Assembly (NCBI GenBank): GCA_019634165.1 | Contig: JAHQVT010000010.1 | Span: forward strand, 496,001-560,000 | Direction of reading: 5' to 3' | Origin: Rhodospirillales bacterium | GTDB taxonomy: Bacteria; Pseudomonadota; Alphaproteobacteria; Rhodospirillales; Thalassospiraceae | Length of the DNA stretch: 64,000 nucleotides | Part shown: positions 1-64,000 of the stretch, piece after piece | How positions within the stretch are numbered: the first letter of the stretch is position 1 | Layout of the letters: every line of letters begins with the position of its first letter | Notes under the pieces: model-generated | Seen by the model: only the letters and a program-made list of their open reading frames with translations | Databases searched by the model: none | Told to the model about the DNA's origin: nothing | Position numbers and translations under genes: made by a program

Positions 1-788
1 AGAGTTGCCGCTTCGGCCTCGGAAATTCCGTGATCGATGAAGACTTTGGCAACCCAGGCTGTGCCGGTATAAAACATCAAAGATTGGCAGCCGAAAAATA
101 GGGCCAGCCACCATGCTTCGACATTTTTCCATAGCGATATTTGCGCAATCGGTGATGGTGCCGCCGTCTTATGACGATAGCGCAGCATCGGCAACCAGCA
201 GACAAAAGCAATCGCGGCAAACACCGCCCAAACACCCAATGACCAGCGCCAATCACCATCTGCCGCATTTCGTATCGGAATAGAAATGAATGCTGCAACC
301 GTCGCACCGGTCGACATGGTAAAAGTGTAAAGGGCAGTAACCAACGCCACATGGGTTGGGAAACTGCGGCGCACCAAAGAAGGTGTCAGCACATTCATAA
401 CCGCAATCGCCGCACCCAGAATGATCGTCCCGATCACCATGATGTCATAGGCCCCACTGGCCCGAAGCCCCTGCCCAACCGCGATAAACAACAACATCGC
501 AAGTAAGGTTGCCTCAATCCCAAAGCGTTGTCCCAAACGCGGGGCAAATATCGACAACACACCAAAGCTTAACACCGGCAAGGTCGTTAACAGACCAAGC
601 TCGGTCCCTGAAAGCGACAGGTCCGTTCCAATAATCTCGGCAAGTGGGCCAAGCCCGACGATGCTACCGCGCATATTGGCGGCCAAAAGCAAAATCGCGA
701 TCAAAAACCCGATATGTGCGCCAAGGCGATTAAACCCACGCCCGGCATCAGTATTGGGACCGGCATTTGGGGCAGTCTTTTCGGTCAT
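1..788 (-). CDS. MFS transporter, CynX/NimT-like (3' end outside window)
   Basis: Inner-membrane major facilitator protein; 262 codons are visible and the reading frame runs open off the left edge, so the C-terminal part is missing. The translation starts MTEKTAPNAG at an ATG ending at 788 and then shows hydrophobic helices. The segments MRGSIVGLGPL and NVLTPSLVRRSFP are typical of the cyanate/2-nitroimidazole (CynX/NimT) subgroup. Family members export or import small anions or drugs; the substrate here cannot be told. The next gene upstream is a LysE exporter on the same strand, about 100 bp away, so the two may be co-transcribed. Subfamily assignment is by eye. Confidence 0.8.
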   Translation of the reverse strand, partial: MTEKTAPNAGPNTDAGRGFNRLGAHIGFLIAILLLAANMRGSIVGLGPLAEIIGTDLSLSGTELGLLTTLPVLSFGVLSIFAPRLGQRFGIEATLLAMLLFIAVGQGLRASGAYDIMVIGTIILGAAIAVMNVLTPSLVRRSFPTHVALVTALYTFTMSTGATVAAFISIPIRNAADGDWRWSLGVWAVFAAIAFVCWLPMLRYRHKTAAPSPIAQISLWKNVEAWWLALFFGCQSLMFYTGTAWVAKVFIDHGISEAEAAT

Positions 789-889
789 CGGATGGCTCCG
801 TTTGGATCAGAGTTGATCCATGTTGATCCGTGATGGTGGCACGAATGAAATCATTGGGTAGATCATTAAATCCAATGGGCAAAAGCCCG

Positions 890-1522
890 CTAAAAACTGG
901 TAAGGCCCCATAACACCCGCAGCGCAACCAGTACAAATAGGATCGCAACAATTCGTTCGATCCATGCTGCATGATCGCGCAGCCATGGCAGAACCGCCCC
1001 ATGCGACAAACCAATTGCCACCAGGCAATACCACGCCGCATCAATCGCCGCTGCGGTAAAGGCCAGCAGGAACTTGCTGCTCCATTCAAATTCGGGCGAC
1101 ACAAACTGACTAAACAGCGCCAGGAAGAAAAGAGCGATTTTGGGGTTTAGAAACGCGATCATGAACCCATCGCGGGCTGCTTGCACAACAGATCCCGAAA
1201 GCCGATCAGCGCCTGAGACATCGAATTTCGCACCGGACCCCGCCGCACGCCATGCCTTGATCGCAAGCCAGATCAGATACATCGCCCCAAGGATGCTGAC
1301 CGCATTGTGAAACACCGGGACGGTTTGAAACAAAATCCCAAGCCCGGTCATGGTGATGACGGCATAAAAGCCAATTCCCAAACCATGCGCAACAGCACAG
1401 GCAAACCCCGCCTGACGGGATTGCCCAACAGAATAACGCAACACAACAGCCAAACTTGGGCCCGGTGTCATAGCGCCAAGAACACAAATGGTTGCAACGG
1501 ACAACCAGGCGGTAAAGCTCAT
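890..1522 (-). CDS. LysE/RhtB family amino-acid exporter
   Basis: Small inner-membrane exporter of 210 residues, the usual length for the LysE/RhtB family. The N-terminal helix ends in the diagnostic MTPGPS motif (about residues 18-23), followed by the conserved AHGLGIGFY stretch and about six hydrophobic segments. Family members export amino acids such as lysine, homoserine or threonine, or small metabolites; the substrate is not predictable. The isoaspartyl dipeptidase gene starts 160 bp away in the opposite direction. The pair could share a control region for handling peptide-derived amino acids, but that is only an inference from position. Confidence 0.9.
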   Translation of the reverse strand: MSFTAWLSVATICVLGAMTPGPSLAVVLRYSVGQSRQAGFACAVAHGLGIGFYAVITMTGLGILFQTVPVFHNAVSILGAMYLIWLAIKAWRAAGSGAKFDVSGADRLSGSVVQAARDGFMIAFLNPKIALFFLALFSQFVSPEFEWSSKFLLAFTAAAIDAAWYCLVAIGLSHGAVLPWLRDHAAWIERIVAILFVLVALRVLWGLTSF

Positions 1523-1681
1523 GACGTTTCCTTTTGGTGGCGCAGGATTACGTCCTGCTTTATGTCACTGCCAAGCTATCTGCTTGCCAGAACCGTTTCA
1601 ACGGAAATGAACTGTCGTTATGATGCCGGCAAGCGCCACCTCGCAAACGTGCTCAAATCTCCGCAAGTCACGGTTTTAATA

Positions 1682-2851
1682 ATGTTTCTGCTGCTAAAGA
1701 ACGCCAATGTTTTTGCCCCGGCACCACTTGGCCTAAACGACATCCTGATCTGCCATGACAAAATCATCGCCATTGCGCCTGATCTGGTTGTTGCTGTTCC
1801 CGCAAATCTTCAAACAATCGATCTTGGCGGCAAAACCACCGTACCGGGTTTTATTGATGGTCATGCCCATTTGATTGGTGGTGGCGGCGAAGGTGGCTTT
1901 GCCACACGAACCCCAGAAGTCGCCGTTGGCAAATTGATCGAAGCGGGGATTACATCTGTGTGTGGCTTACTTGGTACGGATGGTGCTACCCGCCATATCG
2001 CATCGCTTTATGCCAAGACCAAAGCATTGCGGACTGAAGGTATCTCGGCTTGGTTCTTTACCGGCGGATACCGGGTACCTTCCCCGACCCTGACCGGAAA
2101 CATCGGTGATGATGTAACGTTTCTTGATGCCTGCATTGGATTAAAAACGGCAATTTCTGATCATCGCGGCAGTCAAAGCACGGTTGATGAACTCGCACGC
2201 ATCGCGTCACAATCTCGCATCGGTGGGATGACATCGGGCAAGGCAGGATCGGTTGTGGTTCATCTTGGCGATGGTGATGGGCATTTAGATCCGCTTTGGG
2301 CTGTTATTGATCAAACTGAAATCCCGATTGCGCAGTTCATCCCGACCCATGTGAATAGAAAGCGTGCCTTGCTGGATGCTGCCAAGGATTGGGCAAAACG
2401 CGGTGGAAACATCGATTTCACCACCGGCATTGATGCAGAAACACAGGATGGCGGTGCGGTTAAAACGTCCAAAGGCATAGCAGAATGCTTGGCCGATGGG
2501 GTGTCGCTTGATCGTATTTCAATGTCATCAGACGGTAATGGATCGCTTCCTGATTTTGATGCGCATGGCAATATGACCGGGCTTAGTGTTGCCGGGTTTG
2601 ACACCGTGCCGCGTGAATTCGCCGATCTGGTTGAAACTGAAAAACTTGATATCAAAACCGCCCTTGCCCCAATCACCGTCAATCCGGCCCGTATGCTTGG
2701 CCTTGAGGGCCACAAAGGACAGATCAAAACCGGCTTTGATGCCGATATTCTGGTTCTTGATGATGCACTGGCACCGGATACCGTCATTGCCCGTGGAAAA
2801 CCGGCGATGATCGGCAAAAACCGTATTATGCGCGGCACTTTTGAGGATTAA
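1682..2851 (+). CDS. iadA: Isoaspartyl dipeptidase (beta-aspartyl peptidase)
   Basis: Amidohydrolase-fold metallopeptidase that cleaves beta-aspartyl (isoaspartyl) dipeptides arising from protein damage; cytosolic. The first metal-binding motif is GFIDGHAHLIGG (about residues 59-70). Further signatures are GKAGSVVVHLGDG, FIPTHVNR and the Asp-containing SMSSDGNGSLP near the active site. From the ATG at 1682 the protein is 389 residues, matching the family length of about 390. The reading frame stays open 375 bp further upstream, but that part overlaps the divergent LysE gene and has no family similarity. No strong Shine-Dalgarno is visible before 1682, so the start rests on length and on the domain beginning MFLLLKNANVF. 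Confidence 0.9.
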   Translation: MFLLLKNANVFAPAPLGLNDILICHDKIIAIAPDLVVAVPANLQTIDLGGKTTVPGFIDGHAHLIGGGGEGGFATRTPEVAVGKLIEAGITSVCGLLGTDGATRHIASLYAKTKALRTEGISAWFFTGGYRVPSPTLTGNIGDDVTFLDACIGLKTAISDHRGSQSTVDELARIASQSRIGGMTSGKAGSVVVHLGDGDGHLDPLWAVIDQTEIPIAQFIPTHVNRKRALLDAAKDWAKRGGNIDFTTGIDAETQDGGAVKTSKGIAECLADGVSLDRISMSSDGNGSLPDFDAHGNMTGLSVAGFDTVPREFADLVETEKLDIKTALAPITVNPARMLGLEGHKGQIKTGFDADILVLDDALAPDTVIARGKPAMIGKNRIMRGTFED

Positions 2852-3051
2852 GGATGGGAAACACTCATTTTTAGCGCGCCAAACAGGCCTGAATTTCGAT
2901 CATTGGCGAAAATGATGCCTTTTTATCGCCCTACCTGCCCGAAATAACGCCCAATATGGTCAAACCTGCCCCTCATTTTCCCGTCATGCTCCTTTCCTTG
3001 GGCACAGATCAACGTGCGGTCTGCACCGAAATGACGAAAAGGATGCGAAAA

Positions 3052-3285
3052 ATGCGACAGGCAGCCATCGCTATAGCTCTTGCAAGCACATTGGGACTTT
3101 CAGCATGTAGCGGATTGAATGACCGCAACCAAAAAATGCTGAGCGGTGCGGCCATTGGTGCCGGTGTCGGGGTTGTTGGAACGGTCATTACCGGCGGCTG
3201 TGTGACCTGTGGCGCTGTAATTGGCGGCGCGGTTGGTACAGGTGCTGGCTATATCCTTCATGAAAATGAACAGGCCCGTAAATGA
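3052..3285 (+). CDS. Small glycine-rich lipoprotein
   Basis: Predicted 77-residue lipoprotein. A short signal peptide ends in the lipobox LSAC (Cys about residue 19). The rest is dominated by a glycine/alanine-rich hydrophobic segment (GAAIGAGVGVVG, then GAVIGGAVGTGAGY), the pattern of glycine-zipper outer-membrane lipoproteins. The start at 3052 is chosen because AAGG lies about 9 nt upstream; ATGs at 3031 and 3043 are also in frame and would only lengthen the basic N-terminus. Function is unknown. The gene stands alone between iadA and a long non-coding gap. Confidence 0.75.
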   Translation: MRQAAIAIALASTLGLSACSGLNDRNQKMLSGAAIGAGVGVVGTVITGGCVTCGAVIGGAVGTGAGYILHENEQARK

Positions 3286-3419
3286 TTGAACCTGTGATCT
3301 TCGCACCCCCAAAAGGCTGATCGCGTCCGAAGTCCGGCAAAAGATAGCATCAGGTGTGACGCCTTTTTGGTTGCCCAATCCGGAGTCGCGGCCCAGCGAT
3401 AACGTTATATCAACCGGCA

Positions 3420-3621
3420 TTTAACGAAATGAACAAAACAGCCATTCCCCCGCAAGCTATGCAAGCTGTAGTAACGGCTGAAAACTGCGGAAAAACCGCA
3501 TCACAACCGGCCACAAAGCCGGCAGAGCTTAAAAAAACATCCCCTTAACCCAATACGTGCTTCAGGGTATTTCACATTGTAATTTCGCCTCTCTCAAGCC
3601 CGGCTTTGCTGGGCGATTTTT
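3420..3621 (+). ncRNA. Candidate small RNA ending in a terminator
   Basis: A roughly 200-nt stretch without coding potential contains consecutive short hairpins: TGCGG/CCGCA with an A5 loop at 3486-3500 and CCGGC/GCCGG at 3507-3522. It ends in a GC stem plus T-run at 3598-3621, with no gene immediately upstream that clearly needs that terminator. I do not recognise an RNA family, and the 5' end is a guess. It could equally be the 3' untranslated part of the lipoprotein transcript. Confidence 0.25.
3598..3621 (+). terminator. Factor-independent terminator
   Basis: Stem GCCCGGC (3598-3604), loop TTT, stem GCTGGGC (3608-3614) with one G-T pair, then a short T-run (3617-3621). It separates the lipoprotein or sRNA region from the lipid operon that begins about 90 bp downstream. 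Confidence 0.65.
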
Positions 3622-3706
3622 GTGTCTGTTTCGTATAAACTTGCAGCTTAAAATCTCTAAATTTCAATCCCTTATTCGTCGCTATAGTTTCGCTTTAGTA
3701 ATTTAG

Positions 3707-3722
3707 TTTACGTTAACGTCAG
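3707..3722. promoter_or_regulatory. LiuR-type operator 1 (before the SCP2 gene)
   Basis: TTTACGTTAACGTCAG contains the perfect palindrome ACGTTAACGT. The same core recurs before the acyl-CoA synthetase gene (6221-6230) and before the MerR-family gene (7987-7996). It resembles the published binding-site type of MerR-family LiuR regulators of branched-chain and fatty-acid catabolism. It lies about 60 bp upstream of the SCP2 gene start. Confidence 0.7.
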
Positions 3723-3782
3723 TTTATATTACAGTCAGTTCACAACCATAATAAAAATAACATCTGACTGAGGGAGGCGTTC

Positions 3783-4079
3783 GTGGATGACATCCTCGAC
3801 ACCGTAAAACAAAAGCTGCCGCAACTTCGCGGCCTGAATGCTGTCGTCGCATTTGATTGCGGAGATGACGGTCATATCGTGATTGATGCCACCGGTGATG
3901 AACCGGAAATCAGCGATGACGATCTGTCTGATGCGGATTGCATTCTTAAAATCAAGAAAGCCAACCTCGAAAAACTGATCGCTGGAAAACTTGACCCGAT
4001 GCTTGCCTTCACACTGGGCAAACTGAAGATCAAAGGATCCATGGGAGTGGCGGCGAAATTGTCATCCATGTTGGACTGA
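3783..4079 (+). CDS. SCP2 sterol-binding domain protein
   Basis: A 98-residue cytosolic protein made of one SCP2 (sterol carrier protein 2) fold. Recognisable features are the acidic strand region HIVIDATGDEP, the DADCILKIKKANLEKLIAGKLDP segment (about residues 54-76) and the C-terminal GKLKIKGSMGVAAKLSSML helix. Such domains bind fatty acids, acyl-CoAs or other lipids in a hydrophobic tunnel. The start is GTG, supported by AGGGAGG 5 nt upstream. It is first in a three-gene unit with a DUF6134-like protein and FadL behind a LiuR-type operator, so a role as an acyl carrier in fatty-acid uptake or oxidation is likely but inferred. Confidence 0.88.
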   Translation: MDDILDTVKQKLPQLRGLNAVVAFDCGDDGHIVIDATGDEPEISDDDLSDADCILKIKKANLEKLIAGKLDPMLAFTLGKLKIKGSMGVAAKLSSMLD

Positions 4080-4112
4080 CAACGCTAAACTGATCCGTTC
4101 TACGGGGGAAAC

Positions 4113-4781
4113 ATGCGGAAAAGCGTCCTAAAACGCACCGTATCGGCCGTAATAGCAGGTCTTTTTGCCCAATGTGCCGTGGTATCGACGGCATATGCGG
4201 GGGAAATCCTGAATTTCCGCGTCTTAAAAGACGGGAAACCGATCGGCTATGAAAAGGTCGAAATCACTCAAACAGCCAAGGGGCGTACAGTCACGGTTGA
4301 AACCATGACCGATGTTCGCGTGCTGTTTTTGCAATTCCACTACGACCACCAACGCACCGAATACTGGGATGGCGATGCGCTGGTATCTGTCGAAACCACC
4401 ACAAACGATGACGGCACACACTACACCTATCAGGCAAGTTACACAGATGATTGCTATGAGCTTGCTGGCAAAGGTGTTGGGAAACGTGAAGCCTGTGACC
4501 GCGCTTGGCCCTTAACTTTGTGGCTTGAAGACGTCACTGGCAAAACCGATCTCTATAGCGTCATTGATGCCGAACCTTATGGGGTTGAAACCAAAAAGGT
4601 CGGCTTAGAAAAACTGATGGTCTCAGACCGGGAAACACCGGCGATCCATTATGTCATGTCCGGCGATATCAAACGTGATCTTTGGTATGGCACGGACGGA
4701 AAACTGCTCAAAACGAGCTTTAAACGAAAGGGTTACGACATCGACTTTATTCGGGTTGATGCGATTGCCCTTCAGAATTAG
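4113..4781 (+). CDS. Exported DUF6134-like protein
   Basis: A 222-residue protein with a signal peptide ending around VSTAYAG, so probably periplasmic. The mature part begins with GEILNFRVLKDGKPIGYEKV and is rich in beta strands of the type HYDHQRTEYWDGDALVSVE. This resembles the DUF6134 family, for which I know no assigned function; the extended antiparallel strands could form a lipid-binding sheet, but that is speculation. It lies 33 bp after the SCP2 gene and 56 bp before fadL on the same strand, so a helper role in bringing fatty acids across the periplasm is plausible from context alone. Confidence 0.75.
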   Translation: MRKSVLKRTVSAVIAGLFAQCAVVSTAYAGEILNFRVLKDGKPIGYEKVEITQTAKGRTVTVETMTDVRVLFLQFHYDHQRTEYWDGDALVSVETTTNDDGTHYTYQASYTDDCYELAGKGVGKREACDRAWPLTLWLEDVTGKTDLYSVIDAEPYGVETKKVGLEKLMVSDRETPAIHYVMSGDIKRDLWYGTDGKLLKTSFKRKGYDIDFIRVDAIALQN

Positions 4782-4837
4782 GAAGCGGGCGTTTTGAATT
4801 TCGGATTTAAAACGTTTTAAGATTAAGGGAGAAACAG

Positions 4838-6148
4838 ATGTCCAAGTTTACGAAAGGCTGCCTGTGGGGGGCAGCTTCGGGTACGGCACTTTTGTGCGCA
4901 CTTGCCAGTGTCGGCACCGCACATGCGTCGGGTTTTCAGGTTCGTGAAACCAGCGGCACACTGCAGGGTTCAAGCTATGCGGGGATGTCGACCCTAACCA
5001 CCGATGCTTCAACCATGGGAAACAACCCGGGGTCTGTCGGCTTGTATGAAGAAACGACCTATAGCGTAGGCGGGTCGATCATCCGGCCCGTTGCAAAGGC
5101 CCGGAATATCAGTGCAAAAGGCGGCGCACGGACAAACACTCAAACCTTTAACCAAGGTAGCTACAAGGATATGGCCCAAGATGCGTTTGTGCCAAATACA
5201 CACGCAGTCTGGAAATTGAACGAAAAATTCAATCTTGGCATTTCCATCACGTCACCTTGGGGGCTTGTCACTGATTACGAACCAGACTTTGGTGGACGTT
5301 TCTACGGAACGACGTCTTCGATCAAAACGATCAACATTAAACCCGTACTTGCCTATCGTTTTGACAATGGGCTTTCCGTTGGTCTCGGCCCGCAGATCCA
5401 GCAAATGGACGCTGCCCTTTCAAAGTCGGTGACCAATTTGGCCGGCTCCGGTGAAGGTAACAGCGAAGTCAGCGGTGACTCCGTTGATTTTGGCTGGACC
5501 ACAGGCATAAACTGGGAAGTAATTGAGGGTACACGTGTAGGTGTTGCCTATAACTCTGAAGTCAAACACGACCTTAAAGGTAAGATCGACTTTGACAGCG
5601 CAGCAGAGAGCCTTACCCTTGCCTATATTGACCGCAATGCTACAGCGGAAGTCATCACCCCGGAATCCTTCACATTCGGTGTTTCCCATGATCTGTCAGA
5701 TAAATGGACAGTTATGGCCGATGCACAATGGACAAACTGGAATTCCATCGACACGCTAACGTTCAATTTTGACGGCAGAACTCTGGCCTCTGTTGCATCT
5801 AGTACCAGCTCCTCTGACGAGTTCAAGTGGGGTAGCGCATGGTTTGGGGCGCTCGGCACGCAATACCAATACGACGAGAACTGGGCATTTACCGGCGGCC
5901 TCGCTTTTGATGAAACGCCTGTGAAAGACAAGTATCGCTCTGTTCGTCTACCTGACTCCAATCGTTACTGGGTTTCTGTTGGCGCACAGTACAAGGTCGC
6001 CGACTGGGTCGACGTTAATCTTGGCTATACTCATATCTTTGCGCACACAGCCGAAGTCAATCTGAGTGACGAAAACCTCGGCAACTATAGTGCTGCTTAC
6101 GACGCACATGTCGACATCATCGCACTGCAGGCGAACTTCAAGTTCTGA
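4838..6148 (+). CDS. fadL: FadL/OmpP1-type outer-membrane fatty-acid channel
   Basis: A 436-residue outer-membrane beta-barrel of the FadL (toluene_X) family for uptake of long-chain fatty acids and other hydrophobic compounds. The signal peptide ends near GTAHA. The mature N-terminus SGFQVRETSG, followed by AGMSTLTTDASTMGNNPGSVG, is the family hatch region; repeated amphipathic strands follow and the chain ends in an aromatic-terminated NFKF. A strong ribosome site (AGGGAGA) precedes the ATG. It is the last gene of the SCP2-DUF6134-fadL unit and is followed by a strong terminator. Confidence 0.93.
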   Translation: MSKFTKGCLWGAASGTALLCALASVGTAHASGFQVRETSGTLQGSSYAGMSTLTTDASTMGNNPGSVGLYEETTYSVGGSIIRPVAKARNISAKGGARTNTQTFNQGSYKDMAQDAFVPNTHAVWKLNEKFNLGISITSPWGLVTDYEPDFGGRFYGTTSSIKTINIKPVLAYRFDNGLSVGLGPQIQQMDAALSKSVTNLAGSGEGNSEVSGDSVDFGWTTGINWEVIEGTRVGVAYNSEVKHDLKGKIDFDSAAESLTLAYIDRNATAEVITPESFTFGVSHDLSDKWTVMADAQWTNWNSIDTLTFNFDGRTLASVASSTSSSDEFKWGSAWFGALGTQYQYDENWAFTGGLAFDETPVKDKYRSVRLPDSNRYWVSVGAQYKVADWVDVNLGYTHIFAHTAEVNLSDENLGNYSAAYDAHVDIIALQANFKF

Positions 6149-6162
6149 TCTGCTATACTCTC

Positions 6163-6208
6163 GCGGCGCGGGGTGGCGGTTGCTACCCCGACCGGGCCGC
6201 TTTTTTTT
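6163..6208 (+). terminator. Strong terminator after fadL
   Basis: Stem parts GCGGC (6163-6167) and CGGGGT (6169-6174) pair with ACCCCG (6185-6190) and GCCGC (6196-6200), followed by eight Ts (6201-6208). Confidence 0.85.
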
Positions 6209-6217
6209 GCCCGCAAG

Positions 6218-6233
6218 GTGACGTTAACGTAAT
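6218..6233. promoter_or_regulatory. LiuR-type operator 2 (before the acyl-CoA synthetase)
   Basis: GTGACGTTAACGTAAT carries the same ACGTTAACGT palindrome as the other two sites. It overlaps the first in-frame ATG (6232) of the downstream gene, which argues that the real translation start lies further in. Confidence 0.7.
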
Positions 6234-6246
6234 GGAGTTAACGCAA

Positions 6247-7938
6247 GTGAACCAAGTAAACGTTCAAGAAGCACCCACACTGATGAATGGCGTTGATATC
6301 AGCACGCCCGTTCATACCCGTCCGGTGCACGAGATTTTCGATCATGCTGCCGCGCGGTTTCCGCTGCGCCCCTGCCTTGATTTTCTCGGTCGAATCTATG
6401 ATTACAAGACCATCGCAGATCAGATCGATCGCGCAGCAGAAGGGTTCAAGCAACTTGGCATCCGCAAAGGTGACAAGGTTGGCCTGTGTCTGCCCAATAC
6501 GCCGTATTACGTGGTGTGTTACTACGCGATTCTGAAATGCGGTGGGGTTGTGGTTAATTTCAACCCGCTCTATGCCAAACGTGAAATCGCCTATCAGATT
6601 GAGGATTCCGGCTGTCGCCTGATGGTGACCTTAAACCTCAAACAGATTTATCCCAAGGTCGCGGCCTGCCTGGATGAAACCTGCCTTAAGCGGATTGTCG
6701 TCTGCGAAATGAGCAGCATTTTACCGCCGGTCAAAAGCGTTCTGTTCTCGCTGTTTAAACGAAGTGAGCTTGCCGACGTTCCGACCGACCTTCGTCACAT
6801 TCCCTATTCACGTGTGATAGGCTGCAAACCGATTAACACAGTGGTTGACGTCAACGTCAATGATCTGGCCGTATTGCAATATACTGGTGGTACGACCGGC
6901 CGGCCCAAAGGGGCAATGCTGACCCATGCCAATCTAAGTGCAAATGTCGATCAACTGACCCGATGGATGCCAGACGCCAATCCGGGTCACGAAGTCACCC
7001 TGTGCGTTTTGCCGTTTTTCCACGTCTTTGCGATGACGGTTGCCCTGAATACCTCGATCAATCTCGGTGCTGAACTTGTCTTGCATCCGCGGTTTGAATT
7101 GGGCGCTTTGTTGAAATCGCTTGATAAGAAAAAGGCAACCATCTTCCCCGGTGTGCCAACGATCTATACCGCGATCAATAATTCACCAGAAACACCCAAA
7201 CATGACCTGTCCCATATCGGGTGCTGTATTTCTGGCGGCGCGCCTTTGCCGGTAGAAGTCAAACATCGGTTCGAGGAAATTACCGGCTCCAAGGTTGTCG
7301 AAGGCTATGGCCTGACCGAAGCCAGCCCGGTTTGTACCTGCAACCCGGTGAAGGGTGAAAACAAAGAAGGCTCCATCGGGATTCCAATGCCCGGTAGTGA
7401 AATTGAAATCCGGTCACTGGACCGCCCTGACCAAACCGTGCCGCTTGGTGAAAAAGGCGAAGTTTGCGTTCGCGGCCCGCAAGTCATGACCGGATACTGG
7501 CAAAACGATGCCGCCACCCAAGAGACATTTGTCGATGGCTGGCTCCGCACTGGTGATGTCGGTTATCAGGATGATCAAGGCTATACGTTCCTGGTTGATC
7601 GCCTAAAGGATGTCATTTTGTGCAGCGGATACAACGTTTATCCCCGCGCAATTGAAGAAGCCCTTTATTTGCACGATCAAATTGCCGAGGTAACCTGTAT
7701 CGGTGTGCCCGACCAATATCGCGGACAAGCCCCAAAGGCATTTGTTCGCCTGAAAGACGGCGTCACAGATGTGACTTCCGAAGATCTTCGCGCATTTCTT
7801 GATGACAAGATTTCAAGAATCGAGATGCCGCGAGAAATCGAAATTCGGGAACAACTTCCTAAAACCATGGTCGGCAAATTGTCGAAAAAAGAATTGGTCG
7901 AGGAAGAACGCCAAAAACGTGAAGGAAAAACAACTTAG
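6247..7938 (+). CDS. fadD: Long-chain fatty acid-CoA ligase
   Basis: Acyl-CoA synthetase of the ANL superfamily that activates imported fatty acids to acyl-CoA with ATP. It has the AMP-binding P-loop LQYTGGTTGRPKGAML, the A5-like GYGLTEASPV, the hinge segment DGWLRTGDVGYQDDQG with VDRLKDVILCSGYNVYP, and the C-terminal catalytic lysine region PKTMVGKLSKKEL. From the GTG at 6247 it has 563 residues, normal for FadD. The ORF extends to ATG 6232, but that codon lies inside an operator palindrome; GTG 6247 has TGGAG upstream, and ATG 6283 is another possibility. It forms its own unit between the fadL terminator and the regulator gene. Confidence 0.93.
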   Translation: MNQVNVQEAPTLMNGVDISTPVHTRPVHEIFDHAAARFPLRPCLDFLGRIYDYKTIADQIDRAAEGFKQLGIRKGDKVGLCLPNTPYYVVCYYAILKCGGVVVNFNPLYAKREIAYQIEDSGCRLMVTLNLKQIYPKVAACLDETCLKRIVVCEMSSILPPVKSVLFSLFKRSELADVPTDLRHIPYSRVIGCKPINTVVDVNVNDLAVLQYTGGTTGRPKGAMLTHANLSANVDQLTRWMPDANPGHEVTLCVLPFFHVFAMTVALNTSINLGAELVLHPRFELGALLKSLDKKKATIFPGVPTIYTAINNSPETPKHDLSHIGCCISGGAPLPVEVKHRFEEITGSKVVEGYGLTEASPVCTCNPVKGENKEGSIGIPMPGSEIEIRSLDRPDQTVPLGEKGEVCVRGPQVMTGYWQNDAATQETFVDGWLRTGDVGYQDDQGYTFLVDRLKDVILCSGYNVYPRAIEEALYLHDQIAEVTCIGVPDQYRGQAPKAFVRLKDGVTDVTSEDLRAFLDDKISRIEMPREIEIREQLPKTMVGKLSKKELVEEERQKREGKTT

Positions 7939-7982
7939 TTACAATGCGTTAGCGTCACATCACACACACTGAAAAAAATCAT

Positions 7983-8018
7983 GTGACGTTAACGTAAACT
8001 AATTGACGTTAAGATAAA
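7983..8018. promoter_or_regulatory. LiuR-type operator 3 (autoregulatory, one and a half sites)
   Basis: GTGACGTTAACGTAAAC (7983-7999) is a full palindromic site. A related sequence, TTGACGTTAAGATAAA (8003-8018), follows at once and keeps the left half. A weaker relative, ATGCGTTAGCGTCA, lies at 7944-7957. The cluster is about 25-60 bp upstream of the MerR-family gene, as expected for autoregulation plus control of the following beta-oxidation genes. Confidence 0.7.
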
Positions 8019-8042
8019 AATATATACGATAAGGGGCGAAAT

Positions 8043-8447
8043 ATGACCAAATATGACGACCAGTTCTATACTGTTCCCGAATTGGCCGACGATCTTGGAA
8101 TTACGCCGCGCACGATCCGGTTTTACGAGCAAAAAGGGCTTTTGAACCCGCAGCGTGCCGGGACCACACGGGTTTATACCCGCCAAGATCGCGCCAAACT
8201 GCTTCTCATTTTGCGGGGCAAGCGACTTGGGTTCAGCCTGAAAGAGATTGCTGACTATCTTGATCTCTATGGCGCGGACCCAACCCAGGCAGAACAGATA
8301 AAAATGTTGCTTGGGCGCGTAAGGGAACGGATTTCCGACCTGGAGGAACAGCGCCAGGCGCTGGACGTCACATTGGATGAATTGCGCGAAATCGAACAAC
8401 AATCGGTTGATGCGCTTAAAGAAAAAGAACTCGATCCGAATTCGTAA
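8043..8447 (+). CDS. MerR-family regulator, LiuR type
   Basis: A 134-residue DNA-binding regulator. The N-terminal winged helix-turn-helix (YTVPELADDLGITPRTIRFY, about residues 8-27) carries the MerR signature RTIRFYEQKGLL. A long dimerisation helix with ISDLEEQRQALD follows. There are no cysteines, so it is not a metal or redox sensor of the MerR/SoxR type and fits the LiuR group that senses acyl-CoA-type ligands. The gene heads the thiolase to SDR gene run and lies right behind a cluster of ACGTTAACGT sites that also occur before fadD and the SCP2-fadL unit. Control of the whole locus is inferred from those sites. Confidence 0.88.
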   Translation: MTKYDDQFYTVPELADDLGITPRTIRFYEQKGLLNPQRAGTTRVYTRQDRAKLLLILRGKRLGFSLKEIADYLDLYGADPTQAEQIKMLLGRVRERISDLEEQRQALDVTLDELREIEQQSVDALKEKELDPNS

Positions 8448-8490
8448 CGAATACCGGGCACGAGGACAGCTCAGGAAGGAAGATACCGCC

Positions 8491-9627
8491 ATGACCAACG
8501 CCGTTATTGCCGGATATGTCCGGTCGCCATTCACCCCGGCCCGTAAAGGTGCTCTTGCCAAGGTTCGTCCTGACGATCTGGCCGCACAGGTTGTCAAAGG
8601 TCTGGTTGAGAAGACCGGCATTGATCCCAACCACGTTGAAGATCTGATCCTTGGTTGCGCCTTCCCCGAAGGCGAACAGGGTTTCAACGTTGCCCGCCTT
8701 ATCACCTTCTTGGCAGGTCTGCCGCGCTCGGTTGCTGGTGTAACTGTTAACCGGTTCTGCGGATCATCAATGCAATCAATCCATCAGGCCGCGGGCGCGA
8801 TTGCCATTGGTGCCGGCGATGTTTTCATCTGTGCCGGCGTTGAAAGCATGACCCGTGTTCCGATGATGGGCTTTAACCCGCTTCCGAACCCGGACCTTTA
8901 TAAAGAAATGCCAGAAGCCTATATGGGCATGGGCGACACGGCTGAAAACGTGGCCGCCAAATATGGCCTGTCGCGCAGCGATCAAGAATCTTTCGCCGTT
9001 GAAAGCCATAAAAGGGCCTCAGCAGCACAGGCTGCAGGCAAATTCACCGATGAAATCATCCCGATCCAGACCAAAGACGGTGTGGTTTCCGAAGATGGCT
9101 GCATCCGTGCGGAAACCACCGCCGAAAGCCTTGCTGATTTAAAACCGGCATTTAAGGCCGACGGCGTTGTCACCGCCGGGACGTCTTCGCCGCTTACCGA
9201 CGGCGCATCGGCTGTTCTGGTTTGCTCGGAAGACTATGCGAAGAAACATGGCTTAACACCGCTTGCCCGCATCAAATCGGTCGCGGTTGATGGCTGCCTT
9301 CCGGAAATCATGGGTATTGGCCCGGTGGGGGCATCGAAGAAAGCCCTGTCACGTGCAGGCCTGTCTGCTGCTGATATTGATGTCACCGAATTGAACGAAG
9401 CGTTCTCATCACAAGCCATTGCAAGCATGTCCGATCTCGGCCTTGATGGCGCCAAGGTCAATATTGATGGCGGTGCATTGGCCATTGGTCACCCACTGGG
9501 TGCCACGGGTGCACGTATTGTTGGCAAGGCAGCAGCCATTCTGAAACGTGATGGCGGCAAATATGCCCTTGCCTCGCAATGTATTGGCGGGGGTCAGGGG
9601 ATCGCGACCATTCTGGAGGCGATGTAA
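8491..9627 (+). CDS. fadA: Acetyl-CoA acyltransferase (3-ketoacyl-CoA thiolase)
   Basis: Thiolase releasing acetyl-CoA in the last step of beta-oxidation. It has 378 residues from the ATG at 8491 (AGGAAGG upstream); the reading frame is open further left but that overlaps the regulator gene. The acylated cysteine lies in VNRFCGSSMQS (about residue 88). The general-base histidine is in GGALAIGHPLGATGAR and the second active-site cysteine in SQCIGGGQG near the end. Its stop codon overlaps the start of the next gene (TAATG), indicating translational coupling with the FadN-type partner, as in known thiolase/multifunctional-enzyme pairs. Confidence 0.94.
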   Translation: MTNAVIAGYVRSPFTPARKGALAKVRPDDLAAQVVKGLVEKTGIDPNHVEDLILGCAFPEGEQGFNVARLITFLAGLPRSVAGVTVNRFCGSSMQSIHQAAGAIAIGAGDVFICAGVESMTRVPMMGFNPLPNPDLYKEMPEAYMGMGDTAENVAAKYGLSRSDQESFAVESHKRASAAQAAGKFTDEIIPIQTKDGVVSEDGCIRAETTAESLADLKPAFKADGVVTAGTSSPLTDGASAVLVCSEDYAKKHGLTPLARIKSVAVDGCLPEIMGIGPVGASKKALSRAGLSAADIDVTELNEAFSSQAIASMSDLGLDGAKVNIDGGALAIGHPLGATGARIVGKAAAILKRDGGKYALASQCIGGGQGIATILEAM

Positions 9628-11963
9628 TGCCCAACGCAAAATCCGACATCAAACAAGTCGCCGTAATTGGCGCTGGTGTGATGGGGGCGGGAATCGCTGC
9701 CCATATCGCCAACTCAGGGACGCCAGTCCTGTTGCTTGATATCGTCCCCGAAGGCGCAAAAAACCGCAATGTGGTTGCCGAGGGCGCAGTCGCCAAAATG
9801 CTTAAAACCGATCCGGCCCCGTTCATGTCCAAACGGGTTGCCAAGCTGATCACGTGCGGCAATATCGAAGATGACCTTGGTAAATTGTCTGGTTGCGACT
9901 GGATCATTGAAGCGGTCATTGAGCGCCTTGATATCAAACAAGATCTTTATCGCAAAATAGATGCGGTCCGCGCCAAGGGGTCGGTGATTTCATCAAACAC
10001 CTCGACCATTCCACATGCCACCCTGATCAACGGCATGGATAAGGCGTTCGCCCAGGACTTCATTATCACCCATTTCTTCAACCCGCCGCGCTATATGCGT
10101 CTGTTGGAACTGGTTGGGTCTGATGTAACCCGTGCCGGTGTCATAGACATGATTGCCGATTTTGCCGATCGCAAATTGGGCAAAACCTGTGTCACCTGCC
10201 ATGACGAACCCGGCTTTATTGCCAACCGTCTTGGGGTCTATTGGATTCAGGCTGCCATGACCGAGGCGGTCGACCGCAAGCTGACCGTCGAAGAAGCCGA
10301 CAGTGTCATTGGCCGACCGTTTGGCATTCCCAAAACCGGCGTGTTTGGCTTGATGGATCTGGTTGGTCTGGATTTGATGCCCCATGTGCAGTCCAGCATG
10401 GCAGGTCTTTTGGATAAGTCCGATCCGTTCCACGCGATTTACCGCGAAAGCGAACTGGTCAGAAAACTCATCGCTGATGGCTATACCGGGCGCAAAGGCA
10501 AAGGCGGATTTTACCGCCTGAACCGCGAAGGCGGTCAGAAGGTCAAGGAATCGGTTGATCTGCAAACCGGTGCATTTTCCCCATCGGAAAAAGCCCGCGT
10601 TTCAAGTGTCCGTGCAGCAGGTAAAGACCCGCGCAAGATGATGGAAGCAACAGACAAGGGTGGTCAATATGGCCGCGCTGTGATGGGTAAAACCCTTGCT
10701 TATGCTGCCTTCATTGCCGAAGTTGCCGCCAATTCCATTGTCGATGTGGATGATGCGATGAAGCTTGGTTATGCATGGAAAACCGGCCCCTTTGAACTGA
10801 TCGATGCGATTGGGGTTGATGCACTGATTGCCATGCTTGAAGCAGACGGCGTTGAAATTCCGGCATTGCTGAAAAAGGCCGCTGGCAAATCGTTCTACAA
10901 AGTCGAAAACGGTGATCTGTTCTATCTTGGCTTTGATGGTGAATACGCCAAGGTCAGCCGACCGGATGGCGTCATTCTGCTTGAAGACATCAAACGCAAA
11001 TCCGGACCCGTGGCGGGCAACCGTGCGGCATCGCTTTGGGATATTGGCGACGGTGTTGCCTGCCTTGAATTCCATACCAAGATGAATGCGCTTGATTCAG
11101 ACGTTCTTGCTGCGATCAAAACATCAATCCGAACTGTCAAAAAGCAGTTCAAGGCAATGGTGATTTATAACGAAGGCAGCAATTTCTCTGCAGGTGCAAA
11201 CCTTGGTCTGGCATTGTTTGCCGCCAATATCGCAGCATGGCCAGAAATTGAAAATCTGGTCGAAACCGGTCAGGAAACTTACAAGGCGCTGAAGTATTCG
11301 CCGTTCCCGGTTGTTGGCGCCCCAAGTGGCCTTGCCCTTGGCGGTGGCTGTGAAGTGCTTCTTCATTGTGATGCGGTTCAGGCACATGGGGAAACCTATA
11401 TCGGGCTTGTTGAACCCGGTGTTGGCCTGATCCCCGCATGGGGCGGATGTAAGGAAATGATCCGTCGCTGGGCGGAAAATCCGAAATTCGTCAAAGGTCC
11501 GATGGCGCCAAGTGCCAAGGCGTTTGAAATCATCTCGGTTGCGACAGTTGCCAAATCGGCCATGGAAGCCAAGGAAAGCCTATTCTTCCGTGAAAGTGAT
11601 GGCATCACCATGAACCGTAACCGTTTGCTGGCCGATGCCAAGGAACGCGCCCTTGCAATGGTCGATGGTTATGAAGCCCCCGAAGAATTCACTTATCGCT
11701 TACCCGGTGAATCCGCACGCGTCGCCTTTGAAATGGCGGTCGACGGGTTCCACCGCCTTGGCAAAGCAACCGATTACGACCGTGTTGTTGCCGGCGAACT
11801 GGCAAAAGTTCTGGCCGGTGGCGATACCGATGTGACCGAAGAATTGTCCGAAGACGACATTCTTGAGTTGGAACGCGAAGGCTTCATGCGTCTGGTCCGT
11901 AACGAAGGCACCATGGCCCGGGTCGAGCATATGTTGCTGACCGGCAAGCCGTTGCGCAACTAG
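9627..11963 (+). CDS. FadN-type 3-hydroxyacyl-CoA dehydrogenase / enoyl-CoA hydratase
   Basis: A 778-residue bifunctional beta-oxidation enzyme. The NAD-binding Rossmann motif VIGAGVMGAGIAAHIANSG is at residues about 12-30, so the dehydrogenase part comes first; its catalytic histidine is in IITHFFNPPRYMRL. The two dehydrogenase C-terminal domains follow. The crotonase domain is C-terminal, with the oxyanion-hole FSAGANLG segment, LALGGGCEVLLHCD and GLVEPGVGLIP supplying the two glutamates of a hydratase. This dehydrogenase-first order is that of FadN of Bacillus rather than FadB/FadJ of E. coli. It overlaps the thiolase stop by one base. Confidence 0.93.
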   Translation: MPNAKSDIKQVAVIGAGVMGAGIAAHIANSGTPVLLLDIVPEGAKNRNVVAEGAVAKMLKTDPAPFMSKRVAKLITCGNIEDDLGKLSGCDWIIEAVIERLDIKQDLYRKIDAVRAKGSVISSNTSTIPHATLINGMDKAFAQDFIITHFFNPPRYMRLLELVGSDVTRAGVIDMIADFADRKLGKTCVTCHDEPGFIANRLGVYWIQAAMTEAVDRKLTVEEADSVIGRPFGIPKTGVFGLMDLVGLDLMPHVQSSMAGLLDKSDPFHAIYRESELVRKLIADGYTGRKGKGGFYRLNREGGQKVKESVDLQTGAFSPSEKARVSSVRAAGKDPRKMMEATDKGGQYGRAVMGKTLAYAAFIAEVAANSIVDVDDAMKLGYAWKTGPFELIDAIGVDALIAMLEADGVEIPALLKKAAGKSFYKVENGDLFYLGFDGEYAKVSRPDGVILLEDIKRKSGPVAGNRAASLWDIGDGVACLEFHTKMNALDSDVLAAIKTSIRTVKKQFKAMVIYNEGSNFSAGANLGLALFAANIAAWPEIENLVETGQETYKALKYSPFPVVGAPSGLALGGGCEVLLHCDAVQAHGETYIGLVEPGVGLIPAWGGCKEMIRRWAENPKFVKGPMAPSAKAFEIISVATVAKSAMEAKESLFFRESDGITMNRNRLLADAKERALAMVDGYEAPEEFTYRLPGESARVAFEMAVDGFHRLGKATDYDRVVAGELAKVLAGGDTDVTEELSEDDILELEREGFMRLVRNEGTMARVEHMLLTGKPLRN

Positions 11964-11986
11964 GCACGGCCCAGGAGGAAATAGAA

Positions 11987-13771
11987 ATGGCTGAATATAA
12001 AGCACCCTTGCGCGATATGCGCTTCGTCCTGACCGAACTGTTTGATTACAACGATATCAATCAGATGCCCGGTTGCGAGGATTTCACACCCGACGTCGTC
12101 GATGCGGTTCTCGAAGAAGCTGCCAAAGTCTGTGAAGAAGTCCTATTCCCGATCAATCGATCTGGTGATGAGGAAGGCTGTCACTGGGATGACGGAGTCG
12201 TTACGACACCGAAAGGTTTTAAGGAAGCCTATCAGACCTTTGCCGAAGGTGGCTGGACCGGGATTGCCTGTGATCCAACCTATGGTGGTCAAGGCGCCCC
12301 TAAGTCGCTGAATGCCTTGGTCGAAGAAATGATTTGTTCGACCAACTTGTCCTTTGGCATGTATCCCGGTCTGTCTTTTGGGGCCTATGCCGCCCTTCAC
12401 AGCCACGCATCCGATGCATTGAAGGACAAATTCCTTCCCAAAATGGTCGAAGGAACCTGGGCGGGCACCATGTGCCTGACCGAACCACATTGCGGAACCG
12501 ACCTTGGCATCATCAAATCCAAGGCAGAACCGCTTTCAGATGGATCTTATTCCATAACCGGAACGAAAATTTTCATCTCGGCCGGTGAACATGACCTGAC
12601 CGAAAACATCATCCATCTGGTATTGGCCAAATTGCCCGATGCCCCCAAGGGCACAAAAGGTATTTCGTTGTTCCTTGTTCCGAAATTCATGGTTGGTGAT
12701 GACGGATCGCTTGGTGAACGCAACGCTGTCAAATGTGGTTCCATCGAACATAAAATGGGGATCAAGGCATCAGCCACCTGTGTGATGAACTTTGACGGGG
12801 CGGTTGGCTATCTGGTCGGTGAACCCCATCAAGGCATGCCCGCAATGTTCACCATGATGAACCAGGAACGTTTGTCTGTTGGCATTCAGGGTCTTGGTCT
12901 TGGCGAAGCTGCCTACCAAGGTGCTGTTGCCTATGCCAAGGATCGCCTGCAGGGCCGTTCTCTTAAGGGTGCGAAATCGCCTGAAAAACCTGCTGATTCG
13001 ATCATTGTTCATCCCGATGTCCGGCGCATGTTGTTAACCGCCAAGGCCACCAATGAAGGCTGCCGCGCGATGGGCATGTGGGTTGCACGTGCGCTTGATA
13101 CCGCCAAACATCACACCGATCCGGTCAAACGCGAAGAGGCCGACGAGTTCGTTCAGCTCATGACACCGATCGTCAAGGCGCTGTTCACCGATTGGGGCTT
13201 TGATAACACCAACCTTGGTGTGCAGGTCTTTGGTGGACACGGTTACATCCGTGAATGGGGCATGGAACAATATGTCCGTGATGCCCGCATTGCCCAGATT
13301 TACGAAGGCACAAATGGCATTCAGGCACTTGACCTTGTCGGGCGTAAAATGCCGACCAAGGCGGGGCGTTATCTGCGCCGGTTCTTCCACCCGGTGCAGG
13401 AATATATCGAAGCCAACGTGTCCAATGGTGAACTTGGCAACTATGTTCAACCGCTGGCCAAGGCGTTCATGCGCTTACAACAGGCCACGGGTGAACTAGC
13501 CCAACGCGGCATGAAAAACCCCGAAGAAGCTGGTGCAGCAGCAACCGAATTCCTGCGGTTGTTTGGTTTGGTTGCAGTTGGTTTCATGTGGGCACGCACC
13601 GCTGAAATCGCACTTGCAAAACAGGGGGATGACCCAGATGGGTTCTATAAGGGCAAGCTGATCACAGCAAAATTCTATATGGAACGCATCCTGCCGCAAT
13701 CAGGGGCCCTGTTCAGCCAGATGATGGCGGGTTCTTCGACCATGATGGCGCTGGACGAGGAGCTGTTCTGA
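11987..13771 (+). CDS. Acyl-CoA dehydrogenase, long-chain type with C-terminal extension
   Basis: A 594-residue FAD-dependent dehydrogenase for the first oxidation step of beta-oxidation. The FAD/substrate motif MCLTEPHCGTDLG (about residues 161-173), the central beta domain, and the catalytic-base region QIYEGTNGIQALDLVGRKMP near residue 440 are all present. An extra C-terminal acyl-CoA dehydrogenase-associated domain of about 130 residues follows, as in the large FadE-like proteins that accept long chains. A strong ribosome site (AGGAGGAAAT) lies 24 bp after the bifunctional enzyme, so it is part of the same operon. Confidence 0.93.
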   Translation: MAEYKAPLRDMRFVLTELFDYNDINQMPGCEDFTPDVVDAVLEEAAKVCEEVLFPINRSGDEEGCHWDDGVVTTPKGFKEAYQTFAEGGWTGIACDPTYGGQGAPKSLNALVEEMICSTNLSFGMYPGLSFGAYAALHSHASDALKDKFLPKMVEGTWAGTMCLTEPHCGTDLGIIKSKAEPLSDGSYSITGTKIFISAGEHDLTENIIHLVLAKLPDAPKGTKGISLFLVPKFMVGDDGSLGERNAVKCGSIEHKMGIKASATCVMNFDGAVGYLVGEPHQGMPAMFTMMNQERLSVGIQGLGLGEAAYQGAVAYAKDRLQGRSLKGAKSPEKPADSIIVHPDVRRMLLTAKATNEGCRAMGMWVARALDTAKHHTDPVKREEADEFVQLMTPIVKALFTDWGFDNTNLGVQVFGGHGYIREWGMEQYVRDARIAQIYEGTNGIQALDLVGRKMPTKAGRYLRRFFHPVQEYIEANVSNGELGNYVQPLAKAFMRLQQATGELAQRGMKNPEEAGAAATEFLRLFGLVAVGFMWARTAEIALAKQGDDPDGFYKGKLITAKFYMERILPQSGALFSQMMAGSSTMMALDEELF

Positions 13772-13826
13772 TCATGGCATTGGGCCGCACGCATCGTCAC
13801 ATTGTATTGCTGCACGGAGAAATGTC

Positions 13827-14357
13827 GTGAACCTGATTTTCCGACTGATCCGTGTGGTGATCTTGTCGCTGTTGCGGCCCGGCCTTCATCCGCTTGATCC
13901 ATCAAGTTTGCGTTTTCGGGCGTGGCCGTTGGATTTGGACATCAATGTGCATATGACCAATTCGCGCTATTTCGCCCTTATGGATTTGGGGCGCACCGAA
14001 CTGATCATACGCAATGGCATTGCCAAACAGATGCTTAAACGCAAATGGCAGCCCGTCGTGTCCGGCTCCACCATGCGGTTTAAACGTGCGATCAAACCGT
14101 TTCAGTCCTTTGCGCTCGAAACACAGGCACTCTATTGGGACGATAAGGGGTTTTATCTTGAACAACGCTTTGTCTCAGGCGGCAAAACCTTGGCCCTTGG
14201 TGTCGTAAAGGCAGTGTTTGTTGGCCCAAATGGCATTGTACCCCCTGATGAAGTTTGCCGGTTGGTTGGGGCGGATGAAGCATCGCCTTCGATGCCAGAC
14301 TGGCTTTCGGGATGGCCCGATATGGAAAGTGCCATCGAAGCACGTCTTGCGATCTAA
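13827..14357 (+). CDS. Hotdog-fold acyl-CoA thioesterase (THEM6/4HBT-like)
   Basis: A 176-residue protein with an N-terminal hydrophobic segment (LIFRLIRVVILSLLRPG) that may anchor it to the membrane. A hotdog domain follows, with the typical DLDINVHMTNSRYFALMDLGR entry (Asn and the following helix) and VVSGSTMRFKRAIKPFQSF. It probably hydrolyses acyl-CoAs that accumulate during fatty-acid breakdown, freeing CoA. The start is GTG with GGAGA about 8 nt upstream. It lies in the beta-oxidation operon, 55 bp after the dehydrogenase. Catalytic residues were not verified by alignment. Confidence 0.8.
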   Translation: MNLIFRLIRVVILSLLRPGLHPLDPSSLRFRAWPLDLDINVHMTNSRYFALMDLGRTELIIRNGIAKQMLKRKWQPVVSGSTMRFKRAIKPFQSFALETQALYWDDKGFYLEQRFVSGGKTLALGVVKAVFVGPNGIVPPDEVCRLVGADEASPSMPDWLSGWPDMESAIEARLAI

Positions 14358-14389
14358 AAAACCGGGTGAAACCCTGCGGGAGAAACCAA

Positions 14390-15196
14390 ATGGCATCGAA
14401 TGACGCCGTCTTGCTATCAATCACTGATCAGATCGCGACGATCACGCTCAATCGGCCGGACCGGATGAATGCGCTTGATCAGTCCATGATTGCTGGTTTG
14501 TCCGATGCACTTGATCAGATCGAAGCCGACATTGCCAATATTGGTGCGGTCATCATCGAAGGATCGGGCGGCACATTTATGGCCGGTGGCGATGTGAAGT
14601 TTTTCTATCACCTATCGCAAACGCCTGCGGAAGAAGCCCGCCCACTGATCGAAACCATGATCAATCGGGTCCATGACATCATCGCCCGTATCACCACCCT
14701 TCCCCGTCCTGTGGTGGCAAAGCTTGAAGGTGCTGTTGCCGGGTTTGGTATTAGTCTGATGAATGCCTGTGACCTTGCAGTTGCAGCCGAAGAAACGGTT
14801 TTCACACTGGCATATATTCATATCGGCACATCCCCGGATGGCGGCTCAACCCATTCGCTGGCCCGGTTGGTCGGCATGAAAAAAGCCAAGGAAATTGCCC
14901 TTTTGGGTGACCGGTTCGGTGCAGAAGAAGCCCATGATTGTGGCTTGATCAACAAGGTTGTGCCGCATGACCAACTGGCATCGGCCACGGCACAATATGC
15001 CACCCGTCTTGCCAATGGCCCCAGAGACGCCATTGCCCGCACGAAGGAACTGTTAAACGCCGCACCGGAAAACAGGTTGCAGACACAATTGGCATCCGAA
15101 GCACGATCCTTTGCCGATTGCGCTGTGAGTGCCGATTTTCGCGAAGGTGTCACTGCCTTTGTCGAAAAACGCAGCCCGCGTTTCGGCAAATCATAA
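14390..15196 (+). CDS. Enoyl-CoA hydratase/isomerase family protein, isomerase-like active site
   Basis: A 268-residue crotonase-fold enzyme. The CoA-binding GGTFMAGGDVKFF and the second oxyanion-hole region VAGFGISLMNACDLAVA are clear. The two hydratase glutamates are not: the usual GGGCEL is FGISLM, and the second site reads GTSPDGGSTHSLARLVG. An Asp in PDGGS is the pattern of PaaG/enoyl-CoA isomerase-type members. Shifting double bonds of unsaturated fatty acids is therefore more likely than plain hydration, although the call rests on motif reading. The upstream part of the open frame overlaps the thioesterase gene and is not counted. Confidence 0.85.
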   Translation: MASNDAVLLSITDQIATITLNRPDRMNALDQSMIAGLSDALDQIEADIANIGAVIIEGSGGTFMAGGDVKFFYHLSQTPAEEARPLIETMINRVHDIIARITTLPRPVVAKLEGAVAGFGISLMNACDLAVAAEETVFTLAYIHIGTSPDGGSTHSLARLVGMKKAKEIALLGDRFGAEEAHDCGLINKVVPHDQLASATAQYATRLANGPRDAIARTKELLNAAPENRLQTQLASEARSFADCAVSADFREGVTAFVEKRSPRFGKS

Positions 15197-15220
15197 AAAA
15201 GACTTCAGGGAATTACATCC

Positions 15221-16114
15221 ATGGCAACACTTGCAGGCAAAACACTGTTTATCACGGGCGCATCACGCGGCATCGGCAAGGAAATCGCCCTGCGTGCTGC
15301 ACGTGACGGGGCCAATGTGGCCATCATCGCCAAAACCGATGAACCACACCCGAAACTGCCCGGCACCATTCATAGTGCAGCAGCCGAGATCAATGAGGCT
15401 GGCGGCAAGGCATTGGCGTTAAAGACCGACATCCGCGAAGAAGACCAAATCGCGCAAGCCGTTGCCAAAACCGTCGAAACTTTTGGCGGGATTGATATCC
15501 TGATCAACAATGCCAGCGCGATCAATCTGACCCCGACGCTGCAAACCCCTATGAAGCGGTTTGATTTGATGCATCAGGTTAATACGCGGGCCAGTTTTGC
15601 CTGTGCTCAGGCCTGTTTGCCGCATCTTTTAAAATCGGACAATCCGCACATCCTGACCATGTCGCCACCGCCCAATCTATCTGCGCAATGGTTTGCCAAT
15701 CACACGGCCTATACCATTTCAAAATACGGCATGAGCTTGGTGACACTTGGGCTGGCGGCGGAATTTGCCGATGAAGGTGTGGCGGTCAATTCGCTTTGGC
15801 CTGTCACAGTCATTGAAACCGCGGCCCTGCAAATGATCCCCGGACTTGAACAGGGCCGCGCCCGCACACCAGATATTCTGGCCGATGCCGCGCATACCAT
15901 CCTAACCGCGCCATCGCGCGATATTACCGGCGGTTTCTTTACCGATGAATGCGTCCTTGAAGCGATCGGTGTGACCGATTTTGAAACCTATAACCTGACA
16001 CCAGGCAAACCGCCCTATCCGGACTTTTTCCTTGAGCTTGATCGCAATGGGAAAAACGATCCGCAGGTAGCCAAACTTTTGGAAAAACTCAGCCGCTTTC
16101 ACCAAGCAGCCTAG
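15221..16114 (+). CDS. SDR-family NAD(P)-dependent oxidoreductase (HSDL2-like)
   Basis: A 297-residue short-chain dehydrogenase with the nucleotide-binding TGASRGIGKEIALRAARDGA (residues about 12-31), the NNAS motif and the active site with YTISKYGMSLVTLGL (Tyr-x-x-x-Lys). The insert DEPHPKLPGTIHSAAAEI after the second strand is typical of the hydroxysteroid-dehydrogenase-like 2 group, which in animals is linked to fatty-acid metabolism and often fused to an SCP2 domain. Here an SCP2 gene lies at the other end of the same locus. It is the last gene of the operon, followed by two hairpin terminators. Confidence 0.9.
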   Translation: MATLAGKTLFITGASRGIGKEIALRAARDGANVAIIAKTDEPHPKLPGTIHSAAAEINEAGGKALALKTDIREEDQIAQAVAKTVETFGGIDILINNASAINLTPTLQTPMKRFDLMHQVNTRASFACAQACLPHLLKSDNPHILTMSPPPNLSAQWFANHTAYTISKYGMSLVTLGLAAEFADEGVAVNSLWPVTVIETAALQMIPGLEQGRARTPDILADAAHTILTAPSRDITGGFFTDECVLEAIGVTDFETYNLTPGKPPYPDFFLELDRNGKNDPQVAKLLEKLSRFHQAA

Positions 16115-16133
16115 GGTCAGTACCGACTAGTTT

Positions 16134-16165
16134 GACGCCGGAGAAGTGTGTGCTTCGGCGTCTTG
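16134..16165 (+). terminator. Hairpin after the SDR gene
   Basis: GACGCCG (16134-16140) pairs with CGGCGTC (16156-16162), with further GAAG/CTTC pairing inside; only a weak T-rich tail follows. Confidence 0.5.
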
Positions 16166-16222
16166 TAGGGGCCTGATTTAACCATGATGGTTTTTATCAG
16201 GTTCTCTCGCCCGCTGAACTCA

Positions 16223-16251
16223 AACCCGCCCTTTGTGGCGGGTTCTTTTTT
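16223..16251 (+). terminator. Strong terminator of the beta-oxidation operon
   Basis: AACCCGCC (16223-16230), loop CTTTGT, GGCGGGTT (16237-16244), then a C and seven Ts. The rest of the gap to the next gene shows nothing else. Confidence 0.85.
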
Positions 16252-16386
16252 GGCAAAATTCAGACCCGATAAGACGGTCGACAAAAATAAAGACACCGCC
16301 AACCATGTGGCGGTGCCTGCCTTCGCAAGAACGTATTAACGTTGAGGGTAAGACGAAAAAGCGCGAAACGAAGGTCTGTTAGCAGA

Positions 16387-16866
16387 TTACGAAGCCCGGC
16401 GTTCGAGTGACTGGCGCGGCATTTCACATGACTTCAAGCTTGGAGTTGGCAGCATCATCTGAACCGAAAGCGCCATCGCCAAATCACGATGATCGCGTTC
16501 AGAATCAAGGAAATGCTCCGACCAGACCCCATCGCGATTGGCCGACAGGAATGCACAGCGCAGCATCGAAAACGATGTTGAACCATAACAATCGTGTTGC
16601 CCGGTTACTGTTGCAAGCCAACCGGCAATCGCATCATGCGCAGCCTGATCCAAAAGATCTTGCATGTTCGTGCGATCATTGGCCGCAAAGCTATCTTGGG
16701 CAAGGGCATCACGTAGTGCGGTAACCAGACGGTGATTGGCCTGCGTATTCGCCATTCCAAAGGACCGAAGCCACGCACGCGCCGTATCTTCAATCAGGCG
16801 GGTCATCGCGGCCGACTCAAAAGCAGCATAGGAAAATCCCTGTGTTGCAACGGTCATATCAGTCAT
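16387..16866 (-). CDS. Hypothetical protein upstream-independent of opgGH
   Basis: A 159-residue soluble protein I do not recognise. It has no signal peptide or membrane segment. The composition is ordinary, with helical stretches such as MTRLIEDTARAWLRSFGM and LRDALAQDSFAANDR, and a C-terminal half containing CYGSTSFSMLRCAFLSANRD. The C-terminal tail is basic (QSLERRAS). It follows opgH on the same strand after 138 bp, so it may be co-transcribed. The codon use looks like that of neighbouring genes, so it is probably a real, lineage-restricted gene. Confidence 0.6.
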   Translation of the reverse strand: MTDMTVATQGFSYAAFESAAMTRLIEDTARAWLRSFGMANTQANHRLVTALRDALAQDSFAANDRTNMQDLLDQAAHDAIAGWLATVTGQHDCYGSTSFSMLRCAFLSANRDGVWSEHFLDSERDHRDLAMALSVQMMLPTPSLKSCEMPRQSLERRAS

Positions 16867-17004
16867 CTATTCGGCCCTCCGGGCGGTAAACGATCATGGG
16901 TGATTAACGTCTCGTTAAGAAGAAGAATCACCGATAAAACGCGGGATAATTTGCCCGAATCTGGGCGTTTTTGTGGCGCGCAACATAGTTTTAAAAACAA
17001 ATAG

Positions 17005-19131
17005 TTACGACTGTTTTTTTGGGTTTTCTGACGGATGAACGTCCCGCCCTGCCATGATTTGATCAAGCGGTTTGACCGGCCATGACAAGATCAGAAGTTT
17101 TTCATCGCGTGTCAGGCTTTCAACACCAAGACGCGCAAGTTTTTCATAGATAATGCCGATCTCAATCGCAGTGCGGGCATCGGGTTTGCGTGCCGGAAGC
17201 AACGCCGAATGCAGCGCATTGGCATAAGGGTCTTCAATCAGGCGCATCAACCCGTCTTTTACATCACCCTCGCCGGCTTCTGCGGTAAACCGTTTCAACG
17301 CCCGCAACTCGTCGGGGCTGTCATATTCTTCCGGGGTGACAAACAACCCCATCCGACGCGCAGCCTTACCAACCGCAAGGCTGCTTGAATAATGTGTCAG
17401 CCACGGTGACAGAACCAATCCCGCCAAAATCGGCGACAACCACCAGAAAAACGCTGTATCGACAAAGATCGCAACCGCCCCCCAGACCAGACCAATCACA
17501 ATGATCGTCCGGTGGGTTTTCAAGGCCGCCTTAAACGGAACCCCCGCATCATCGCGTTCCTGCGCATCCCAGCCGACCTGATTACCGGTCAGAACCGAAA
17601 AGACGAATTGCGAATGCAGCATCATCATGATCGGTGCCTGCAACGCGGAATAAAGCGTTTCAAGCAAACCGCTTATCAGCACCATGACACCGCCATACTG
17701 CTTGCGATCCCGGCCAAAACACACCATCAGGATCGAGATGATTTTGGGAAGAACCAACATCCCGATGGTAAAGATCAGAAGGACAAGCATCTCAAACGAC
17801 CGATCAACCGGCCATTGCGGGAACATCGTGAAATGCCCTGGAAAGAAGCTGTGGGTTAGCTGGGTGTTCTGCAATGTCGCAATGGTCGAACTTAACAACA
17901 GCAACAGCCAAAGCGGTGAAGAGACAAAGCTCATCACCCCCATAAAGAAATGCAAACGACTTAGCGGCCGGAACCCGTGGGCCACCATCAAACGACCATG
18001 CTGCATATTGCCCTGACACCAGCGGCGATCGCGAATGGCAAAATCAATCAGATTGGGTGGCAATTCTTCCCAACTGCCTTCAAGTTGCGGGATCAACCAG
18101 CACCGCCAACCGGCCTTACGCATAAAGGCAGCTTCAACAAAATCATGGCTGAGGATATGCCCGCCCATTGGCGGCTTACCCGACAAAACCGGCAGACCAC
18201 AACACTCAATAAACGCTTTGACCCGAATGATCGCGTTATGGCCCCAATAGTTTGAACTGCCCATACACCAAAAAGACAACCCAGCCGACATGGTTGGACC
18301 ATGCACCCGTGAGATGAACTGCAAAATACGGGCAAACAAAGTCTGACGCCCGGTTGGTTGCGGCGGGCTTTGGATGATGCCGGCATCGGGGTTGTTTTCC
18401 ATCAGATAGGCCATGTTAACCATCGCCTCGCCCGACATGACACTATCAGCATCAAAAACGATCATATGGTCGTAATTGGCCGCATAGGTTTCGCAGAATT
18501 CCTTAAGATTGCCCGATTTGCGTTCCGTGTTTTCCGCACGACGGCGGAAGAAAATCTTGCCGCGTGCATTCAAATCCGTACAGGCCTTGGCCCATGCCAA
18601 TTCCTCGGCGACCCAGATATCAGGATCGCGGGTATCTGACAGGACAAAGAAGTCAAACGCATCAATTTCGCCGGTTTTGGCAAGGCTTTCATAGCTTGCC
18701 CGAAGCCCGGCAAAAACACGATCCGGGCTTTCGTTATAGACCGGGATAACAACAACGTTCTTTGATCGTAACGATCCTTTGCGCACAATTGGTTTAAGGC
18801 GTTTGAGCGTAATCGCATCACGCTTTAGTCCACGCAGGATCAAACCGACAATCCCGGTAAAGAACGATAGCGAAATCCAGGCAAAATTGATGGCAAAGAA
18901 CGCCACCACCACCATTTCCATGGTGGTTAGCTGATCGGCACCCAAAACATCGGCCATCAACCACGCCGCATAGGCAGTTGCGGCAATCGATGCCCCAAAC
19001 AGGAAAAACCTGCGTTGTGCGACGCCCGGTCCGCGCAATTGCACCGTTGGATCATAGACTGTGCCGTCGATATCGGTTTCAGATAGGACTGCCGACATCT
19101 TTGCACTCTTGGGATCAGACAATTGGCTCAT
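17005..19131 (-). CDS. opgH: Glucan biosynthesis glucosyltransferase
   Basis: Inner-membrane glucosyltransferase that builds the beta-1,2-glucan backbone of osmoregulated periplasmic glucans from UDP-glucose. At 708 residues it is close to the family length. Two N-terminal helices precede a GT-2 domain with FFVLSDTRDPDIW, the metal-binding DADSVMSGEAMVNM and the RRWCQGNMQHGRL motif (Q/RxxRW type). Several helices follow (MGVMSFVSSPLWLLLLLSS and later segments). It lies 60 bp after opgG on the same strand, forming the classical opgGH pair. Confidence 0.95.
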   Translation of the reverse strand: MSQLSDPKSAKMSAVLSETDIDGTVYDPTVQLRGPGVAQRRFFLFGASIAATAYAAWLMADVLGADQLTTMEMVVVAFFAINFAWISLSFFTGIVGLILRGLKRDAITLKRLKPIVRKGSLRSKNVVVIPVYNESPDRVFAGLRASYESLAKTGEIDAFDFFVLSDTRDPDIWVAEELAWAKACTDLNARGKIFFRRRAENTERKSGNLKEFCETYAANYDHMIVFDADSVMSGEAMVNMAYLMENNPDAGIIQSPPQPTGRQTLFARILQFISRVHGPTMSAGLSFWCMGSSNYWGHNAIIRVKAFIECCGLPVLSGKPPMGGHILSHDFVEAAFMRKAGWRCWLIPQLEGSWEELPPNLIDFAIRDRRWCQGNMQHGRLMVAHGFRPLSRLHFFMGVMSFVSSPLWLLLLLSSTIATLQNTQLTHSFFPGHFTMFPQWPVDRSFEMLVLLIFTIGMLVLPKIISILMVCFGRDRKQYGGVMVLISGLLETLYSALQAPIMMMLHSQFVFSVLTGNQVGWDAQERDDAGVPFKAALKTHRTIIVIGLVWGAVAIFVDTAFFWWLSPILAGLVLSPWLTHYSSSLAVGKAARRMGLFVTPEEYDSPDELRALKRFTAEAGEGDVKDGLMRLIEDPYANALHSALLPARKPDARTAIEIGIIYEKLARLGVESLTRDEKLLILSWPVKPLDQIMAGRDVHPSENPKKQS

Positions 19132-19191
19132 CTGGCTTTACCTGAATATGGTATGGATCAACAAAATTCTCAGTACAGAAAAATGCGTGAA

Positions 19192-20919
19192 TTAGAACAC
19201 CCACGGCATCGTCCAGGTTTCGCTTAAAACCTGCTGATCATACAAAAGAAACACCCGCAGATTGCTCGACGCGGCATCACTGTTACGCACCAGATCAAAC
19301 ATCACCCGCACACCGCCATTTTCCGGATCGGCCATCACACGGATGTTTTTGATCGCCCCTTCTGACGCGCTGATATCGGCCTTCATTTGCGCAATATTCT
19401 TGATGAAATAATCGAGATCTCCACCAGCAAAGTTCAGAATAAACCGTGTGCTGGCCTGATCTTCGTCATCTTGCGGGGTAATCTGCACCATGCGCGTATC
19501 TGTCGCCTGTGCAAAGCTATGCAGGCCCGTGCCATCGCGGGTTGCGGTGATGCTGTAGTCAACCTGCATCTCGCCACCAGCAACCGGTTTGGTTTCAGGC
19601 ACCCAATAGGCAACGATATTGTCATTGCTTTCAGACGGGCTTGGGATTTCGACCAGTTCGACATGGCCCTTGCCCCAATCACCTTTGGGTGTCACCCAAT
19701 AACCGGGTTGTTGATCAAACCGGCGATCCAAATCCTGATAATGGTCAAAATTGCGATCACGCTGCAAAAGACCAAACCCACGCGGGTTTTCATCCAAGAA
19801 CGAGCTCATCTGTAAATTGACCGGGTTATCAAGTGGCCGCCACAGCCATTCGCCACGGCCGTTATTGATCAAAAGCCCGTCACTTGAATGAACTTCACCG
19901 CGATAATCATTGAACGAACGTCGGCGCTGTTCACCAAACAGGAACATCCCGTTTAATGGCGCCAAACCAATCTTATCCACACCATCGCGGAAAAACAGAT
20001 TGGCACGCACATCCGCCCGGCTTTGCCCACCCGGTGTAATGTCAAATTTATAGGCTCCGCTCACGCGTGCGCTATCCAGCAGGGCATAAACCGTAATTTT
20101 ACGCTCGCCCTTTTGCGGCTCGACAATCCAAAATTCGCGAAAAACCGGGATTTCTTCACCGGTCGGTCCGGCCAAGTCAAGTGCCAACCCGCGCGCCATC
20201 TGACCAATCGACTGGCCTTGGCCCTGAAGTCGGAAATAAGAAGCCCCCAGAAAACGGGTCAGCTCGTCATTGGCATCGACATTCGACAACGGATAACGCA
20301 ACCGGAACCCGCTATAGCCCTGTGCCGAGAAATCATTGGCAGATAAACCCGCATTGGCGAAATCAAACAGGCCCGCGGAATACGGAATGACCTGTATTTC
20401 CCCATTGCGCACCAGATTAATCGCCACCGGCACATCATACATGTTGCCCGGATGAAACAGCTCAAGCGAGAACCCGGAATTTGCCGGATTAAAGAAGGCC
20501 CGCTGTGATTTAAAACGGATCTGCTCATATTCATCCGTGCTGAGATTGGCCAGAACATCTGGCAATTCACGGTGCGGGTCTTCAAATGGCTGCTGCGCAA
20601 GCATGCGTGCACGATCCACCACCATTGCCGGATCAAATGCGACCGGTACAAAAACCGTTGGGCTCTGCACGTCATTTGCTGGGGCCGCGTCGGGTCGCGG
20701 ATCCGTTATCGTTTCATCGGACGATATAGCGGGCACAGATGCGGCACTAGGTGCAGGTTGCACCGGGGCTGCTTCTTTGGCCGGTGTATTGGCAAGCGAA
20801 CCACTATCTTGCGCACGAAGCGGCAAAGACATCCCAAACAGAATGGTTCCGGCCGCAAAGGCAACCAGAAGAACATGGTTCAAGCTCAGCGCTGCGCGCT
20901 GTTGCAAATGTTGCGTCAT
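19192..20919 (-). CDS. opgG: Glucan biosynthesis protein G (periplasmic)
   Basis: Periplasmic protein required, with OpgH, for osmoregulated periplasmic glucan synthesis or branching. A signal sequence with core HVLLVAFAAGTILFGMSLPL and cleavage near LRAQD is followed by an Ala/Pro-rich linker. The OpgG domain then begins around PFEDPHRELPDVLANLSTDEY, with the typical FFNPANSGFSLELFHPG and FLDENPRGFGLLQRDR segments. The frame can be extended to a GTG at 20976; ATG 20919 (575 residues) is preferred because it puts the signal peptide close to the start, but neither has a good ribosome site. Confidence 0.93.
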   Translation of the reverse strand: MTQHLQQRAALSLNHVLLVAFAAGTILFGMSLPLRAQDSGSLANTPAKEAAPVQPAPSAASVPAISSDETITDPRPDAAPANDVQSPTVFVPVAFDPAMVVDRARMLAQQPFEDPHRELPDVLANLSTDEYEQIRFKSQRAFFNPANSGFSLELFHPGNMYDVPVAINLVRNGEIQVIPYSAGLFDFANAGLSANDFSAQGYSGFRLRYPLSNVDANDELTRFLGASYFRLQGQGQSIGQMARGLALDLAGPTGEEIPVFREFWIVEPQKGERKITVYALLDSARVSGAYKFDITPGGQSRADVRANLFFRDGVDKIGLAPLNGMFLFGEQRRRSFNDYRGEVHSSDGLLINNGRGEWLWRPLDNPVNLQMSSFLDENPRGFGLLQRDRNFDHYQDLDRRFDQQPGYWVTPKGDWGKGHVELVEIPSPSESNDNIVAYWVPETKPVAGGEMQVDYSITATRDGTGLHSFAQATDTRMVQITPQDDEDQASTRFILNFAGGDLDYFIKNIAQMKADISASEGAIKNIRVMADPENGGVRVMFDLVRNSDAASSNLRVFLLYDQQVLSETWTMPWVF

Positions 20920-21177
20920 ACTTTTGTGCGCCACCAACCGTTGGATTTTTCTAAATTGTTGATTGTGCTTGTCCACAAAAAACAGGGCAGGAATGTGTCG
21001 TCATCAAGGAAAGAATCCGCAAAACCCGATGTCACGATCTACCAATAATGCGTGCTTTATACCCAGTTACATTATTGACGAAGCGACATTTTTGCATGGG
21101 CTATCATACGGAAATGCACGTGTTCATTGCTTGACGAAAGGCAAAAACGCGATGGCACATTTTGCAGCGCAACAGTC

Positions 21178-22053
21178 TTAGTTTTTGCTGCTAAATTCGT
21201 GGCGTAATGCGCGGGGCGACAGATTGTGTTTTTGCTCGATTGCACGTGCCAGTGCCGTCGTACTGCGATATCCGACCTGATCGGCAACTGATTGCAGATT
21301 TTTACCATCACGCAGCATCGCAAAGGCCCGATCAAGCCGAATGGTTTGCAAAAAATCACCCGGCGATGTGCCAATCAGATCACGAAACAAAGCCGCAAAG
21401 CTAGCCCGCGACATGCCGGCAATCTCGGCCTGACTTTCGATAGACCAGTTTCGGCCCGGATTCTGATGAAGTTCACCGACAACGCGGGTAATACGCTGGT
21501 CACGCAGGGCCGCCAAAATACCCGGCTGCACCAAATTATGTGCCTGACAGTGGCGCAGAACCATCAAAAGAAGCAAATCAACCAGCATATTAACCGCAGT
21601 TCGCTTTCCCAGCTGATGCGCAAAGGCCTCTGAAAATAGTTGCCCTGTAATGGGTTCTAGTCCCGGCACTTGGTCAAAGGGCAACGCAAGACATCCGGGT
21701 ATGCCAAGCCTTGCCGGTGTTGGTCCGGGGCTTGGAAACCCAAGATTGGCGCAGATAAGGTTCGCCCCACTTTCAGGTGTCTCAATTTCATGGGGTGTCG
21801 GCGCGCCAAGCAGCACCAAACCGGGACGCTCAAGCTTCACCTGTTCCCTGCCATTTAAAAGAACCCGAAGTGATCCGCTTTGCAAAACATGAAGCATTCC
21901 CTGTTGGTCTTCGGGCTGATCATCGCGCCCCGCATGGTCGCTATTGCCACACAACACCCCTGAAAAGAACACATCACCGCGCGGGTAATGTGAACCAAAC
22001 ACATCGGACAGAATGTCTCTTTCAGACGAATTGCGCGTTTCTTCAGACAACAA
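21178..22053 (-). CDS. AraC-family transcriptional regulator (cupin_6 type)
   Basis: A 291-residue regulator. The N-terminal cupin-like part contains HVLQSGSLRVLLNGREQVKL and LVLLGAPTPHEIET. The C-terminal double helix-turn-helix spans IESQAEIAGMSRASFAALFR and NLQSVADQVGYRSTTALARA, ending SPRALRHEF. The start is a TTG just downstream of an in-frame stop, so the N-terminus is fixed within a few codons. It is divergent from the YHS-domain gene 116 bp away, the usual arrangement for an AraC regulator controlling its neighbour. The ligand is unknown. Confidence 0.9.
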   Translation of the reverse strand: MLSEETRNSSERDILSDVFGSHYPRGDVFFSGVLCGNSDHAGRDDQPEDQQGMLHVLQSGSLRVLLNGREQVKLERPGLVLLGAPTPHEIETPESGANLICANLGFPSPGPTPARLGIPGCLALPFDQVPGLEPITGQLFSEAFAHQLGKRTAVNMLVDLLLLMVLRHCQAHNLVQPGILAALRDQRITRVVGELHQNPGRNWSIESQAEIAGMSRASFAALFRDLIGTSPGDFLQTIRLDRAFAMLRDGKNLQSVADQVGYRSTTALARAIEQKHNLSPRALRHEFSSKN

Positions 22054-22169
22054 GTCAGTTTTCCACAGATAGGGTGTTTTCAGAGTTCAAGACAGGTTCT
22101 TGATGACCCGAATTAACGATCATCTGCCAGTAACAAGCTGGTGATCAGCCCCAAAAAGGAGATTTATTT

Positions 22170-22709
22170 ATGTCCGCTACATCAAAAACTTTGCGCACGT
22201 TGAGCGTCGCAGCAGCCCTTGGCATCGCGACATTTGGGGGTGTTATTGCCACCTCGTCCCCGACCCTGGCCGCACAGGAAATCAATATTGTCGATGGCTA
22301 TGCACTGCAGGGATATGACCCAGTTACCTATTTCACCGTTGGTGCGCCAACGCCGGGCAATGCCGAATTCGTCGCAGAACATGACGGCGCAACATACCGT
22401 TTTGCCAGTGCCGCAAACCGCGACCTCTTTAACGCAGACCCGGAACATTACGCCCCACAATATGGCGGCTTCTGTGCATTTGGTGCCGCAATGGGCCGTA
22501 AATTCGGTGCCGATCCGACCGCATGGCGTGTTATTGACGGCAAGCTTTATCTGAACCTGAACAAGGAAATTCAACAACGCTGGATCGTCGATATTCCGGG
22601 CTTCATCCGCGGTGCCAACCACAATTGGGGCATCATTGAATCCATCGAAGATGCCAAATTGGCTGACGAAGCCATGGCCCCCAAAGGCCTGACCATTGGT
22701 GCGCAGTAA
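22170..22709 (+). CDS. Exported YHS-domain protein
   Basis: A 179-residue protein with a signal peptide (LSVAAALGIATFGGVIATS, cleavage near TLAAQ) and one YHS domain. The domain shows ALQGYDPVTYFTVGAPTPGN, YRFASAANRDLFNADPEHYAPQYGGFCAFG and LYLNLNKEIQQRW. YHS domains occur in metal-handling proteins, but this group lacks an established function. AGGAGA lies about 8 nt before the ATG. The divergent AraC gene probably regulates it. The gene is followed by a bidirectional terminator shared with the convergent gamma-glutamyltransferase gene. Confidence 0.88.
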   Translation: MSATSKTLRTLSVAAALGIATFGGVIATSSPTLAAQEINIVDGYALQGYDPVTYFTVGAPTPGNAEFVAEHDGATYRFASAANRDLFNADPEHYAPQYGGFCAFGAAMGRKFGADPTAWRVIDGKLYLNLNKEIQQRWIVDIPGFIRGANHNWGIIESIEDAKLADEAMAPKGLTIGAQ

Positions 22710-22783
22710 CACGTCGCCATAATGACCTTTCCGGGTTCTATCCTTGTCTCCTCTGTGGCTCCTCCCTGTTACCCGGAATAAAA

Positions 22784-22820
22784 ATGGCCGGTCCAAATAC
22801 ATGGACCGGCCATAATTTTC
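22784..22820. terminator. Bidirectional terminator
   Basis: Twelve-bp stem ATGGCCGGTCCA (22784-22795) / TGGACCGGCCAT (22802-22813), loop AATACA, with A-run on the left and a T-rich tail on the right. It serves the convergent YHS and gamma-glutamyltransferase genes. Confidence 0.85.
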
Positions 22821-22858
22821 AGATGACTGCGATGCCGATCTGAAGAAAGCAAAAGTAA

Positions 22859-24457
22859 CTAGAATCCAACGGCACAACCGTCTTTACGCGGATCAGACCC
22901 GGCAACATAACCCGCATCCGTCTTGGCAATAAGCTGTGCCCCGCCGAACCCAAAGTTTGTGCTATCTGGTGTCTCAACCGCAATGGCGTGGCCCTTGGCC
23001 TTAAGATCATTAATCACGTCAGAACCAAGTGATGCCTCAACCGCAACCTCCAGCCCCGAAAGGGCCTGCCAGCGTGGGGCATCAACGGCCGTTTGCGGGT
23101 CCTGCCCCCAAAGCTGGGTGCGCAAAGTCATTTGCAAATGGCCCTGTGACTGCATCGGTCCGCCCATAACGCCAAAGCTCATGATCGGATTGCCCGCATC
23201 ATCCATCAAGAACGCAGGGATGATCGTTTGGAATGGGCGTTTTCCACCGGCAACAAGGTTCGGATGCCCCGGTGTCAGGCTAAAGCCATGACCACGGTTC
23301 TGAAGGCTGATCGAGGTGCCCGGCACCACAACGCCGGACCCAAAGCCCATATAGTTCGACTGAATGAACGACACCATCATGCCGTTTTCATCCGCAGCCG
23401 TAACATAAACCGTGCCACCATGCTTTGGTGCCCCGGCTTTGAAATCCTGTGCCTTATTCACATCAATCAATGCCGCACGTGATTTCAAATAATCATCGGA
23501 CAAAAGATGTTCGACCGTTACATCGGTCATGTGATCAAGATCGGCGACATAGGCCCGCATATCGGCAAAGGCAAGCTTCATCGCTTCGATCTCAAGATGA
23601 AGAGCCTCAGCCGAATCCGGCCCATAATCGGTGATGTTGGTATGGCGCAAAATACCAAGTGCAATCAGCGCTGAAATACCCTGTCCGTTTGGCGGAATTT
23701 CATGCAGCTTCACTTTGCCAAAGCTTTGCGAAATGGTGCCAACCCAATCGGCTTTGTGATTGGCAAGGTCATCTTCACTCAGGGCAGCCCCATTTTCGGC
23801 CGCAAAAGCCGCAATCTTGGCCGCAAGTTTGCCGCGATAGAAACTTTCGCCCTTGGTCTCGGCAATATCAATCAAACTATCAGCAGCGGCTTTATTGACG
23901 AACAATTCGCCCGCTTTTGGCGCCTTGCCACCGGGTAGGAACGCCTCGGCAAAGCCGGGCTGCTTACCCAAAAGATCCCCACCCTTTTCCCAAAGGGTGG
24001 CAATGATCGGGGAAACGGCAAAGCCGCGTGATGCATAGTCAACAGCCGGTTCAAACAGCTTCTCGAACGGAAGTTTGCCGAATTTATCGGAAATTTCGCG
24101 CCATGCCGAAACCGCACCGGGTGTCGTCACCGATTCCCAGCCACGCTGGGGCATCGTGTCGGCACCGGCAAATCGTTCTGGTGTCCAAGCCGCCGGCGCA
24201 CGACCAGAAGCATTCAAGCCATGCAGTTCCTTGCCATCCCAGATAATCGCATAAGCATCCGAGCCAAGCCCGTTACCGGTCGGTTCAACCACGGTCAGCG
24301 CAATGGCAGAAGCCAGTGCCGCATCAGCAGCATTCCCGCCTGCCAACAACATCCGCAAACCGGCCTGTGCGGCAAGCGGCTGGGATGTGGAAACCATATT
24401 GCGCGCCAACACCGGTGACCGGCGTGAGCTATAAAGCGCGTCATGACGAAGTTTCAT
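22859..24457 (-). CDS. Gamma-glutamyltransferase family protein
   Basis: A 532-residue Ntn-hydrolase of the gamma-glutamyltranspeptidase family (YwrD-like branch), which self-cleaves and transfers or hydrolyses gamma-glutamyl groups or related acyl amides. The start region shows MVSTSQPLAAQAGLRMLLAGGNAADAALA, here read as two family blocks. The nucleophile region is KHGGTVYVTAADENG (Thr about residue 360), and the C-terminal PFQTIIPAFL and FGVMGGPMQSQGH are typical. No signal peptide is evident. GAGGAGA lies 6 nt before the ATG. It lies downstream of tctA on the same strand, separated by a folded repeat element. Confidence 0.9.
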   Translation of the reverse strand: MKLRHDALYSSRRSPVLARNMVSTSQPLAAQAGLRMLLAGGNAADAALASAIALTVVEPTGNGLGSDAYAIIWDGKELHGLNASGRAPAAWTPERFAGADTMPQRGWESVTTPGAVSAWREISDKFGKLPFEKLFEPAVDYASRGFAVSPIIATLWEKGGDLLGKQPGFAEAFLPGGKAPKAGELFVNKAAADSLIDIAETKGESFYRGKLAAKIAAFAAENGAALSEDDLANHKADWVGTISQSFGKVKLHEIPPNGQGISALIALGILRHTNITDYGPDSAEALHLEIEAMKLAFADMRAYVADLDHMTDVTVEHLLSDDYLKSRAALIDVNKAQDFKAGAPKHGGTVYVTAADENGMMVSFIQSNYMGFGSGVVVPGTSISLQNRGHGFSLTPGHPNLVAGGKRPFQTIIPAFLMDDAGNPIMSFGVMGGPMQSQGHLQMTLRTQLWGQDPQTAVDAPRWQALSGLEVAVEASLGSDVINDLKAKGHAIAVETPDSTNFGFGGAQLIAKTDAGYVAGSDPRKDGCAVGF

Positions 24458-24472
24458 AGAAGTCTCCTCAAA

Positions 24473-24735
24473 AGGGTCTGTACGCGTTCACATTGTCGCA
24501 CCGGCAACAAGTATGATCGGGAAATACAAGGAAAATGCCGCAGAGCGGGTGCTACCCGGTCAAGGGATTTGACGATGGAGTTGCCGATCATACTTGTTGT
24601 CCTTTGGATCACCCGAATTTGCACAGCCAACTGTGTCGCAAAACCTTGAAAGATATATATCTTCCTGCGGGTTTGCTCCTTGTATCTGCACAAATTCGGG
24701 CGACCGGTGTGATAATGTGAACGCGTACAGACCCT
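24473..24735. repeat. 263-bp MITE-like element with nested inverted repeats
   Basis: The ends are 32-bp inverted repeats (24473-24504 and 24704-24735; outer sequence AGGGTCTGTACGCGTTCAC), with only two differences that become G-U pairs in RNA. Inside are a perfect 16-bp inverted repeat CAACAAGTATGATCGG (24505-24520 with 24584-24599), a 10-bp pair (24612-24621 with 24691-24700), and a stem of GCAAAACC with GGGTTTGC enclosing the palindrome AAGATATATATCTT (24650-24663). Smaller hairpins lie at 24546-24558 and 24622-24635. No coding potential and no clear target-site duplication were seen. It could be a miniature mobile element or a structured intergenic repeat. Confidence 0.75.
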
Positions 24736-24739
24736 GGGC

Positions 24740-26263
24740 TTAATCGCCGTCTTGTTCATCGGTGGCAGGACGGTCTTTTTTTCGCATTTTCAGGACCGAG
24801 CGGACGCTAAAGATCACTGACAGCAAGGCAGCAACCAGCAATACAGCCGAAATCGGTCGGGTAAAGAAGACTGTCCAGTCCCCGTCACTCATCAGCGCGC
24901 GACGCAAATTGGTTTCGGCAATCGGACCCAAAATCACGCCAAGAACCAAAGGTGCCAGCGGGTAATCAAGGGATTTCAACCCATACCCAACCAAACCAAT
25001 CGCCCCCAAAAGATAAAGGTCCGAGACACGGTTATTTAGCGCAAATGCACCAATCACACAGCAAATCATGACCGTGGGGACAATGAACTGTTTGGGAATG
25101 TCGGTCACGCGCAAGAACAGGCGCATAGACAACACACACACCACCAGCATCATCAAGGATGCTACGACCATGGCGACAAACATGCCATATGCCAGATCCG
25201 GGTGATCCATGATCAGGCGCGGACCAACCGAAATGCCATGCACCATAAGGGCCGCCATCAAGATCGCATCAACTGCCGATCCGGGAATGCCCAACGCAAT
25301 CATTGGGATCAAACCGCCACCCGCCGTCGCAGAGTTACCAGCCTCGGATGCAATCACACCATCAGCCGTACCTTTGCCAAATTCTTCCGGCGTTTTTGAA
25401 CTGCGCTTGGCCTGATCATAGGCCAGCAAATTGGCAATCGAACCGCCAGCCCCCGGAAGGGCACCAATAAACACACCAATCAGCGATGAACGGACCAGAT
25501 TAACCGGATGCATCAGAACTTCGCGCATCACCGACCAGGTCTTAAATTCGATCACATCAGGGATAAGTGCCCCTTTGTTTTCGCTTTTGCCGTCATCTTC
25601 AACTTCGCCCATCAACTGACTGATCGCAAAAATACCGATCAGAACAATTAAGAACGGCAAACCGGGCATCAAAATGGCCGAGTCAAATGTCAGGCGCGGG
25701 CGCCCCATCATCGGGTCCGGGCCAACGGTCGCCAGACCAAGCCCAATCACACCAGCGATCAGGCCGCGCATCAATGAATTCCCGACAAGGCTTGCAACGA
25801 TCGTTAAGGCAAACACGATCAACGAGAAATATTCCCACGGACCAAGTTTAACCGCGATCAGCGCCAAGGGCGGGGCGGCAACAATTAGAATAACGGTCGA
25901 AATGACGGTGCCAAAAAACGACGCCCAGACACCAAGCGACAAAGCACGTCCCGGTTCCCCTCCACGCGCCATCGGAAAGGCGTCAAAGGTGGTGGCAACC
26001 GAACTTGGCGTTCCGGGAATACCCAGCAACGCCGCACTGATCAGACCACCGGTATATCCGCCAACATAAACTGATAGCATCACCGAAACCCCCTGCAGCG
26101 GGTCCATGGCAAAGGTCAGCGGCAGGGTCAGGATAATCGCCATGGTCACGGTAAAACCGGGAATGGCCGCAGCAACGATCCCGGCAATGGAACCGATCAG
26201 CATGTAAATCAGGGTATCGAATGCGAAAACCTGATGGGCACCGGCAAGAAATGCATCCAACAT
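24740..26263 (-). CDS. tctA: Tripartite tricarboxylate transporter, large permease TctA
   Basis: A 507-residue membrane protein with about twelve helices, the large subunit of a TctABC-type importer of carboxylates. The N-terminal repeat AIPGFTVTMAIILTLPLTF, the GGYTGGLISAALLGIPGTPS segment and its second-half counterpart VIASEAGNSATAGGGLIPM / ALGIPGSAVDAILM are diagnostic. It follows tctB after 15 bp in the order tctC-tctB-tctA, the standard operon. Only 4 bp separate its stop codon from the folded repeat element, so the element is transcribed as the start of its 3' untranslated region. Confidence 0.94.
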   Translation of the reverse strand: MLDAFLAGAHQVFAFDTLIYMLIGSIAGIVAAAIPGFTVTMAIILTLPLTFAMDPLQGVSVMLSVYVGGYTGGLISAALLGIPGTPSSVATTFDAFPMARGGEPGRALSLGVWASFFGTVISTVILIVAAPPLALIAVKLGPWEYFSLIVFALTIVASLVGNSLMRGLIAGVIGLGLATVGPDPMMGRPRLTFDSAILMPGLPFLIVLIGIFAISQLMGEVEDDGKSENKGALIPDVIEFKTWSVMREVLMHPVNLVRSSLIGVFIGALPGAGGSIANLLAYDQAKRSSKTPEEFGKGTADGVIASEAGNSATAGGGLIPMIALGIPGSAVDAILMAALMVHGISVGPRLIMDHPDLAYGMFVAMVVASLMMLVVCVLSMRLFLRVTDIPKQFIVPTVMICCVIGAFALNNRVSDLYLLGAIGLVGYGLKSLDYPLAPLVLGVILGPIAETNLRRALMSDGDWTVFFTRPISAVLLVAALLSVIFSVRSVLKMRKKDRPATDEQDGD

Positions 26264-26278
26264 GATCGTAAACTTCTA

Positions 26279-26830
26279 TTAGCTCGCGAACAAAACGCCG
26301 CGCGGAAGAAACACGTTAAAGACCTCGGCAAACAGCAGATTCAAGCCAACCGAGAAAACCAAGGCGGCGATCAGAGACTGAATGACGGTCTTTTTCGAAA
26401 TGCCTGCGATCATAAGTTGGGCGATCAGCAGAAAAACAAAGGTCGCAAGTGAGAACCCGGCATAGGGCAACACGCCAAGATAAATCACCAGACACCCAAA
26501 CAGCGCAAAGGATATCCGGCGGGTTCTAAGCCAGACACACAATGCTTCGCCAAGGCCGTCAAGCTGACCCAATTTGCGAATATCAAGAACCGTACGAACA
26601 GCCGATATCAGGCAAAGTACGGCCAAAACGCCAAAGACCAGTTGGGGAAAAGACCCGGCACCAAGCGGTTCCCACCGCGATGTCGGAAGTTCCCCTGCCC
26701 GAACGGACAGATAGACCGACCCAAGACCAAAAACGATGTATGAAACCAGCCGTGCGAATTCTGTTCTTGCGCGAGAAGCAGCGGGTGCCGATGCACCCGC
26801 TGCTGCTGATTTCTCAGTCCCGTTCGTCAT
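26279..26830 (-). CDS. tctB: Tripartite tricarboxylate transporter, small permease TctB
   Basis: A 183-residue protein with four predicted helices (ELARLVSYIVFGLGSVYLSV-like first helix, ISFALFGCLVIYLGVLPYAG and FSLATFVFLLIAQLMIAG later), the size and layout of TctB. It is the poorly conserved small membrane subunit that pairs with TctA. Its ATG overlaps the tctC stop codon by four bases (ATGA), showing translational coupling. Identity rests mainly on position between tctC and tctA and on the hydrophobic profile. Confidence 0.9.
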   Translation of the reverse strand: MTNGTEKSAAAGASAPAASRARTEFARLVSYIVFGLGSVYLSVRAGELPTSRWEPLGAGSFPQLVFGVLAVLCLISAVRTVLDIRKLGQLDGLGEALCVWLRTRRISFALFGCLVIYLGVLPYAGFSLATFVFLLIAQLMIAGISKKTVIQSLIAALVFSVGLNLLFAEVFNVFLPRGVLFAS

Positions 26831-27771
26831 CCTGCGAGCTTGCCAACCAGACGGTTAACAGTGTCAGACAGTTTGCCGAGATAGGTTTTGTATTCTTCCT
26901 GACCAAGGAAGACCGGTGCCGAACCGACATTCTGGATTTTGGTGCGAACGTCTTCGTTCTGCATGACTTTTTCCAGATTTGCTTCAAGCGCATCGGCAAT
27001 ATCCTGCGGCGTACCTTTCGGAAGAACCACACCACGGGTCACGGCCAGATCAAGATCCTTGCCAAGTTCTTTAAAGGTACGAACGTCCGGCTCTTCTGCG
27101 GTGCGCTCAGGCATACCAACAGCAGCAAAGATCAAATCGCCGTTTTCAACAAACTGACCGGCCGAAGAAACGTCACCAATCGCAATGTCGATATTGCCGC
27201 CAACCAGCGCACGGATACGCTGACCAGTACCTTCATACCCGACATAGGAGAACTGGATACCGAACGCATCTTCGATCATTGCCATGTGCAGATGCGGAAC
27301 ACCTGCAAGCGTCACACCCGCACGTACCGCACCCGGATGTTCTTTGGCATAAGCAACCATTTCTTCAAAGGTCGAGAAGTTGTCGTTCTTTGAAAGCGTC
27401 AGGTATTGTGGGGATGAGGTCAGCAATGCGATCGGCATGAAGCTGTCCCAGTTCAGTTCCGTAATGCCGGTACCGTTCGAGATCAGAAGACCTTCGTGGA
27501 TCTGCGAGATGGTATAGCCATCCGCCGGGCGATTGGCGAATTCAGCCAAACCAACATTGCCGCCAACGCCGGGCATGTTGATGACCGGAACGGCTTTGCC
27601 GGTTTCTTCAGCCAAGCCAGCAGCAACAAGACGCATCAGCGTATCACTACCGCCACCCGGGCCCCAAGGCACGATGAATTCAATCGGTTTAGCCGGGTAG
27701 TCCTGTGCCTGGGCCGGGCCTGCAATGGCAGCCGCCATCAGACCTGCGGCAACGGCAATCTTACGGAACAT
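26827..27771 (-). CDS. tctC: Tripartite tricarboxylate transporter substrate-binding protein TctC
   Basis: A 314-residue periplasmic binding protein of the Bug/TctC family. A signal peptide ends near GPAQAQ and is followed by YPAKPIEFIVPWGPGGGSDT, the family start. Later blocks are NMPGVGGNVGLAEFANRPAD and GVVLPKGTPQDIADALEA. These proteins bind carboxylates, often aromatic or dicarboxylic; the ligand here is unknown. It is the first gene of tctCBA. The divergent TauE-type exporter starts about 260 bp away, and the intervening DNA holds only AT-rich promoter-like sequence. Confidence 0.93.
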   Translation of the reverse strand: MFRKIAVAAGLMAAAIAGPAQAQDYPAKPIEFIVPWGPGGGSDTLMRLVAAGLAEETGKAVPVINMPGVGGNVGLAEFANRPADGYTISQIHEGLLISNGTGITELNWDSFMPIALLTSSPQYLTLSKNDNFSTFEEMVAYAKEHPGAVRAGVTLAGVPHLHMAMIEDAFGIQFSYVGYEGTGQRIRALVGGNIDIAIGDVSSAGQFVENGDLIFAAVGMPERTAEEPDVRTFKELGKDLDLAVTRGVVLPKGTPQDIADALEANLEKVMQNEDVRTKIQNVGSAPVFLGQEEYKTYLGKLSDTVNRLVGKLAG

Positions 27772-28029
27772 GTTCAGTGCCTCCTGATAAAATCTTCTGG
27801 ATCAATTGAAACCAATTCAAATTTGGTTCCTGCATTTTGTCATCATATTGTTGTCATCTGAATATTGTATTCGCAACCCTAAAAACGCAGAACAGCAAAT
27901 TTTTGGCGATTTTTTGCGTTTTATTACGCAAAACCGTTGCCAAGAGGCGCAATCTGGCGTTAGTACGAATAAGATATAAGCGTAAAAATTGGTTTGGATT
28001 GGTTTGAGATGATTGAAATTGAAGGCACC

Positions 28030-28842
28030 ATGAGCCTTTATCTGATCTGGGGTGCCGCCATGCTGTTCGCAGGTGTGCTCGGCGGGATCATGGCTGGGCT
28101 TTTGGGGGTCGGCGGCGGGATCGTCATTGTCCCGGTGCTTTATCACTTCTTGACGACCATGGGGGTCGACGAATCCTTGCGAATGCAGGTTGCTGTTGCG
28201 ACCTCGCTGACCACAATCATTGCCACGGCCATTTCGTCAACGCGCAGTCACTATAGGAAGGGATCGGTTGACATCGCCCTTCTGAAACACTGGGGTCCGG
28301 CGATTGTTGTTGGCGTGATTATTGGCACAGCCATTGGTGGCCTTGCCGATGGCCGGTTCTTGACCATTGTGTTTGCCGTCGTCGCGCTTTTGGTTGCTGC
28401 GAATATGATTTTGGTCAAAGACCGCGAAACCGACGTGGCCAAGAACCCACCCAAATCGGTATGGGCCATCCTTGGCATCATCGCCGGAAGCCTATCGGCC
28501 ATGATGGGAATCGGCGGCGGCACCATTTGTGTTCCGGTGTTGAATTTCCTTGGCTATGACATCCGTCGCGCCGTTGGAACCGCGGCTGCAATCGGTTTAA
28601 TCATCGCCCTTCCCGGCACAATTGGTTACGCCATGTCCGGTATTGGTGTTGACGGTCGTCCACCTTTCTCGGTCGGCTATGTCAATGTGTTGGCCGCAGC
28701 CCTTTTGATCCCGATGACTGTGTTATGTGCGCCAATTGGTGCACGCATTGCCCATTCCATCCCGCGTCGGGCACTTCGCATGTGTTTTGGCCTATTTCTG
28801 GCCATTACCTCTTTGCGGATGTTCTATGATCTGCTTAGCTGA
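28030..28842 (+). CDS. TauE/SafE family anion exporter
   Basis: A 270-residue membrane protein with about eight helices and the two internal repeats of the family: GGIMAGLLGVGGGIVIVPVL near the start and AGSLSAMMGIGGGTICVPVL in the middle. Members export sulfite or organosulfonates, or have related anion roles. ATG 28030 is preferred because GAAGG lies 5-6 nt upstream; ATG 28009 and TTG 27994 are in frame. It is divergent from tctCBA and lies 113 bp before a GntR regulator on the same strand. Both could belong to a carboxylate or sulfonate uptake and disposal unit, which is only a positional inference. Confidence 0.9.
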   Translation: MSLYLIWGAAMLFAGVLGGIMAGLLGVGGGIVIVPVLYHFLTTMGVDESLRMQVAVATSLTTIIATAISSTRSHYRKGSVDIALLKHWGPAIVVGVIIGTAIGGLADGRFLTIVFAVVALLVAANMILVKDRETDVAKNPPKSVWAILGIIAGSLSAMMGIGGGTICVPVLNFLGYDIRRAVGTAAAIGLIIALPGTIGYAMSGIGVDGRPPFSVGYVNVLAAALLIPMTVLCAPIGARIAHSIPRRALRMCFGLFLAITSLRMFYDLLS

Positions 28843-28955
28843 TATCACATCAGAATGATCTTCGATCCGAACCAGTCCTCTGGGAAATAGCGCCATATAA
28901 ATAAGGTGCGGATTGGTTCGGCGACAGGGAACGCCATAAACAAAGCATAAAGACC

Positions 28956-29627
28956 ATGAATGACTTTGCGACCCAAGGATTGGCTGAAAAGCTTAAATCC
29001 GGTTTTGCCAGCGGCGCGTTTGTCAAAGACGGGCGCGTGATTGCCGAACGTAACCTTGCCGAACAACTTGATGTTGGCCGCCGTGCGCTGCGCAAGGCGC
29101 TTGATCTACTTGAGGCGGATGGTCTTATCTGGCGCCGTCAGGGACAGGGCACCTTCGTTGGCACCCCACCAACGCCGCGCCTGCGCAAACTTGAAGGCAT
29201 CGCCACCAAAACCAGCCCGTTTGAAATCATGGAAGTACGTCAGGAAATCGAACCTTCGATGGCGCGGTTCGCGGCCCTGCGTGCATCGCAAGGCGACATC
29301 GATGCGATGCGAACAATGGTTGAAAACGCTGCCCTTGCCACGACACAGGGCGAATATGAAAAATGGGACGCGGCCTTTCACCAGAAACTTGCCGAGTCGG
29401 TTAAAAACACCCTGTTTTTAGCCGTGTTCGAGGCCGTCAATGCCGTGCGCCGTGATGCCGCATGGGCACGCATGCGCGAAAGCAGCCATTCCGGTAGCCT
29501 GATCAATGATCTAAGCGCGCAACATCGCGACATTGTCGATGCCATCGAACAACGCGACCCCAAACGCGCCGAAGACGCCATGCACCGCCATCTTGAACAG
29601 GTCGAACAGGCGCTTAAACAAGCTTGA
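28956..29627 (+). CDS. GntR-family regulator (FadR/FCD subfamily)
   Basis: A 223-residue regulator. The N-terminal winged helix-turn-helix has the GntR pattern VIAERNLAEQLDVGRRALRK and DGLIWRRQGQGTFVG. The C-terminal helical FCD domain begins at EIMEVRQEIEPSMARFAALR and includes WDAAFHQKLAESVKNTLF and DIVDAIEQRDPKRAEDAM, with its conserved His residues. FCD regulators sense small organic acids. Candidate targets are the divergent-or-neighbouring TauE gene upstream or the convergent racemase/ABC operon; no operator could be assigned. Confidence 0.9.
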   Translation: MNDFATQGLAEKLKSGFASGAFVKDGRVIAERNLAEQLDVGRRALRKALDLLEADGLIWRRQGQGTFVGTPPTPRLRKLEGIATKTSPFEIMEVRQEIEPSMARFAALRASQGDIDAMRTMVENAALATTQGEYEKWDAAFHQKLAESVKNTLFLAVFEAVNAVRRDAAWARMRESSHSGSLINDLSAQHRDIVDAIEQRDPKRAEDAMHRHLEQVEQALKQA

Positions 29628-29710
29628 TCTGATCCCACACAAAACGGGCCAAGGTTTCCCAAAAGCCCGTCTTATTTCCTGCCCCGAAACGGCGAAGCTG
29701 CCTTGGCGGT

Positions 29711-30469
29711 TCACGCCTGCGGCGCGAAACCGGCAAACATCCCGTGATAGGCCTTCATCGGCGGGTTGGCATAGGCCCCGGCCTTACTGGTGCGAAGCCC
29801 CAACATCGCCATGGCTTCGATCATCTTAACCGCTGCACTGACCCCATCAATGATCGGTACACCCAATTCATCTGCCAACCGATCAGCAATATCGGTCATG
29901 CCTGCACAACCCAGAACAATCGCCTCGGCATGGTCATCTGTCAGGCAAAGCTCGGCCTGCTTTTTCAATGCTTCATAGGCTGCACTGGCATTCGCCCCTT
30001 CGAAATCAAGCGTCCGGACACCGGCAGAACGCACCACGCACTGCGATGCCGCGCCATATTTCGCCACCAGATGTTCAAGCGGGCGCACAGAAACCGCCAT
30101 CGGGGTAACAATGGCAAAGCGCGATGAAACGGCTGCTGCCATGCGAAGGGCTGCTTCACACAGACCAAGAACCGGTGCCGAACTTAAACACCGCGCGGCA
30201 TCCACCCCGGTATCATCAAAGCAGGCAACAACATATCCCCCGATGGGATCCACCGCTTGTTCGGGGGCTGCTTCAAGGTCACGGATGACGGACAACAACC
30301 CGACACTGGCAAAGGCTTCGTCGTAATAACCTTCGATGCTATCGGGGCCAAACTGCGGATTAAGGGCAATGATATCGGTATTTGGCGCGACAATCTTTTT
30401 GGCCTGATCACCGACCTTTTTGGTGAATCCCGCCGACATATTTGGATTGATAACCGCGATCTTGCTCAT
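29711..30469 (-). CDS. Asp/Glu/hydantoin racemase family protein
   Basis: A 252-residue protein of the aspartate/glutamate racemase superfamily, hydantoin-racemase-like branch. It starts KIAVINPNMSAGFTKKV and has the two catalytic cysteines in PIGGYVVACFDDTGVD (about residue 82) and AIVLGCAGMTDIADRL (about residue 187). Members racemise hydantoins, allantoin or amino acids. Its start overlaps the stop of the upstream ABC permease gene (ATGA), so it is translated with the transporter. The imported compound is therefore probably its substrate or precursor. Confidence 0.87.
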   Translation of the reverse strand: MSKIAVINPNMSAGFTKKVGDQAKKIVAPNTDIIALNPQFGPDSIEGYYDEAFASVGLLSVIRDLEAAPEQAVDPIGGYVVACFDDTGVDAARCLSSAPVLGLCEAALRMAAAVSSRFAIVTPMAVSVRPLEHLVAKYGAASQCVVRSAGVRTLDFEGANASAAYEALKKQAELCLTDDHAEAIVLGCAGMTDIADRLADELGVPIIDGVSAAVKMIEAMAMLGLRTSKAGAYANPPMKAYHGMFAGFAPQA

Positions 30470-31305
30470 GCTTTTTGTCCCTTACGGCGGCGCAAAAGCA
30501 ACACCGATCCAAGGGCAATGCCAATCACCACAAACGAGAACCCGGTGGTCACCGTGCCCAGCGCATAAAGAACCGGCGTTGTGACATTTGTCGTCATGCC
30601 ATAAATCTCAAGCGGTAGGGTGTTAAGCGCACCCGCCGTCATCAAGGTACGGGCAAATTCATCGTAAGACAGGGTGAATGAAAACATCGCAACCCCGATC
30701 AGACTTGGCCCCACCATCGGCAGCACGACATATTGAATGGTCTGCCAGTTACTGGCCCCCAAATCGCGTGCGGCTTCCTCATAAGACGGATCAAACCGGT
30801 TAAACACCGCAAACATGATCAAAAGCCCGAACGGGAACGTCCATGTCAAATGCGCACCAAGGGCTGATGTAAACCATTGCGGTTGCCATTCGATAATGTT
30901 GAACAGCAAACCAATCCCAAGCGAAATCAGGATTGAGGGCACGATCAAACTGGCAATCGCCAGATAAAAGATCACGCTGTCACCACGGAACCGACGGCGG
31001 AAAGCAAGACCGGCCATAAAGGACACAACGACCGTCACCACCATGACAATCAAGCCAAGCTTCAGCGACCTGGCAAAGGACCCGCCAAAATCACCCACCG
31101 CCTGACGTTCAAACAGATTGCCGAACCAATGGAACGAGAACCCGTTCATCGGAAATGTCAGGCCGCCATTTTCACCCTGAAATGACAGGATAAAGATCGT
31201 TAGCATCGGCCCATAAAGAAACAGGACAAACAGGGCAAAGAAAGCCGCAAGGATGTAAAAACTCAAGGGGCGCCGTTCACGTGTTTTCGGGATGCTCCGG
31301 GTCAT
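30466..31305 (-). CDS. ABC transporter permease, PotC-like
   Basis: A 279-residue inner-membrane permease with six helices and the binding-protein-dependent loop EAARDLGASNWQTIQYVVLP (EAA motif). The N-terminal layout (basic start then FYILAAFFALFVLFLYGP) fits the PotC group of polyamine/opine-type importers. ATG 31305 is chosen because AGGAG lies 8 nt upstream; a GTG at 31311 overlapping the previous stop is the alternative. It is the second permease of the operon. Confidence 0.92.
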   Translation of the reverse strand: MTRSIPKTRERRPLSFYILAAFFALFVLFLYGPMLTIFILSFQGENGGLTFPMNGFSFHWFGNLFERQAVGDFGGSFARSLKLGLIVMVVTVVVSFMAGLAFRRRFRGDSVIFYLAIASLIVPSILISLGIGLLFNIIEWQPQWFTSALGAHLTWTFPFGLLIMFAVFNRFDPSYEEAARDLGASNWQTIQYVVLPMVGPSLIGVAMFSFTLSYDEFARTLMTAGALNTLPLEIYGMTTNVTTPVLYALGTVTTGFSFVVIGIALGSVLLLRRRKGQKA

Positions 31306-31307
31306 GA

Positions 31308-32165
31308 TCACAGCTCCTTTCGGATATCAACAAGGCGCAAAAGCCCCGTCACGATCAAAAGAACCGTGATCAACAGCACCACCGCACTGGCCGCCGCCGC
31401 AGGATATTGCAAAAGCCCGATTTCATTGGAAATCTGCAAACCGACCGATGCACTTTGCCCACCACTCATCAAGCGGACCGTGATGAAATCGCCCATCACC
31501 ACCGTAATGACAAAGATTGACCCAATCGCAATGCCCGGTTTGGACAGTGGCACGATAACGGATTTAAGCGTTTCAAACCCGCTGGCCCCGGCATCACGGG
31601 CCGCCTCGATCAAGGAACGATCAATGCGCATCATGGAATTGAAAATCGGAACCACCATGAACAGGGTATAGAGATGCACATCTGCCAACACGACTGCGAA
31701 ATCGGAAAACAAAAGGAACTCTAAGGGTTGATCAACAATGCCAAGATTGATCAGCGCCGAGTTTAAAAGCCCGTTTCTGCCCAAGAAGGGAATCCACGAA
31801 ATCATCCGGATGATGTTTGACGTCCAGAACGGGATGGTACAGACCATGAAAAGCACGATCTGCCATGTCAGGCTGCGCACATGGAACGCCAGGAAATAGG
31901 CTACCGTAAACCCGATCAACAGGGTAAATCCCCATGTCAGGGCGGCGTATTTCAATGTGTTGAGATAGATTTTCCAGGTCACAGAAGACCCAAGCAGATA
32001 GCTGTAATTTTCAAAAATAAAATCAGGCAGAATCCGGTATTCGTCGTAATCCCAAAAACTGACAACAACGATGGTCAGAAGCGGGATGACAAGAAAGATC
32101 GCAAAGATCGCCGCCATTGGCGAGATTAGAAAATAAGACGATCGTTTGGACGTATCAGAAGCCAT
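31308..32165 (-). CDS. ABC transporter permease, PotB-like
   Basis: A 285-residue permease with six helices. The N-terminus FLISPMAAIFAIFLVIPLLT and the EAA loop IEAARDAGASGFETLKSVIV identify it as the PotB-type first permease of a polyamine/opine-family importer. It is separated from the upstream binding-protein gene by about 140 bp containing a strong hairpin. It overlaps the start region of the second permease, so the two permeases are coupled. Confidence 0.92.
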   Translation of the reverse strand: MASDTSKRSSYFLISPMAAIFAIFLVIPLLTIVVVSFWDYDEYRILPDFIFENYSYLLGSSVTWKIYLNTLKYAALTWGFTLLIGFTVAYFLAFHVRSLTWQIVLFMVCTIPFWTSNIIRMISWIPFLGRNGLLNSALINLGIVDQPLEFLLFSDFAVVLADVHLYTLFMVVPIFNSMMRIDRSLIEAARDAGASGFETLKSVIVPLSKPGIAIGSIFVITVVMGDFITVRLMSGGQSASVGLQISNEIGLLQYPAAAASAVVLLITVLLIVTGLLRLVDIRKEL

Positions 32166-32261
32166 GGTCTGTCCCTGAATGCCTGCCGGAATAAATGGTC
32201 AAATAAGGAATGATCAAGTCTGGCATTTGAAATCAATTAGGGTCTGAACCCAATCGGGTGC

Positions 32262-32285
32262 CGGGCGCGGCATAAACCGCGCCCG
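32262..32285. other. Intercistronic hairpin between binding-protein and permease genes
   Basis: CGGGCGCGG (32262-32270), loop CATAAA, CCGCGCCCG (32277-32285): a perfect 9-bp GC stem without a T-run on the minus strand. It looks like an RNA-stabilising or partial-termination stem that lets the binding protein be made in excess over the permeases. Confidence 0.6.
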
Positions 32286-32304
32286 AACAATGTTTGTCGC
32301 CAAA

Positions 32305-33621
32305 TTATGCAGCGATGAATTCATTCCATTTGCGGATCATGTGCTTGTTCTCGTCCATGACAGAGTTCCAGCACGCGACCGAGCCCATACGTTCTTCGTA
32401 AGAACCACCATCGCGAACAGCACCGGCTTTTTCCATAACCTTGCCATCCGGGCTAAGAATGTCGCCCTGTGCCGCTTTGCCTTCCATCCAGAAGCCCCAT
32501 TCGTCTTCGGACATGAATTTCTGCGCGGTTGCCGGGGCAGCACTATAGTAACCCTGACGGTTAAGATACGCACCAACCCAGCCAGACAGATACCAGTCGA
32601 TATATTCATAAGCTGCTTCAAGTTCGAGACCCGAAAGATGCTTGGCCAGACCAATACCACCGCCCCATGCGCGGTAGCCTTCTTTTAGCGGCTGGTATTT
32701 GCACGCAATGCCTTTAGAACGAACCGCTGCAACGGCAGGTGACCACATGGACTGAATAACAACTTCACCAGATGCCATCAGGTTGACCGACTCATCGAAG
32801 CTTTTCCAGAACGCACGGAACTGACCGGCTTTCTTGGCATCGATCATAACCGCGATGGTTTTATCGATTTCTTCCTTGGTCATGTTGCCTTTGTCACCAT
32901 AGGAAACTTCGCCCATGGCTTCGCAAACCATTGCCGCATCCATGATGCCGATCGATGGAATGTTCAGGATCGATGCCTTGCCTTTGAATGCCGGATCAAG
33001 AAGGTCGGCCCAGCTATCAATCGGGCGATCAATCAGGTCAGGGCGAATACCAAGGGTATCTGCATTATAAATGGTTGGAATCAGGGTCATCCACTGGGTC
33101 GGTGCGGATGCAAATTCAACGCTATCTGCGCCTTCAACAAAGCCAACCGTATGCGGCGCGGTCCCTTGGGCAATTTCGGAATCCGGGGTCAGTTTGCCGG
33201 TGATGAACAGCTTGGAAATCGCGTCATAGTTCTTAAGCTTGGTGGTGTCCATCGGCTGCATGGTGCCCGCCGGGAAAACCTTTTTACAAATCCAGTATTC
33301 GATATCAGCAATATCAAACGAATTTGGCTGGGTTACGGCACGCTGGGCAACTGCATCGGAATCAAGTGCGGTCATCTGCAGGGTAAAACCAAGGTCTTCT
33401 TTTACCTTATCTGCAACGGCATTGATGTTTGAAACACCCGTCCCGAACTGGCGCAGCGTCACGTTTTTGATGTTCTGCGCCCAGATGGTCGGGAAGCCGG
33501 TAATTGCGCCCGAACCGATGGCCGCACCGGTTACAGCAGCAGCACCTTTAACAAAACCGCGGCGTGATACGCCGGTATCGGTAGCAAGATTCTTCGCTGA
33601 TTTTTTCATATCGATCGTCAT
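32305..33621 (-). CDS. Periplasmic solute-binding protein, PotD-like, Tat-exported
   Basis: A 438-residue extracellular solute-binding protein of the polyamine/opine (family 1) type. From the ATG at 33621 (AGGAG upstream) the N-terminus holds a twin-arginine signal, SRRGFVKGAAAVTGAAIGSG, so it is probably exported folded by Tat. The binding-protein core includes FDIADIEYWICKKVF, PIDSWADLLDPAFKGKASIL and VIQSMWSPAVAAVRSKG. The ligand is unknown; the racemase at the end of the operon suggests a chiral amino-acid or hydantoin-like compound. The open frame extends upstream but that part overlaps the ATPase gene. Confidence 0.92.
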   Translation of the reverse strand: MTIDMKKSAKNLATDTGVSRRGFVKGAAAVTGAAIGSGAITGFPTIWAQNIKNVTLRQFGTGVSNINAVADKVKEDLGFTLQMTALDSDAVAQRAVTQPNSFDIADIEYWICKKVFPAGTMQPMDTTKLKNYDAISKLFITGKLTPDSEIAQGTAPHTVGFVEGADSVEFASAPTQWMTLIPTIYNADTLGIRPDLIDRPIDSWADLLDPAFKGKASILNIPSIGIMDAAMVCEAMGEVSYGDKGNMTKEEIDKTIAVMIDAKKAGQFRAFWKSFDESVNLMASGEVVIQSMWSPAVAAVRSKGIACKYQPLKEGYRAWGGGIGLAKHLSGLELEAAYEYIDWYLSGWVGAYLNRQGYYSAAPATAQKFMSEDEWGFWMEGKAAQGDILSPDGKVMEKAGAVRDGGSYEERMGSVACWNSVMDENKHMIRKWNEFIAA

Positions 33622-33659
33622 GTGAAGCACTCCTGATAGTTTGTTTGGTTTGTTTTGAT

Positions 33660-34745
33660 TTACGCCAGAACATGTGCGTGTTCGGGCTTCCAGTAGGCGA
33701 TGAACTTGTCCTGTCGCCTTACTGGCGCCTGCCGAAATTCGCTTTCGGTCTTCATCAGGGTTATTTCCTTGCCGTCGCTTGTTGTCGCGACGATCCTTAC
33801 CCACAGGCCGAGATATTCGACCGTGGTAATTTCAACGGCAATTTGTCCGTTTTCGGTGTCTTCCGGGGCGGTTTCATCCAGACCAATCAGGTCGGTACGA
33901 ATGGTAAACTCAAGGTCTTCACCCGCTTTGCCATCAGCAAAACCCGGCAGGAAAAAGCTGTTTTCTCCGCGCGCAAGCAAGGTGCCTGCGGGGCCAGATT
34001 CTGAAACCGTGCCTTTGAAGATGTTTTGACCGCCCATAAAATTGGCGATGAAACGCGATTTGGGCTGATTGAAGATTTCCTGCGGGCTGCCTTTTTGGCG
34101 AATGACCCCGTCTTCCATCACCACCACAATGTCCGAAAGGGCCAGCGCCTCGTCCTGAGCATGCGTGACATGAACGAAGGTGATGCCAAGTTCCTGCTGC
34201 AAACGGCGCAATTCATCGCGCATCCGGGCACGCAAAAACGGATCAAGGGCGGATAATGGTTCATCAAGCAACAGAACCGATGGTTCGGTAATCAGGGATC
34301 GCGCCAGCGCAATACGTTGCTGCTGCCCACCCGAAAGTTGGTCGGGCTTGCGATCTGCGAATTCTTCCATATGGACCCGGGCAAGCATTTCCTTGGCGCG
34401 TTCTTTGCGATCCGGTGCTGAGACGCCCTGCATCTTGAGGCCAAAGGCAACGTTTTCCGCACAGGTCATATGCGGGAAAAGTGCGTAATTCTGGAACATC
34501 ATCGCCGTGCCGCGCTTAACGGGCGGCAGTTCGGTCACATTGCGATTTCCAATCAGAAGATCGCCTTCGCTGATCACTTCGTGACCGGCAATCATACGCA
34601 GCGTCGTCGACTTACCGCAGCCCGATGGGCCGATCAAACAGCAATACGCCCCTGCTGGAATTTGCAGATCAATGGATTTGACCGCCTGTGTGCTGCCATA
34701 AAACTTACTGACAGCAATTAACTCAATGGCTCCGTCGCCCTTCAT
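33660..34745 (-). CDS. ABC transporter ATP-binding protein, PotA-like
   Basis: A 361-residue ATPase of the polyamine/opine-type importers. It has Walker A GPSGCGKSTTLRMIAG, the signature LSGGQQQRIALARSL, Walker B VLLLDEPLSALDP and a C-terminal TOBE regulatory domain (from about residue 270). ATG 34745 is preceded by GGTGGA; an earlier ATG at 34757 is possible. It is first in the operon ATPase, binding protein, two permeases, racemase. The divergent GntR regulator starts about 315 bp away. Confidence 0.93.
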   Translation of the reverse strand: MKGDGAIELIAVSKFYGSTQAVKSIDLQIPAGAYCCLIGPSGCGKSTTLRMIAGHEVISEGDLLIGNRNVTELPPVKRGTAMMFQNYALFPHMTCAENVAFGLKMQGVSAPDRKERAKEMLARVHMEEFADRKPDQLSGGQQQRIALARSLITEPSVLLLDEPLSALDPFLRARMRDELRRLQQELGITFVHVTHAQDEALALSDIVVVMEDGVIRQKGSPQEIFNQPKSRFIANFMGGQNIFKGTVSESGPAGTLLARGENSFFLPGFADGKAGEDLEFTIRTDLIGLDETAPEDTENGQIAVEITTVEYLGLWVRIVATTSDGKEITLMKTESEFRQAPVRRQDKFIAYWKPEHAHVLA

Positions 34746-35060
34746 ACGTCCACCCATCGCTGCATGCAAAATTGTTAACAATCATGTTGTCGATCTTAGG
34801 CAAATTGCGTGCCATTTGTTTTTATTGGCAGATTCATGCGGGTTTACGGAAGTGTCGCCTTGTAACCATTGGGCCTTGTGCTTGTTTTCTACCCATCTTT
34901 TGCGCAAAATTTACGCACCTTGGTTTCATTGATGAAATTCAATGCAATCTTTTAGAAAGCGGAGAAATAGTTCGGTGAGATTTTTTATTGTCTAAATCGT
35001 CAACAATTTTGTAGAAACATATGACGCCTAAAAATATGAACGACGGAAAGTAACGTCACG
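34746..35060. other. Divergent control region between ABC operon and GntR gene
   Basis: A gap of about 315 bp with no credible gene. It is AT-rich near 34900-35040, with T-runs and likely promoters for both directions. I found no clear palindromic operator by eye. Confidence 0.5.
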
Positions 35061-35792
35061 ATGGCCAAGGTCGAAGAAACCGGCAGCTATAAAGGCAGCG
35101 AAAAGCTACGCCCGGAGGAAATGATCTATCAGGAAATGCTCGATGCGATCCTTGATCGCCGGTTGGAACCGGGCATGAAACTGATTGAAGAAGATCTGGC
35201 CAAGACATTTGGCGTCAGTCGTGCGCGCATTCGTGCAACGTTCCTGCAACTTGCCCATGACAAACTGATTAATCTTGTGCCCAATCGCGGCGCCTTTGTT
35301 GCCGAACCGACCATCGACGAAGCCATCGAAGTTTTTTCGGCACGGCGTATGATCGAAGACGGGGTTGCCCGCAAGGTCGCCACCAGCATGACCGATGCGC
35401 GCGCCGCACAGATCAAGAACCATCTTGATCGTGAACATACTGCCCATCATGACGGTGATCACCGTGCTGCCATCATTCTATCGGGCGAGTTCCACCTTCT
35501 GCTGGCCCGCCTGACCGGTAATCTGGTGATTGAAGAATTCCTCGAACGCCTCATTTTGCGAAGCTCGCTGATCATTGCCATGTATGAAAGCCCGCAGCCC
35601 GTGGATTGCTCGCATACGGAACATGACCAATTGCTAAATGCCCTTCTAAGCGGTGATCCTGATATTGCCGCGGCTGAAATGTCACGCCACCTTGACGCCA
35701 TTCGTGACCGCCTACAGCTTCAGCGCCCCAAACCGGGCAAGACCGACTTTGCCAGTATTTTTGGTCGCACCCCAAAATCAGAAGCCAGCTAA
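35061..35792 (+). CDS. GntR-family regulator (FCD domain)
   Basis: A 243-residue regulator. The winged helix-turn-helix has MIYQEMLDAILDRRLEPGMK, EDLAKTFGVSRARIRATFLQ and LVPNRGAFVAEPT. An FCD domain follows from about residue 85, with RRMIEDGVARKVATSM and the EFHLLLARLTGNLVIEEF block. It is divergent from the polyamine-type ABC operon and is the most likely local repressor of it. It differs from the other GntR gene at 28956, so the ABC/racemase operon is bracketed by two FCD regulators. Confidence 0.9.
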   Translation: MAKVEETGSYKGSEKLRPEEMIYQEMLDAILDRRLEPGMKLIEEDLAKTFGVSRARIRATFLQLAHDKLINLVPNRGAFVAEPTIDEAIEVFSARRMIEDGVARKVATSMTDARAAQIKNHLDREHTAHHDGDHRAAIILSGEFHLLLARLTGNLVIEEFLERLILRSSLIIAMYESPQPVDCSHTEHDQLLNALLSGDPDIAAAEMSRHLDAIRDRLQLQRPKPGKTDFASIFGRTPKSEAS

Positions 35793-36130
35793 ACGCTGGC
35801 ACCGCCCCGGCTTTAAGGCAGTATAGTGGCTGACCATTTGAGCAGCCCCAGCATGCGTGTTGGCACACCATCAACTCCAACCTTTTTGATCCGCACAGAA
35901 CAAACATCCATCAATAGGCGCCTTTTCTGATCGCGCAAAAATTGGCAGCGTCTGGCAGCAGTTTACATTGTGCAACAACGCCCGCCGATGGGGTCATCAT
36001 CCTCATCCTTCCCACCGACCGTGATATAAAAGTCATACTTTGGGATAGATTTCTCCCATCCCTTCGAATCAATATTGCGATTGATTATCACAATGATTAT
36101 CATGGCTTGTCCGGAACAGAATATGATCTC
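35793..36130. other. Intergenic region before the sigma-factor gene
   Basis: A gap of 338 bp without a credible gene. A GCCAGC/GCTGGC hairpin overlaps the end of the GntR gene (35784-35800) but has no T-run. The right end carries the Fur-box-like sequence listed separately. Confidence 0.5.
36079..36103. promoter_or_regulatory. Fur-box-like operator
   Basis: TTGATTATCACAATGATTAT followed by CATGG (36081-36105) contains two inverted GATAAT-type hexamers (reading GATAATCATT and GATAATCA on the minus strand), as in Fur boxes. It lies about 30-50 bp before ATG 36131 of the ECF sigma gene, which supports that start over the longer frame opening at 35942. Confidence 0.65.
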
Positions 36131-36643
36131 ATGGCGACCAAAGCCGACACCCAGCAATTATTCCATCAATATGGCGAGGAAGTTCGACGCTTCCTGACGC
36201 GGAAATTGTCATGCCTGGACACGGCAGAAGACCTGACACAGGAAACTTTTGCCCGCCTTTTGCGCATTGATAGCGACATCATCATCGAAGATGGCCGGGC
36301 GTTTATTTATAAGACGGCCAACAATCTTGCGATTGATCATATGCGTTCCCAACGCCGGCGCCGCACAGATGCGACAGATCACGACACCATGGCGCTGATT
36401 GCCGATGACCGCCCCAATGCGGAAACGCAAACGGGCGACCGGCGCCGTTTACAAGTTCTTCAACAAGCAATCGCCGAACTCCCACCGCGAACGCGCGAGA
36501 TTTTTATTCTCGGCCGTATCGAAGGGCAAAGTTATGGCGCAATTGCACAAAAACTCTCGGTTTCGGAAAGTACGGTGCAGAAACATTTGGCCACCGCATT
36601 GGCACACGCCATGACCAAACTTAAAAAACATCAGTCCGAATGA
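36131..36643 (+). CDS. fecI: ECF sigma factor, FecI-like
   Basis: A 170-residue RNA polymerase sigma factor. Region 2 shows HQYGEEVRRFLTRKLSC and the DTAEDLTQETFARLLR core-binding block. Region 4 has LPPRTREIFILGRIEGQSYG and IAQKLSVSESTVQKHLATAL. This is the FecI-type ECF group for iron uptake. It is followed by a FecR anti-sigma gene and an STN-bearing TonB receptor and is preceded by a Fur-box-like site, a complete cell-surface signalling arrangement. The start at 36131 is favoured by region 2 position and by the operator upstream, although its ribosome site is weak. Confidence 0.93.
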   Translation: MATKADTQQLFHQYGEEVRRFLTRKLSCLDTAEDLTQETFARLLRIDSDIIIEDGRAFIYKTANNLAIDHMRSQRRRRTDATDHDTMALIADDRPNAETQTGDRRRLQVLQQAIAELPPRTREIFILGRIEGQSYGAIAQKLSVSESTVQKHLATALAHAMTKLKKHQSE

Positions 36644-36710
36644 CAAAAACCTGTACGTTTTTCGCCCCGTAAAACGTCATACTATATAGAACGATATCAG
36701 GAAGCAGTTC

Positions 36711-37739
36711 GTGACACCGCGCAACACCAACCAAAGAATCAATGAAATGGACCACACCGCTGCGGCGTGGGTGATCCATGATCATGGGGTTGCGACCAAT
36801 CCGGAACGCGATCTAGGCAACCAGACATCAAAAACACCGCAAAAAACCAGCATGGAATGGGTTAACGCATCTCCGGACCATGCGGAATCTTATATCACCG
36901 CCCAATCTGTCTGGGATGAGCTTGCACTTTTGAACTGTGACGATCTGCGTCAACCAACCCTTGCTGCCAATGATACGAAACACCGTTCATACAATCTTGC
37001 GCGACGTGCTCTTGCCGTTGCCGCCATGGTGGTAATCACGATCATTGGCGGCATCAAAGCCCCTGAATTGATGATGCGCGGCTTTGCCGACCACAGCACT
37101 GCGCATGGTGAAGTCACCACCATTATGCTTGCCGATGGAAGCCAAGTGTTGCTTGATTCCGCATCGGCAATTGATGTGCATTTCACCGAAACCGCGCGTG
37201 AAGTACGGCTGATTTCCGGGCGGGCAAGTTTTGACGTGGCCCCGGCAAACGACCAAGTTCCAACATTCATTGTCGTTGCTGGCAACAGCACGACCCGCGC
37301 CTTGGGCACCAAATTCGATGTCCAATTTATCGAAGATGGTGATGATCATGATTTGACTGTTACGGCAATTGAACATCAGATCGAACTGACACCCGATACC
37401 CATGACAGCGCCACCAGCTTCATCCTTTCACCGGGCGAGCAAGTCTCGATCGGCAGCAAAAAAGCCGATAGCGAAATTGCGCATATAAACCTTGCGACCA
37501 GCACAAGTTGGCAAAAAGGGTTTCTGATCTTTGATCACGCCAAACTTTCCGATGTCACGACAACACTCAGCCGTTATTCCAGCGGTCCGATCCTGATTGC
37601 CAGCAGCGATCTTGCCGAACGGGAAGTCAGTGGCATGTTCCGGATTGATAAAATTGATCAGGCCGTTGATTTCATAAGCGAAGGTCTTGGTGCTTCGAAT
37701 TACAGCATTCCGCATGTGGCAACTTTTCTTGTCGACTAG
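36711..37739 (+). CDS. fecR: FecR-type anti-sigma regulator
   Basis: A 342-residue single-pass inner-membrane regulator that relays receptor occupancy to FecI. The cytoplasmic N-terminal part has the anti-sigma-like TAAAWVIHDHG and NPERDLG segments. One transmembrane helix follows (RRALAVAAMVVITIIGG, about residues 97-113). The periplasmic FecR domain contains TIMLADGSQVLLDSASAID, VRLISGRASFDV and TRALGTKFDVQF, and a C-terminal DUF4974-like part has AKLSDVTTTLSRYSSGPI. The start is GTG with AGGAAG 6 nt upstream, 68 bp after fecI. Confidence 0.92.
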   Translation: MTPRNTNQRINEMDHTAAAWVIHDHGVATNPERDLGNQTSKTPQKTSMEWVNASPDHAESYITAQSVWDELALLNCDDLRQPTLAANDTKHRSYNLARRALAVAAMVVITIIGGIKAPELMMRGFADHSTAHGEVTTIMLADGSQVLLDSASAIDVHFTETAREVRLISGRASFDVAPANDQVPTFIVVAGNSTTRALGTKFDVQFIEDGDDHDLTVTAIEHQIELTPDTHDSATSFILSPGEQVSIGSKKADSEIAHINLATSTSWQKGFLIFDHAKLSDVTTTLSRYSSGPILIASSDLAEREVSGMFRIDKIDQAVDFISEGLGASNYSIPHVATFLVD

Positions 37740-37892
37740 GGCTGCACCTTTGCTGTGCTTTTTGCCTGCGATCACCACCCCCGCAAAATAGCCGAATTCT
37801 GGCTGTTTTCGACCCGGGTTGAAATTTTCAAAAAAAGATTGAACTTTTTTTACCGGATCAGAAAAACGGCGCGTCTTCTCCTATAGGAAAGA

Positions 37893-37917
37893 GATAATGC
37901 GACCTACTTGCATTATC
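37893..37917. promoter_or_regulatory. Inverted repeat before the TonB receptor gene
   Basis: GATAATGC (37893-37900), 9-bp spacer, GCATTATC (37910-37917), ending about 30 bp before the start codon. It could be a Fur-type site (GATAAT repeats) or a leader hairpin. Confidence 0.5.
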
Positions 37918-37948
37918 AAATATGTGAAGACCTAGGGGAGATGGCTAA

Positions 37949-40393
37949 ATGGCCTCGAAAAGGGGAAAATCGGTAGCACGTACTACCGATTATCGTAACG
38001 CGCGCGCAAATCACCGTACCATCGCAAAGCAGCTTCTTGCTGGAACCGCCATGTCACTTGGCGCGATGATGCTGATGGTGCCAACCAGCAGTCAAGCTGC
38101 AACCAAAACCGAGATCGCGCAGGCAAGTGCCAGCTTTGATTTCAATATCTCGGCCCAGAACCTGAACAACGCCTTACTGGCCTTTGCCCAGCAAACCGGC
38201 ATTCAGATTTTTTATGACACCGCGCAGGTCGAAAATCTGACCAGCACAGCCGTAACCGGCACCATGACGGCGAGTGACGCCCTGACCAAATTGCTTGATG
38301 GCAGCGACGTCAAATTCAGCTTCACCGATGAAAATTCGGTCACACTGGTTGCAGGCGGCGACGAAACATTGATGGACCCGGTCGTTGTCGAAGCGCAAGG
38401 CGCATCCAACCCCGGCGACCCTGCCGCAACTGAAGGTACAGGAAGCTTCACCACCACGGTTGCCAGTGTCGGCTCCAAGAGCAATGAAAGCCTCCGCGAA
38501 CTGCCACAAACCGCCAGTGTCGTTACCGCCGAACGCATCGAACAACAGAATTTCCAGTATCTCGATGATGCGATGCGCTACACAACTGGGGTTCAGGTTG
38601 CCCAGAATACCGCAGGCCGCTCGTCGCTGTTCTCGCGCGGTTACGAAGTCTCAAGCGTTCAGACCAACGGCGTATCGGTTCCGCTCTCAAGCCGTGATGG
38701 CACTTTGCCAAACCTTGCCATGTATGACCGCATCGAAGTCCTGCGCGGCCCGGCGGGTCTCTATGGTGGTTCCGGCGAACCTTCAGCCACCATTAACCTG
38801 ATCCGTAAACAGGCAAATGATGAATTTAGTGGTGCTGGTTCCGTCGGCTATGGTTCTTGGGACCATTACAGCGCGATGGGCGATGTTTCTGCACCGCTGA
38901 CGGAAGACGGAAGTGTGCGCACACGTGCCATTTTGTCCGCAGACTATCGTGACAGTTTCGTCGATGTCGAAGAAAATAATAACGAACTTGGCTATGTCAC
39001 TCTTGATGCAGATGTAAGTGACGATACGTTCTTGTCATTTGGCTTCTCGCATGAACACAAAGATCAGGTGCCTCATAATGGCCTGCCAACTGATTCCAAC
39101 GGCAAATTACTTGACGTATCGCGCTCGACCTTTGCTGGCGCCGACTGGAACAGCTTTGAGAATACAATGGATGATGTCTATTTTGACCTCAACCATCAGT
39201 TCTCGGACCGGACCGAAGGCCACGTTTCACTGCGCTTCTCGAACCGCAACATGAACGCGCTTTATGCTTACACGACATCTCAGGCATCAGCAGCGCTAAC
39301 TGCCAGCTATCGTGCACTTCAGCTTGATCTTGATGAGCAGGCCAGCGCCGCAGATGCCTATGTGAATCACAATTTTGATTTACTTGGCTATGAGCAGACC
39401 CTGACGGTCGGTGCCGATATTGAATATGTTGATCAATCCTTCTATCAGAGCCTGACAAACCTCGGAACGGCAAGCATCTCAAGCCCAGTCTTGGCAAAAC
39501 CAACCTCGCTGACTGCGCGTAGTGATTATGACCTAACCAGCACGGAATTTGGTACATACGCCAAATTGAAACTGCAAACCTTTGATGATGTAACCTTCTC
39601 GCTTGGTGGTCGGACAAGTTGGTATAATTCAGTTCAGGATGGCCTTGTTAACGGCTCGAACACAGCAAACAATACGACTGATGATGCTGTATTCACACCG
39701 TTCGCCGGGGTCGTTTACGACCTGACCGATGATTTCTCGACCTACTTTAGCTACACCTCAATCTATGAACCGCAGTCGGAAAACACATCCACTGGCGGAC
39801 AGATAGAACCGCGCACGGGTGAGCAGTTCGAAATAGGCCTTAAGGGCGAGCATTTCGGCGGGCTTCTGAACTCCTATATCGCGGCCTATCAAATGGAAGA
39901 CGAGAACCGTGCTGTCACCGACCCTGATGATGCCAATGCAAGTGTTGCTGCCGGTAAAATCCGTACCCGTGGGATCGAAGCAGAAGTTAGCGGCGAGATT
40001 ATGGAAAACTGGCAGGGCTTCCTTGGCTACACCTACATCTATAGCGTGGATGCCGGTAGCACTTCCGATAGTTCATATCGTACCTATGCGCCGAAGCACT
40101 ATGTTACGTCATGGACCGATTACACCTTTGATGAAGGTGCGGTTGACGGGCTGAGCATCGGTGGCGGTGTTACCTGGTCTGATAGCTGGGTATTTAACAA
40201 TACCATTGCAGCACCAAGCTACACCGTCGTCGATGGACGAATTTCGTATGCGATTACAGACAATATGTCTGTCGCCTTGAATGCCAATAACATTCTCGAC
40301 GAAAAGTATTACACACGTGTCGCAGCCACCTCGACCTTCAACTATTACGGCGCCCCGCGTAACTTCTTCCTGAGCTTGAACGGTACGTTCTAA
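37949..40393 (+). CDS. TonB-dependent siderophore receptor with STN signalling domain
   Basis: An 814-residue outer-membrane receptor. The signal peptide core is AMSLGAMMLMVPTSSQA. An STN domain at residues about 55-125 (FDFNISAQNLNNALLAFAQQ, IQIFYDTAQVENL) contacts FecR. The plug begins ELPQTASVVTAERIEQQNF and contains LRGPAGLYGGSGEPSATINL. The barrel ends in an aromatic-terminal NFFLSLNGTF. It binds an iron-siderophore and signals through FecR and FecI to its own promoter. The siderophore type cannot be read, but the plug pattern fits the FpvA/FhuE-like group. AGGGGAG lies 8 nt before the ATG; a terminator follows. Confidence 0.94.
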   Translation: MASKRGKSVARTTDYRNARANHRTIAKQLLAGTAMSLGAMMLMVPTSSQAATKTEIAQASASFDFNISAQNLNNALLAFAQQTGIQIFYDTAQVENLTSTAVTGTMTASDALTKLLDGSDVKFSFTDENSVTLVAGGDETLMDPVVVEAQGASNPGDPAATEGTGSFTTTVASVGSKSNESLRELPQTASVVTAERIEQQNFQYLDDAMRYTTGVQVAQNTAGRSSLFSRGYEVSSVQTNGVSVPLSSRDGTLPNLAMYDRIEVLRGPAGLYGGSGEPSATINLIRKQANDEFSGAGSVGYGSWDHYSAMGDVSAPLTEDGSVRTRAILSADYRDSFVDVEENNNELGYVTLDADVSDDTFLSFGFSHEHKDQVPHNGLPTDSNGKLLDVSRSTFAGADWNSFENTMDDVYFDLNHQFSDRTEGHVSLRFSNRNMNALYAYTTSQASAALTASYRALQLDLDEQASAADAYVNHNFDLLGYEQTLTVGADIEYVDQSFYQSLTNLGTASISSPVLAKPTSLTARSDYDLTSTEFGTYAKLKLQTFDDVTFSLGGRTSWYNSVQDGLVNGSNTANNTTDDAVFTPFAGVVYDLTDDFSTYFSYTSIYEPQSENTSTGGQIEPRTGEQFEIGLKGEHFGGLLNSYIAAYQMEDENRAVTDPDDANASVAAGKIRTRGIEAEVSGEIMENWQGFLGYTYIYSVDAGSTSDSSYRTYAPKHYVTSWTDYTFDEGAVDGLSIGGGVTWSDSWVFNNTIAAPSYTVVDGRISYAITDNMSVALNANNILDEKYYTRVAATSTFNYYGAPRNFFLSLNGTF

Positions 40394-40420
40394 GCCAAGC
40401 TCAATCATCATACTATTTAG

Positions 40421-40448
40421 AAAAGGCGGGAAATTCCCCGCCTTTTCT
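40421..40448 (+). terminator. Terminator after the TonB receptor
   Basis: AAAAGGCGGG (40421-40430), loop AAATTC, CCCGCCTTTT (40437-40446); ten-bp stem with a T tail. Confidence 0.85.
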
Positions 40449-40764
40449 TGTTTTATATGCTACTCAGATCGCTATAGAGCGACAAAACAGCCATATTGTA
40501 TAAAATATTCGACTGTCGCCGTACACCTTGTTAAGGTGCCCGCAGGCAGTATTCGGCGCGCGTTGCAATATTATAATATTGTATGATGTTTACATCTCCT
40601 GCCCAAGAATCTAAGCTGCGCCGAGATTATCAAGACTGCGCCATTTGGCCACCCGACCGGAACGACATCTGCATAGACAATGCCCGTCATTTTTTGGTCA
40701 TTTGCAGGTCAAACAGAATTGCGCAGTCCTATCAGGCACAGGATTAACCCAACAGGAGACCCAC
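40449..40764. other. Intergenic region before the aldehyde dehydrogenase gene
   Basis: A gap of 316 bp with no credible gene. It includes the 16-bp palindrome at 40566-40581 and AT-rich promoter-like DNA around it. Confidence 0.5.
40566..40581. promoter_or_regulatory. Perfect 16-bp palindrome, candidate operator
   Basis: CAATATTATAATATTG is a perfect dyad about 185 bp before the aldehyde dehydrogenase start. It is the type of AT-rich site used by FCD-GntR or LysR regulators; no regulator gene lies adjacent. Confidence 0.45.
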
Positions 40765-42342
40765 ATGCTTAGTGGACAGCATTATATTGCAGGCGAGTGG
40801 CTGAACGGCCCGGATGTGTTTCAGGCTGACAATCCGTCAACCGGCAACAAACTCCCGACCAAATTCCAGCACGGCACCGAAGAAATTGTTGATCAGGCTG
40901 TTGTCGCGGCCCAAGCCTGTGCCGAAGAATTTGCGGCAATGCTACCGGCCAAACGCGCAGAATTCCTGCGGGCGATTGCCGATGAGATCGATGCACGCGG
41001 CGATGAAATTACCGAAATCGGCAATCTTGAATCCGCCCTGCCCGCAGCACGCCTGACCGGCGAGCGCGGCCGCACAGTTGGCCAGTTGCGTTTCTTTGCC
41101 GATTGGATCGAAGAAGGCTCCTGGCTTGAAGCCCGCATTGAAACAGCCCAGCCTGATCGTCAACCGCTGCCAAAACCTGATCTGCGCGTGATGAATAAGG
41201 CACTTGGTCCGGTTGGCGTGTTTGGCGCATCAAACTTCCCACTGGCCTTTTCGACCGCAGGCGGCGATACCGCATCCGCCCTTGCTGCTGGCTGCCCGGT
41301 CGTTTTCAAAGGTCATGCCGCCCATCCAGGAACATCCGAAGTTGTCGCCAAGGCGATTGAAGCCGCCGTTGCCAAAACCGGCATGCCCAAAGGTGTATTT
41401 AGCCTGATCCATGGTGGTACGCGCAAAGTTGGTCAGGCGCTGGTTGCCCATCCTTTGATCAAGGCTGTTGGCTTTACCGGGTCCACCGGTGGGGGTCGTG
41501 CGCTGTTTGATATTGCGGTTTCGCGTCCGGAACCGATCCCGTTTTACGGCGAACTGGGGTCAAACAACCCGGTCTTCCTTCTGCCCAACGCAATGAGTGA
41601 CAAGGCCGCTGACATCGCCAAAGGCTGGGTTGGTTCGGTCACCATGGGTGTGGGTCAGTTCTGTACCAATCCGGGTCTTTTGATCGCCCTTAAGGGTACT
41701 GATCTTGATACCTTTGTTGACACAGCGGCAAGCGAACTTGGTCAGGTTGGCGGTGCCGCCATGCTGACAGACCGTGTTTCAAGCGCCTATCAGGGCGTCA
41801 CCAATTCCATGAGCAAACATGGCAAAGTTACCTGTGCGCTTAAACGCCGCGACTCTGATGGCAAGTTTGAAGGCAGCCCGGCAATCTTCCGCACGACTGC
41901 TGCGGCTTGGAAAGCCAACCCGGAACTGGCCGAAGAAATGTTTGGCCCCGCGGGCATCATTGTTGAATGTGACAGCATTGATGAAATGGTCGCCCTTTCA
42001 GCAACCCTGATTGGTCAGTTGACCGCCACCATTCACATGGTTGATGGCGATTCAGATACCGCAGCAGCCCTGCGCCCGTCGTTGGAAAAATGTGCTGGCC
42101 GTATCCTGATCAATGGATGGCCAACCGGTGTCGAAGTTTGCCATTCCATGGTGCATGGCGGACCTTATCCGGCAAGCACGGATTCACGGTCAACCTCGGT
42201 CGGGTCACTTGCGATCAAACGGTTCATCCGTCCTGTGTCTTATCAGGCCTTCCCCGATGCCCTTCTGCCTGCCGCGATCAAGGATGCAAATCCGTTGAAC
42301 ATCCCGCGTCTGGTCAATGGCAAATGGCAGATGGCGAAATAA
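40765..42342 (+). CDS. Aldehyde dehydrogenase, 2,5-dioxovalerate (ketoglutarate semialdehyde) type
   Basis: A 525-residue NAD(P)-dependent aldehyde dehydrogenase. The nucleotide-binding FTGSTGGGRALFDIA (about residues 238-252), the catalytic Glu in ELGSNNPVFLLP and the catalytic Cys in GQFCTNPGL (about residue 304) are all present. The N-terminal HYIAGEW and the C-terminal NGWPTGVEVCHSMVHGGPYP with STSVGS are typical of alpha-ketoglutarate semialdehyde dehydrogenases, which oxidise the product of pentose, hexarate or hydroxyproline breakdown to 2-oxoglutarate. ATG 40765 follows AGGAGAC. It stands alone, without its usual pathway genes. Confidence 0.9.
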   Translation: MLSGQHYIAGEWLNGPDVFQADNPSTGNKLPTKFQHGTEEIVDQAVVAAQACAEEFAAMLPAKRAEFLRAIADEIDARGDEITEIGNLESALPAARLTGERGRTVGQLRFFADWIEEGSWLEARIETAQPDRQPLPKPDLRVMNKALGPVGVFGASNFPLAFSTAGGDTASALAAGCPVVFKGHAAHPGTSEVVAKAIEAAVAKTGMPKGVFSLIHGGTRKVGQALVAHPLIKAVGFTGSTGGGRALFDIAVSRPEPIPFYGELGSNNPVFLLPNAMSDKAADIAKGWVGSVTMGVGQFCTNPGLLIALKGTDLDTFVDTAASELGQVGGAAMLTDRVSSAYQGVTNSMSKHGKVTCALKRRDSDGKFEGSPAIFRTTAAAWKANPELAEEMFGPAGIIVECDSIDEMVALSATLIGQLTATIHMVDGDSDTAAALRPSLEKCAGRILINGWPTGVEVCHSMVHGGPYPASTDSRSTSVGSLAIKRFIRPVSYQAFPDALLPAAIKDANPLNIPRLVNGKWQMAK

Positions 42343-42362
42343 GCACTGTCTACTATCGGAGA

Positions 42363-42397
42363 CACAAATGGCGCGGCCAACAGGTCGCGCCTTTTGT
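42363..42397 (+). terminator. Terminator after the aldehyde dehydrogenase
   Basis: ACAAA plus GGCGCG (42363-42375) pairs with CGCGCC plus TTTTGT (42386-42397); the T-run lies within the arm. Confidence 0.75.
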
Positions 42398-42419
42398 ATG
42401 AGGAATACTTAAACCCATA

Positions 42420-42869
42420 TCAAACGTCGCGCGGCACCCCGTTGGGATCATCACTGCCCCGGTGATATTTGAACGTCCCGGTCGAAGTCCCGATCACATC
42501 GCCATCGGCGTTGTAGGCAGTTGCTTCGGTAAAGACGATCTTGCGTCCCCCACCCTGTTTTCGCGCGACCACACGCACGATACCGTCCTTGGCCATCCCG
42601 ATAAAATTGGTGGTCAGCGACAGGGTCATGGTTTTGCGGACATTGCCTGCAACCGGGCAATAACACACGGCATAACCACACGCCGTATCCATCAAAGTGG
42701 TCAGAATCCCGCCATGCAAAATACCGATACGGTTGCGGTGAAAATCCTTTAATTCAAGTTCGACCACCGCATGGTTTTCCGCCCATTCTACCAAGCGATA
42801 GCCAAGATGATCCTGCACAGCACTGCCATAGGCCTGCTCATAGGCAAGGTTTTCGTCAATATCGGTCAT
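42420..42869 (-). CDS. PaaI-family hotdog thioesterase
   Basis: A 149-residue single hotdog-domain acyl-CoA thioesterase. It has VVELELKDFHRNRIGILHGG followed by TTLMDTACGYAV, the PaaI/YbgC-type HGG motif with its active-site helix, and LTTNFIGMAKDGIVRVVARK. Members hydrolyse phenylacetyl-CoA-like or medium-chain acyl-CoAs. It is convergent with the aldehyde dehydrogenase gene and has no operon partner, so the substrate is open. Confidence 0.9.
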   Translation of the reverse strand: MTDIDENLAYEQAYGSAVQDHLGYRLVEWAENHAVVELELKDFHRNRIGILHGGILTTLMDTACGYAVCYCPVAGNVRKTMTLSLTTNFIGMAKDGIVRVVARKQGGGRKIVFTEATAYNADGDVIGTSTGTFKYHRGSDDPNGVPRDV

Positions 42870-43203
42870 GTGCGGGGCCCTTGTTATGGATGTTTTCCAA
42901 GCTATAGCAGATATCCCACCATCCGAATATCGTGCTGCGTTTCAGATGACAGAACGGTAAGAGTCGCACATTCCCAGCACCACATTATGACGAAAAGCAA
43001 CAATCTATATCCATAAAAATTGGTCACATTGCGCAGCGCAACATTGAATAATTATTTATTTTCAATAGCTTAATTCCATCGTTCTCCAATCAAGAACGGG
43101 ATGGCAGTGAGGCGAGAATAGTCTGCGGCGAAGGCGTTTGGTATTCCTGAAATCACCCAAGACAAAGACCCCGACAAAGAAAATGTCGCAAAGGAATAAA
43201 GCC
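42870..43203. other. Intergenic region without recognised elements
   Basis: A 334-bp gap between the thioesterase gene and a small ORF. AT-rich stretches near 43020-43080 look promoter-like; no hairpin terminator or operator was recognised. Confidence 0.4.
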
Positions 43204-43380
43204 ATGACGACGATTGCTTACAAAGACGCAACCAGCATCGAACGTGAAGTCCGCACCGGCTGGTTCACCAGCTTTGTCCGAGCGCTTCAGGTTGCAGTAA
43301 TCATGAAAGCATCTCAGGCCAAAAATCACGCAGAACTGACTGCGGATTGGAACAAAGCATGGCGTCAGGTCGAGGGTTAA
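43204..43380 (+). CDS. Small protein of unknown function (58 aa)
   Basis: A 58-residue protein starting MTTIAYKDATSIEREV, with an amphipathic middle (TGWFTSFVRALQVAVIMKAS) and a Trp-containing tail (WNKAWRQVEG). The ATG at 43204 has AAGGA 8 nt upstream, a convincing ribosome site that argues for a real gene. The size and helix-plus-basic-tail form resemble small regulators such as DUF1127 proteins, but the DUF1127 motif is absent. It lies 93 bp before a LysR gene on the same strand. Confidence 0.55.
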   Translation: MTTIAYKDATSIEREVRTGWFTSFVRALQVAVIMKASQAKNHAELTADWNKAWRQVEG

Positions 43381-43472
43381 TTTCCCCTCGCCAATGCTGG
43401 CTGCGACGATCTGCACACCGCTTCGCCAGCAAAGACCTTGACGCTTCGGGTTGAACCACCGAAAACGGTTCC

Positions 43473-44405
43473 ATGCAAAAGTTTGATATTGTAACGATCC
43501 GGCTTTTTGTCGCCATCGTGCGCGCCGGAAGCATCAATGAAGCCGCAAGACGCGAACATATCGCGACCTCGGCTGTTTCACGCCGCATTGGCGAACTTGA
43601 AGCCATGCTTGGCGTCAAACTGTTGCGCCGCCTGCCACGCGGGGTCGAACCGACCGAAGAAGGCACGATCTTTGCCCGCTACGGCGAAAAGCTTCTGGGC
43701 GATCTGAACCATCTTTCCAATGAATTGCGCAATTTCAATGCCGGTGAGAAAGGCAAAATCTATCTTGCTGCTGTCACCTCGGCGATCCTGACCGGCCTTC
43801 CGGCCTTTCTGGCCGATTTCGAACGCGATTTCCCCCACATTACGGTCGATGTCCGCGAACTGACATCGCGCGAAAGTGCAGAAGCTGTGCGCGAAGGTCG
43901 GGCGGACCTTGCCATTATGGCCGATAACAGCCCGCTTGGTAATCTGTCCCATGATGTTTTTTGCGATGATCCGATCTGGGTGGTGACCCCCAAAGGCCAT
44001 CCGTTGATCCCGAATGCGAACAATCCCAAGCCGGTCAAATTCACCGAAGCTGCCAAATACGACATCATATCGCTGCATGAAGGCGGGGTGATTGATGACC
44101 TAATCTCTGAGGCCGCATCCAAAATCAAACTTGATATGCATCCCCATATCAAAGTTGTCCGGTTTGGCTCATTGCGTCAGATGATTGCAGCAGGCCTTGG
44201 CATCGGGTTCCTGCGCAAAAGCTCTGTTGCGGGGTATCTTGGCCATATGGAGATTGCCGGTGCGCCTATCGCCGATGACTGGGCCAAGCGGCAATTATTG
44301 ATTGCGCATGAAGGGGACAGCAATCTGACCAGTGCCGCGCGACTCTTCCGCGATTATCTTTTGAAAAAATCATCAGAAACCAGTTTCAAGCCGGTTCTGG
44401 GATAA
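43473..44405 (+). CDS. LysR-family transcriptional regulator
   Basis: A 310-residue LysR-type regulator. The helix-turn-helix is ITIRLFVAIVRAGSINEAAR-like at residues 5-25, with EHIATSAVSRRIGELEAMLG following. The ligand-binding domain begins near KIYLAAVTSAILTGLPAFLA and includes EAVREGRADLAIMADNSPLG. It is convergent with the CbiX gene and preceded by a small unknown ORF. Its target is not obvious from position. The ribosome site is weak. Confidence 0.92.
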   Translation: MQKFDIVTIRLFVAIVRAGSINEAARREHIATSAVSRRIGELEAMLGVKLLRRLPRGVEPTEEGTIFARYGEKLLGDLNHLSNELRNFNAGEKGKIYLAAVTSAILTGLPAFLADFERDFPHITVDVRELTSRESAEAVREGRADLAIMADNSPLGNLSHDVFCDDPIWVVTPKGHPLIPNANNPKPVKFTEAAKYDIISLHEGGVIDDLISEAASKIKLDMHPHIKVVRFGSLRQMIAAGLGIGFLRKSSVAGYLGHMEIAGAPIADDWAKRQLLIAHEGDSNLTSAARLFRDYLLKKSSETSFKPVLG

Positions 44406-44443
44406 GACCCCACCAACGGATCAGATCAACCGTTGAACACCGG

Positions 44444-45244
44444 TTATGCGGACCGCGCAGCTTGCTGGGTCCAGATGTCATCACCTGTTGGGCCAAGTGG
44501 CACTGCCTGCCCGCCAAAGCGCACAACATGGCGTTCTGCCTCGGCCAAAATAAGATCGGGAAGCTCGGCCCATTGTCCGATTGGCGGCAGAATTTCAATT
44601 TCCTCGCCGCGCCGCGCATCAATCATTTCGGGCAAATCTTCACGCGCGTGCATTCCACCGCCAGCGAGCATTGGCAGAATAAGGGCTTTTTTCCGCGATC
44701 CGATATCACGCCAATCGGCAAGCGATGGGTTGCCTTCGATATTGCCAATGCAAATTTCTGCGCCACCACAAATACGGCCAAGGCGATGACCAAAGCGAAC
44801 AGTTTCGGACAAGGGTTTCGTCAGGGTTTTCAGTCCATGGGGGACAAGAAACACTGATGTTTCATCCATCTCCCAGCCCCGCCGCGCAATGGCCGTCCTG
44901 ACACGGTGGGCAACCATTTCGGTAAATCCCGGAAGGTTCAAAGTCGGTGGCAGAATTACCGCATCATTTAGGCCGGCACGATCAAGATCGTTTGGCAGTT
45001 CTTCAGACACCAAATAACCCTGGCTAAAGAATAGCGGGAATATAATCAGACGTTTTGCATTTCCCGATATTTTCAAGGCATCGAGTTGTGCTGACAAAGT
45101 CGGGGTGCTACGCATGTAGCCATGGCTGACCACCCCGTTCCAATCGGGTGCTGCGACTTTCGCCAGATCACCTGCCGGATCACCGCCATTACCGCTATTG
45201 CCATGCGACACCATCATCAATGTTGGCATTTCAAAACCCGTCAT
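44444..45244 (-). CDS. CbiX/sirohydrochlorin-chelatase-like protein (two half-domains)
   Basis: A 266-residue protein with two similar halves of the chelatase fold. The first begins MPTLMMVSHGNSGNGGDP and the second contains VFLVPHGLKTLTK (His-Gly near residue 140). FPLFFSQGYLVSEELPNDL and ILPMLAGGGMHAREDLPEM are the matching second blocks, with conserved His in the latter. The family inserts cobalt or iron into sirohydrochlorin for cobalamin or siroheme. No cobalamin genes are nearby, and one of the usual HG(S) motifs reads HGN, so the metal-chelatase role is only probable. ATG 45244 follows GAGGCGGG. Confidence 0.75.
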   Translation of the reverse strand: MTGFEMPTLMMVSHGNSGNGGDPAGDLAKVAAPDWNGVVSHGYMRSTPTLSAQLDALKISGNAKRLIIFPLFFSQGYLVSEELPNDLDRAGLNDAVILPPTLNLPGFTEMVAHRVRTAIARRGWEMDETSVFLVPHGLKTLTKPLSETVRFGHRLGRICGGAEICIGNIEGNPSLADWRDIGSRKKALILPMLAGGGMHAREDLPEMIDARRGEEIEILPPIGQWAELPDLILAEAERHVVRFGGQAVPLGPTGDDIWTQQAARSA

Positions 45245-45358
45245 GCCCGCCTCATCTGATTTGCGTTCTTTAAAAGACTGGTAATTGGTACGCAGGGAAC
45301 AAGGTGTTGGATTGCCCAATCTGAAATTTTTTGCCGTGGCACGGCTGGCGTCGCCTTC

Positions 45359-46270
45359 TTATTGCACCAGATCCCAACGCGGCTGATCGCCAAAGCGGTC
45401 ATGGATAAACTCCACCAACAACCGAATACGCGACGCCAATTGGCGACTTGGCGGATAAAGCAGATATAAAAACAGCTCTGCCGGGGCGTAATCGCAAAGA
45501 ACCGTGACCAAACGCCCGGTTTGCAATTCCGGCCCGGCGATGAAAGTTGGCAATTCGGCAATTCCCAACCCGGCCAATGCCGCATCACGCAAAACTTCGG
45601 CATTGTTGCAGCAAAAAACGCCATTAACCTGCACAGCAACCGGCCCATCGGGCCCGGTCATTTTCCAACTCGACCCTGATGGCAGATTACCATAATGCAG
45701 ACAGGGCAGATGTGTCAGGTCACGAATGTCCTTTGGTTCCCCATGATCGCGGATAAAATCAGGGGATGCGCATAAAACCCGGCGCATAGGAATGATTTCG
45801 TGATCAATCAGGGCCAATGTTTCTGATGGCCGGCTGATGCGAACCGTCATGTCAAACCCATCAGCCACCGGATCAATGAAATGATCATCAAGGGCCAATT
45901 CAACCCGAATATCGGGATAAGCCCGCGCAAACTCGACCAATGCGGGTCCAAGATGCAAGGTTCCAAACGACATTGGTGCATTGATCCGAATGTCACCGGC
46001 TGGTTTATCACGGCTTTCACGAATGGATTCTTCGGCATCACCCAGATCAGCAAGAATGCCTTTGGCCCGCTGATAAAAAGCCTGCCCCGTTGGGGTGACT
46101 GAAACTTGGCGGGTTGTCCGGTTAAGAAGCTGAACCCCAAGATCATCTTCAAGGGCCGCCACCGCCCGGTTCACCTGCGATCTTGATTGACCAACCGTTC
46201 GGGCCGCAGCAGCAAAGCTGCCATCTTCAACCACACGAATGAAGTTTTGCAGACTGACCAGCTTGTCCAT
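45359..46270 (-). CDS. LysR-family transcriptional regulator
   Basis: A 303-residue LysR-type regulator starting MDKLVSLQNFIRVVEDGSFA. The helix-turn-helix continues AAARTVGQSRSQVNRAVAAL, and the ligand-binding domain begins GDIRINAPMSFGTLHLGPAL, the CrgA/AaeR-type layout. It is divergent from the pirin-DoxX pair with about 150 bp between, so it most likely controls them. The AT-rich gap (ATTACGATAATTGTC around 46347) could hold a LysR box. The 13 codons upstream of ATG 46270 in the open frame are not expected to be translated. Confidence 0.92.
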   Translation of the reverse strand: MDKLVSLQNFIRVVEDGSFAAAARTVGQSRSQVNRAVAALEDDLGVQLLNRTTRQVSVTPTGQAFYQRAKGILADLGDAEESIRESRDKPAGDIRINAPMSFGTLHLGPALVEFARAYPDIRVELALDDHFIDPVADGFDMTVRISRPSETLALIDHEIIPMRRVLCASPDFIRDHGEPKDIRDLTHLPCLHYGNLPSGSSWKMTGPDGPVAVQVNGVFCCNNAEVLRDAALAGLGIAELPTFIAGPELQTGRLVTVLCDYAPAELFLYLLYPPSRQLASRIRLLVEFIHDRFGDQPRWDLVQ

Positions 46271-46417
46271 GGCAGTTCGATCCCTGTTTCCGACAGCACA
46301 ACATGGCAAATGATTGTCGCGTTATATGCAACACTATGAACAATATTACGATAATTGTCTCATTTAGTGAAAAAGGTATTCTGTCTCCAACAACAGACAC
46401 CCTCATTGGAGGCAAAC

Positions 46418-47119
46418 ATGATTATCAAAATCGATGCAGACACCCGTGGCCGCGCACAGTTTGGCTGGTTGGATTCCAATCACACTTTCTCGTTCGGTCA
46501 CTATTATGACCCCAACCGCATGGGTTGGGGCCCACTTCGGGTCATCAACGAAGACCGCGTTATTGCTGGTGCGGGTTTTGACACCCACGGCCACAAGGAC
46601 ATGGAAATCATCTCGTATGTTCTTGATGGCGCGCTTGAACATAAAGACAGTATTGGCACCGGGTCGGTTATCCGTCCGGGGCGCCTGCAACGCATGACGG
46701 CAGGAACCGGCATCCGTCATTCGGAATACAATCATTCCAAAACCGATCCGGTTCATTTCCTGCAAATTTGGGTTCTTCCCGAAGCAGCAGGCCTGGAACC
46801 GGGTTACGAAGAAAAGGAAATCGCTCGGAGCGATACCGGTTCTGGTCTGACCCTGATTGGCAGCCGTGATGGCCGTGAAAATTCCATCACCATTCATCAG
46901 AATATCAACCTGTATGTCGCCCATCTTAAAGAGGGCGAAAATGCCCAACACACGATTGAAAAAGGTCGCATCGCATGGGTTCAGGTCGCCCGCGGCAGCC
47001 TGACGGTGAATGGCGAAACCCTTCATGCCGGTGATGGTGCCGCAATCAAAGACGAAGACAAACTTGTCTTTAGCGATGCCAACAATGCCGAAGCCCTTTT
47101 GTTTGACATGGCGGCCTGA
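46418..47119 (+). CDS. Pirin family protein (quercetinase-like bicupin)
   Basis: A 233-residue bicupin of the pirin family, cytosolic. The metal site of the first cupin shows FDTHGHKDMEIISYVLDG (two His) and GIRHSEYNHS with VHFLQIWVLP. Family members include YhhW-type quercetin dioxygenases and redox-linked regulators. ATG 46418 follows TTGGAGG; the 21 codons upstream in the open frame lack similarity. It is followed 39 bp later by a DoxX gene, a combination commonly seen together in stress-responsive operons, and a LysR gene is divergent. Confidence 0.92.
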   Translation: MIIKIDADTRGRAQFGWLDSNHTFSFGHYYDPNRMGWGPLRVINEDRVIAGAGFDTHGHKDMEIISYVLDGALEHKDSIGTGSVIRPGRLQRMTAGTGIRHSEYNHSKTDPVHFLQIWVLPEAAGLEPGYEEKEIARSDTGSGLTLIGSRDGRENSITIHQNINLYVAHLKEGENAQHTIEKGRIAWVQVARGSLTVNGETLHAGDGAAIKDEDKLVFSDANNAEALLFDMAA

Positions 47120-47158
47120 GCTGCGAACCCCGCGCCCGCCATTATTAGGAGACGTATT

Positions 47159-47632
47159 ATGACTTCAATCTCATCGACCCAGAAACCTCGTACGATCATT
47201 CCGGCCCTTGGCAACATATGGTCCAATCTTGAACCACTTTCCCCGGTCATTATCCGCGTTACCACCGGTCTTTTGATGGTGCCGCATGGTGCACAGAAAC
47301 TGTTTGGTGCCTTTGGCGGCTATGGCCTTGAAGGAACCGCAGGATGGCTTGAAAGCATTGGCTTTGTTCCGGGTTTTGCCTTTGCCCTTTTGATTGGTCT
47401 TCTGGAATTTGTTGGCGGCTTGATGCTGACAGTTGGTCTTTTGACCCGCCCGGTTGCCGCGGCTGTTTTGGTCTTTATGGCTGTTGCAATCAGTACCCAT
47501 CTTCCGGCCGGTTATTTTTGGAACGACGGCGGATTTGAAATGCCCTTGATGTGGGCGCTTCTGGCCCTGTCAGTTCTGATCCAGGGCGGTGGCAAATTAT
47601 CGCTTGATCGCAAGATTGGTTACGAATTCTAA
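47159..47632 (+). CDS. DoxX family membrane protein
   Basis: A 157-residue protein with four helices. The family start is VIIRVTTGLLMVPHGAQKLF, with the middle LLIGLLEFVGGLMLTVGLLT and the final ALLALSVLIQGGGKLSLDRK. DoxX proteins are linked to redox or thiol stress, but their activity is poorly defined. It is co-directional with the pirin gene and likely in one operon under the divergent LysR regulator. Confidence 0.92.
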   Translation: MTSISSTQKPRTIIPALGNIWSNLEPLSPVIIRVTTGLLMVPHGAQKLFGAFGGYGLEGTAGWLESIGFVPGFAFALLIGLLEFVGGLMLTVGLLTRPVAAAVLVFMAVAISTHLPAGYFWNDGGFEMPLMWALLALSVLIQGGGKLSLDRKIGYEF

Positions 47633-47652
47633 TCTTTCCCCAATCCCCGTCT

Positions 47653-47688
47653 GGAAATGGGCCGCTTTGAAAAAAGTGGCCCATTTCC
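47653..47688 (+). terminator. Long hairpin after the DoxX gene
   Basis: GGAAATGGGCC (47653-47663) pairs with GGCCCATTTCC (47678-47688), and CTTT/AAAG extends the stem inside. No T-run follows, so termination is uncertain. Confidence 0.5.
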
Positions 47689-47694
47689 ATTCAA

Positions 47695-47710
47695 ATCCCC
47701 ATATGGGGAT
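47695..47710. promoter_or_regulatory. Perfect 16-bp palindrome before the receiver gene
   Basis: ATCCCCATATGGGGAT is a perfect dyad about 75 bp upstream of the single-domain receiver gene. A related sequence, ATCCCCATTTGTGGAG (51775-51790), lies just before the REC-PAS-LuxR gene of the same cluster. Confidence 0.45.
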
Positions 47711-47783
47711 ATAGAAAAACGGCTAATTCAATAAAATGAGGACACAAGCCGTTTCCTAACCAAAGGGGATTTTGGAAACTTCC

Positions 47784-48248
47784 ATGAATACTGCAAGCCA
47801 ACCTGACAATCAGAACGATATTGCCATCGCAGAAGGCTTACCTCTGTGTAAGGGGGATAGTGCCGATAAAAAGCACATTGCCAAGAAACGGTTCTTGATT
47901 GTCGATGACAGTAACGAAGTCCGCTTTTCTCTTCGCCGCATGTTGCGCGCTGCAGGTGCAAAACACATAGATCTTGCCGATACCGGCGAAGCAGCACTTG
48001 ATATGATGGCGCAAATGGATGATGGCTATGATGTGGTTTTTCTTGATTACATGATGCCGGGGATGTCGGGCATTGAAATGCTAAATGAAATCAAGCGCCG
48101 CGGAATCAAAAATACCGAAACCACGCGGAAAATCATGCTGACCGGCTTTTACGATGCCAAAATGATCGAAGAAGCAAAATCCGTTGGTGCAGCACTCGTT
48201 CTTAGAAAACCATGCAGTTTGGTCAGCCTGAACATTGCCATTTCCTAA
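47784..48248 (+). CDS. Single-domain response regulator (CheY-like)
   Basis: A 154-residue receiver protein with an N-terminal tail of about 35 residues and one REC domain, without an output domain. The acidic pair is in RFLIVDDSNEVRFSLRRML, the phosphorylated Asp in DVVFLDYMMPGMSGIEML, the conserved Thr in KIMLTGFYD and the Lys in LVLRKPCS. It may receive phosphate from the histidine kinase encoded nearby (48389-49912) or act as a phosphate sink. ATG 47784 is used; a TTG four codons upstream is also in frame. Confidence 0.92.
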   Translation: MNTASQPDNQNDIAIAEGLPLCKGDSADKKHIAKKRFLIVDDSNEVRFSLRRMLRAAGAKHIDLADTGEAALDMMAQMDDGYDVVFLDYMMPGMSGIEMLNEIKRRGIKNTETTRKIMLTGFYDAKMIEEAKSVGAALVLRKPCSLVSLNIAIS

Positions 48249-48388
48249 CACCAAATCCACCGACCGGCCTGATATTCAGTCAGACGGTTCGGCATTCAGT
48301 TAGAAACTGGGGCAAAACGATTTCGCCTGTTGCATTTGCACATCAAACGAGGCGACTTGCCGCTTGAGACGTTACAGGAACCCTGAAT

Positions 48389-49912
48389 TTAGGGATGCAA
48401 TGCGTTCAAGTCTCTTGGCCCGGCATCCATTTTCTCACTAGATTCTTGAAGAATTTTCTGTTCTGGTTTTGGCAACCTGATCACGAATTCCGCCCCACCG
48501 GCATTGTCTGATGACAATGTCAGGTCACCATTGAAATCGTCCTGAATCAATTTGCGACAAATGGGTAAACCCTGTCCGGTGCCAACGCCACGTTCTTTGG
48601 TTGTAAAGAAATAATCAAAGATACGGTCCCGCAATTCTTCAGGTACACCACCACCGTTATCGCGTAGACGAATATAGACATTCTTGTCATCTGAATTTAC
48701 GGAAAGCTTAATGCTTCCGCGCCGTTGCCCTCTTTCCTGAATGGCCTGAGATGCATTTACAATCAGATTGATCAGCGCCTGAGACAGATGGTTTCTACGG
48801 CCGTTTACTTCGATCAGGTTCGGTTGCATATCCAATTCAAGATCAGCGATATGTTTGACCTGACTGCGCGTAAGCGTAATGGCGGTATCTATCTCTTCTG
48901 CAATCGAAATCAATTCAATCGCATCATTATCTGGATGGGCAAATTTCCGAATACCCCGGACAATTTCGGCAATGCGATTTAGGCCCTGAATACTCTCATC
49001 AAGTGCCATCGGGATTTCTTCTGTCAGGAAATCAAGCTTATCCTTCTCCAGAGTAAGCCTTACAGACTGATCTGAACCATCGCGTTGAATGGACCCGACC
49101 AGATCGGAAAAACTATCAGACAAAAATTCCAGATTGTTTTGAATATATTGGGCTGGCGTATTGATTTCGTGTGCAACGCCACCAGCCAATGTCCCCAATG
49201 CGTGCATTTTGGCGTAATCTGCGGCTTCTTCGATGACTTCTTGTTCTTGTCGTGCTTTTTGTGCCGCAATGTCGGCCGCAAACACACGTTGGCGCTGCCG
49301 GATCATGAATCCGGTCAAAACCGCCATGACAACAACCCCAACAAAGAACAAATAGGACAGGGACTGAATATCGGTCTTAAGGCTGCTGATGTTATTGGCA
49401 TTGTAAACCGAAACAAAATTCGTTGTCCGAACAACCGCCTGCTGCAAGGCGTCATCGAGCGGCTCTAGTAAACGATAAAGTTCGGTTAGCTTGGCTTCGG
49501 AGTTTTCGGCCTTTGAAAGGGCAAGATCAGTTTTTTCGATCTGCGTTTCAATCAACTCGATCAGTGATACCACTTCCGGGATGGAAAACAGCACCTTAAA
49601 GCCGTCCCCGTCACGCAGTAAATAGGCACGACTGACGAGAATTTCGTAATCAAGCAGGATTTTCTCGACTGCTTCGTCACTTATCCCATCACGGCCAAGG
49701 GCGGCTTCAACATTGCGTTGTATAACGAAAAACTGGCGTTGAATCTGGAAGACCGCCCAGACAAGGTTTTCACGGTAACTAAATCGCTCATCTTCAAGCT
49801 GTCGAACGATTGACGTCGACAAGATGGCGTATAAAACCACAAATAAAACCAATGCCACAAACATCGCCCTGCCTGAGGCATTGGATAGCAGGTTCTTAAT
49901 TCTGAGCATCAA
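48389..49912 (-). CDS. Membrane sensor histidine kinase
   Basis: A 507-residue kinase. The first helix (AMFVALVLFVVLYAILS, about residues 16-32) and second (LFFVGVVVMAVLTGFM, about 186-203) enclose a periplasmic domain of about 150 residues without a recognised fold. HisKA has ALGTLAGGVAHEINTPAQ (phospho-His), and the ATPase domain shows LINLVVNASQAIQ-like N box, LRDNGGGVPEEL and GVGTGQGLPICRKL. The gene start overlaps the end of a periplasmic molybdopterin-fold gene by 17 bp, so the two are coupled. Likely partners are the three REC proteins nearby. Confidence 0.93.
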   Translation of the reverse strand: MMLRIKNLLSNASGRAMFVALVLFVVLYAILSTSIVRQLEDERFSYRENLVWAVFQIQRQFFVIQRNVEAALGRDGISDEAVEKILLDYEILVSRAYLLRDGDGFKVLFSIPEVVSLIELIETQIEKTDLALSKAENSEAKLTELYRLLEPLDDALQQAVVRTTNFVSVYNANNISSLKTDIQSLSYLFFVGVVVMAVLTGFMIRQRQRVFAADIAAQKARQEQEVIEEAADYAKMHALGTLAGGVAHEINTPAQYIQNNLEFLSDSFSDLVGSIQRDGSDQSVRLTLEKDKLDFLTEEIPMALDESIQGLNRIAEIVRGIRKFAHPDNDAIELISIAEEIDTAITLTRSQVKHIADLELDMQPNLIEVNGRRNHLSQALINLIVNASQAIQERGQRRGSIKLSVNSDDKNVYIRLRDNGGGVPEELRDRIFDYFFTTKERGVGTGQGLPICRKLIQDDFNGDLTLSSDNAGGAEFVIRLPKPEQKILQESSEKMDAGPRDLNALHP

Positions 49913-50372
49913 CCGATTTCACCTGCCAAACGGAATATGACCAATAGGTATCGGTCTGGAACCGCACGTCAGTGTCATAAGGGAAGATCACCCAAAACGG
50001 GCCCTTCTCGCGGATCGACATTTCTGCGTCATTGAGGTGATAGGCCAAGATTGCGCCATCTTCTCGCAGCACACTGACAGGAACCATGACGCTGTAATCA
50101 TTAAGTGCCGAAACACTTACAGTGTCTGCACCAACGTCATAAACGGCAAGCAACTCTTTGAAAGATACCCCACGAAACTTCTGCACCCCATCGGTCCAAG
50201 GTGTTGAGGTATAAAACTCGGTCGCAGGCATTTCCATAAGCTGTTCCATGGAAAGTTTGACAACGTTGCCATCTGCCTTTGTCAGGCTCAGCGTACCACC
50301 GGCAACAGCAGGTGTTACATACAAACCAATGGCACCGACCATCGTCACAAGCATCTTCATAAAGTTTTTCAT
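49896..50372 (-). CDS. Periplasmic molybdopterin-fold (YedY-like) protein, probable sensor partner
   Basis: A 158-residue exported protein with a signal peptide MKMLVTMVGAIGLYVTPAVA. The core resembles the oxidoreductase molybdopterin-binding domain: MEQLMEMPATEFYTSTPW, KFRGVSFKELLAVYDV, SALNDYSVMVPVSVL, AYHLNDAEMSIREKGPFWVI and a final YWSYSVWQVKSVD. It has no cysteine at all, so the cysteine ligand that sulfite-oxidase-type enzymes use for molybdenum is missing; binding or sensing is more likely than catalysis. The 3' end overlaps the histidine kinase gene by 17 bp. ATG 50372 is chosen over 50396 because the signal peptide then starts directly. Confidence 0.82.
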   Translation of the reverse strand: MKNFMKMLVTMVGAIGLYVTPAVAGGTLSLTKADGNVVKLSMEQLMEMPATEFYTSTPWTDGVQKFRGVSFKELLAVYDVGADTVSVSALNDYSVMVPVSVLREDGAILAYHLNDAEMSIREKGPFWVIFPYDTDVRFQTDTYWSYSVWQVKSVDAQN

Positions 50373-50463
50373 ATTCTTATCCACGCTCCATTGCATATTA
50401 AAAGAGTGGTCACGATCCGTAAAAATCTCAATGCCTGCCGGGTTAACTTAACGGATAGTTTGA

Positions 50464-51648
50464 TCAACCCGAAGCACTTAACGTCGTCAATACAGCAGCT
50501 TCCCAATCTTCAAGCGAAACCGGCGAACCAAAGTGGAAGCCTTGAAGCTCGGTAATTCCATAAATCTGCAGCTTCTCAGCCAGTGGGCGGTTTTCAATCC
50601 CCTTGGCGGAAATTGACAAACCCATTTTCGAACAGACTTGGGCAATCCATTCGACAAAAGCATCATCTAGAAAGTCGCTCATGCAGCCACGAATAAGATC
50701 ACGGTCAAGTTTGACCCCGGCATAGATTTCATGACGCAGCAGCTCTAGCGAATTATTGCCAGAACCAAAATCATCAATAAGAAGCGCTATTCCGCGCTCG
50801 CGCATGCGGCTGGCACTTGCCTGCAATTCCTGATCATGAAGCACGATCTGGCGCTCGGGAACTTCATAGGTAATACGGACACCACGCATCCGCATCTTTT
50901 CGTAAAACCGAATGATCAGTTCCAGACATTCCGGCGTTTTGAGCGAATATGTCGAAATATTAACCGCAATATTGGCATTATCACCAAACAACGCCCGATA
51001 CCGGGGAGCCTGATCAATCATGATTGCGATCAAATGACTGGTAAGTCGATTGATCACGGGATGGTCACGGCACGCTTCAAATATCTCATCGATGCCAAAT
51101 TCTTTTTCAACGGATGGCATCCGGCACAGAATTTCAGCACCGCAAAAGCTCATATCGCTTGCCCGGAATCTTGGTTGAAACACCGTTCTCAAATCACCGC
51201 TATCTATGGCGGCATTCACCATCATCGGGCTGAGGCCACAGTCAAACTTTGGCTCAGAGGATTTACTTTGAATGGCGCGTTCGATGGCTTCTTTAAGAAC
51301 AGCAATCGACACCGGCTTTGCCAATACCCGTGTGATCATCGCCTGATTGATTGCTTCGCGCAGAGAAATGCTTGATACATTTCCGGACAACAAGATACGA
51401 CTGACAAGCGGCGCTATGCGGGCGGACTGTTTAAAGAACGAAAACCCATCAAGAGTCGGCATGACCAAATCAGCAATGATCACATCAGCCCGGTCGTGAT
51501 TTTGTGCCAGCCAATCCAATGCCTCCTGACCATCAGAATAGGTGATGAACTCAAAGCTGTCCGACAGGGTGCGACGCACCGCAGCCAGCAGCTTTTCATC
51601 ATTATCAACCATTAAAATCACAGGGCGATTATCGCCAACCAATCCCAT
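50464..51648 (-). CDS. Response regulator with EAL domain (c-di-GMP phosphodiesterase-like)
   Basis: A 394-residue REC-EAL protein. The receiver has VILMVDNDEKLLAAVRRTL, the phosphorylated Asp in VIIADLVMPTLDG and the Lys in VLAKPVS. The EAL domain starts near FQPRFRASDMSFCGAEILCR and keeps AVNIST, YEVPE, LLIDDFGSGNNSL, VKLDRDLI and LQGFHFGSPVS. Two signature motifs are altered: EILCR for EALxR and SAKGIEN for AEGVET, so hydrolysis of c-di-GMP is possible but not assured. ATG 51648 gives a 154-bp divergent promoter region; the longer frame would run almost into the divergent gene. Confidence 0.9.
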   Translation of the reverse strand: MGLVGDNRPVILMVDNDEKLLAAVRRTLSDSFEFITYSDGQEALDWLAQNHDRADVIIADLVMPTLDGFSFFKQSARIAPLVSRILLSGNVSSISLREAINQAMITRVLAKPVSIAVLKEAIERAIQSKSSEPKFDCGLSPMMVNAAIDSGDLRTVFQPRFRASDMSFCGAEILCRMPSVEKEFGIDEIFEACRDHPVINRLTSHLIAIMIDQAPRYRALFGDNANIAVNISTYSLKTPECLELIIRFYEKMRMRGVRITYEVPERQIVLHDQELQASASRMRERGIALLIDDFGSGNNSLELLRHEIYAGVKLDRDLIRGCMSDFLDDAFVEWIAQVCSKMGLSISAKGIENRPLAEKLQIYGITELQGFHFGSPVSLEDWEAAVLTTLSASG

Positions 51649-51774
51649 AAATGGGTAACTCCAGACTTCCAAAACAGAATGAATTTCTTCTTCGATTCGC
51701 CTTGGATACCTGTGTGAAACATGCAAGCAAAGCTTTGAACCATTCCAGAATAGTGTCAGACTGGCACTGTCCAA

Positions 51775-51790
51775 TATCCCCATTTGTGGA
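51775..51790. promoter_or_regulatory. Imperfect copy of the ATCCCCAT palindrome
   Basis: ATCCCCATTTGTGGAG matches 12 of 16 positions of the perfect dyad at 47695-47710. It lies 13 bp before the ATG of the REC-PAS-LuxR gene, overlapping its ribosome-binding region. May be coincidental. Confidence 0.3.
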
Positions 51791-51802
51791 GGGCGCTTTT
51801 TG

Positions 51803-52771
51803 ATGGCTGTGAAAAAAACGGTCCGAATTGCCTTTGTCGATGATGACGAACATCTTTTGTCATCCCATCGACGAAATTTTGGGCGCCTGCGACCCGATTG
51901 GGATGCGATATATGTCACCGATCCTTTTGCAGCACGCGACACCATTGCCAAGGATTCCGACATCAAGGCTGTGATCTTGGATATTCACATGCCTGGCATG
52001 ACCGGGTTGGAACTTGCTGCTGAACTGCGGACACTTCGTCAAGATCTGATTATTGTCATGCTGACCGGTTATGCAGATTTGCAATCGGCCCTTTTGGCGG
52101 TCAATGAAGTGGGCGTCTTTCGGTTTTATCCCAAACCAACGACGCTTCAGACCATTCTTGAAGGCATCGACGGTGAACTGGCAAGCCGCCTTGGTCAAAG
52201 TGAAGAAACCCTGCCAGCAAGCTTTCTTGATCTGTTGGAACTGGGCGTCATTGCCGTTGATGACACTCTTTCGATCATTCATATGAATGCGCAAGCCGCC
52301 GAAATTATGCGGCGATCTTCAATTGTGCGATCTGGGACACAAGGGCGTCTAACCATTGACCCCGCACCCGATGGACTTAGCGCGTTCTTACATCCACCAG
52401 CCAATCAAGCCCCGCGCCCCCAGCAAAGTTTCTCGCTTGAACGCGATAGTGAAAAATTATCCTTTTTGATCCGCCGCATTCCCAAAAATGCCGATGGCAT
52501 ATTGAATTTCATGGTGATTCTTGTCGATCCGACACAGCAAAAACCACCAGCCATTGATGATCTGATGGATTTGTTTGGCCTGACCCGATCAGAAGCAAAA
52601 CTAACGCAAAAACTGGCCGAAGGATTACCTTTGGATCAGGCTGCTGAACTTGTGGGCATCTCTCACAGTTCTGCGCGCACCTACCTGAAAACCATTTTTG
52701 CCAAGACCGGTGTCAACCGCCAACCGCAACTTATGAAAACGGTATTATCGGCGATCCCGTCTCTGCGCTAA
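51803..52771 (+). CDS. Response regulator with PAS-like middle and LuxR-type HTH
   Basis: A 322-residue protein. The receiver (residues about 5-120) has RIAFVDDDEHLLSSHRR, the phosphorylated Asp in VILDIHMPGMTGLELA, IIVMLTGYADLQSA and the Lys in FRFYPKPTTL. A PAS-like segment follows (FLDLLELGVIAVDDTLSIIH, then MNAQAAEIM). The C-terminal LuxR-type helix-turn-helix is LTRSEAKLTQKLAEGLPLDQ plus ELVGISHSSARTYLKTIFAK. GGAGGG lies about 10 nt before ATG 51803. It is divergent from the REC-EAL gene and points into the exopolysaccharide genes, which it may regulate. Confidence 0.92.
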   Translation: MAVKKTVRIAFVDDDEHLLSSHRRNFGRLRPDWDAIYVTDPFAARDTIAKDSDIKAVILDIHMPGMTGLELAAELRTLRQDLIIVMLTGYADLQSALLAVNEVGVFRFYPKPTTLQTILEGIDGELASRLGQSEETLPASFLDLLELGVIAVDDTLSIIHMNAQAAEIMRRSSIVRSGTQGRLTIDPAPDGLSAFLHPPANQAPRPQQSFSLERDSEKLSFLIRRIPKNADGILNFMVILVDPTQQKPPAIDDLMDLFGLTRSEAKLTQKLAEGLPLDQAAELVGISHSSARTYLKTIFAKTGVNRQPQLMKTVLSAIPSLR

Positions 52772-52885
52772 GTAGTGGAAGCATAACAAAAACAACCCTC
52801 TACCCGACCAAAGATCAAAACATAACTTCTTGAAAAACACCCAGACTTCTCTACCCTGAGTTAGTATTATATTAGCTGAGCATAA

Positions 52886-53629
52886 ATGGTGTGGGGGGCA
52901 TCAGGGTTGGCCGGGGTAAAATTCAACACAAATCAAGCTTGTGACATTTCCCACTACGCCCATTGTGGACATTCTCGACTTAAACAGTACCCAAAACGCC
53001 TAATTGATCTGATGCTCGCGGGTGTCGGCATTATCGCTCTTTTCCCAATCATGATGGTCATTACCGCATTGCTTTATGGCCTTGGGTTCAACCATCCAAT
53101 TTTTACCCAACAACGGGTTGGTCAAGGCGGCCGGGTTTTCACGATTCTGAAATTCCGCACCCTGCGTGACCAAACCTGTCGACCCGTTTCGCGTCTCACA
53201 TCACGCTTGGCAAAGACCTTTACATCCGCCCTTCGGGTCAGCGGGTTTGATGAATTGCCACAACTTTTCAATATCGCCTCTGGCGAGATGTCGCTTGTTG
53301 GTCCACGGCCGCACTCTCTTGCCGATCATGTCCAGTTTTCAAACAGCATCGCAGGCTATGAAGCCCGACTAGCCGTAAAGCCGGGCATTACCGGCTGGGC
53401 GCAAATCTGTGGCTGGCGCGGACCGGTTACAACAATTGACCATCTTGATGCGCGGATCAGCCATGACCTGGCCTATATCAAGCACGGGAATATCGCGTTT
53501 GATGGCGCGATCCTCATCGCGACCGCGCTGCTTCCGCTTTTGCCGTTCGCCAAACTGATCAGACCACCGCGCCCAACCAAACACCGCTTTATACAACGGG
53601 ATCGCCAACATGATGGACGGATCGCATAA
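52886..53629 (+). CDS. Bacterial sugar transferase (exopolysaccharide initiation)
   Basis: A 247-residue enzyme that transfers the first sugar phosphate to undecaprenyl phosphate. One N-terminal helix (LIDLMLAGVGIIALFPIMMV) is followed by the cytosolic catalytic part with QQRVGQGGRVFTILKFRTLR, DELPQLFNIASGEMSLVGPR and KPGITGWAQICGWRG, the standard blocks of the family. The N-terminal 30 residues up to the helix look atypical (several Cys and His), so the start may be further in. The stop overlaps the next start (TAATG), tying it to the outer-membrane barrel gene. Confidence 0.92.
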   Translation: MVWGASGLAGVKFNTNQACDISHYAHCGHSRLKQYPKRLIDLMLAGVGIIALFPIMMVITALLYGLGFNHPIFTQQRVGQGGRVFTILKFRTLRDQTCRPVSRLTSRLAKTFTSALRVSGFDELPQLFNIASGEMSLVGPRPHSLADHVQFSNSIAGYEARLAVKPGITGWAQICGWRGPVTTIDHLDARISHDLAYIKHGNIAFDGAILIATALLPLLPFAKLIRPPRPTKHRFIQRDRQHDGRIA

Positions 53630-54894
53630 TGCAGGCATCCGGCATATCAAAAATCTGCTTCCGTCTTTTGCCTGTTTTTATGTTCTGTGCCGCCCTCCTG
53701 CTTTCCTCAATCATCCCTGCCACCGCGCAAGTCAGCTACAAACCCGCCAATGACACAATGCGCCCCAAGGATGACGCCGGCATTCGGCTGGGGCGTTTCT
53801 TACTTTCACCGGCAATCACAAGCCGCGTGCAATATGACGACAACATCTTTCTTTCCGAAGATGGCGCAACATCCGATGTGATCACGACCGTCACCCCGCG
53901 CCTGACCCTGCAAGGTGACTGGCGGGTATTTCATCTTCATCTTGCGGCGGGTTCAGAATTGGGGTTTTTCGCCGATTCCACGGATGACGACTATCAGGAT
54001 ATTGACCTTAAAGCAGCAGCAAGCCTTGATCTGGGATCGTCATCAATTGAAGGTGCAATTGACTGGAACCAATCCCATGACGCCCGCGGCGACAATGATG
54101 TTCCGAGCAGCGCAACCGAACCGGTGATTTATCGCGATGTCATCGGCCAGCTTGGCGGACGCTACGCAACAAATGATCTGCGATATGAAACTTCTTTCGC
54201 GATCCGGCGGCTGGAGTTTGATGACAGCACCGCCATCGATGGATCAACGATCAGAAACGATGATCGTGACCGTATCGAAACCCGTGAAACGTTGCGAGCA
54301 CTTCTTCCATTGGATTTAGGGCGCGAAGCCTATGGCGAGATCACGTTCAACCAGCGCCAATATGACCGGGTGCCCGACGATACTGAACGTATACGCGATT
54401 CTAGCGGTTTTCAGGCATTTGGCGGGTTGCGACTTGATCTGACAGACTTGATTACGGCCGATCTTGCCGCCGGATGGATGAACCAAAGTTACGCCGATCC
54501 GGCCTTTGGCAATATCAATGATTACACCCTGCGGGCCGATATTGACTGGTCTGTCACCCGCCTGACCGGTCTTAAATTTAGCGCATCGCGTGCAGTGCGT
54601 GAAACCACCGTGACGGGTGCCAGTGGTATTCTTGCATTTGATATCGGGGCAGGCATATCGCACGAATTGCGCCGCTGGCTTCAGCTTGGTGCGCGTGCGC
54701 ATTACAGCGACGAAGAATTCCGCCAAACCACGCGACGTGACCGCACAAGTCGCATCGGCCTAAACATGGCCTATCAATTAAATCGCTATGCGCAGATTAA
54801 TGGTGCAATCAATCATGACCTGCGCCTGTCTAACAGCGACGGCAACGATTATCGCCGTTTTCAAACCCAGATCAGCCTCAAGCTGGAGATGTAA
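53629..54894 (+). CDS. Outer-membrane beta-barrel protein of exopolysaccharide systems (VpsM-like)
   Basis: A 421-residue protein with a signal peptide (LLPVFMFCAALLLSSIIPAT) and a long series of alternating amphipathic strands. It resembles the outer-membrane barrels found beside exosortase or Wza-type polysaccharide genes (Bbp19/VpsM group). Examples are RLGRFLLSPAITSRVQYDDN and DVITTVTPRLTLQGDW near the N-terminus, repeated strands with Arg/Asp-rich turns, and a final FQTQISLKLEM. Probably it anchors or secretes polymer at the outer membrane. It is coupled to the sugar transferase by TAATG and abuts the Wza-like gene. Confidence 0.85.
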   Translation: MQASGISKICFRLLPVFMFCAALLLSSIIPATAQVSYKPANDTMRPKDDAGIRLGRFLLSPAITSRVQYDDNIFLSEDGATSDVITTVTPRLTLQGDWRVFHLHLAAGSELGFFADSTDDDYQDIDLKAAASLDLGSSSIEGAIDWNQSHDARGDNDVPSSATEPVIYRDVIGQLGGRYATNDLRYETSFAIRRLEFDDSTAIDGSTIRNDDRDRIETRETLRALLPLDLGREAYGEITFNQRQYDRVPDDTERIRDSSGFQAFGGLRLDLTDLITADLAAGWMNQSYADPAFGNINDYTLRADIDWSVTRLTGLKFSASRAVRETTVTGASGILAFDIGAGISHELRRWLQLGARAHYSDEEFRQTTRRDRTSRIGLNMAYQLNRYAQINGAINHDLRLSNSDGNDYRRFQTQISLKLEM

Positions 54895-55461
54895 ATGACC
54901 TTCGCCAGCCCAAAACCATGTAACCGTTCAAACCACTTGTTGGGCGCAACCTTGGCAGTCCTTTTCATCCTTGTGGTCTGGCCGGGAAATCTTATCGCCC
55001 AAACCATCTATTCGATTGATAGCGGCGATACAGTGCGGGTAACGGTGTTTGGCGAACCTGATTTATCGGGCGAATTTAGCGTTGATGCGCAAGGCCGCCT
55101 TAACCTTGCCCTGATCGGGCCAGTATCAGTACGCAACCTGACCACAGATCAAGCCCGTGCCGTCATTCATGATGCTTATTTGGATGGATATTTGCGCCAT
55201 CCCGATGTTGCAGTCGAAATTATTGCGTTTCGTCCGTTCTTCATTCTGGGTGAGGTCAATCAGCCCGGTTCCTATGATTACATGCCGGGCATGAATGTAT
55301 TAAATGCCATTGCCATTGGCGGCGGCATCACCTATCGCGGCGATGAGGATGATATCGAAATCCTGCGCGGCAATGATAGTAACCGTGTCTCCATTCCCGC
55401 CACCCTTGCCACCATCGTTATGCCCGGTGACATCGTGCGGATTGCCGAACGGTATTTCTAA
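54895..55461 (+). CDS. Polysaccharide export protein, Wza-like
   Basis: A 188-residue exported protein with a signal peptide (LLGATLAVLFILVVWPGNLI). The poly_export domain is YSIDSGDTVRVTVFGEPDLS with GEFSVDAQGRLNLALIGPV, and one SLBB domain follows (FFILGEVNQPGSYDYMPGMN, VLNAIAIGGG). It forms part of an outer-membrane export channel for capsule or exopolysaccharide. There is no lipobox cysteine, and it is shorter than full Wza, as in many alphaproteobacterial exporters. It starts on the base after the preceding stop codon. No co-polymerase kinase or Wzx/Wzy gene lies in this window. Confidence 0.92.
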   Translation: MTFASPKPCNRSNHLLGATLAVLFILVVWPGNLIAQTIYSIDSGDTVRVTVFGEPDLSGEFSVDAQGRLNLALIGPVSVRNLTTDQARAVIHDAYLDGYLRHPDVAVEIIAFRPFFILGEVNQPGSYDYMPGMNVLNAIAIGGGITYRGDEDDIEILRGNDSNRVSIPATLATIVMPGDIVRIAERYF

Positions 55462-55595
55462 GTCACTGCGAAGTGGCATCTTTACCTTGGCCCCTGATCC
55501 GTGATGAAATCAGGTTTGCGCATCCACCGCGCCAACAACAACGATAATAAACACAACCTGCCCCACCAATTTGCCCCAAAGGGAGTTCTTCACAC

Positions 55596-57263
55596 ATGTC
55601 CGGGAAAACCCAAACGCGCCACGGCGGTCGTATTCTGGTTGATCAATTGGCCCTGCACGGGGCGGAACGCGTTTTTCTTGTGCCTGGCGAAAGCTATCTG
55701 GCAGTCCTTGATGGCCTTGTTGATCATCCCGATATTGATCCGATCATTTGCCGTCAGGAAGGCGGGGCTGCCATCATGGCCGAGGCCTATGGCAAGCTGA
55801 CCGGAAAGCCCGGCATTTGCATGGTAACCCGCGGCCCCGGTGCAACCAATGCATCGGCTGGCGTGCATGTCGCCCACCAAGACAGCACCCCGATGATCCT
55901 ACTTGTCGGGCAGATCGGCCGTGACATGGTCGACCGCGAAGCATTTCAAGAAGTCGATTATCGCAAAATGTTCGAACCCTTATGTAAATGGGTCGGGCAG
56001 ATTGATGATATCAACCGCATCCCGGAATATCTTAGCCACGCCTATCACATCGCAACATCGGGTCGCCCCGGTCCGGTTGTTCTGGCCCTGCCCGAAGACA
56101 TGCTGTCATCAAGTGCCGAGGTGCTTGATGCCAAACCCTATGTCCCGATCGAAGCCAAAACAGCCCCCGAAGATGTATCAAAGTTCCACAACGCCCTAAA
56201 ATCCGCCAAACAACCGATTATGATTGTTGGCGGCGGCGGATGGACCCGCGAAGCCACTGAAAACCTTAAATCGTTTGCAAAACGAAACAATGTTGCCATT
56301 GCCACCAGTTTCCGCTGTCAGGACTATATCCCCAACACCCACAGCCATTTCATTGGCGATGTTGGCATCGGTATCAATCCGAGCTTGGCGACATATATTC
56401 GCGAAAGTGATCTGGTGATTTTGGTTGGGTCGCGCATGGGGGAAATGACCAGTAGCGGCTATAGCCTGCTTGATATTCCCTGCCCGACGCAAAAACTGAT
56501 CCATGTTTATGCCGGACCGGACGAGCTTGGCCGGGTCTATCGCCCCGATATTGCAATCAACGCATCTCAGCGATCCTTCATCCGCGCCATTGCCATGATG
56601 GAACCAGTCGACGGCAGTGCGCGCGAAGACGCCATTGATGCCGCCCACGCGTCCTATCTTGCATTCTCAACCCCGGTTGATACGCCCGGTGATGTTAAAA
56701 TGGCGCATGTGATTGCAACCTTGCGCGAAAAGCTGCCCGATAATGCGATTGTCACCAATGGGGCGGGCAATTATGCCGCCTTTTTGCATCGTTTCTTCCG
56801 CTATCGCGACTACCGCACGGAGCTTGCGCCAACATCGGGCTCAATGGGCTATGGCTTGCCGGCATCGGTTTCGGCCAAACTTGCCCATCCGGATCGAACT
56901 GTGGTGTGTCTTGCTGGTGACGGATGCTTTTTGATGCACGGGCAGGAATTTGCCACCGCCGTTCAATATGGCGCGAATATCATAACCATCGTGGTCAATA
57001 ACGGCATGTTTGGCACCATTCGCATGCATCAGGAACGCAATTATCCCGGCCGCGTATCGGGTACCGAACTTCATAACCCGGATTTTGCTGCTTATGCCGT
57101 TGCCTTTGGCGGATACGGCGAAACCGTCACCAAAACAGACGATTTCGGCCCGGCGTTTGAGCGCGCCGTGGCCTCAAACAAACCGGCCATCCTTGAAATT
57201 CAGGTTGACCCACAGGCCCTAACCCCGATCAAAACCCTTGATCAAATCCGGGCTGGAAGCTGA
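55596..57263 (+). CDS. Thiamine-diphosphate enzyme, acetolactate-synthase-like
   Basis: A 555-residue ThDP-dependent enzyme of the acetolactate synthase/benzoylformate decarboxylase superfamily. The cofactor-activating Glu lies in VFLVPGESYLAVLDGL (about residue 29), a short FAD/nucleotide-like middle domain follows, and the ThDP-binding GDGCFLMHGQEFATAV continues to IVVNNGMFGTIRMHQ. It lacks the linked small regulatory subunit gene of IlvB, so it is probably a catabolic lyase or decarboxylase with unknown substrate rather than the biosynthetic enzyme. AAGGGAG precedes the ATG. It lies alone between the polysaccharide genes and the nucleosidase. Confidence 0.88.
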   Translation: MSGKTQTRHGGRILVDQLALHGAERVFLVPGESYLAVLDGLVDHPDIDPIICRQEGGAAIMAEAYGKLTGKPGICMVTRGPGATNASAGVHVAHQDSTPMILLVGQIGRDMVDREAFQEVDYRKMFEPLCKWVGQIDDINRIPEYLSHAYHIATSGRPGPVVLALPEDMLSSSAEVLDAKPYVPIEAKTAPEDVSKFHNALKSAKQPIMIVGGGGWTREATENLKSFAKRNNVAIATSFRCQDYIPNTHSHFIGDVGIGINPSLATYIRESDLVILVGSRMGEMTSSGYSLLDIPCPTQKLIHVYAGPDELGRVYRPDIAINASQRSFIRAIAMMEPVDGSAREDAIDAAHASYLAFSTPVDTPGDVKMAHVIATLREKLPDNAIVTNGAGNYAAFLHRFFRYRDYRTELAPTSGSMGYGLPASVSAKLAHPDRTVVCLAGDGCFLMHGQEFATAVQYGANIITIVVNNGMFGTIRMHQERNYPGRVSGTELHNPDFAAYAVAFGGYGETVTKTDDFGPAFERAVASNKPAILEIQVDPQALTPIKTLDQIRAGS

Positions 57264-57289
57264 TTATTTCGGAAATGCAACAAGGCAGA

Positions 57290-57937
57290 TCAGCCTTTTG
57301 ACAGGCTGATCTCGCCGCTTTCAAGACCGGTTTTGAGCGCATCAACGGCACCGGCCAATTTCTCGTCAATCACATGCAAATAAGCCGTCCAATCTGACAG
57401 CTTGGAAAGCTCTTCCTTGCCATCAGAAATGCCGCGAAGCCCAATTAACGGCACATCAAATTTGTGGCAGACCCGTAAAATGGCAAAACTTTCCATATCA
57501 ACCATATCGGCATCAACCCCATCATAAGCCGCCCCCGAAACCACATTGGCCCCGGTCGATAGCCGCGCATGCGGAATGCCGGGAATCCGGTGGGGAATGG
57601 CAATTTCAGCGGGCAAATCAACAAACGGCGTGCAGCCCTTCTCAAAGCCCAGAACGGACGCATCCATGTCGCGATATGACACCGAAACCGCTTGATAAAC
57701 CTCAGCCTGCTCCAAGGTGCGCGACCCAGCCGACCCCAATGTCACCACCAAATCTGGCAAATCATCAGACAATTTCAATTCGGTCAGCGCCGCCGTCAGA
57801 TTAATCGCAGCCTCCACCGGCCCAACCCCAATCATCAGGGGCGTAAAACGTTCTTTGAGGAAATCCCCATATTCCGCCGGTGCCGCCATACAAAACAGCA
57901 CATTATGGCCTGCAAGATCATGAAGATAGCCGCGCAT
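57290..57937 (-). CDS. 5'-Methylthioadenosine/S-adenosylhomocysteine nucleosidase family protein
   Basis: A 215-residue PNP-fold nucleosidase. The blocks are FTPLMIGVGPVEAAINLTAAL, DLVVTLGSAGSRTLEQAEVY, VSYRDMDASVLGF and the substrate-binding ADMVDMESFAILRVCHKFDV (Met-Glu). ISDGKEELSKLSDW supplies the catalytic Asp. The family cleaves MTA and SAH to adenine and thioribose products; related futalosine hydrolases cannot be excluded. It is convergent with the ThDP enzyme and marks the core-genome edge of the accessory pocket near tRNA-Arg. Confidence 0.88.
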   Translation of the reverse strand: MRGYLHDLAGHNVLFCMAAPAEYGDFLKERFTPLMIGVGPVEAAINLTAALTELKLSDDLPDLVVTLGSAGSRTLEQAEVYQAVSVSYRDMDASVLGFEKGCTPFVDLPAEIAIPHRIPGIPHARLSTGANVVSGAAYDGVDADMVDMESFAILRVCHKFDVPLIGLRGISDGKEELSKLSDWTAYLHVIDEKLAGAVDALKTGLESGEISLSKG

Positions 57938-58053
57938 TTCTGATTACTCGTTTTTGAAACCTAAGATCAGTACCTTAACGGCACTTACGGATTATTGGGA
58001 GCCCCAAAAGAGATAGTCACGGACACTAAGTTGTTGAATCTTAGCGAGATGGC

Positions 58054-58893
58054 CTAAGGTGTGATCTGGTAGACATCGGTCGGACATTTGAAATAGCACA
58101 CACGATCAAAATCTGACTGAACGGGCATCGTAACCACAAGATCTCCAAACGCGGATGCCATAGTGGGTATGAGAATTTTGGGTGGTTCTTTGGGCATATA
58201 GATCGGTGGCAATGCGCCCGCTACGATTACAAGCCAATGCTCGTCACAATGTTGATATCCTTTGAGAGCCTTGTGTTTCTTTAGGAGTATTGGCACGAGG
58301 TCCTCATCAGTGAAATCCGACAATACTCCTCCCCGCGAACCACAAACGCAGGTGAATTTGTGTCCGTCGTTTAAAAGCTGAATATGCTGTAGGAATTCGG
58401 GTATTTCCTTGCACACGCTGAGGATCTGTCCTGTGTCTCCCCTAAAATCCTCCTTGTCACGAACAAGACGTCGCACTGAGTGATGCGCCATATTTTCTGA
58501 AACACGTTCAATCTCAGGGACAACTGCGTCCAACGCCTTCGCAACAGCACTCTTGGCGACAGGTATTTCATCATTGAAGATCAGACCTATTTCCAAATGC
58601 AGCTTTGGTTTTACACGTTCTAGTAACTTTCTGGCAAAATCTCGGTGGGCTTGTTCAATCTGCTTTGAGGGAAAGTGCGTTCCATGAAGATTGCGCACCG
58701 CCATCGTGATTTCGACGCCAATTAAACGTCCCCTAACAACCATAAGGAAATCGGGCCTTTCGGCGCATTTCAAGCTGTCGTACTCGATACTGTCAGCTTT
58801 AGTAAACCAGTGTAACGCAGTCAGCTCTTCCAATTTCTGCGGGTTTTCGGCTTCCAGCTTTTCCAGAAGCGCGTCGTAGATTTTTGTTTCCAT
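58054..58893 (-). CDS. Hypothetical protein with possible PD-(D/E)XK-like motif
   Basis: A 279-residue protein I do not recognise. Residues 46-64 (ERPDFLMVVRGRLIGVEIT) have the spacing of a PD-(D/E)XK nuclease core (Asp48, Glu61), followed by the helical KQIEQAHRDFARKLLERV. The C-terminal half contains a CVCGSRGGVLSD segment and a HCDEHW motif. No membrane segment or signal is present. Its DNA looks AT-richer than the core genes around it. It lies alone in the accessory pocket beside tRNA-Arg, and no methylase or restriction partner is present. The nuclease reading is a weak structural guess. Confidence 0.6.
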   Translation of the reverse strand: METKIYDALLEKLEAENPQKLEELTALHWFTKADSIEYDSLKCAERPDFLMVVRGRLIGVEITMAVRNLHGTHFPSKQIEQAHRDFARKLLERVKPKLHLEIGLIFNDEIPVAKSAVAKALDAVVPEIERVSENMAHHSVRRLVRDKEDFRGDTGQILSVCKEIPEFLQHIQLLNDGHKFTCVCGSRGGVLSDFTDEDLVPILLKKHKALKGYQHCDEHWLVIVAGALPPIYMPKEPPKILIPTMASAFGDLVVTMPVQSDFDRVCYFKCPTDVYQITP

Positions 58894-59277
58894 CCGGAGA
58901 GTATAACATGTGATTACCGTGCTAGGCAGGCAGCCAAATCTGGTAATTTAAGAGCCTAATCTCAAACATGTCCTCTAGGAAAACGCGACAATACAAGGAC
59001 TTGAGAGAACCGTTCATGATGTTCTTTCCCGTTCCCAACTTTAAAGACGGGGCAGAGCAACCGCAGTCGCGCCAAATAACAGCCCCAAAAGGCACGTGTA
59101 TTGGAGAAATAAACTTGGGGAAATTGGCGCACCCGACAGAAGTTTGCCTGTATTGATTCGAATAAATTAACGGGTTGACCGGCAACTAGGTGTGATTGAA
59201 ATACCTGTCTTGGTCACCCATTTGGTCTACCGGATTGATACACGGGATGTGGTTATCGGGCAAAGGTGTTGTTTAGA
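58894..59277. other. Accessory intergenic region with a tRNA-end copy
   Basis: A 384-bp gap without a credible gene. It contains the 19-bp copy of the tRNA-Arg 3' end (59121-59139), and TTTGGTCTACC (59221-59231) that recurs at 60620-60630 just before the tRNA. Confidence 0.6.
59121..59139. repeat. Copy of tRNA-Arg 3' end (candidate attachment site)
   Basis: AAATTGGCGCACCCGACAG is identical to 60707-60725, which covers the CCA end, acceptor stem and first T-arm bases of tRNA-Arg. GGGG also precedes both copies, with a two-base length difference. This is the expected product of tRNA-targeted integration; the two copies bracket the divergent membrane-protein genes. Confidence 0.75.
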
Positions 59278-59886
59278 TTAACTTGTCGATTGAGTTGGAT
59301 TCAGTTCTGACGACAGGCTTTTGGCATCAAACAATCCTTTCACGCATTTTACCGTTATGATTGCGCATGCCATGAAAAGGCTAAACCAGCTCAATGCCAA
59401 CAGGAAAAATATGTATATATTTGATACATCTACGCTATTTAGAACAGCACCAAGAAAAATTCGGGGCGCGAACGCGGCGCAGAAGAGTAAGCCATAAACA
59501 AAAACTCCAAGTGATACGAACTTCCAATAGTGATTTTTGAATATCGGCTTTATTTCTATTCTGATTATGTTTCCCAATTCATCCATGATTGTTCGAATGT
59601 ATTCGTTCCCAGATTTATATTTCATAATTTTATTGAATGGGTTTTTCTTCTCTAGAAGATATTTTATCTCATCTGATGTCGCGTTTAACCCATGTAGGGC
59701 GAAGAAATTTCTTTCAATTAGGTAGTCATGTGTTTCTGAGATGTTGTTGCTTAAAAATATCTTCTCTGCGATTTCCTGTTTATGCTTGGAAGTGTTCTTT
59801 ACAATTGCCAAAACAGACACAAAGATACCGATAAAGACGGCCAGCATTGAACCTACTTTGAAGATAATTTCGTATTCATCACTCAT
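59278..59886 (-). CDS. Small membrane protein of unknown family, paralogue A
   Basis: A 202-residue protein from ATG 59886. One N-terminal helix (VGSMLAVFIGIFVSVLAIV, residues 11-29), a cytosolic or periplasmic stretch of about 90 residues with HDYLIERNFFALHGLN, then two C-terminal helices (FVSLGVFVYGLLFCAAFAP and IFFLLALSWFSLFMACAII). It is clearly related to its divergent neighbour: both share TM, SK..EIA.KI, HD(Y/F)L.E..F, YL.E, TM, TM, VK..K order. ATG 59904 is also in frame, but ATG 59886 aligns with the partner's start and is exactly symmetric to it about the promoter dyad. DNA is strikingly AT-rich. Function unknown. Confidence 0.75.
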   Translation of the reverse strand: MSDEYEIIFKVGSMLAVFIGIFVSVLAIVKNTSKHKQEIAEKIFLSNNISETHDYLIERNFFALHGLNATSDEIKYLLEKKNPFNKIMKYKSGNEYIRTIMDELGNIIRIEIKPIFKNHYWKFVSLGVFVYGLLFCAAFAPRIFLGAVLNSVDVSNIYIFFLLALSWFSLFMACAIITVKCVKGLFDAKSLSSELNPTQSTS

Positions 59887-59907
59887 TGATATCCGTCCTT
59901 CCATTGT

Positions 59908-59965
59908 TTCTTCGCTAATTAATTAGCGATAACATTGACGTTATTATTAATTAATTAGCGAAGAA
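59908..59965. promoter_or_regulatory. Inverted repeat at the axis of the divergent pair
   Basis: TTCTTCGCTAATTAATTA (59908-59925) is the exact reverse complement of TAATTAATTAGCGAAGAA (59948-59965). ATAAC/GTTAT (59929-59933 with 59940-59944) extends the dyad inside. The left arm also forms the perfect 18-bp palindrome TCGCTAATTAATTAGCGA (59912-59929). The dyad axis (59936.5) is exactly midway between the start codons at 59886 and 59987. Confidence 0.8.
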
Positions 59966-59986
59966 CAATCGGGAAGTTGTGGTTCA

Positions 59987-60598
59987 ATGAGTGAAGATAC
60001 CCTGATTAAAATTGTCCCTTTCATCACACCAATTTTCGTTGTGATGGTTGCGGCATCTCTCAACCATTTTCTGACCATCAGCAGAACCCGGTCCAAAGAT
60101 AACTTCGAAATAGCACAGAAAATTATTGGCGAAGGCGGTATCGACACCGCACACGATTTCCTTTTGGAGGTCCAGTTTCAGAGCCTATACAAAGCGAACA
60201 TCGAAGCGCCTGTAATCAGGTATTTGATGGAGCAGCCTTACCCAACAAAGAAGTTCAAATTGTATGCGCGAGGCTTCAAATTCTTCGACCATTCAAAGTC
60301 CGAAGATGGCCAAATAACTACCATCCATCTCATCGAAAAATACAGAGATGAAAAAAACCGTAAACGTACTGTTTTGAAAGGAAACATTCTCTATTGGGTC
60401 TATTTCTCAATCGGAGCAGTACCGCTCGGCTACTACCAAAATGAACTGGCAGATCTCTTTATGAGGGGAGAATATAGCCTCGCCATTCAAGCTATAATGT
60501 GGTTTGGCGGCTTTTCTTATCTCGCAGTTAAGTCGATAAAAGATGCTGTCGGTTTGGATCGGGCAAAAGAGCTCGTCGATTCATTACCAGTGGACTGA
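59987..60598 (+). CDS. Small membrane protein of unknown family, paralogue B
   Basis: A 203-residue protein. N-terminal helix (FITPIFVVMVAASLNHFL, residues 12-29), central soluble stretch with SKDNFEIAQKII, TAHDFLLEVQFQSLYKAN, VIRYLMEQPYPTKKFKLY and a more charged middle than paralogue A (YRDEKNRKRTVLKG). Two C-terminal helices follow (WVYFSIGAVPLGYY and AIQAIMWFGGFSYLAV), then KSIKDAVGLDRAKELVDSL. The order and spacing match paralogue A, encoded divergently 100 bp away. ATGAGTGA follows TCA at both starts. GGGAAG lies about 10 nt upstream. No family is recognised. Confidence 0.78.
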   Translation: MSEDTLIKIVPFITPIFVVMVAASLNHFLTISRTRSKDNFEIAQKIIGEGGIDTAHDFLLEVQFQSLYKANIEAPVIRYLMEQPYPTKKFKLYARGFKFFDHSKSEDGQITTIHLIEKYRDEKNRKRTVLKGNILYWVYFSIGAVPLGYYQNELADLFMRGEYSLAIQAIMWFGGFSYLAVKSIKDAVGLDRAKELVDSLPVD

Positions 60599-60706
60599 TT
60601 TACGGGCTTTGGTCTTCAGTTTGGTCTACCATCATGACGAACGAGAACTCTGCGCAAGAAGAATCACATAGACAATTCAATATGTTAGGTGGAAACCATT
60701 GGGGAA

Positions 60707-60725
60707 AAATTGGCGCACCCGACAG
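60707..60725. repeat. tRNA-side copy of the 19-bp direct repeat
   Basis: Identical to 59121-59139; it overlaps the 3' end of the tRNA-Arg gene on the minus strand, so integration here keeps the tRNA intact. Confidence 0.75.
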
Positions 60726-60787
60726 GATTCGAACCTGTGGCCTTTGCCTTCGGAGGGCAACGCTCTATCCAGCTGAGCTACGGGTGC
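60711..60787 (-). tRNA. tRNA-Arg (anticodon CCG)
   Basis: Read on the minus strand: acceptor GCACCCG pairs with CGGGTGC, D-arm GCTC...GAGC, anticodon arm TTGCC/GGCAA with loop CTCCGAA (anticodon CCG, reading CGG codons), T-arm ACAGG/CCTGT with loop TTCGAAT, discriminator G and an encoded CCA end. The gene is intact at 77 nt and borders the accessory pocket on its 3' side. Confidence 0.97.
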
Positions 60788-60960
60788 GCAATATGTGGGG
60801 CCATGACTGGATCAAGTGGCCCGAGCGGTTTGGGTGATACAGGTTTTATCCCGGTCGGGCAAGGGTTTTTGAGGCCTTGCCGCGCGTTTAAGTTCACCCC
60901 GAACTGTCACAAACAATAGCGCCCGGCGGTTAAGCAATTCTTGCCGTGGGCAGGTCGCAA

Positions 60961-62697
60961 TCAGCTTTCGACATCGCGGCGGTCATAGGGATCACGCACC
61001 ACCCATGTGCCGTTCCATGCGCGGTCTTGTTCGCGTCTTTGCAAACGTTCCATGCGGTTCATCATTAGCTGGGCGGCAAAGTCGCTGTCATCAAGTTCAA
61101 GCACAGCTTCATACAGCGGTTTGGCCAGATCAAACGCGCCTTCGCGGTAATGGGTCATCGCGGTTTCGTATTTCGTCCGCCAATCGCGACGTTCTTCGGA
61201 AAGCTGCCCGCCCTGTGCCAGCACCTCATAGAGATAGACCTCATGTTCGGTGCCAAGCAGCACAACATGGTCCAGATCGCGCATTTCGATCTCGCTTGCG
61301 GCCATTTTAGCCGTTTCAAGCGATGCAAGAATTTGCGTGCCATAAACCCGGTTGGCCTTTTCGAGACGGTTGGCATAATTCACGCAATCGCCAACAACCG
61401 TATAGGCGCGTGATTTGTCTGTTCCGATGGAGCCAACAACCACTTCATCAGTTGCAACCCCAATACGGATATCAAGCCCGTGATCGCCGATCAGATCGGC
61501 ATATTTGGTCTTAAGCGCGTTAAACCGTGCGACCTGCTCAAGGGCAGCCTGACAGGCATGACCGGCGTGGGCATTCTCGCCGCAAAACGGGGGTCCCCAA
61601 AAACCAATCACCCGATCGCCAAGGAAATTATCAATGATGCCGCTGTGATTGGCGATGGGTTCGGTCATCGCGGTCAGATAGTCATTGAGGAAATCAACAA
61701 GCTTTTCAGGCGGGGTGTGTTCTGCCAGCCAGTCAAACCCGGTTAGGTTCACAACACTGACCGTCATCACGCGCTTTTGCGATGTCTCAAGCGCTGTTTC
61801 CTGATTGATAAGGTTATTGATCACTTTCGGATCGACATATTTGCCAAAGCGTTCGCGCATCCGGAACCGCACGCGCAATTCGCGCGACATACGGTTAAAG
61901 GCATCCGCCAAACGGGCAAAATCGCCCTTACCCTTGAAATCAAGGTTGGTGTCTAGTTTTCCAGACTGGATGCTGTTGAGCGCATTGGTGGTTTGGCGCA
62001 CGGCCACCACCACCGCATGAGCCAAGTAATAAGCCAGCGACACGCCAATAATCACTGCGGCCAGCATCATGATGAATTCGGCCTGAATCAGGAAATCTTC
62101 CCTTTTCGAGACATTTTCCACCGTGTCGGCAGCATATTTTTCAAGCAGCAAAATCTCGTTGCGCAGATCAAGAACAATCGTGCGATGAATGCCTCGGACA
62201 ATGTTTTCCTGACGCTGGGCATCGAGAAGATCATCATCATCAACCCGGCTTAGCAGCCGTTCAACACCCAAAGAAAACTGTGCCGCAACATCGGCAAATT
62301 CGCGCATCCGCACATCAAGATCAAGCAACACCCCATTATCGAAATGTCGCGATGCCTTTGCCCGACCAAGAGCAGCAAAGGTAAAGGTTTTGCGAAATGC
62401 CTGCTCAATCTGGGTTTGCTTGGCATTAATTTCGATTTCAATGCCATTTAAAAGCGGCGCATGCGCACCATCATTTTCGACAACCCGCATATAGCGATCA
62501 AGAAGCGAGATCTGTTCAAGCTGACGCGCACGCACATCGGAAAGCGAATCCTTGACCGGGGTGACATAGCGCGACACCGCTTCAAGATCGCCATTAATGC
62601 CAAGGGACTGGATCACAGAGAACCCGGTGGCCACAACAAGCCACACGACAAAAAATGCCGCGACACCCAGGAACTTCGCCCGAATGGTCCTTAGCAT
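60961..62697 (-). CDS. Adenylate/guanylate cyclase-domain protein with HAMP and altered catalytic residues
   Basis: A 578-residue membrane protein. The first helix is FLGVAAFFVVWLVVATGFSV (residues 9-28), a long helical sensor follows, the second helix is EFIMMLAAVIIGVSLAYYLA, then HAMP (LNSIQSGKLDTNLDFKGKGD) and a C-terminal class III cyclase domain. The usual first metal-binding Asp (FSDIxGF) is Asn here (VSVVNLTGFDWLAEHT), and the adenine-selecting Lys position reads IIDNFLGD. GDRVIGFWGPP and CVNYANRLEKANRVYG are kept. Catalysis may be weak, changed or absent. ATG 62697 is preferred over the longer frame. Confidence 0.88.
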   Translation of the reverse strand: MLRTIRAKFLGVAAFFVVWLVVATGFSVIQSLGINGDLEAVSRYVTPVKDSLSDVRARQLEQISLLDRYMRVVENDGAHAPLLNGIEIEINAKQTQIEQAFRKTFTFAALGRAKASRHFDNGVLLDLDVRMREFADVAAQFSLGVERLLSRVDDDDLLDAQRQENIVRGIHRTIVLDLRNEILLLEKYAADTVENVSKREDFLIQAEFIMMLAAVIIGVSLAYYLAHAVVVAVRQTTNALNSIQSGKLDTNLDFKGKGDFARLADAFNRMSRELRVRFRMRERFGKYVDPKVINNLINQETALETSQKRVMTVSVVNLTGFDWLAEHTPPEKLVDFLNDYLTAMTEPIANHSGIIDNFLGDRVIGFWGPPFCGENAHAGHACQAALEQVARFNALKTKYADLIGDHGLDIRIGVATDEVVVGSIGTDKSRAYTVVGDCVNYANRLEKANRVYGTQILASLETAKMAASEIEMRDLDHVVLLGTEHEVYLYEVLAQGGQLSEERRDWRTKYETAMTHYREGAFDLAKPLYEAVLELDDSDFAAQLMMNRMERLQRREQDRAWNGTWVVRDPYDRRDVES

Positions 62698-62980
62698 GTC
62701 GTTCCCGATCCTCCGATTATGTAACGATGCGTTTGTTGGCATATCGGGACGAAATAGGCATTCGACAACCCGGTTTATGCGCTGCAACTGTTTAAAAATG
62801 CTACCTGATCACCGATCAACGGTCAAAAAGCAATCATGATCCGGCACAGGAATAATTTTTTGCTGAACGGCTTTGTGCGATCCATCGGTGAATATTATCG
62901 ACACCCGCGAAGGCATTAAATCACACAACAGCATAGGATATCTCCGTCTCAAGAAGACAATGCTGAAAGCCTGATAAGGC

Positions 62981-63008
62981 AAAACCCCGCATAATGTTGC
63001 GGGGTTTT
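62981..63008. terminator. Bidirectional terminator
   Basis: AAAACCCCGC (62981-62990), loop ATAATGTT, GCGGGGTTTT (62999-63008). It follows the ABC ATPase gene on the minus strand, with T-runs on both sides. Confidence 0.85.
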
Positions 63009-63045
63009 ACAAGACGGTTGATGCGATTGCCTGTGTGCAGATAAA

Positions 63046-63999
63046 TCAGGCCGCCTGACCCGCACGCAGTTTATTATTGTCACGCGTCAGCATCAGGAAG
63101 ATGTCTTCAAGGTCGCCCTCTTCGGTCGAAAGATCCTTGATCGCAAGACCACAGCCGTGGATTGCCTCAAGAATTTCGGTCATCTGGGTGTTGCTGGGAC
63201 GGTAATGAAGGGCAATCTGGTTTTCAGATTTAAGCTCCGCCCCCCATGGCGCCAATGCATCGGGAACCGCATTCAGTTCATTATTCACCGTCAGAATCAG
63301 CGTTTTGTGATCAATCCGACGCAACAGACTGCGTTTATCTTCATGGGCAATGACTTTGCCCTGATTGATAATCGCGATTTCGTCACAGAGTTCTTCGGCT
63401 TCTTCAAGATAATGCGTGGTCAAAACGATGGTTACACCCGCCGCATTCAATTCTTTGACATAGGCCCAAAGCTGCTGACGCAATTCAATATCGACACCAG
63501 CCGTCGGTTCATCCAGAACCAAAACCGGTGGGGTATGCACCATCGCCTTACCAACCAAAAGACGGCGACGCATCCCACCCGAAAGCGATCGGGAATACGA
63601 GTCTGCCTTGTCAGCCAGGCCCAAAGCAGCAAGAATCTCGTCCGTGCGACGTTCCGGTTTAGGCACACCATAAAGGCCAGCTTGTAATTCCATCACCTGA
63701 CGCGGGGTGAAAAATGCATCAAGGTTTAATTCTTGTGGCACGATCCCGATTGCACTGCGCGCAGAGCGCATTTGCGCTTCGATGTCATAGCCCCAGATTT
63801 TTGCCGAACCGTCTGTTTTGGTAACAAGGCCAGCCAAGATATTGATAAATGTAGATTTTCCAGCACCGTTTGGCCCAAGAAGGGCAAAAAACGAACCGCG
63901 TGGGATTTTCAGTGAGACGTTATCAAGGGCAAGTTTTTCGCCATTTGATCCCTTATAGACCTTTGTCAGCCCTTCGACTTCGATGGCATAGTCGGGCAT
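63046..63999 (-). CDS. ABC-2-type exporter ATP-binding protein
   Basis: A 317-residue ATPase. Walker A is LGPNGAGKSTFINILAG (about residues 37-53), the signature LSGGMRRRLLVGKAMVH, Walker B PVLVLDEPTAGVDIELRQQL and the switch His in TIVLTTHYLEEAEEL. The C-terminal part is typical of drug, antibiotic or polysaccharide-like ABC-2 exporters (CcmA/NodI/YhhJ group). The matching permease gene should lie to the right, beyond the window. The ATG occupies 63997-63999, so the coding region is complete. Confidence 0.92.
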   Translation of the reverse strand: MPDYAIEVEGLTKVYKGSNGEKLALDNVSLKIPRGSFFALLGPNGAGKSTFINILAGLVTKTDGSAKIWGYDIEAQMRSARSAIGIVPQELNLDAFFTPRQVMELQAGLYGVPKPERRTDEILAALGLADKADSYSRSLSGGMRRRLLVGKAMVHTPPVLVLDEPTAGVDIELRQQLWAYVKELNAAGVTIVLTTHYLEEAEELCDEIAIINQGKVIAHEDKRSLLRRIDHKTLILTVNNELNAVPDALAPWGAELKSENQIALHYRPSNTQMTEILEAIHGCGLAIKDLSTEEGDLEDIFLMLTRDNNKLRAGQAA

Positions 64000-64000
64000 T

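Follow-up and report, generated by a model that had tools for sequence, protein, structure and literature searches.

In the window, by which we mean the whole 64,000-nucleotide stretch of DNA that was analysed, two divergent open reading frames encode predicted membrane proteins of 202 and 203 amino acids, as the original prediction had it, and the start of both genes falls within TCAATGAGTGA:

59278-59886, minus strand: gene A, an open reading frame for a membrane protein of 202 amino acids (P0001), homologous to gene B and grouping in the tree with the single gene of genome G015 (support 98/96)
59987-60598, plus strand: gene B, an open reading frame for a membrane protein of 203 amino acids (P0002), grouping in the tree with the gene of the tRNA-Gly cassette of genome G020 (support 98/96)

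If an earlier ATG in the open reading frame list is taken, the product of gene A becomes 208 amino acids long. The blocks SK..EIA.KI, HD(Y/F)L.E..F and VK..K, on which the likeness of the two products had first been claimed, are present in both P0001 and P0002, and the proteins align above background, the point on which the claim of kinship turned: BLASTP gives 28% over 172 amino acids (E = 8e-17), and a global alignment scores z = 11.7 against 500 shuffles. The codon-aligned coding DNA of the two genes is 41% identical (246/594). Gene A and gene B are true, distantly related homologues.

Both products had been described as carrying one N-terminal helix and two C-terminal helices. This order stands by hydropathy and by comparison with relatives, but in P0002 only the N-terminal segment passes the strict hydropathy cut of 1.5, its C-terminal hydrophobic stretches peaking at approximately 1.2 and 1.3. 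At the same cut, an N-terminal stretch and two C-terminal ones are found in 7 of the 11 members scanned; of the other four, P0002 and P0005 miss it in their C-terminal stretches and P0006 and P0015 in their N-terminal one. AlphaFold models of the window proteins, built from an alignment with two rows (the window proteins themselves), were poor, with mean pLDDT of 52.6 and 41.8, and the helix layout is therefore based on hydropathy and relatives. A comparison with solved structures gave no meaningful match (best E = 0.34). For the family, sequence and hydropathy point to one membrane helix at the N-terminus, then a soluble domain of some 90 residues whose core reads I..L.....P, and lastly a membrane hairpin at the C-terminus.

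The DNA between the two genes is symmetrical:

59876-59997, no strand assigned: dyad covering both start codons, with extended 58-nt arms at 59876-59933 and 59940-59997
59908-59925, plus strand: left perfect 18-bp dyad arm, from the inverted-repeat scan
59948-59965, minus strand: right perfect 18-bp dyad arm, from the inverted-repeat scan
59913-59928: palindrome CGCTAATTAATTAGCG, overlapping the left perfect arm

The dyad axis, at 59936.5, lies exactly midway between the start codons, and the 18-bp arms are perfect, just as first described. The extended arms form 42 of 58 possible pairs, against 31 for the runner-up centre anywhere in the 64 kb of the window and a maximum of 30 among 200 Markov control sequences of the 1.3-kb region. 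The dyad is far above chance. It is 76% alike over 122 nt, as compared with the 41% identity of the coding DNA, which indicates that the leader has been constrained or homogenised. A promoter scan found no sigma-70-type promoter pair in the dyad, its matches being no commoner than in shuffles (3 versus a mean of 3.9). A leader motif, whose pattern was built from the sequences of the window and of G020, occurs among the 29 genomes of the genus, with up to 3 mismatches, twice in the window, once upstream of the G020 gene and nowhere else. While the symmetry is observed, we infer from it an operator through which gene A and gene B would be co-regulated.

The pair and its dyad are enclosed by repeats derived from the 3' end of a tRNA gene:

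59037-59120: native spacer, to the left of the left 19-bp repeat
59121-59139, plus strand: left 19-bp direct repeat AAATTGGCGCACCCGACAG, attL-like, an exact repeat of 60707-60725
59221-59231, plus strand: left copy of an inner 11-bp direct repeat TTTGGTCTACC, possibly a recombinase arm site
60620-60630, plus strand: right copy of the inner 11-bp direct repeat TTTGGTCTACC, likewise a possible recombinase arm site
60707-60725, plus strand: right copy of the 19-bp repeat AAATTGGCGCACCCGACAG, overlapping the 3' end of tRNA-Arg
60711-60787, minus strand: tRNA-Arg (ccg), intact, detected by ARAGORN, the insertion target

With up to 2 mismatches allowed, the 19-bp repeat has two copies in the 4.28-Mb genome, and both flank the pair, the repeat-to-repeat spacing of the insert being 1,586 bp. 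In two sister genomes, G001 and G014, the site is empty and the native spacer runs continuously into the tRNA (59037-59139 aligned in G001, 59074-59139 in G014). Between the repeats, no open reading frame longer than 67 amino acids was found beyond the two genes, and the GC content of the insert is 0.40 versus 0.51 for the window. Taken together, the repeats, their uniqueness and the empty sites indicate that the pair makes up all the cargo of a cassette of about 1.6 kb, and they bear out the tRNA-linked, mobile setting originally suggested for it. The inner repeat TTTGGTCTACC is absent, at up to 1 mismatch, from the corresponding regions L006 of G020 and L005 of G015.

Genomic islands and hitchhiking elements that target tRNA genes are known, tycheposons being one example. 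The window cassette resembles them in that its cargo is bracketed by repeats of the tRNA 3' end and related genomes have an empty site, but differs in its size of just 1.6 kb, its content of two genes and the absence of a tyrosine integrase of its own. The integrase family PF00589 has no match in the cassette or elsewhere in the window (contig C10); the host genome holds three matches, on contigs C6 and C12, two of which read as XerC/XerD while the third adjoins tRNA-Arg(tct). Given the duplicated tRNA end, insertion most likely occurred by site-specific recombination, and given that no tyrosine integrase lies inside, the cassette would either have been moved in trans or have lost its enzyme. 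The sole tyrosine integrase of this genome that is not XerC/XerD-like, at L087 9754-10397 on contig C6 beside tRNA-Arg(tct), is a possible trans-acting enzyme for the cassette.

The sequence leading from the tRNA into a cyclase gene was found in 29 of 29 genomes of the genus, and the opposite side of the site was examined in 20 of the 29 (L063-L082). The gap between a nucleosidase gene and the tRNA is about 100 bp in some genomes (G001, G024) and filled by differing inserts in others: the tRNA-Arg(ccg) site is an insertion hotspot. The insert of G006 encodes a Fic protein (SoFic, E = 5.2e-27), the one PADLOC match among 8 proteins scanned from such inserts in 6 genomes of the genus. Inserts elsewhere include a 368-aa gene in G003, read as restriction-like, and a 357-aa gene in G012. 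The window itself holds a second insert beside the cassette, a gene at 58054-58893 on the minus strand (279 amino acids) that is absent from G001. No family could be assigned to its product, the best matches being DUF3322 in Pfam (E = 0.023) and PDC-M03A in PADLOC (E = 0.05), while by eye a stretch reading ERPDFLMV..GVEIT looks like a PD-(D/E)xK nuclease motif.

The family occurs in 3 of the 29 genus genomes, one of them that of the window. The single family gene of G020 lies at tRNA-Gly(ccc), in a cassette of 1.1 kb that is flanked by an exact 56-nt copy of the 3' half of that tRNA, and the leader of this gene has the palindromic motif in common with the window. In G015, a single family gene lies between open reading frames read as murG and an acetyltransferase, with neither direct repeats nor the leader motif. 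Two further features of the G020 locus may be recorded. The duplication there (L006 1233-1337 and 2361-2464) extends past tRNA-Gly and takes in the end of a gene resembling MarR, its outer part being 86% alike; another strain may be the source of one copy. A second feature, at L006 2143-2360 on the minus strand and immediately upstream of the family gene, is a stop-interrupted tail resembling a serine recombinase, whose stop codon falls inside the shared palindromic leader, so that the leaders would retain the last codons of such a tail. This tail has no match among plasmids and none in Pfam at 0.01; the name recombinase comes solely from a genus open reading frame read as a resolvase (L029; 39%, E = 1.3e-3) and a weak match to a Tn3 resolvase (E = 0.53).

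The original prediction derived the locus from a single gene that was duplicated locally, together with its promoter, in inverted orientation, the copies then diverging into the subunits of a two-component complex. The exact dyad axis, the leaders more alike than the coding DNA and the homology of the genes are all as such an origin would have them, and a tree of 12 family members places the four genus proteins together, at 82/84, below the support level that earns a star. The same tree, however, pairs gene A with the single gene of G015 and gene B with the single gene of G020, each at 98/96, so that the closest kin of either window gene is a single gene in another species; the coding DNA, at 41% identity, also tells against it, and no such divergent pair turned up elsewhere, the family being single in the 2 other genus carriers and no second copy being reported at 9 loci outside the genus. 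We therefore regard a local inverted duplication as improbable. Judging from the branching of the tree, the split between gene A and gene B probably predates the cassette. An old duplication within a cassette, with copies later lost in G015 and G020, is a less likely alternative. Because the relatives stand alone, a complex of the two products is not a trait of the family, and neither gene seems to need the other.

No named family had been recognised for these proteins, and this was confirmed: with membership requiring that the score of the whole protein exceed the curated cut-off, or that E be ≤ 1e-3 where a library has none, neither window protein belongs to any family of Pfam, NCBIfam, PHROGs or PADLOC. 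The best Pfam match of P0001, PF22571, was rejected as an assignment, having E = 0.0082 but 16.3 bits versus the 27 needed. P0002 had no Pfam match, PADLOC gave nothing at E = 1 for P0001 or P0002, and PHROGs and NCBIfam gave nothing below E = 0.02 for either. Among the relatives scanned with PADLOC (P0004, P0005, P0006, P0009, P0010 and P0011), there was likewise no match at E = 0.5. Word searches of the literature found no paper on the family.

Entry into the wider family came from tblastn with P0005, which gave one weak plasmid match (E = 7e-3); tblastn with P0001 and P0002 against plasmids and with P0002 against phages gave none. Relatives were found on plasmids of Cupriavidus, Klebsiella/Enterobacter and Agarilytica, in a Yersinia P2-like phage, in genomes G520, G479 and G691, and in viral records L083-L086. 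Profile comparison linked A2 to A3 (98.4%, E = 5.9e-15), A2 to A10 (97.9%), A10 to A9 (96.4%), A10 to the Agarilytica protein (97.2%) and A9 to G520 (96.0%). The direct comparison of A2 with A9 reached 63.9% only, and the phage members are accordingly joined to the family through A10; G479 is a probable member only (E = 3.4e-5; hhalign 61.8%). Records counted once were those of Klebsiella and Enterobacter, which are 100% alike, L084 with L085, and the two Yersinia phage records with L083.

The family is rare. Among 398 genomes of the phylum, A2 finds only the window's own, a search with A5 matched three more genomes of that set, of which one was dropped, and in the class of G520 there were matches in 6 of 369 genomes, of which four were dropped. 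The matches dropped before counting (G230, G859, G830, G826 and G612) were short, weak or contained stops, the stops being in two weak ones, G230 and G859. In the viral-contig scans, the viral loci came from the P0011 query alone; no relative was found in viral contigs with P0001, P0002, A4 or P0006, nor in genome contigs with A1 or A4, short patterns being ill-suited to so divergent a family. The window proteins belong to an undescribed family.

The suggestion that the pair sits in a defence-like setting was examined through the neighbours of relatives at nine loci outside the genus (Cupriavidus, Klebsiella, Agarilytica, the Yersinia phage, L084, L086, G691, G520 and G479). It is supported by at least one scanned neighbour matching a PADLOC family at 7 of the 9, a raw count over neighbours picked by eye and without a background rate; with G479 left aside, the count over these eye-picked neighbours is 6 of 8. 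The scan covered 6 of 13 annotated neighbours in Cupriavidus, 3 of 13 genes in Klebsiella, 4 of 21 in Agarilytica and 1 of 14 in the Yersinia phage, and, at the unannotated loci, two open reading frames each in L084 and G691 and one each in L086, G520 and G479. In Cupriavidus the neighbours include a ThsB-type TIR protein (1.5e-63), PDC-S20, PDC-S06 and PDC-M40B; in G691, HEC-01A (1.3e-152) and HEC-01B (4e-54); in G520, Old (6.5e-68); in the prophage L084, OloA and OloB; in Agarilytica, ShosT and ShosA; in the Yersinia phage, Ppl (PADLOC) and TrlF (NCBIfam, 9.4e-139); and in G479, MkoA (E = 0), at a locus where three tandem open reading frames read as integrases. At a threshold of 1e-3, PADLOC had no match for 1 of 6 scanned neighbours in Cupriavidus, 2 of 4 in Agarilytica, 3 of 3 in Klebsiella and 1 of 1 in L086, so that no known defence family appears among the scanned neighbours in Klebsiella or the prophage L086. 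In the host genus, none of the genes directly adjoining the family is a known defence gene: P0003 had no significant match, and the G015 neighbours are those already given.

Strong as it appears, the association with defence genes is uncontrolled. HEC-01, ShosTA, Olokun, Mokosh-like and OLD systems each neighbour the family at one locus, whereas the PADLOC models of these systems do not match the window proteins, and since the neighbouring systems vary between loci, no fixed partner is implied. In G691 the family gene shares its strand with the defence genes and is separated from HEC-01A by 139 bp; in Agarilytica it lies on the defence-gene strand, 61 bp from the gene after ShosA. On the Agarilytica plasmid pSU2 (L011 5888-8585), ShosT, ShosA, a 231-aa gene and the family member follow one another on one strand, as if in an extended ShosTA operon. 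Unnamed proteins adjoining family members at L086 3490-4263 and L010 8710-9666 look membrane-like by eye, have no PADLOC match and are possible partners.

In the annotated Yersinia phage vB_YenM_42.18, the family copy lies between gpA and gpQ, an interval that Rousset et al. (2022, PMC9122126) describe as a defence hotspot of P2-like prophages and as the location of the P2 exclusion genes old and tin. The IMG/VR records L083-L086 similarly carry a relative next to an open reading frame read as gpQ, and the modules beside these gpQ-side relatives change, with TrlF in L083 and Olokun in L084; the L083 protein is identical to the Yersinia phage relative, and L084 and L085 cover the gpQ side only. 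The window locus differs in being a 1.6-kb tRNA cassette and not a prophage, and the available text of PMC9122126 was not found to name its family.

From the company that these genes keep, together with the belief, stated in PMC9122126, that transmembrane proteins in known defence systems are suicide effectors, we propose a role against phage, and the window proteins probably represent an undescribed family of phage-defence protein. The best joint reading, to which we give a probability of roughly 0.55, is that they are membrane-anchored phage-defence proteins, old paralogues under a shared operator, carried on a tRNA cassette that has no tyrosine integrase. Gene A and gene B make up the whole cargo of the cassette, which spans 1.6 kb and was inserted at the tRNA-Arg(ccg) 3' end, most likely by a site-specific recombinase acting in trans or since lost; as old, separate lineages set head to head, they would have similar leaders that together make a symmetrical, co-regulating operator. 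The soluble part of the protein might sense an infection cue, upon which the membrane helices would disturb or block the inner membrane, leading to abortive infection or exclusion. In sum, the mobile-defence part of the original prediction gains support and its inverted-duplication part loses it.

The nearest rival to this reading is superinfection exclusion, in which the proteins would block phage entry or DNA injection at the membrane rather than kill or arrest a cell already infected. Hydropathy makes the proteins membrane-bound, and the relatives in P2-like prophages adjoin gpQ, where PMC9122126 places old and tin, but 6 of the 9 outside loci are plasmids or chromosomal loci, not such prophages, and we consider exclusion possible yet unlikely. 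Two divergent genes that share an operator-like dyad on so small a mobile cassette also recall cassette maintenance of a toxin-antitoxin-like kind, one paralogue neutralising the other and the cell becoming addicted to the cassette; the single occurrence of the family in G015, G020 and the outside loci makes this very doubtful. We think it just as improbable that the genes are neutral or decaying passengers with no selected role. Their sparse distribution, the stop-interrupted recombinase-like remnant of the G020 cassette and the stops in two dropped matches would suit passengers, but the frame is open in each of the 12 members of the tree, and in ten columns of their alignment at least 9 of the 12 share one residue.

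Returning to membrane-anchored phage defence, a more specific and distinctly speculative version, a little less likely than exclusion, holds that the family is one of stand-alone membrane defence proteins and the cassette a specialised form of it, in which two anciently diverged paralogues under one operator would form a hetero-oligomer, one sensing and one acting, on a minimal tRNA cassette that lacks an integrase and would be moved between genomes in trans.

If the defence reading is true, an unnamed membrane family joins the candidates for phage defence, with members on plasmids, in P2-like prophages and at chromosomal loci across the Proteobacteria. The cassette is a very small natural unit of two genes, one operator and one tRNA, which can be cloned in one piece and is ready for testing. 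It would also mean that defence-like cargo need not bring its own tyrosine integrase to occupy a tRNA gene, a point of relevance to the spread of such small inserts.
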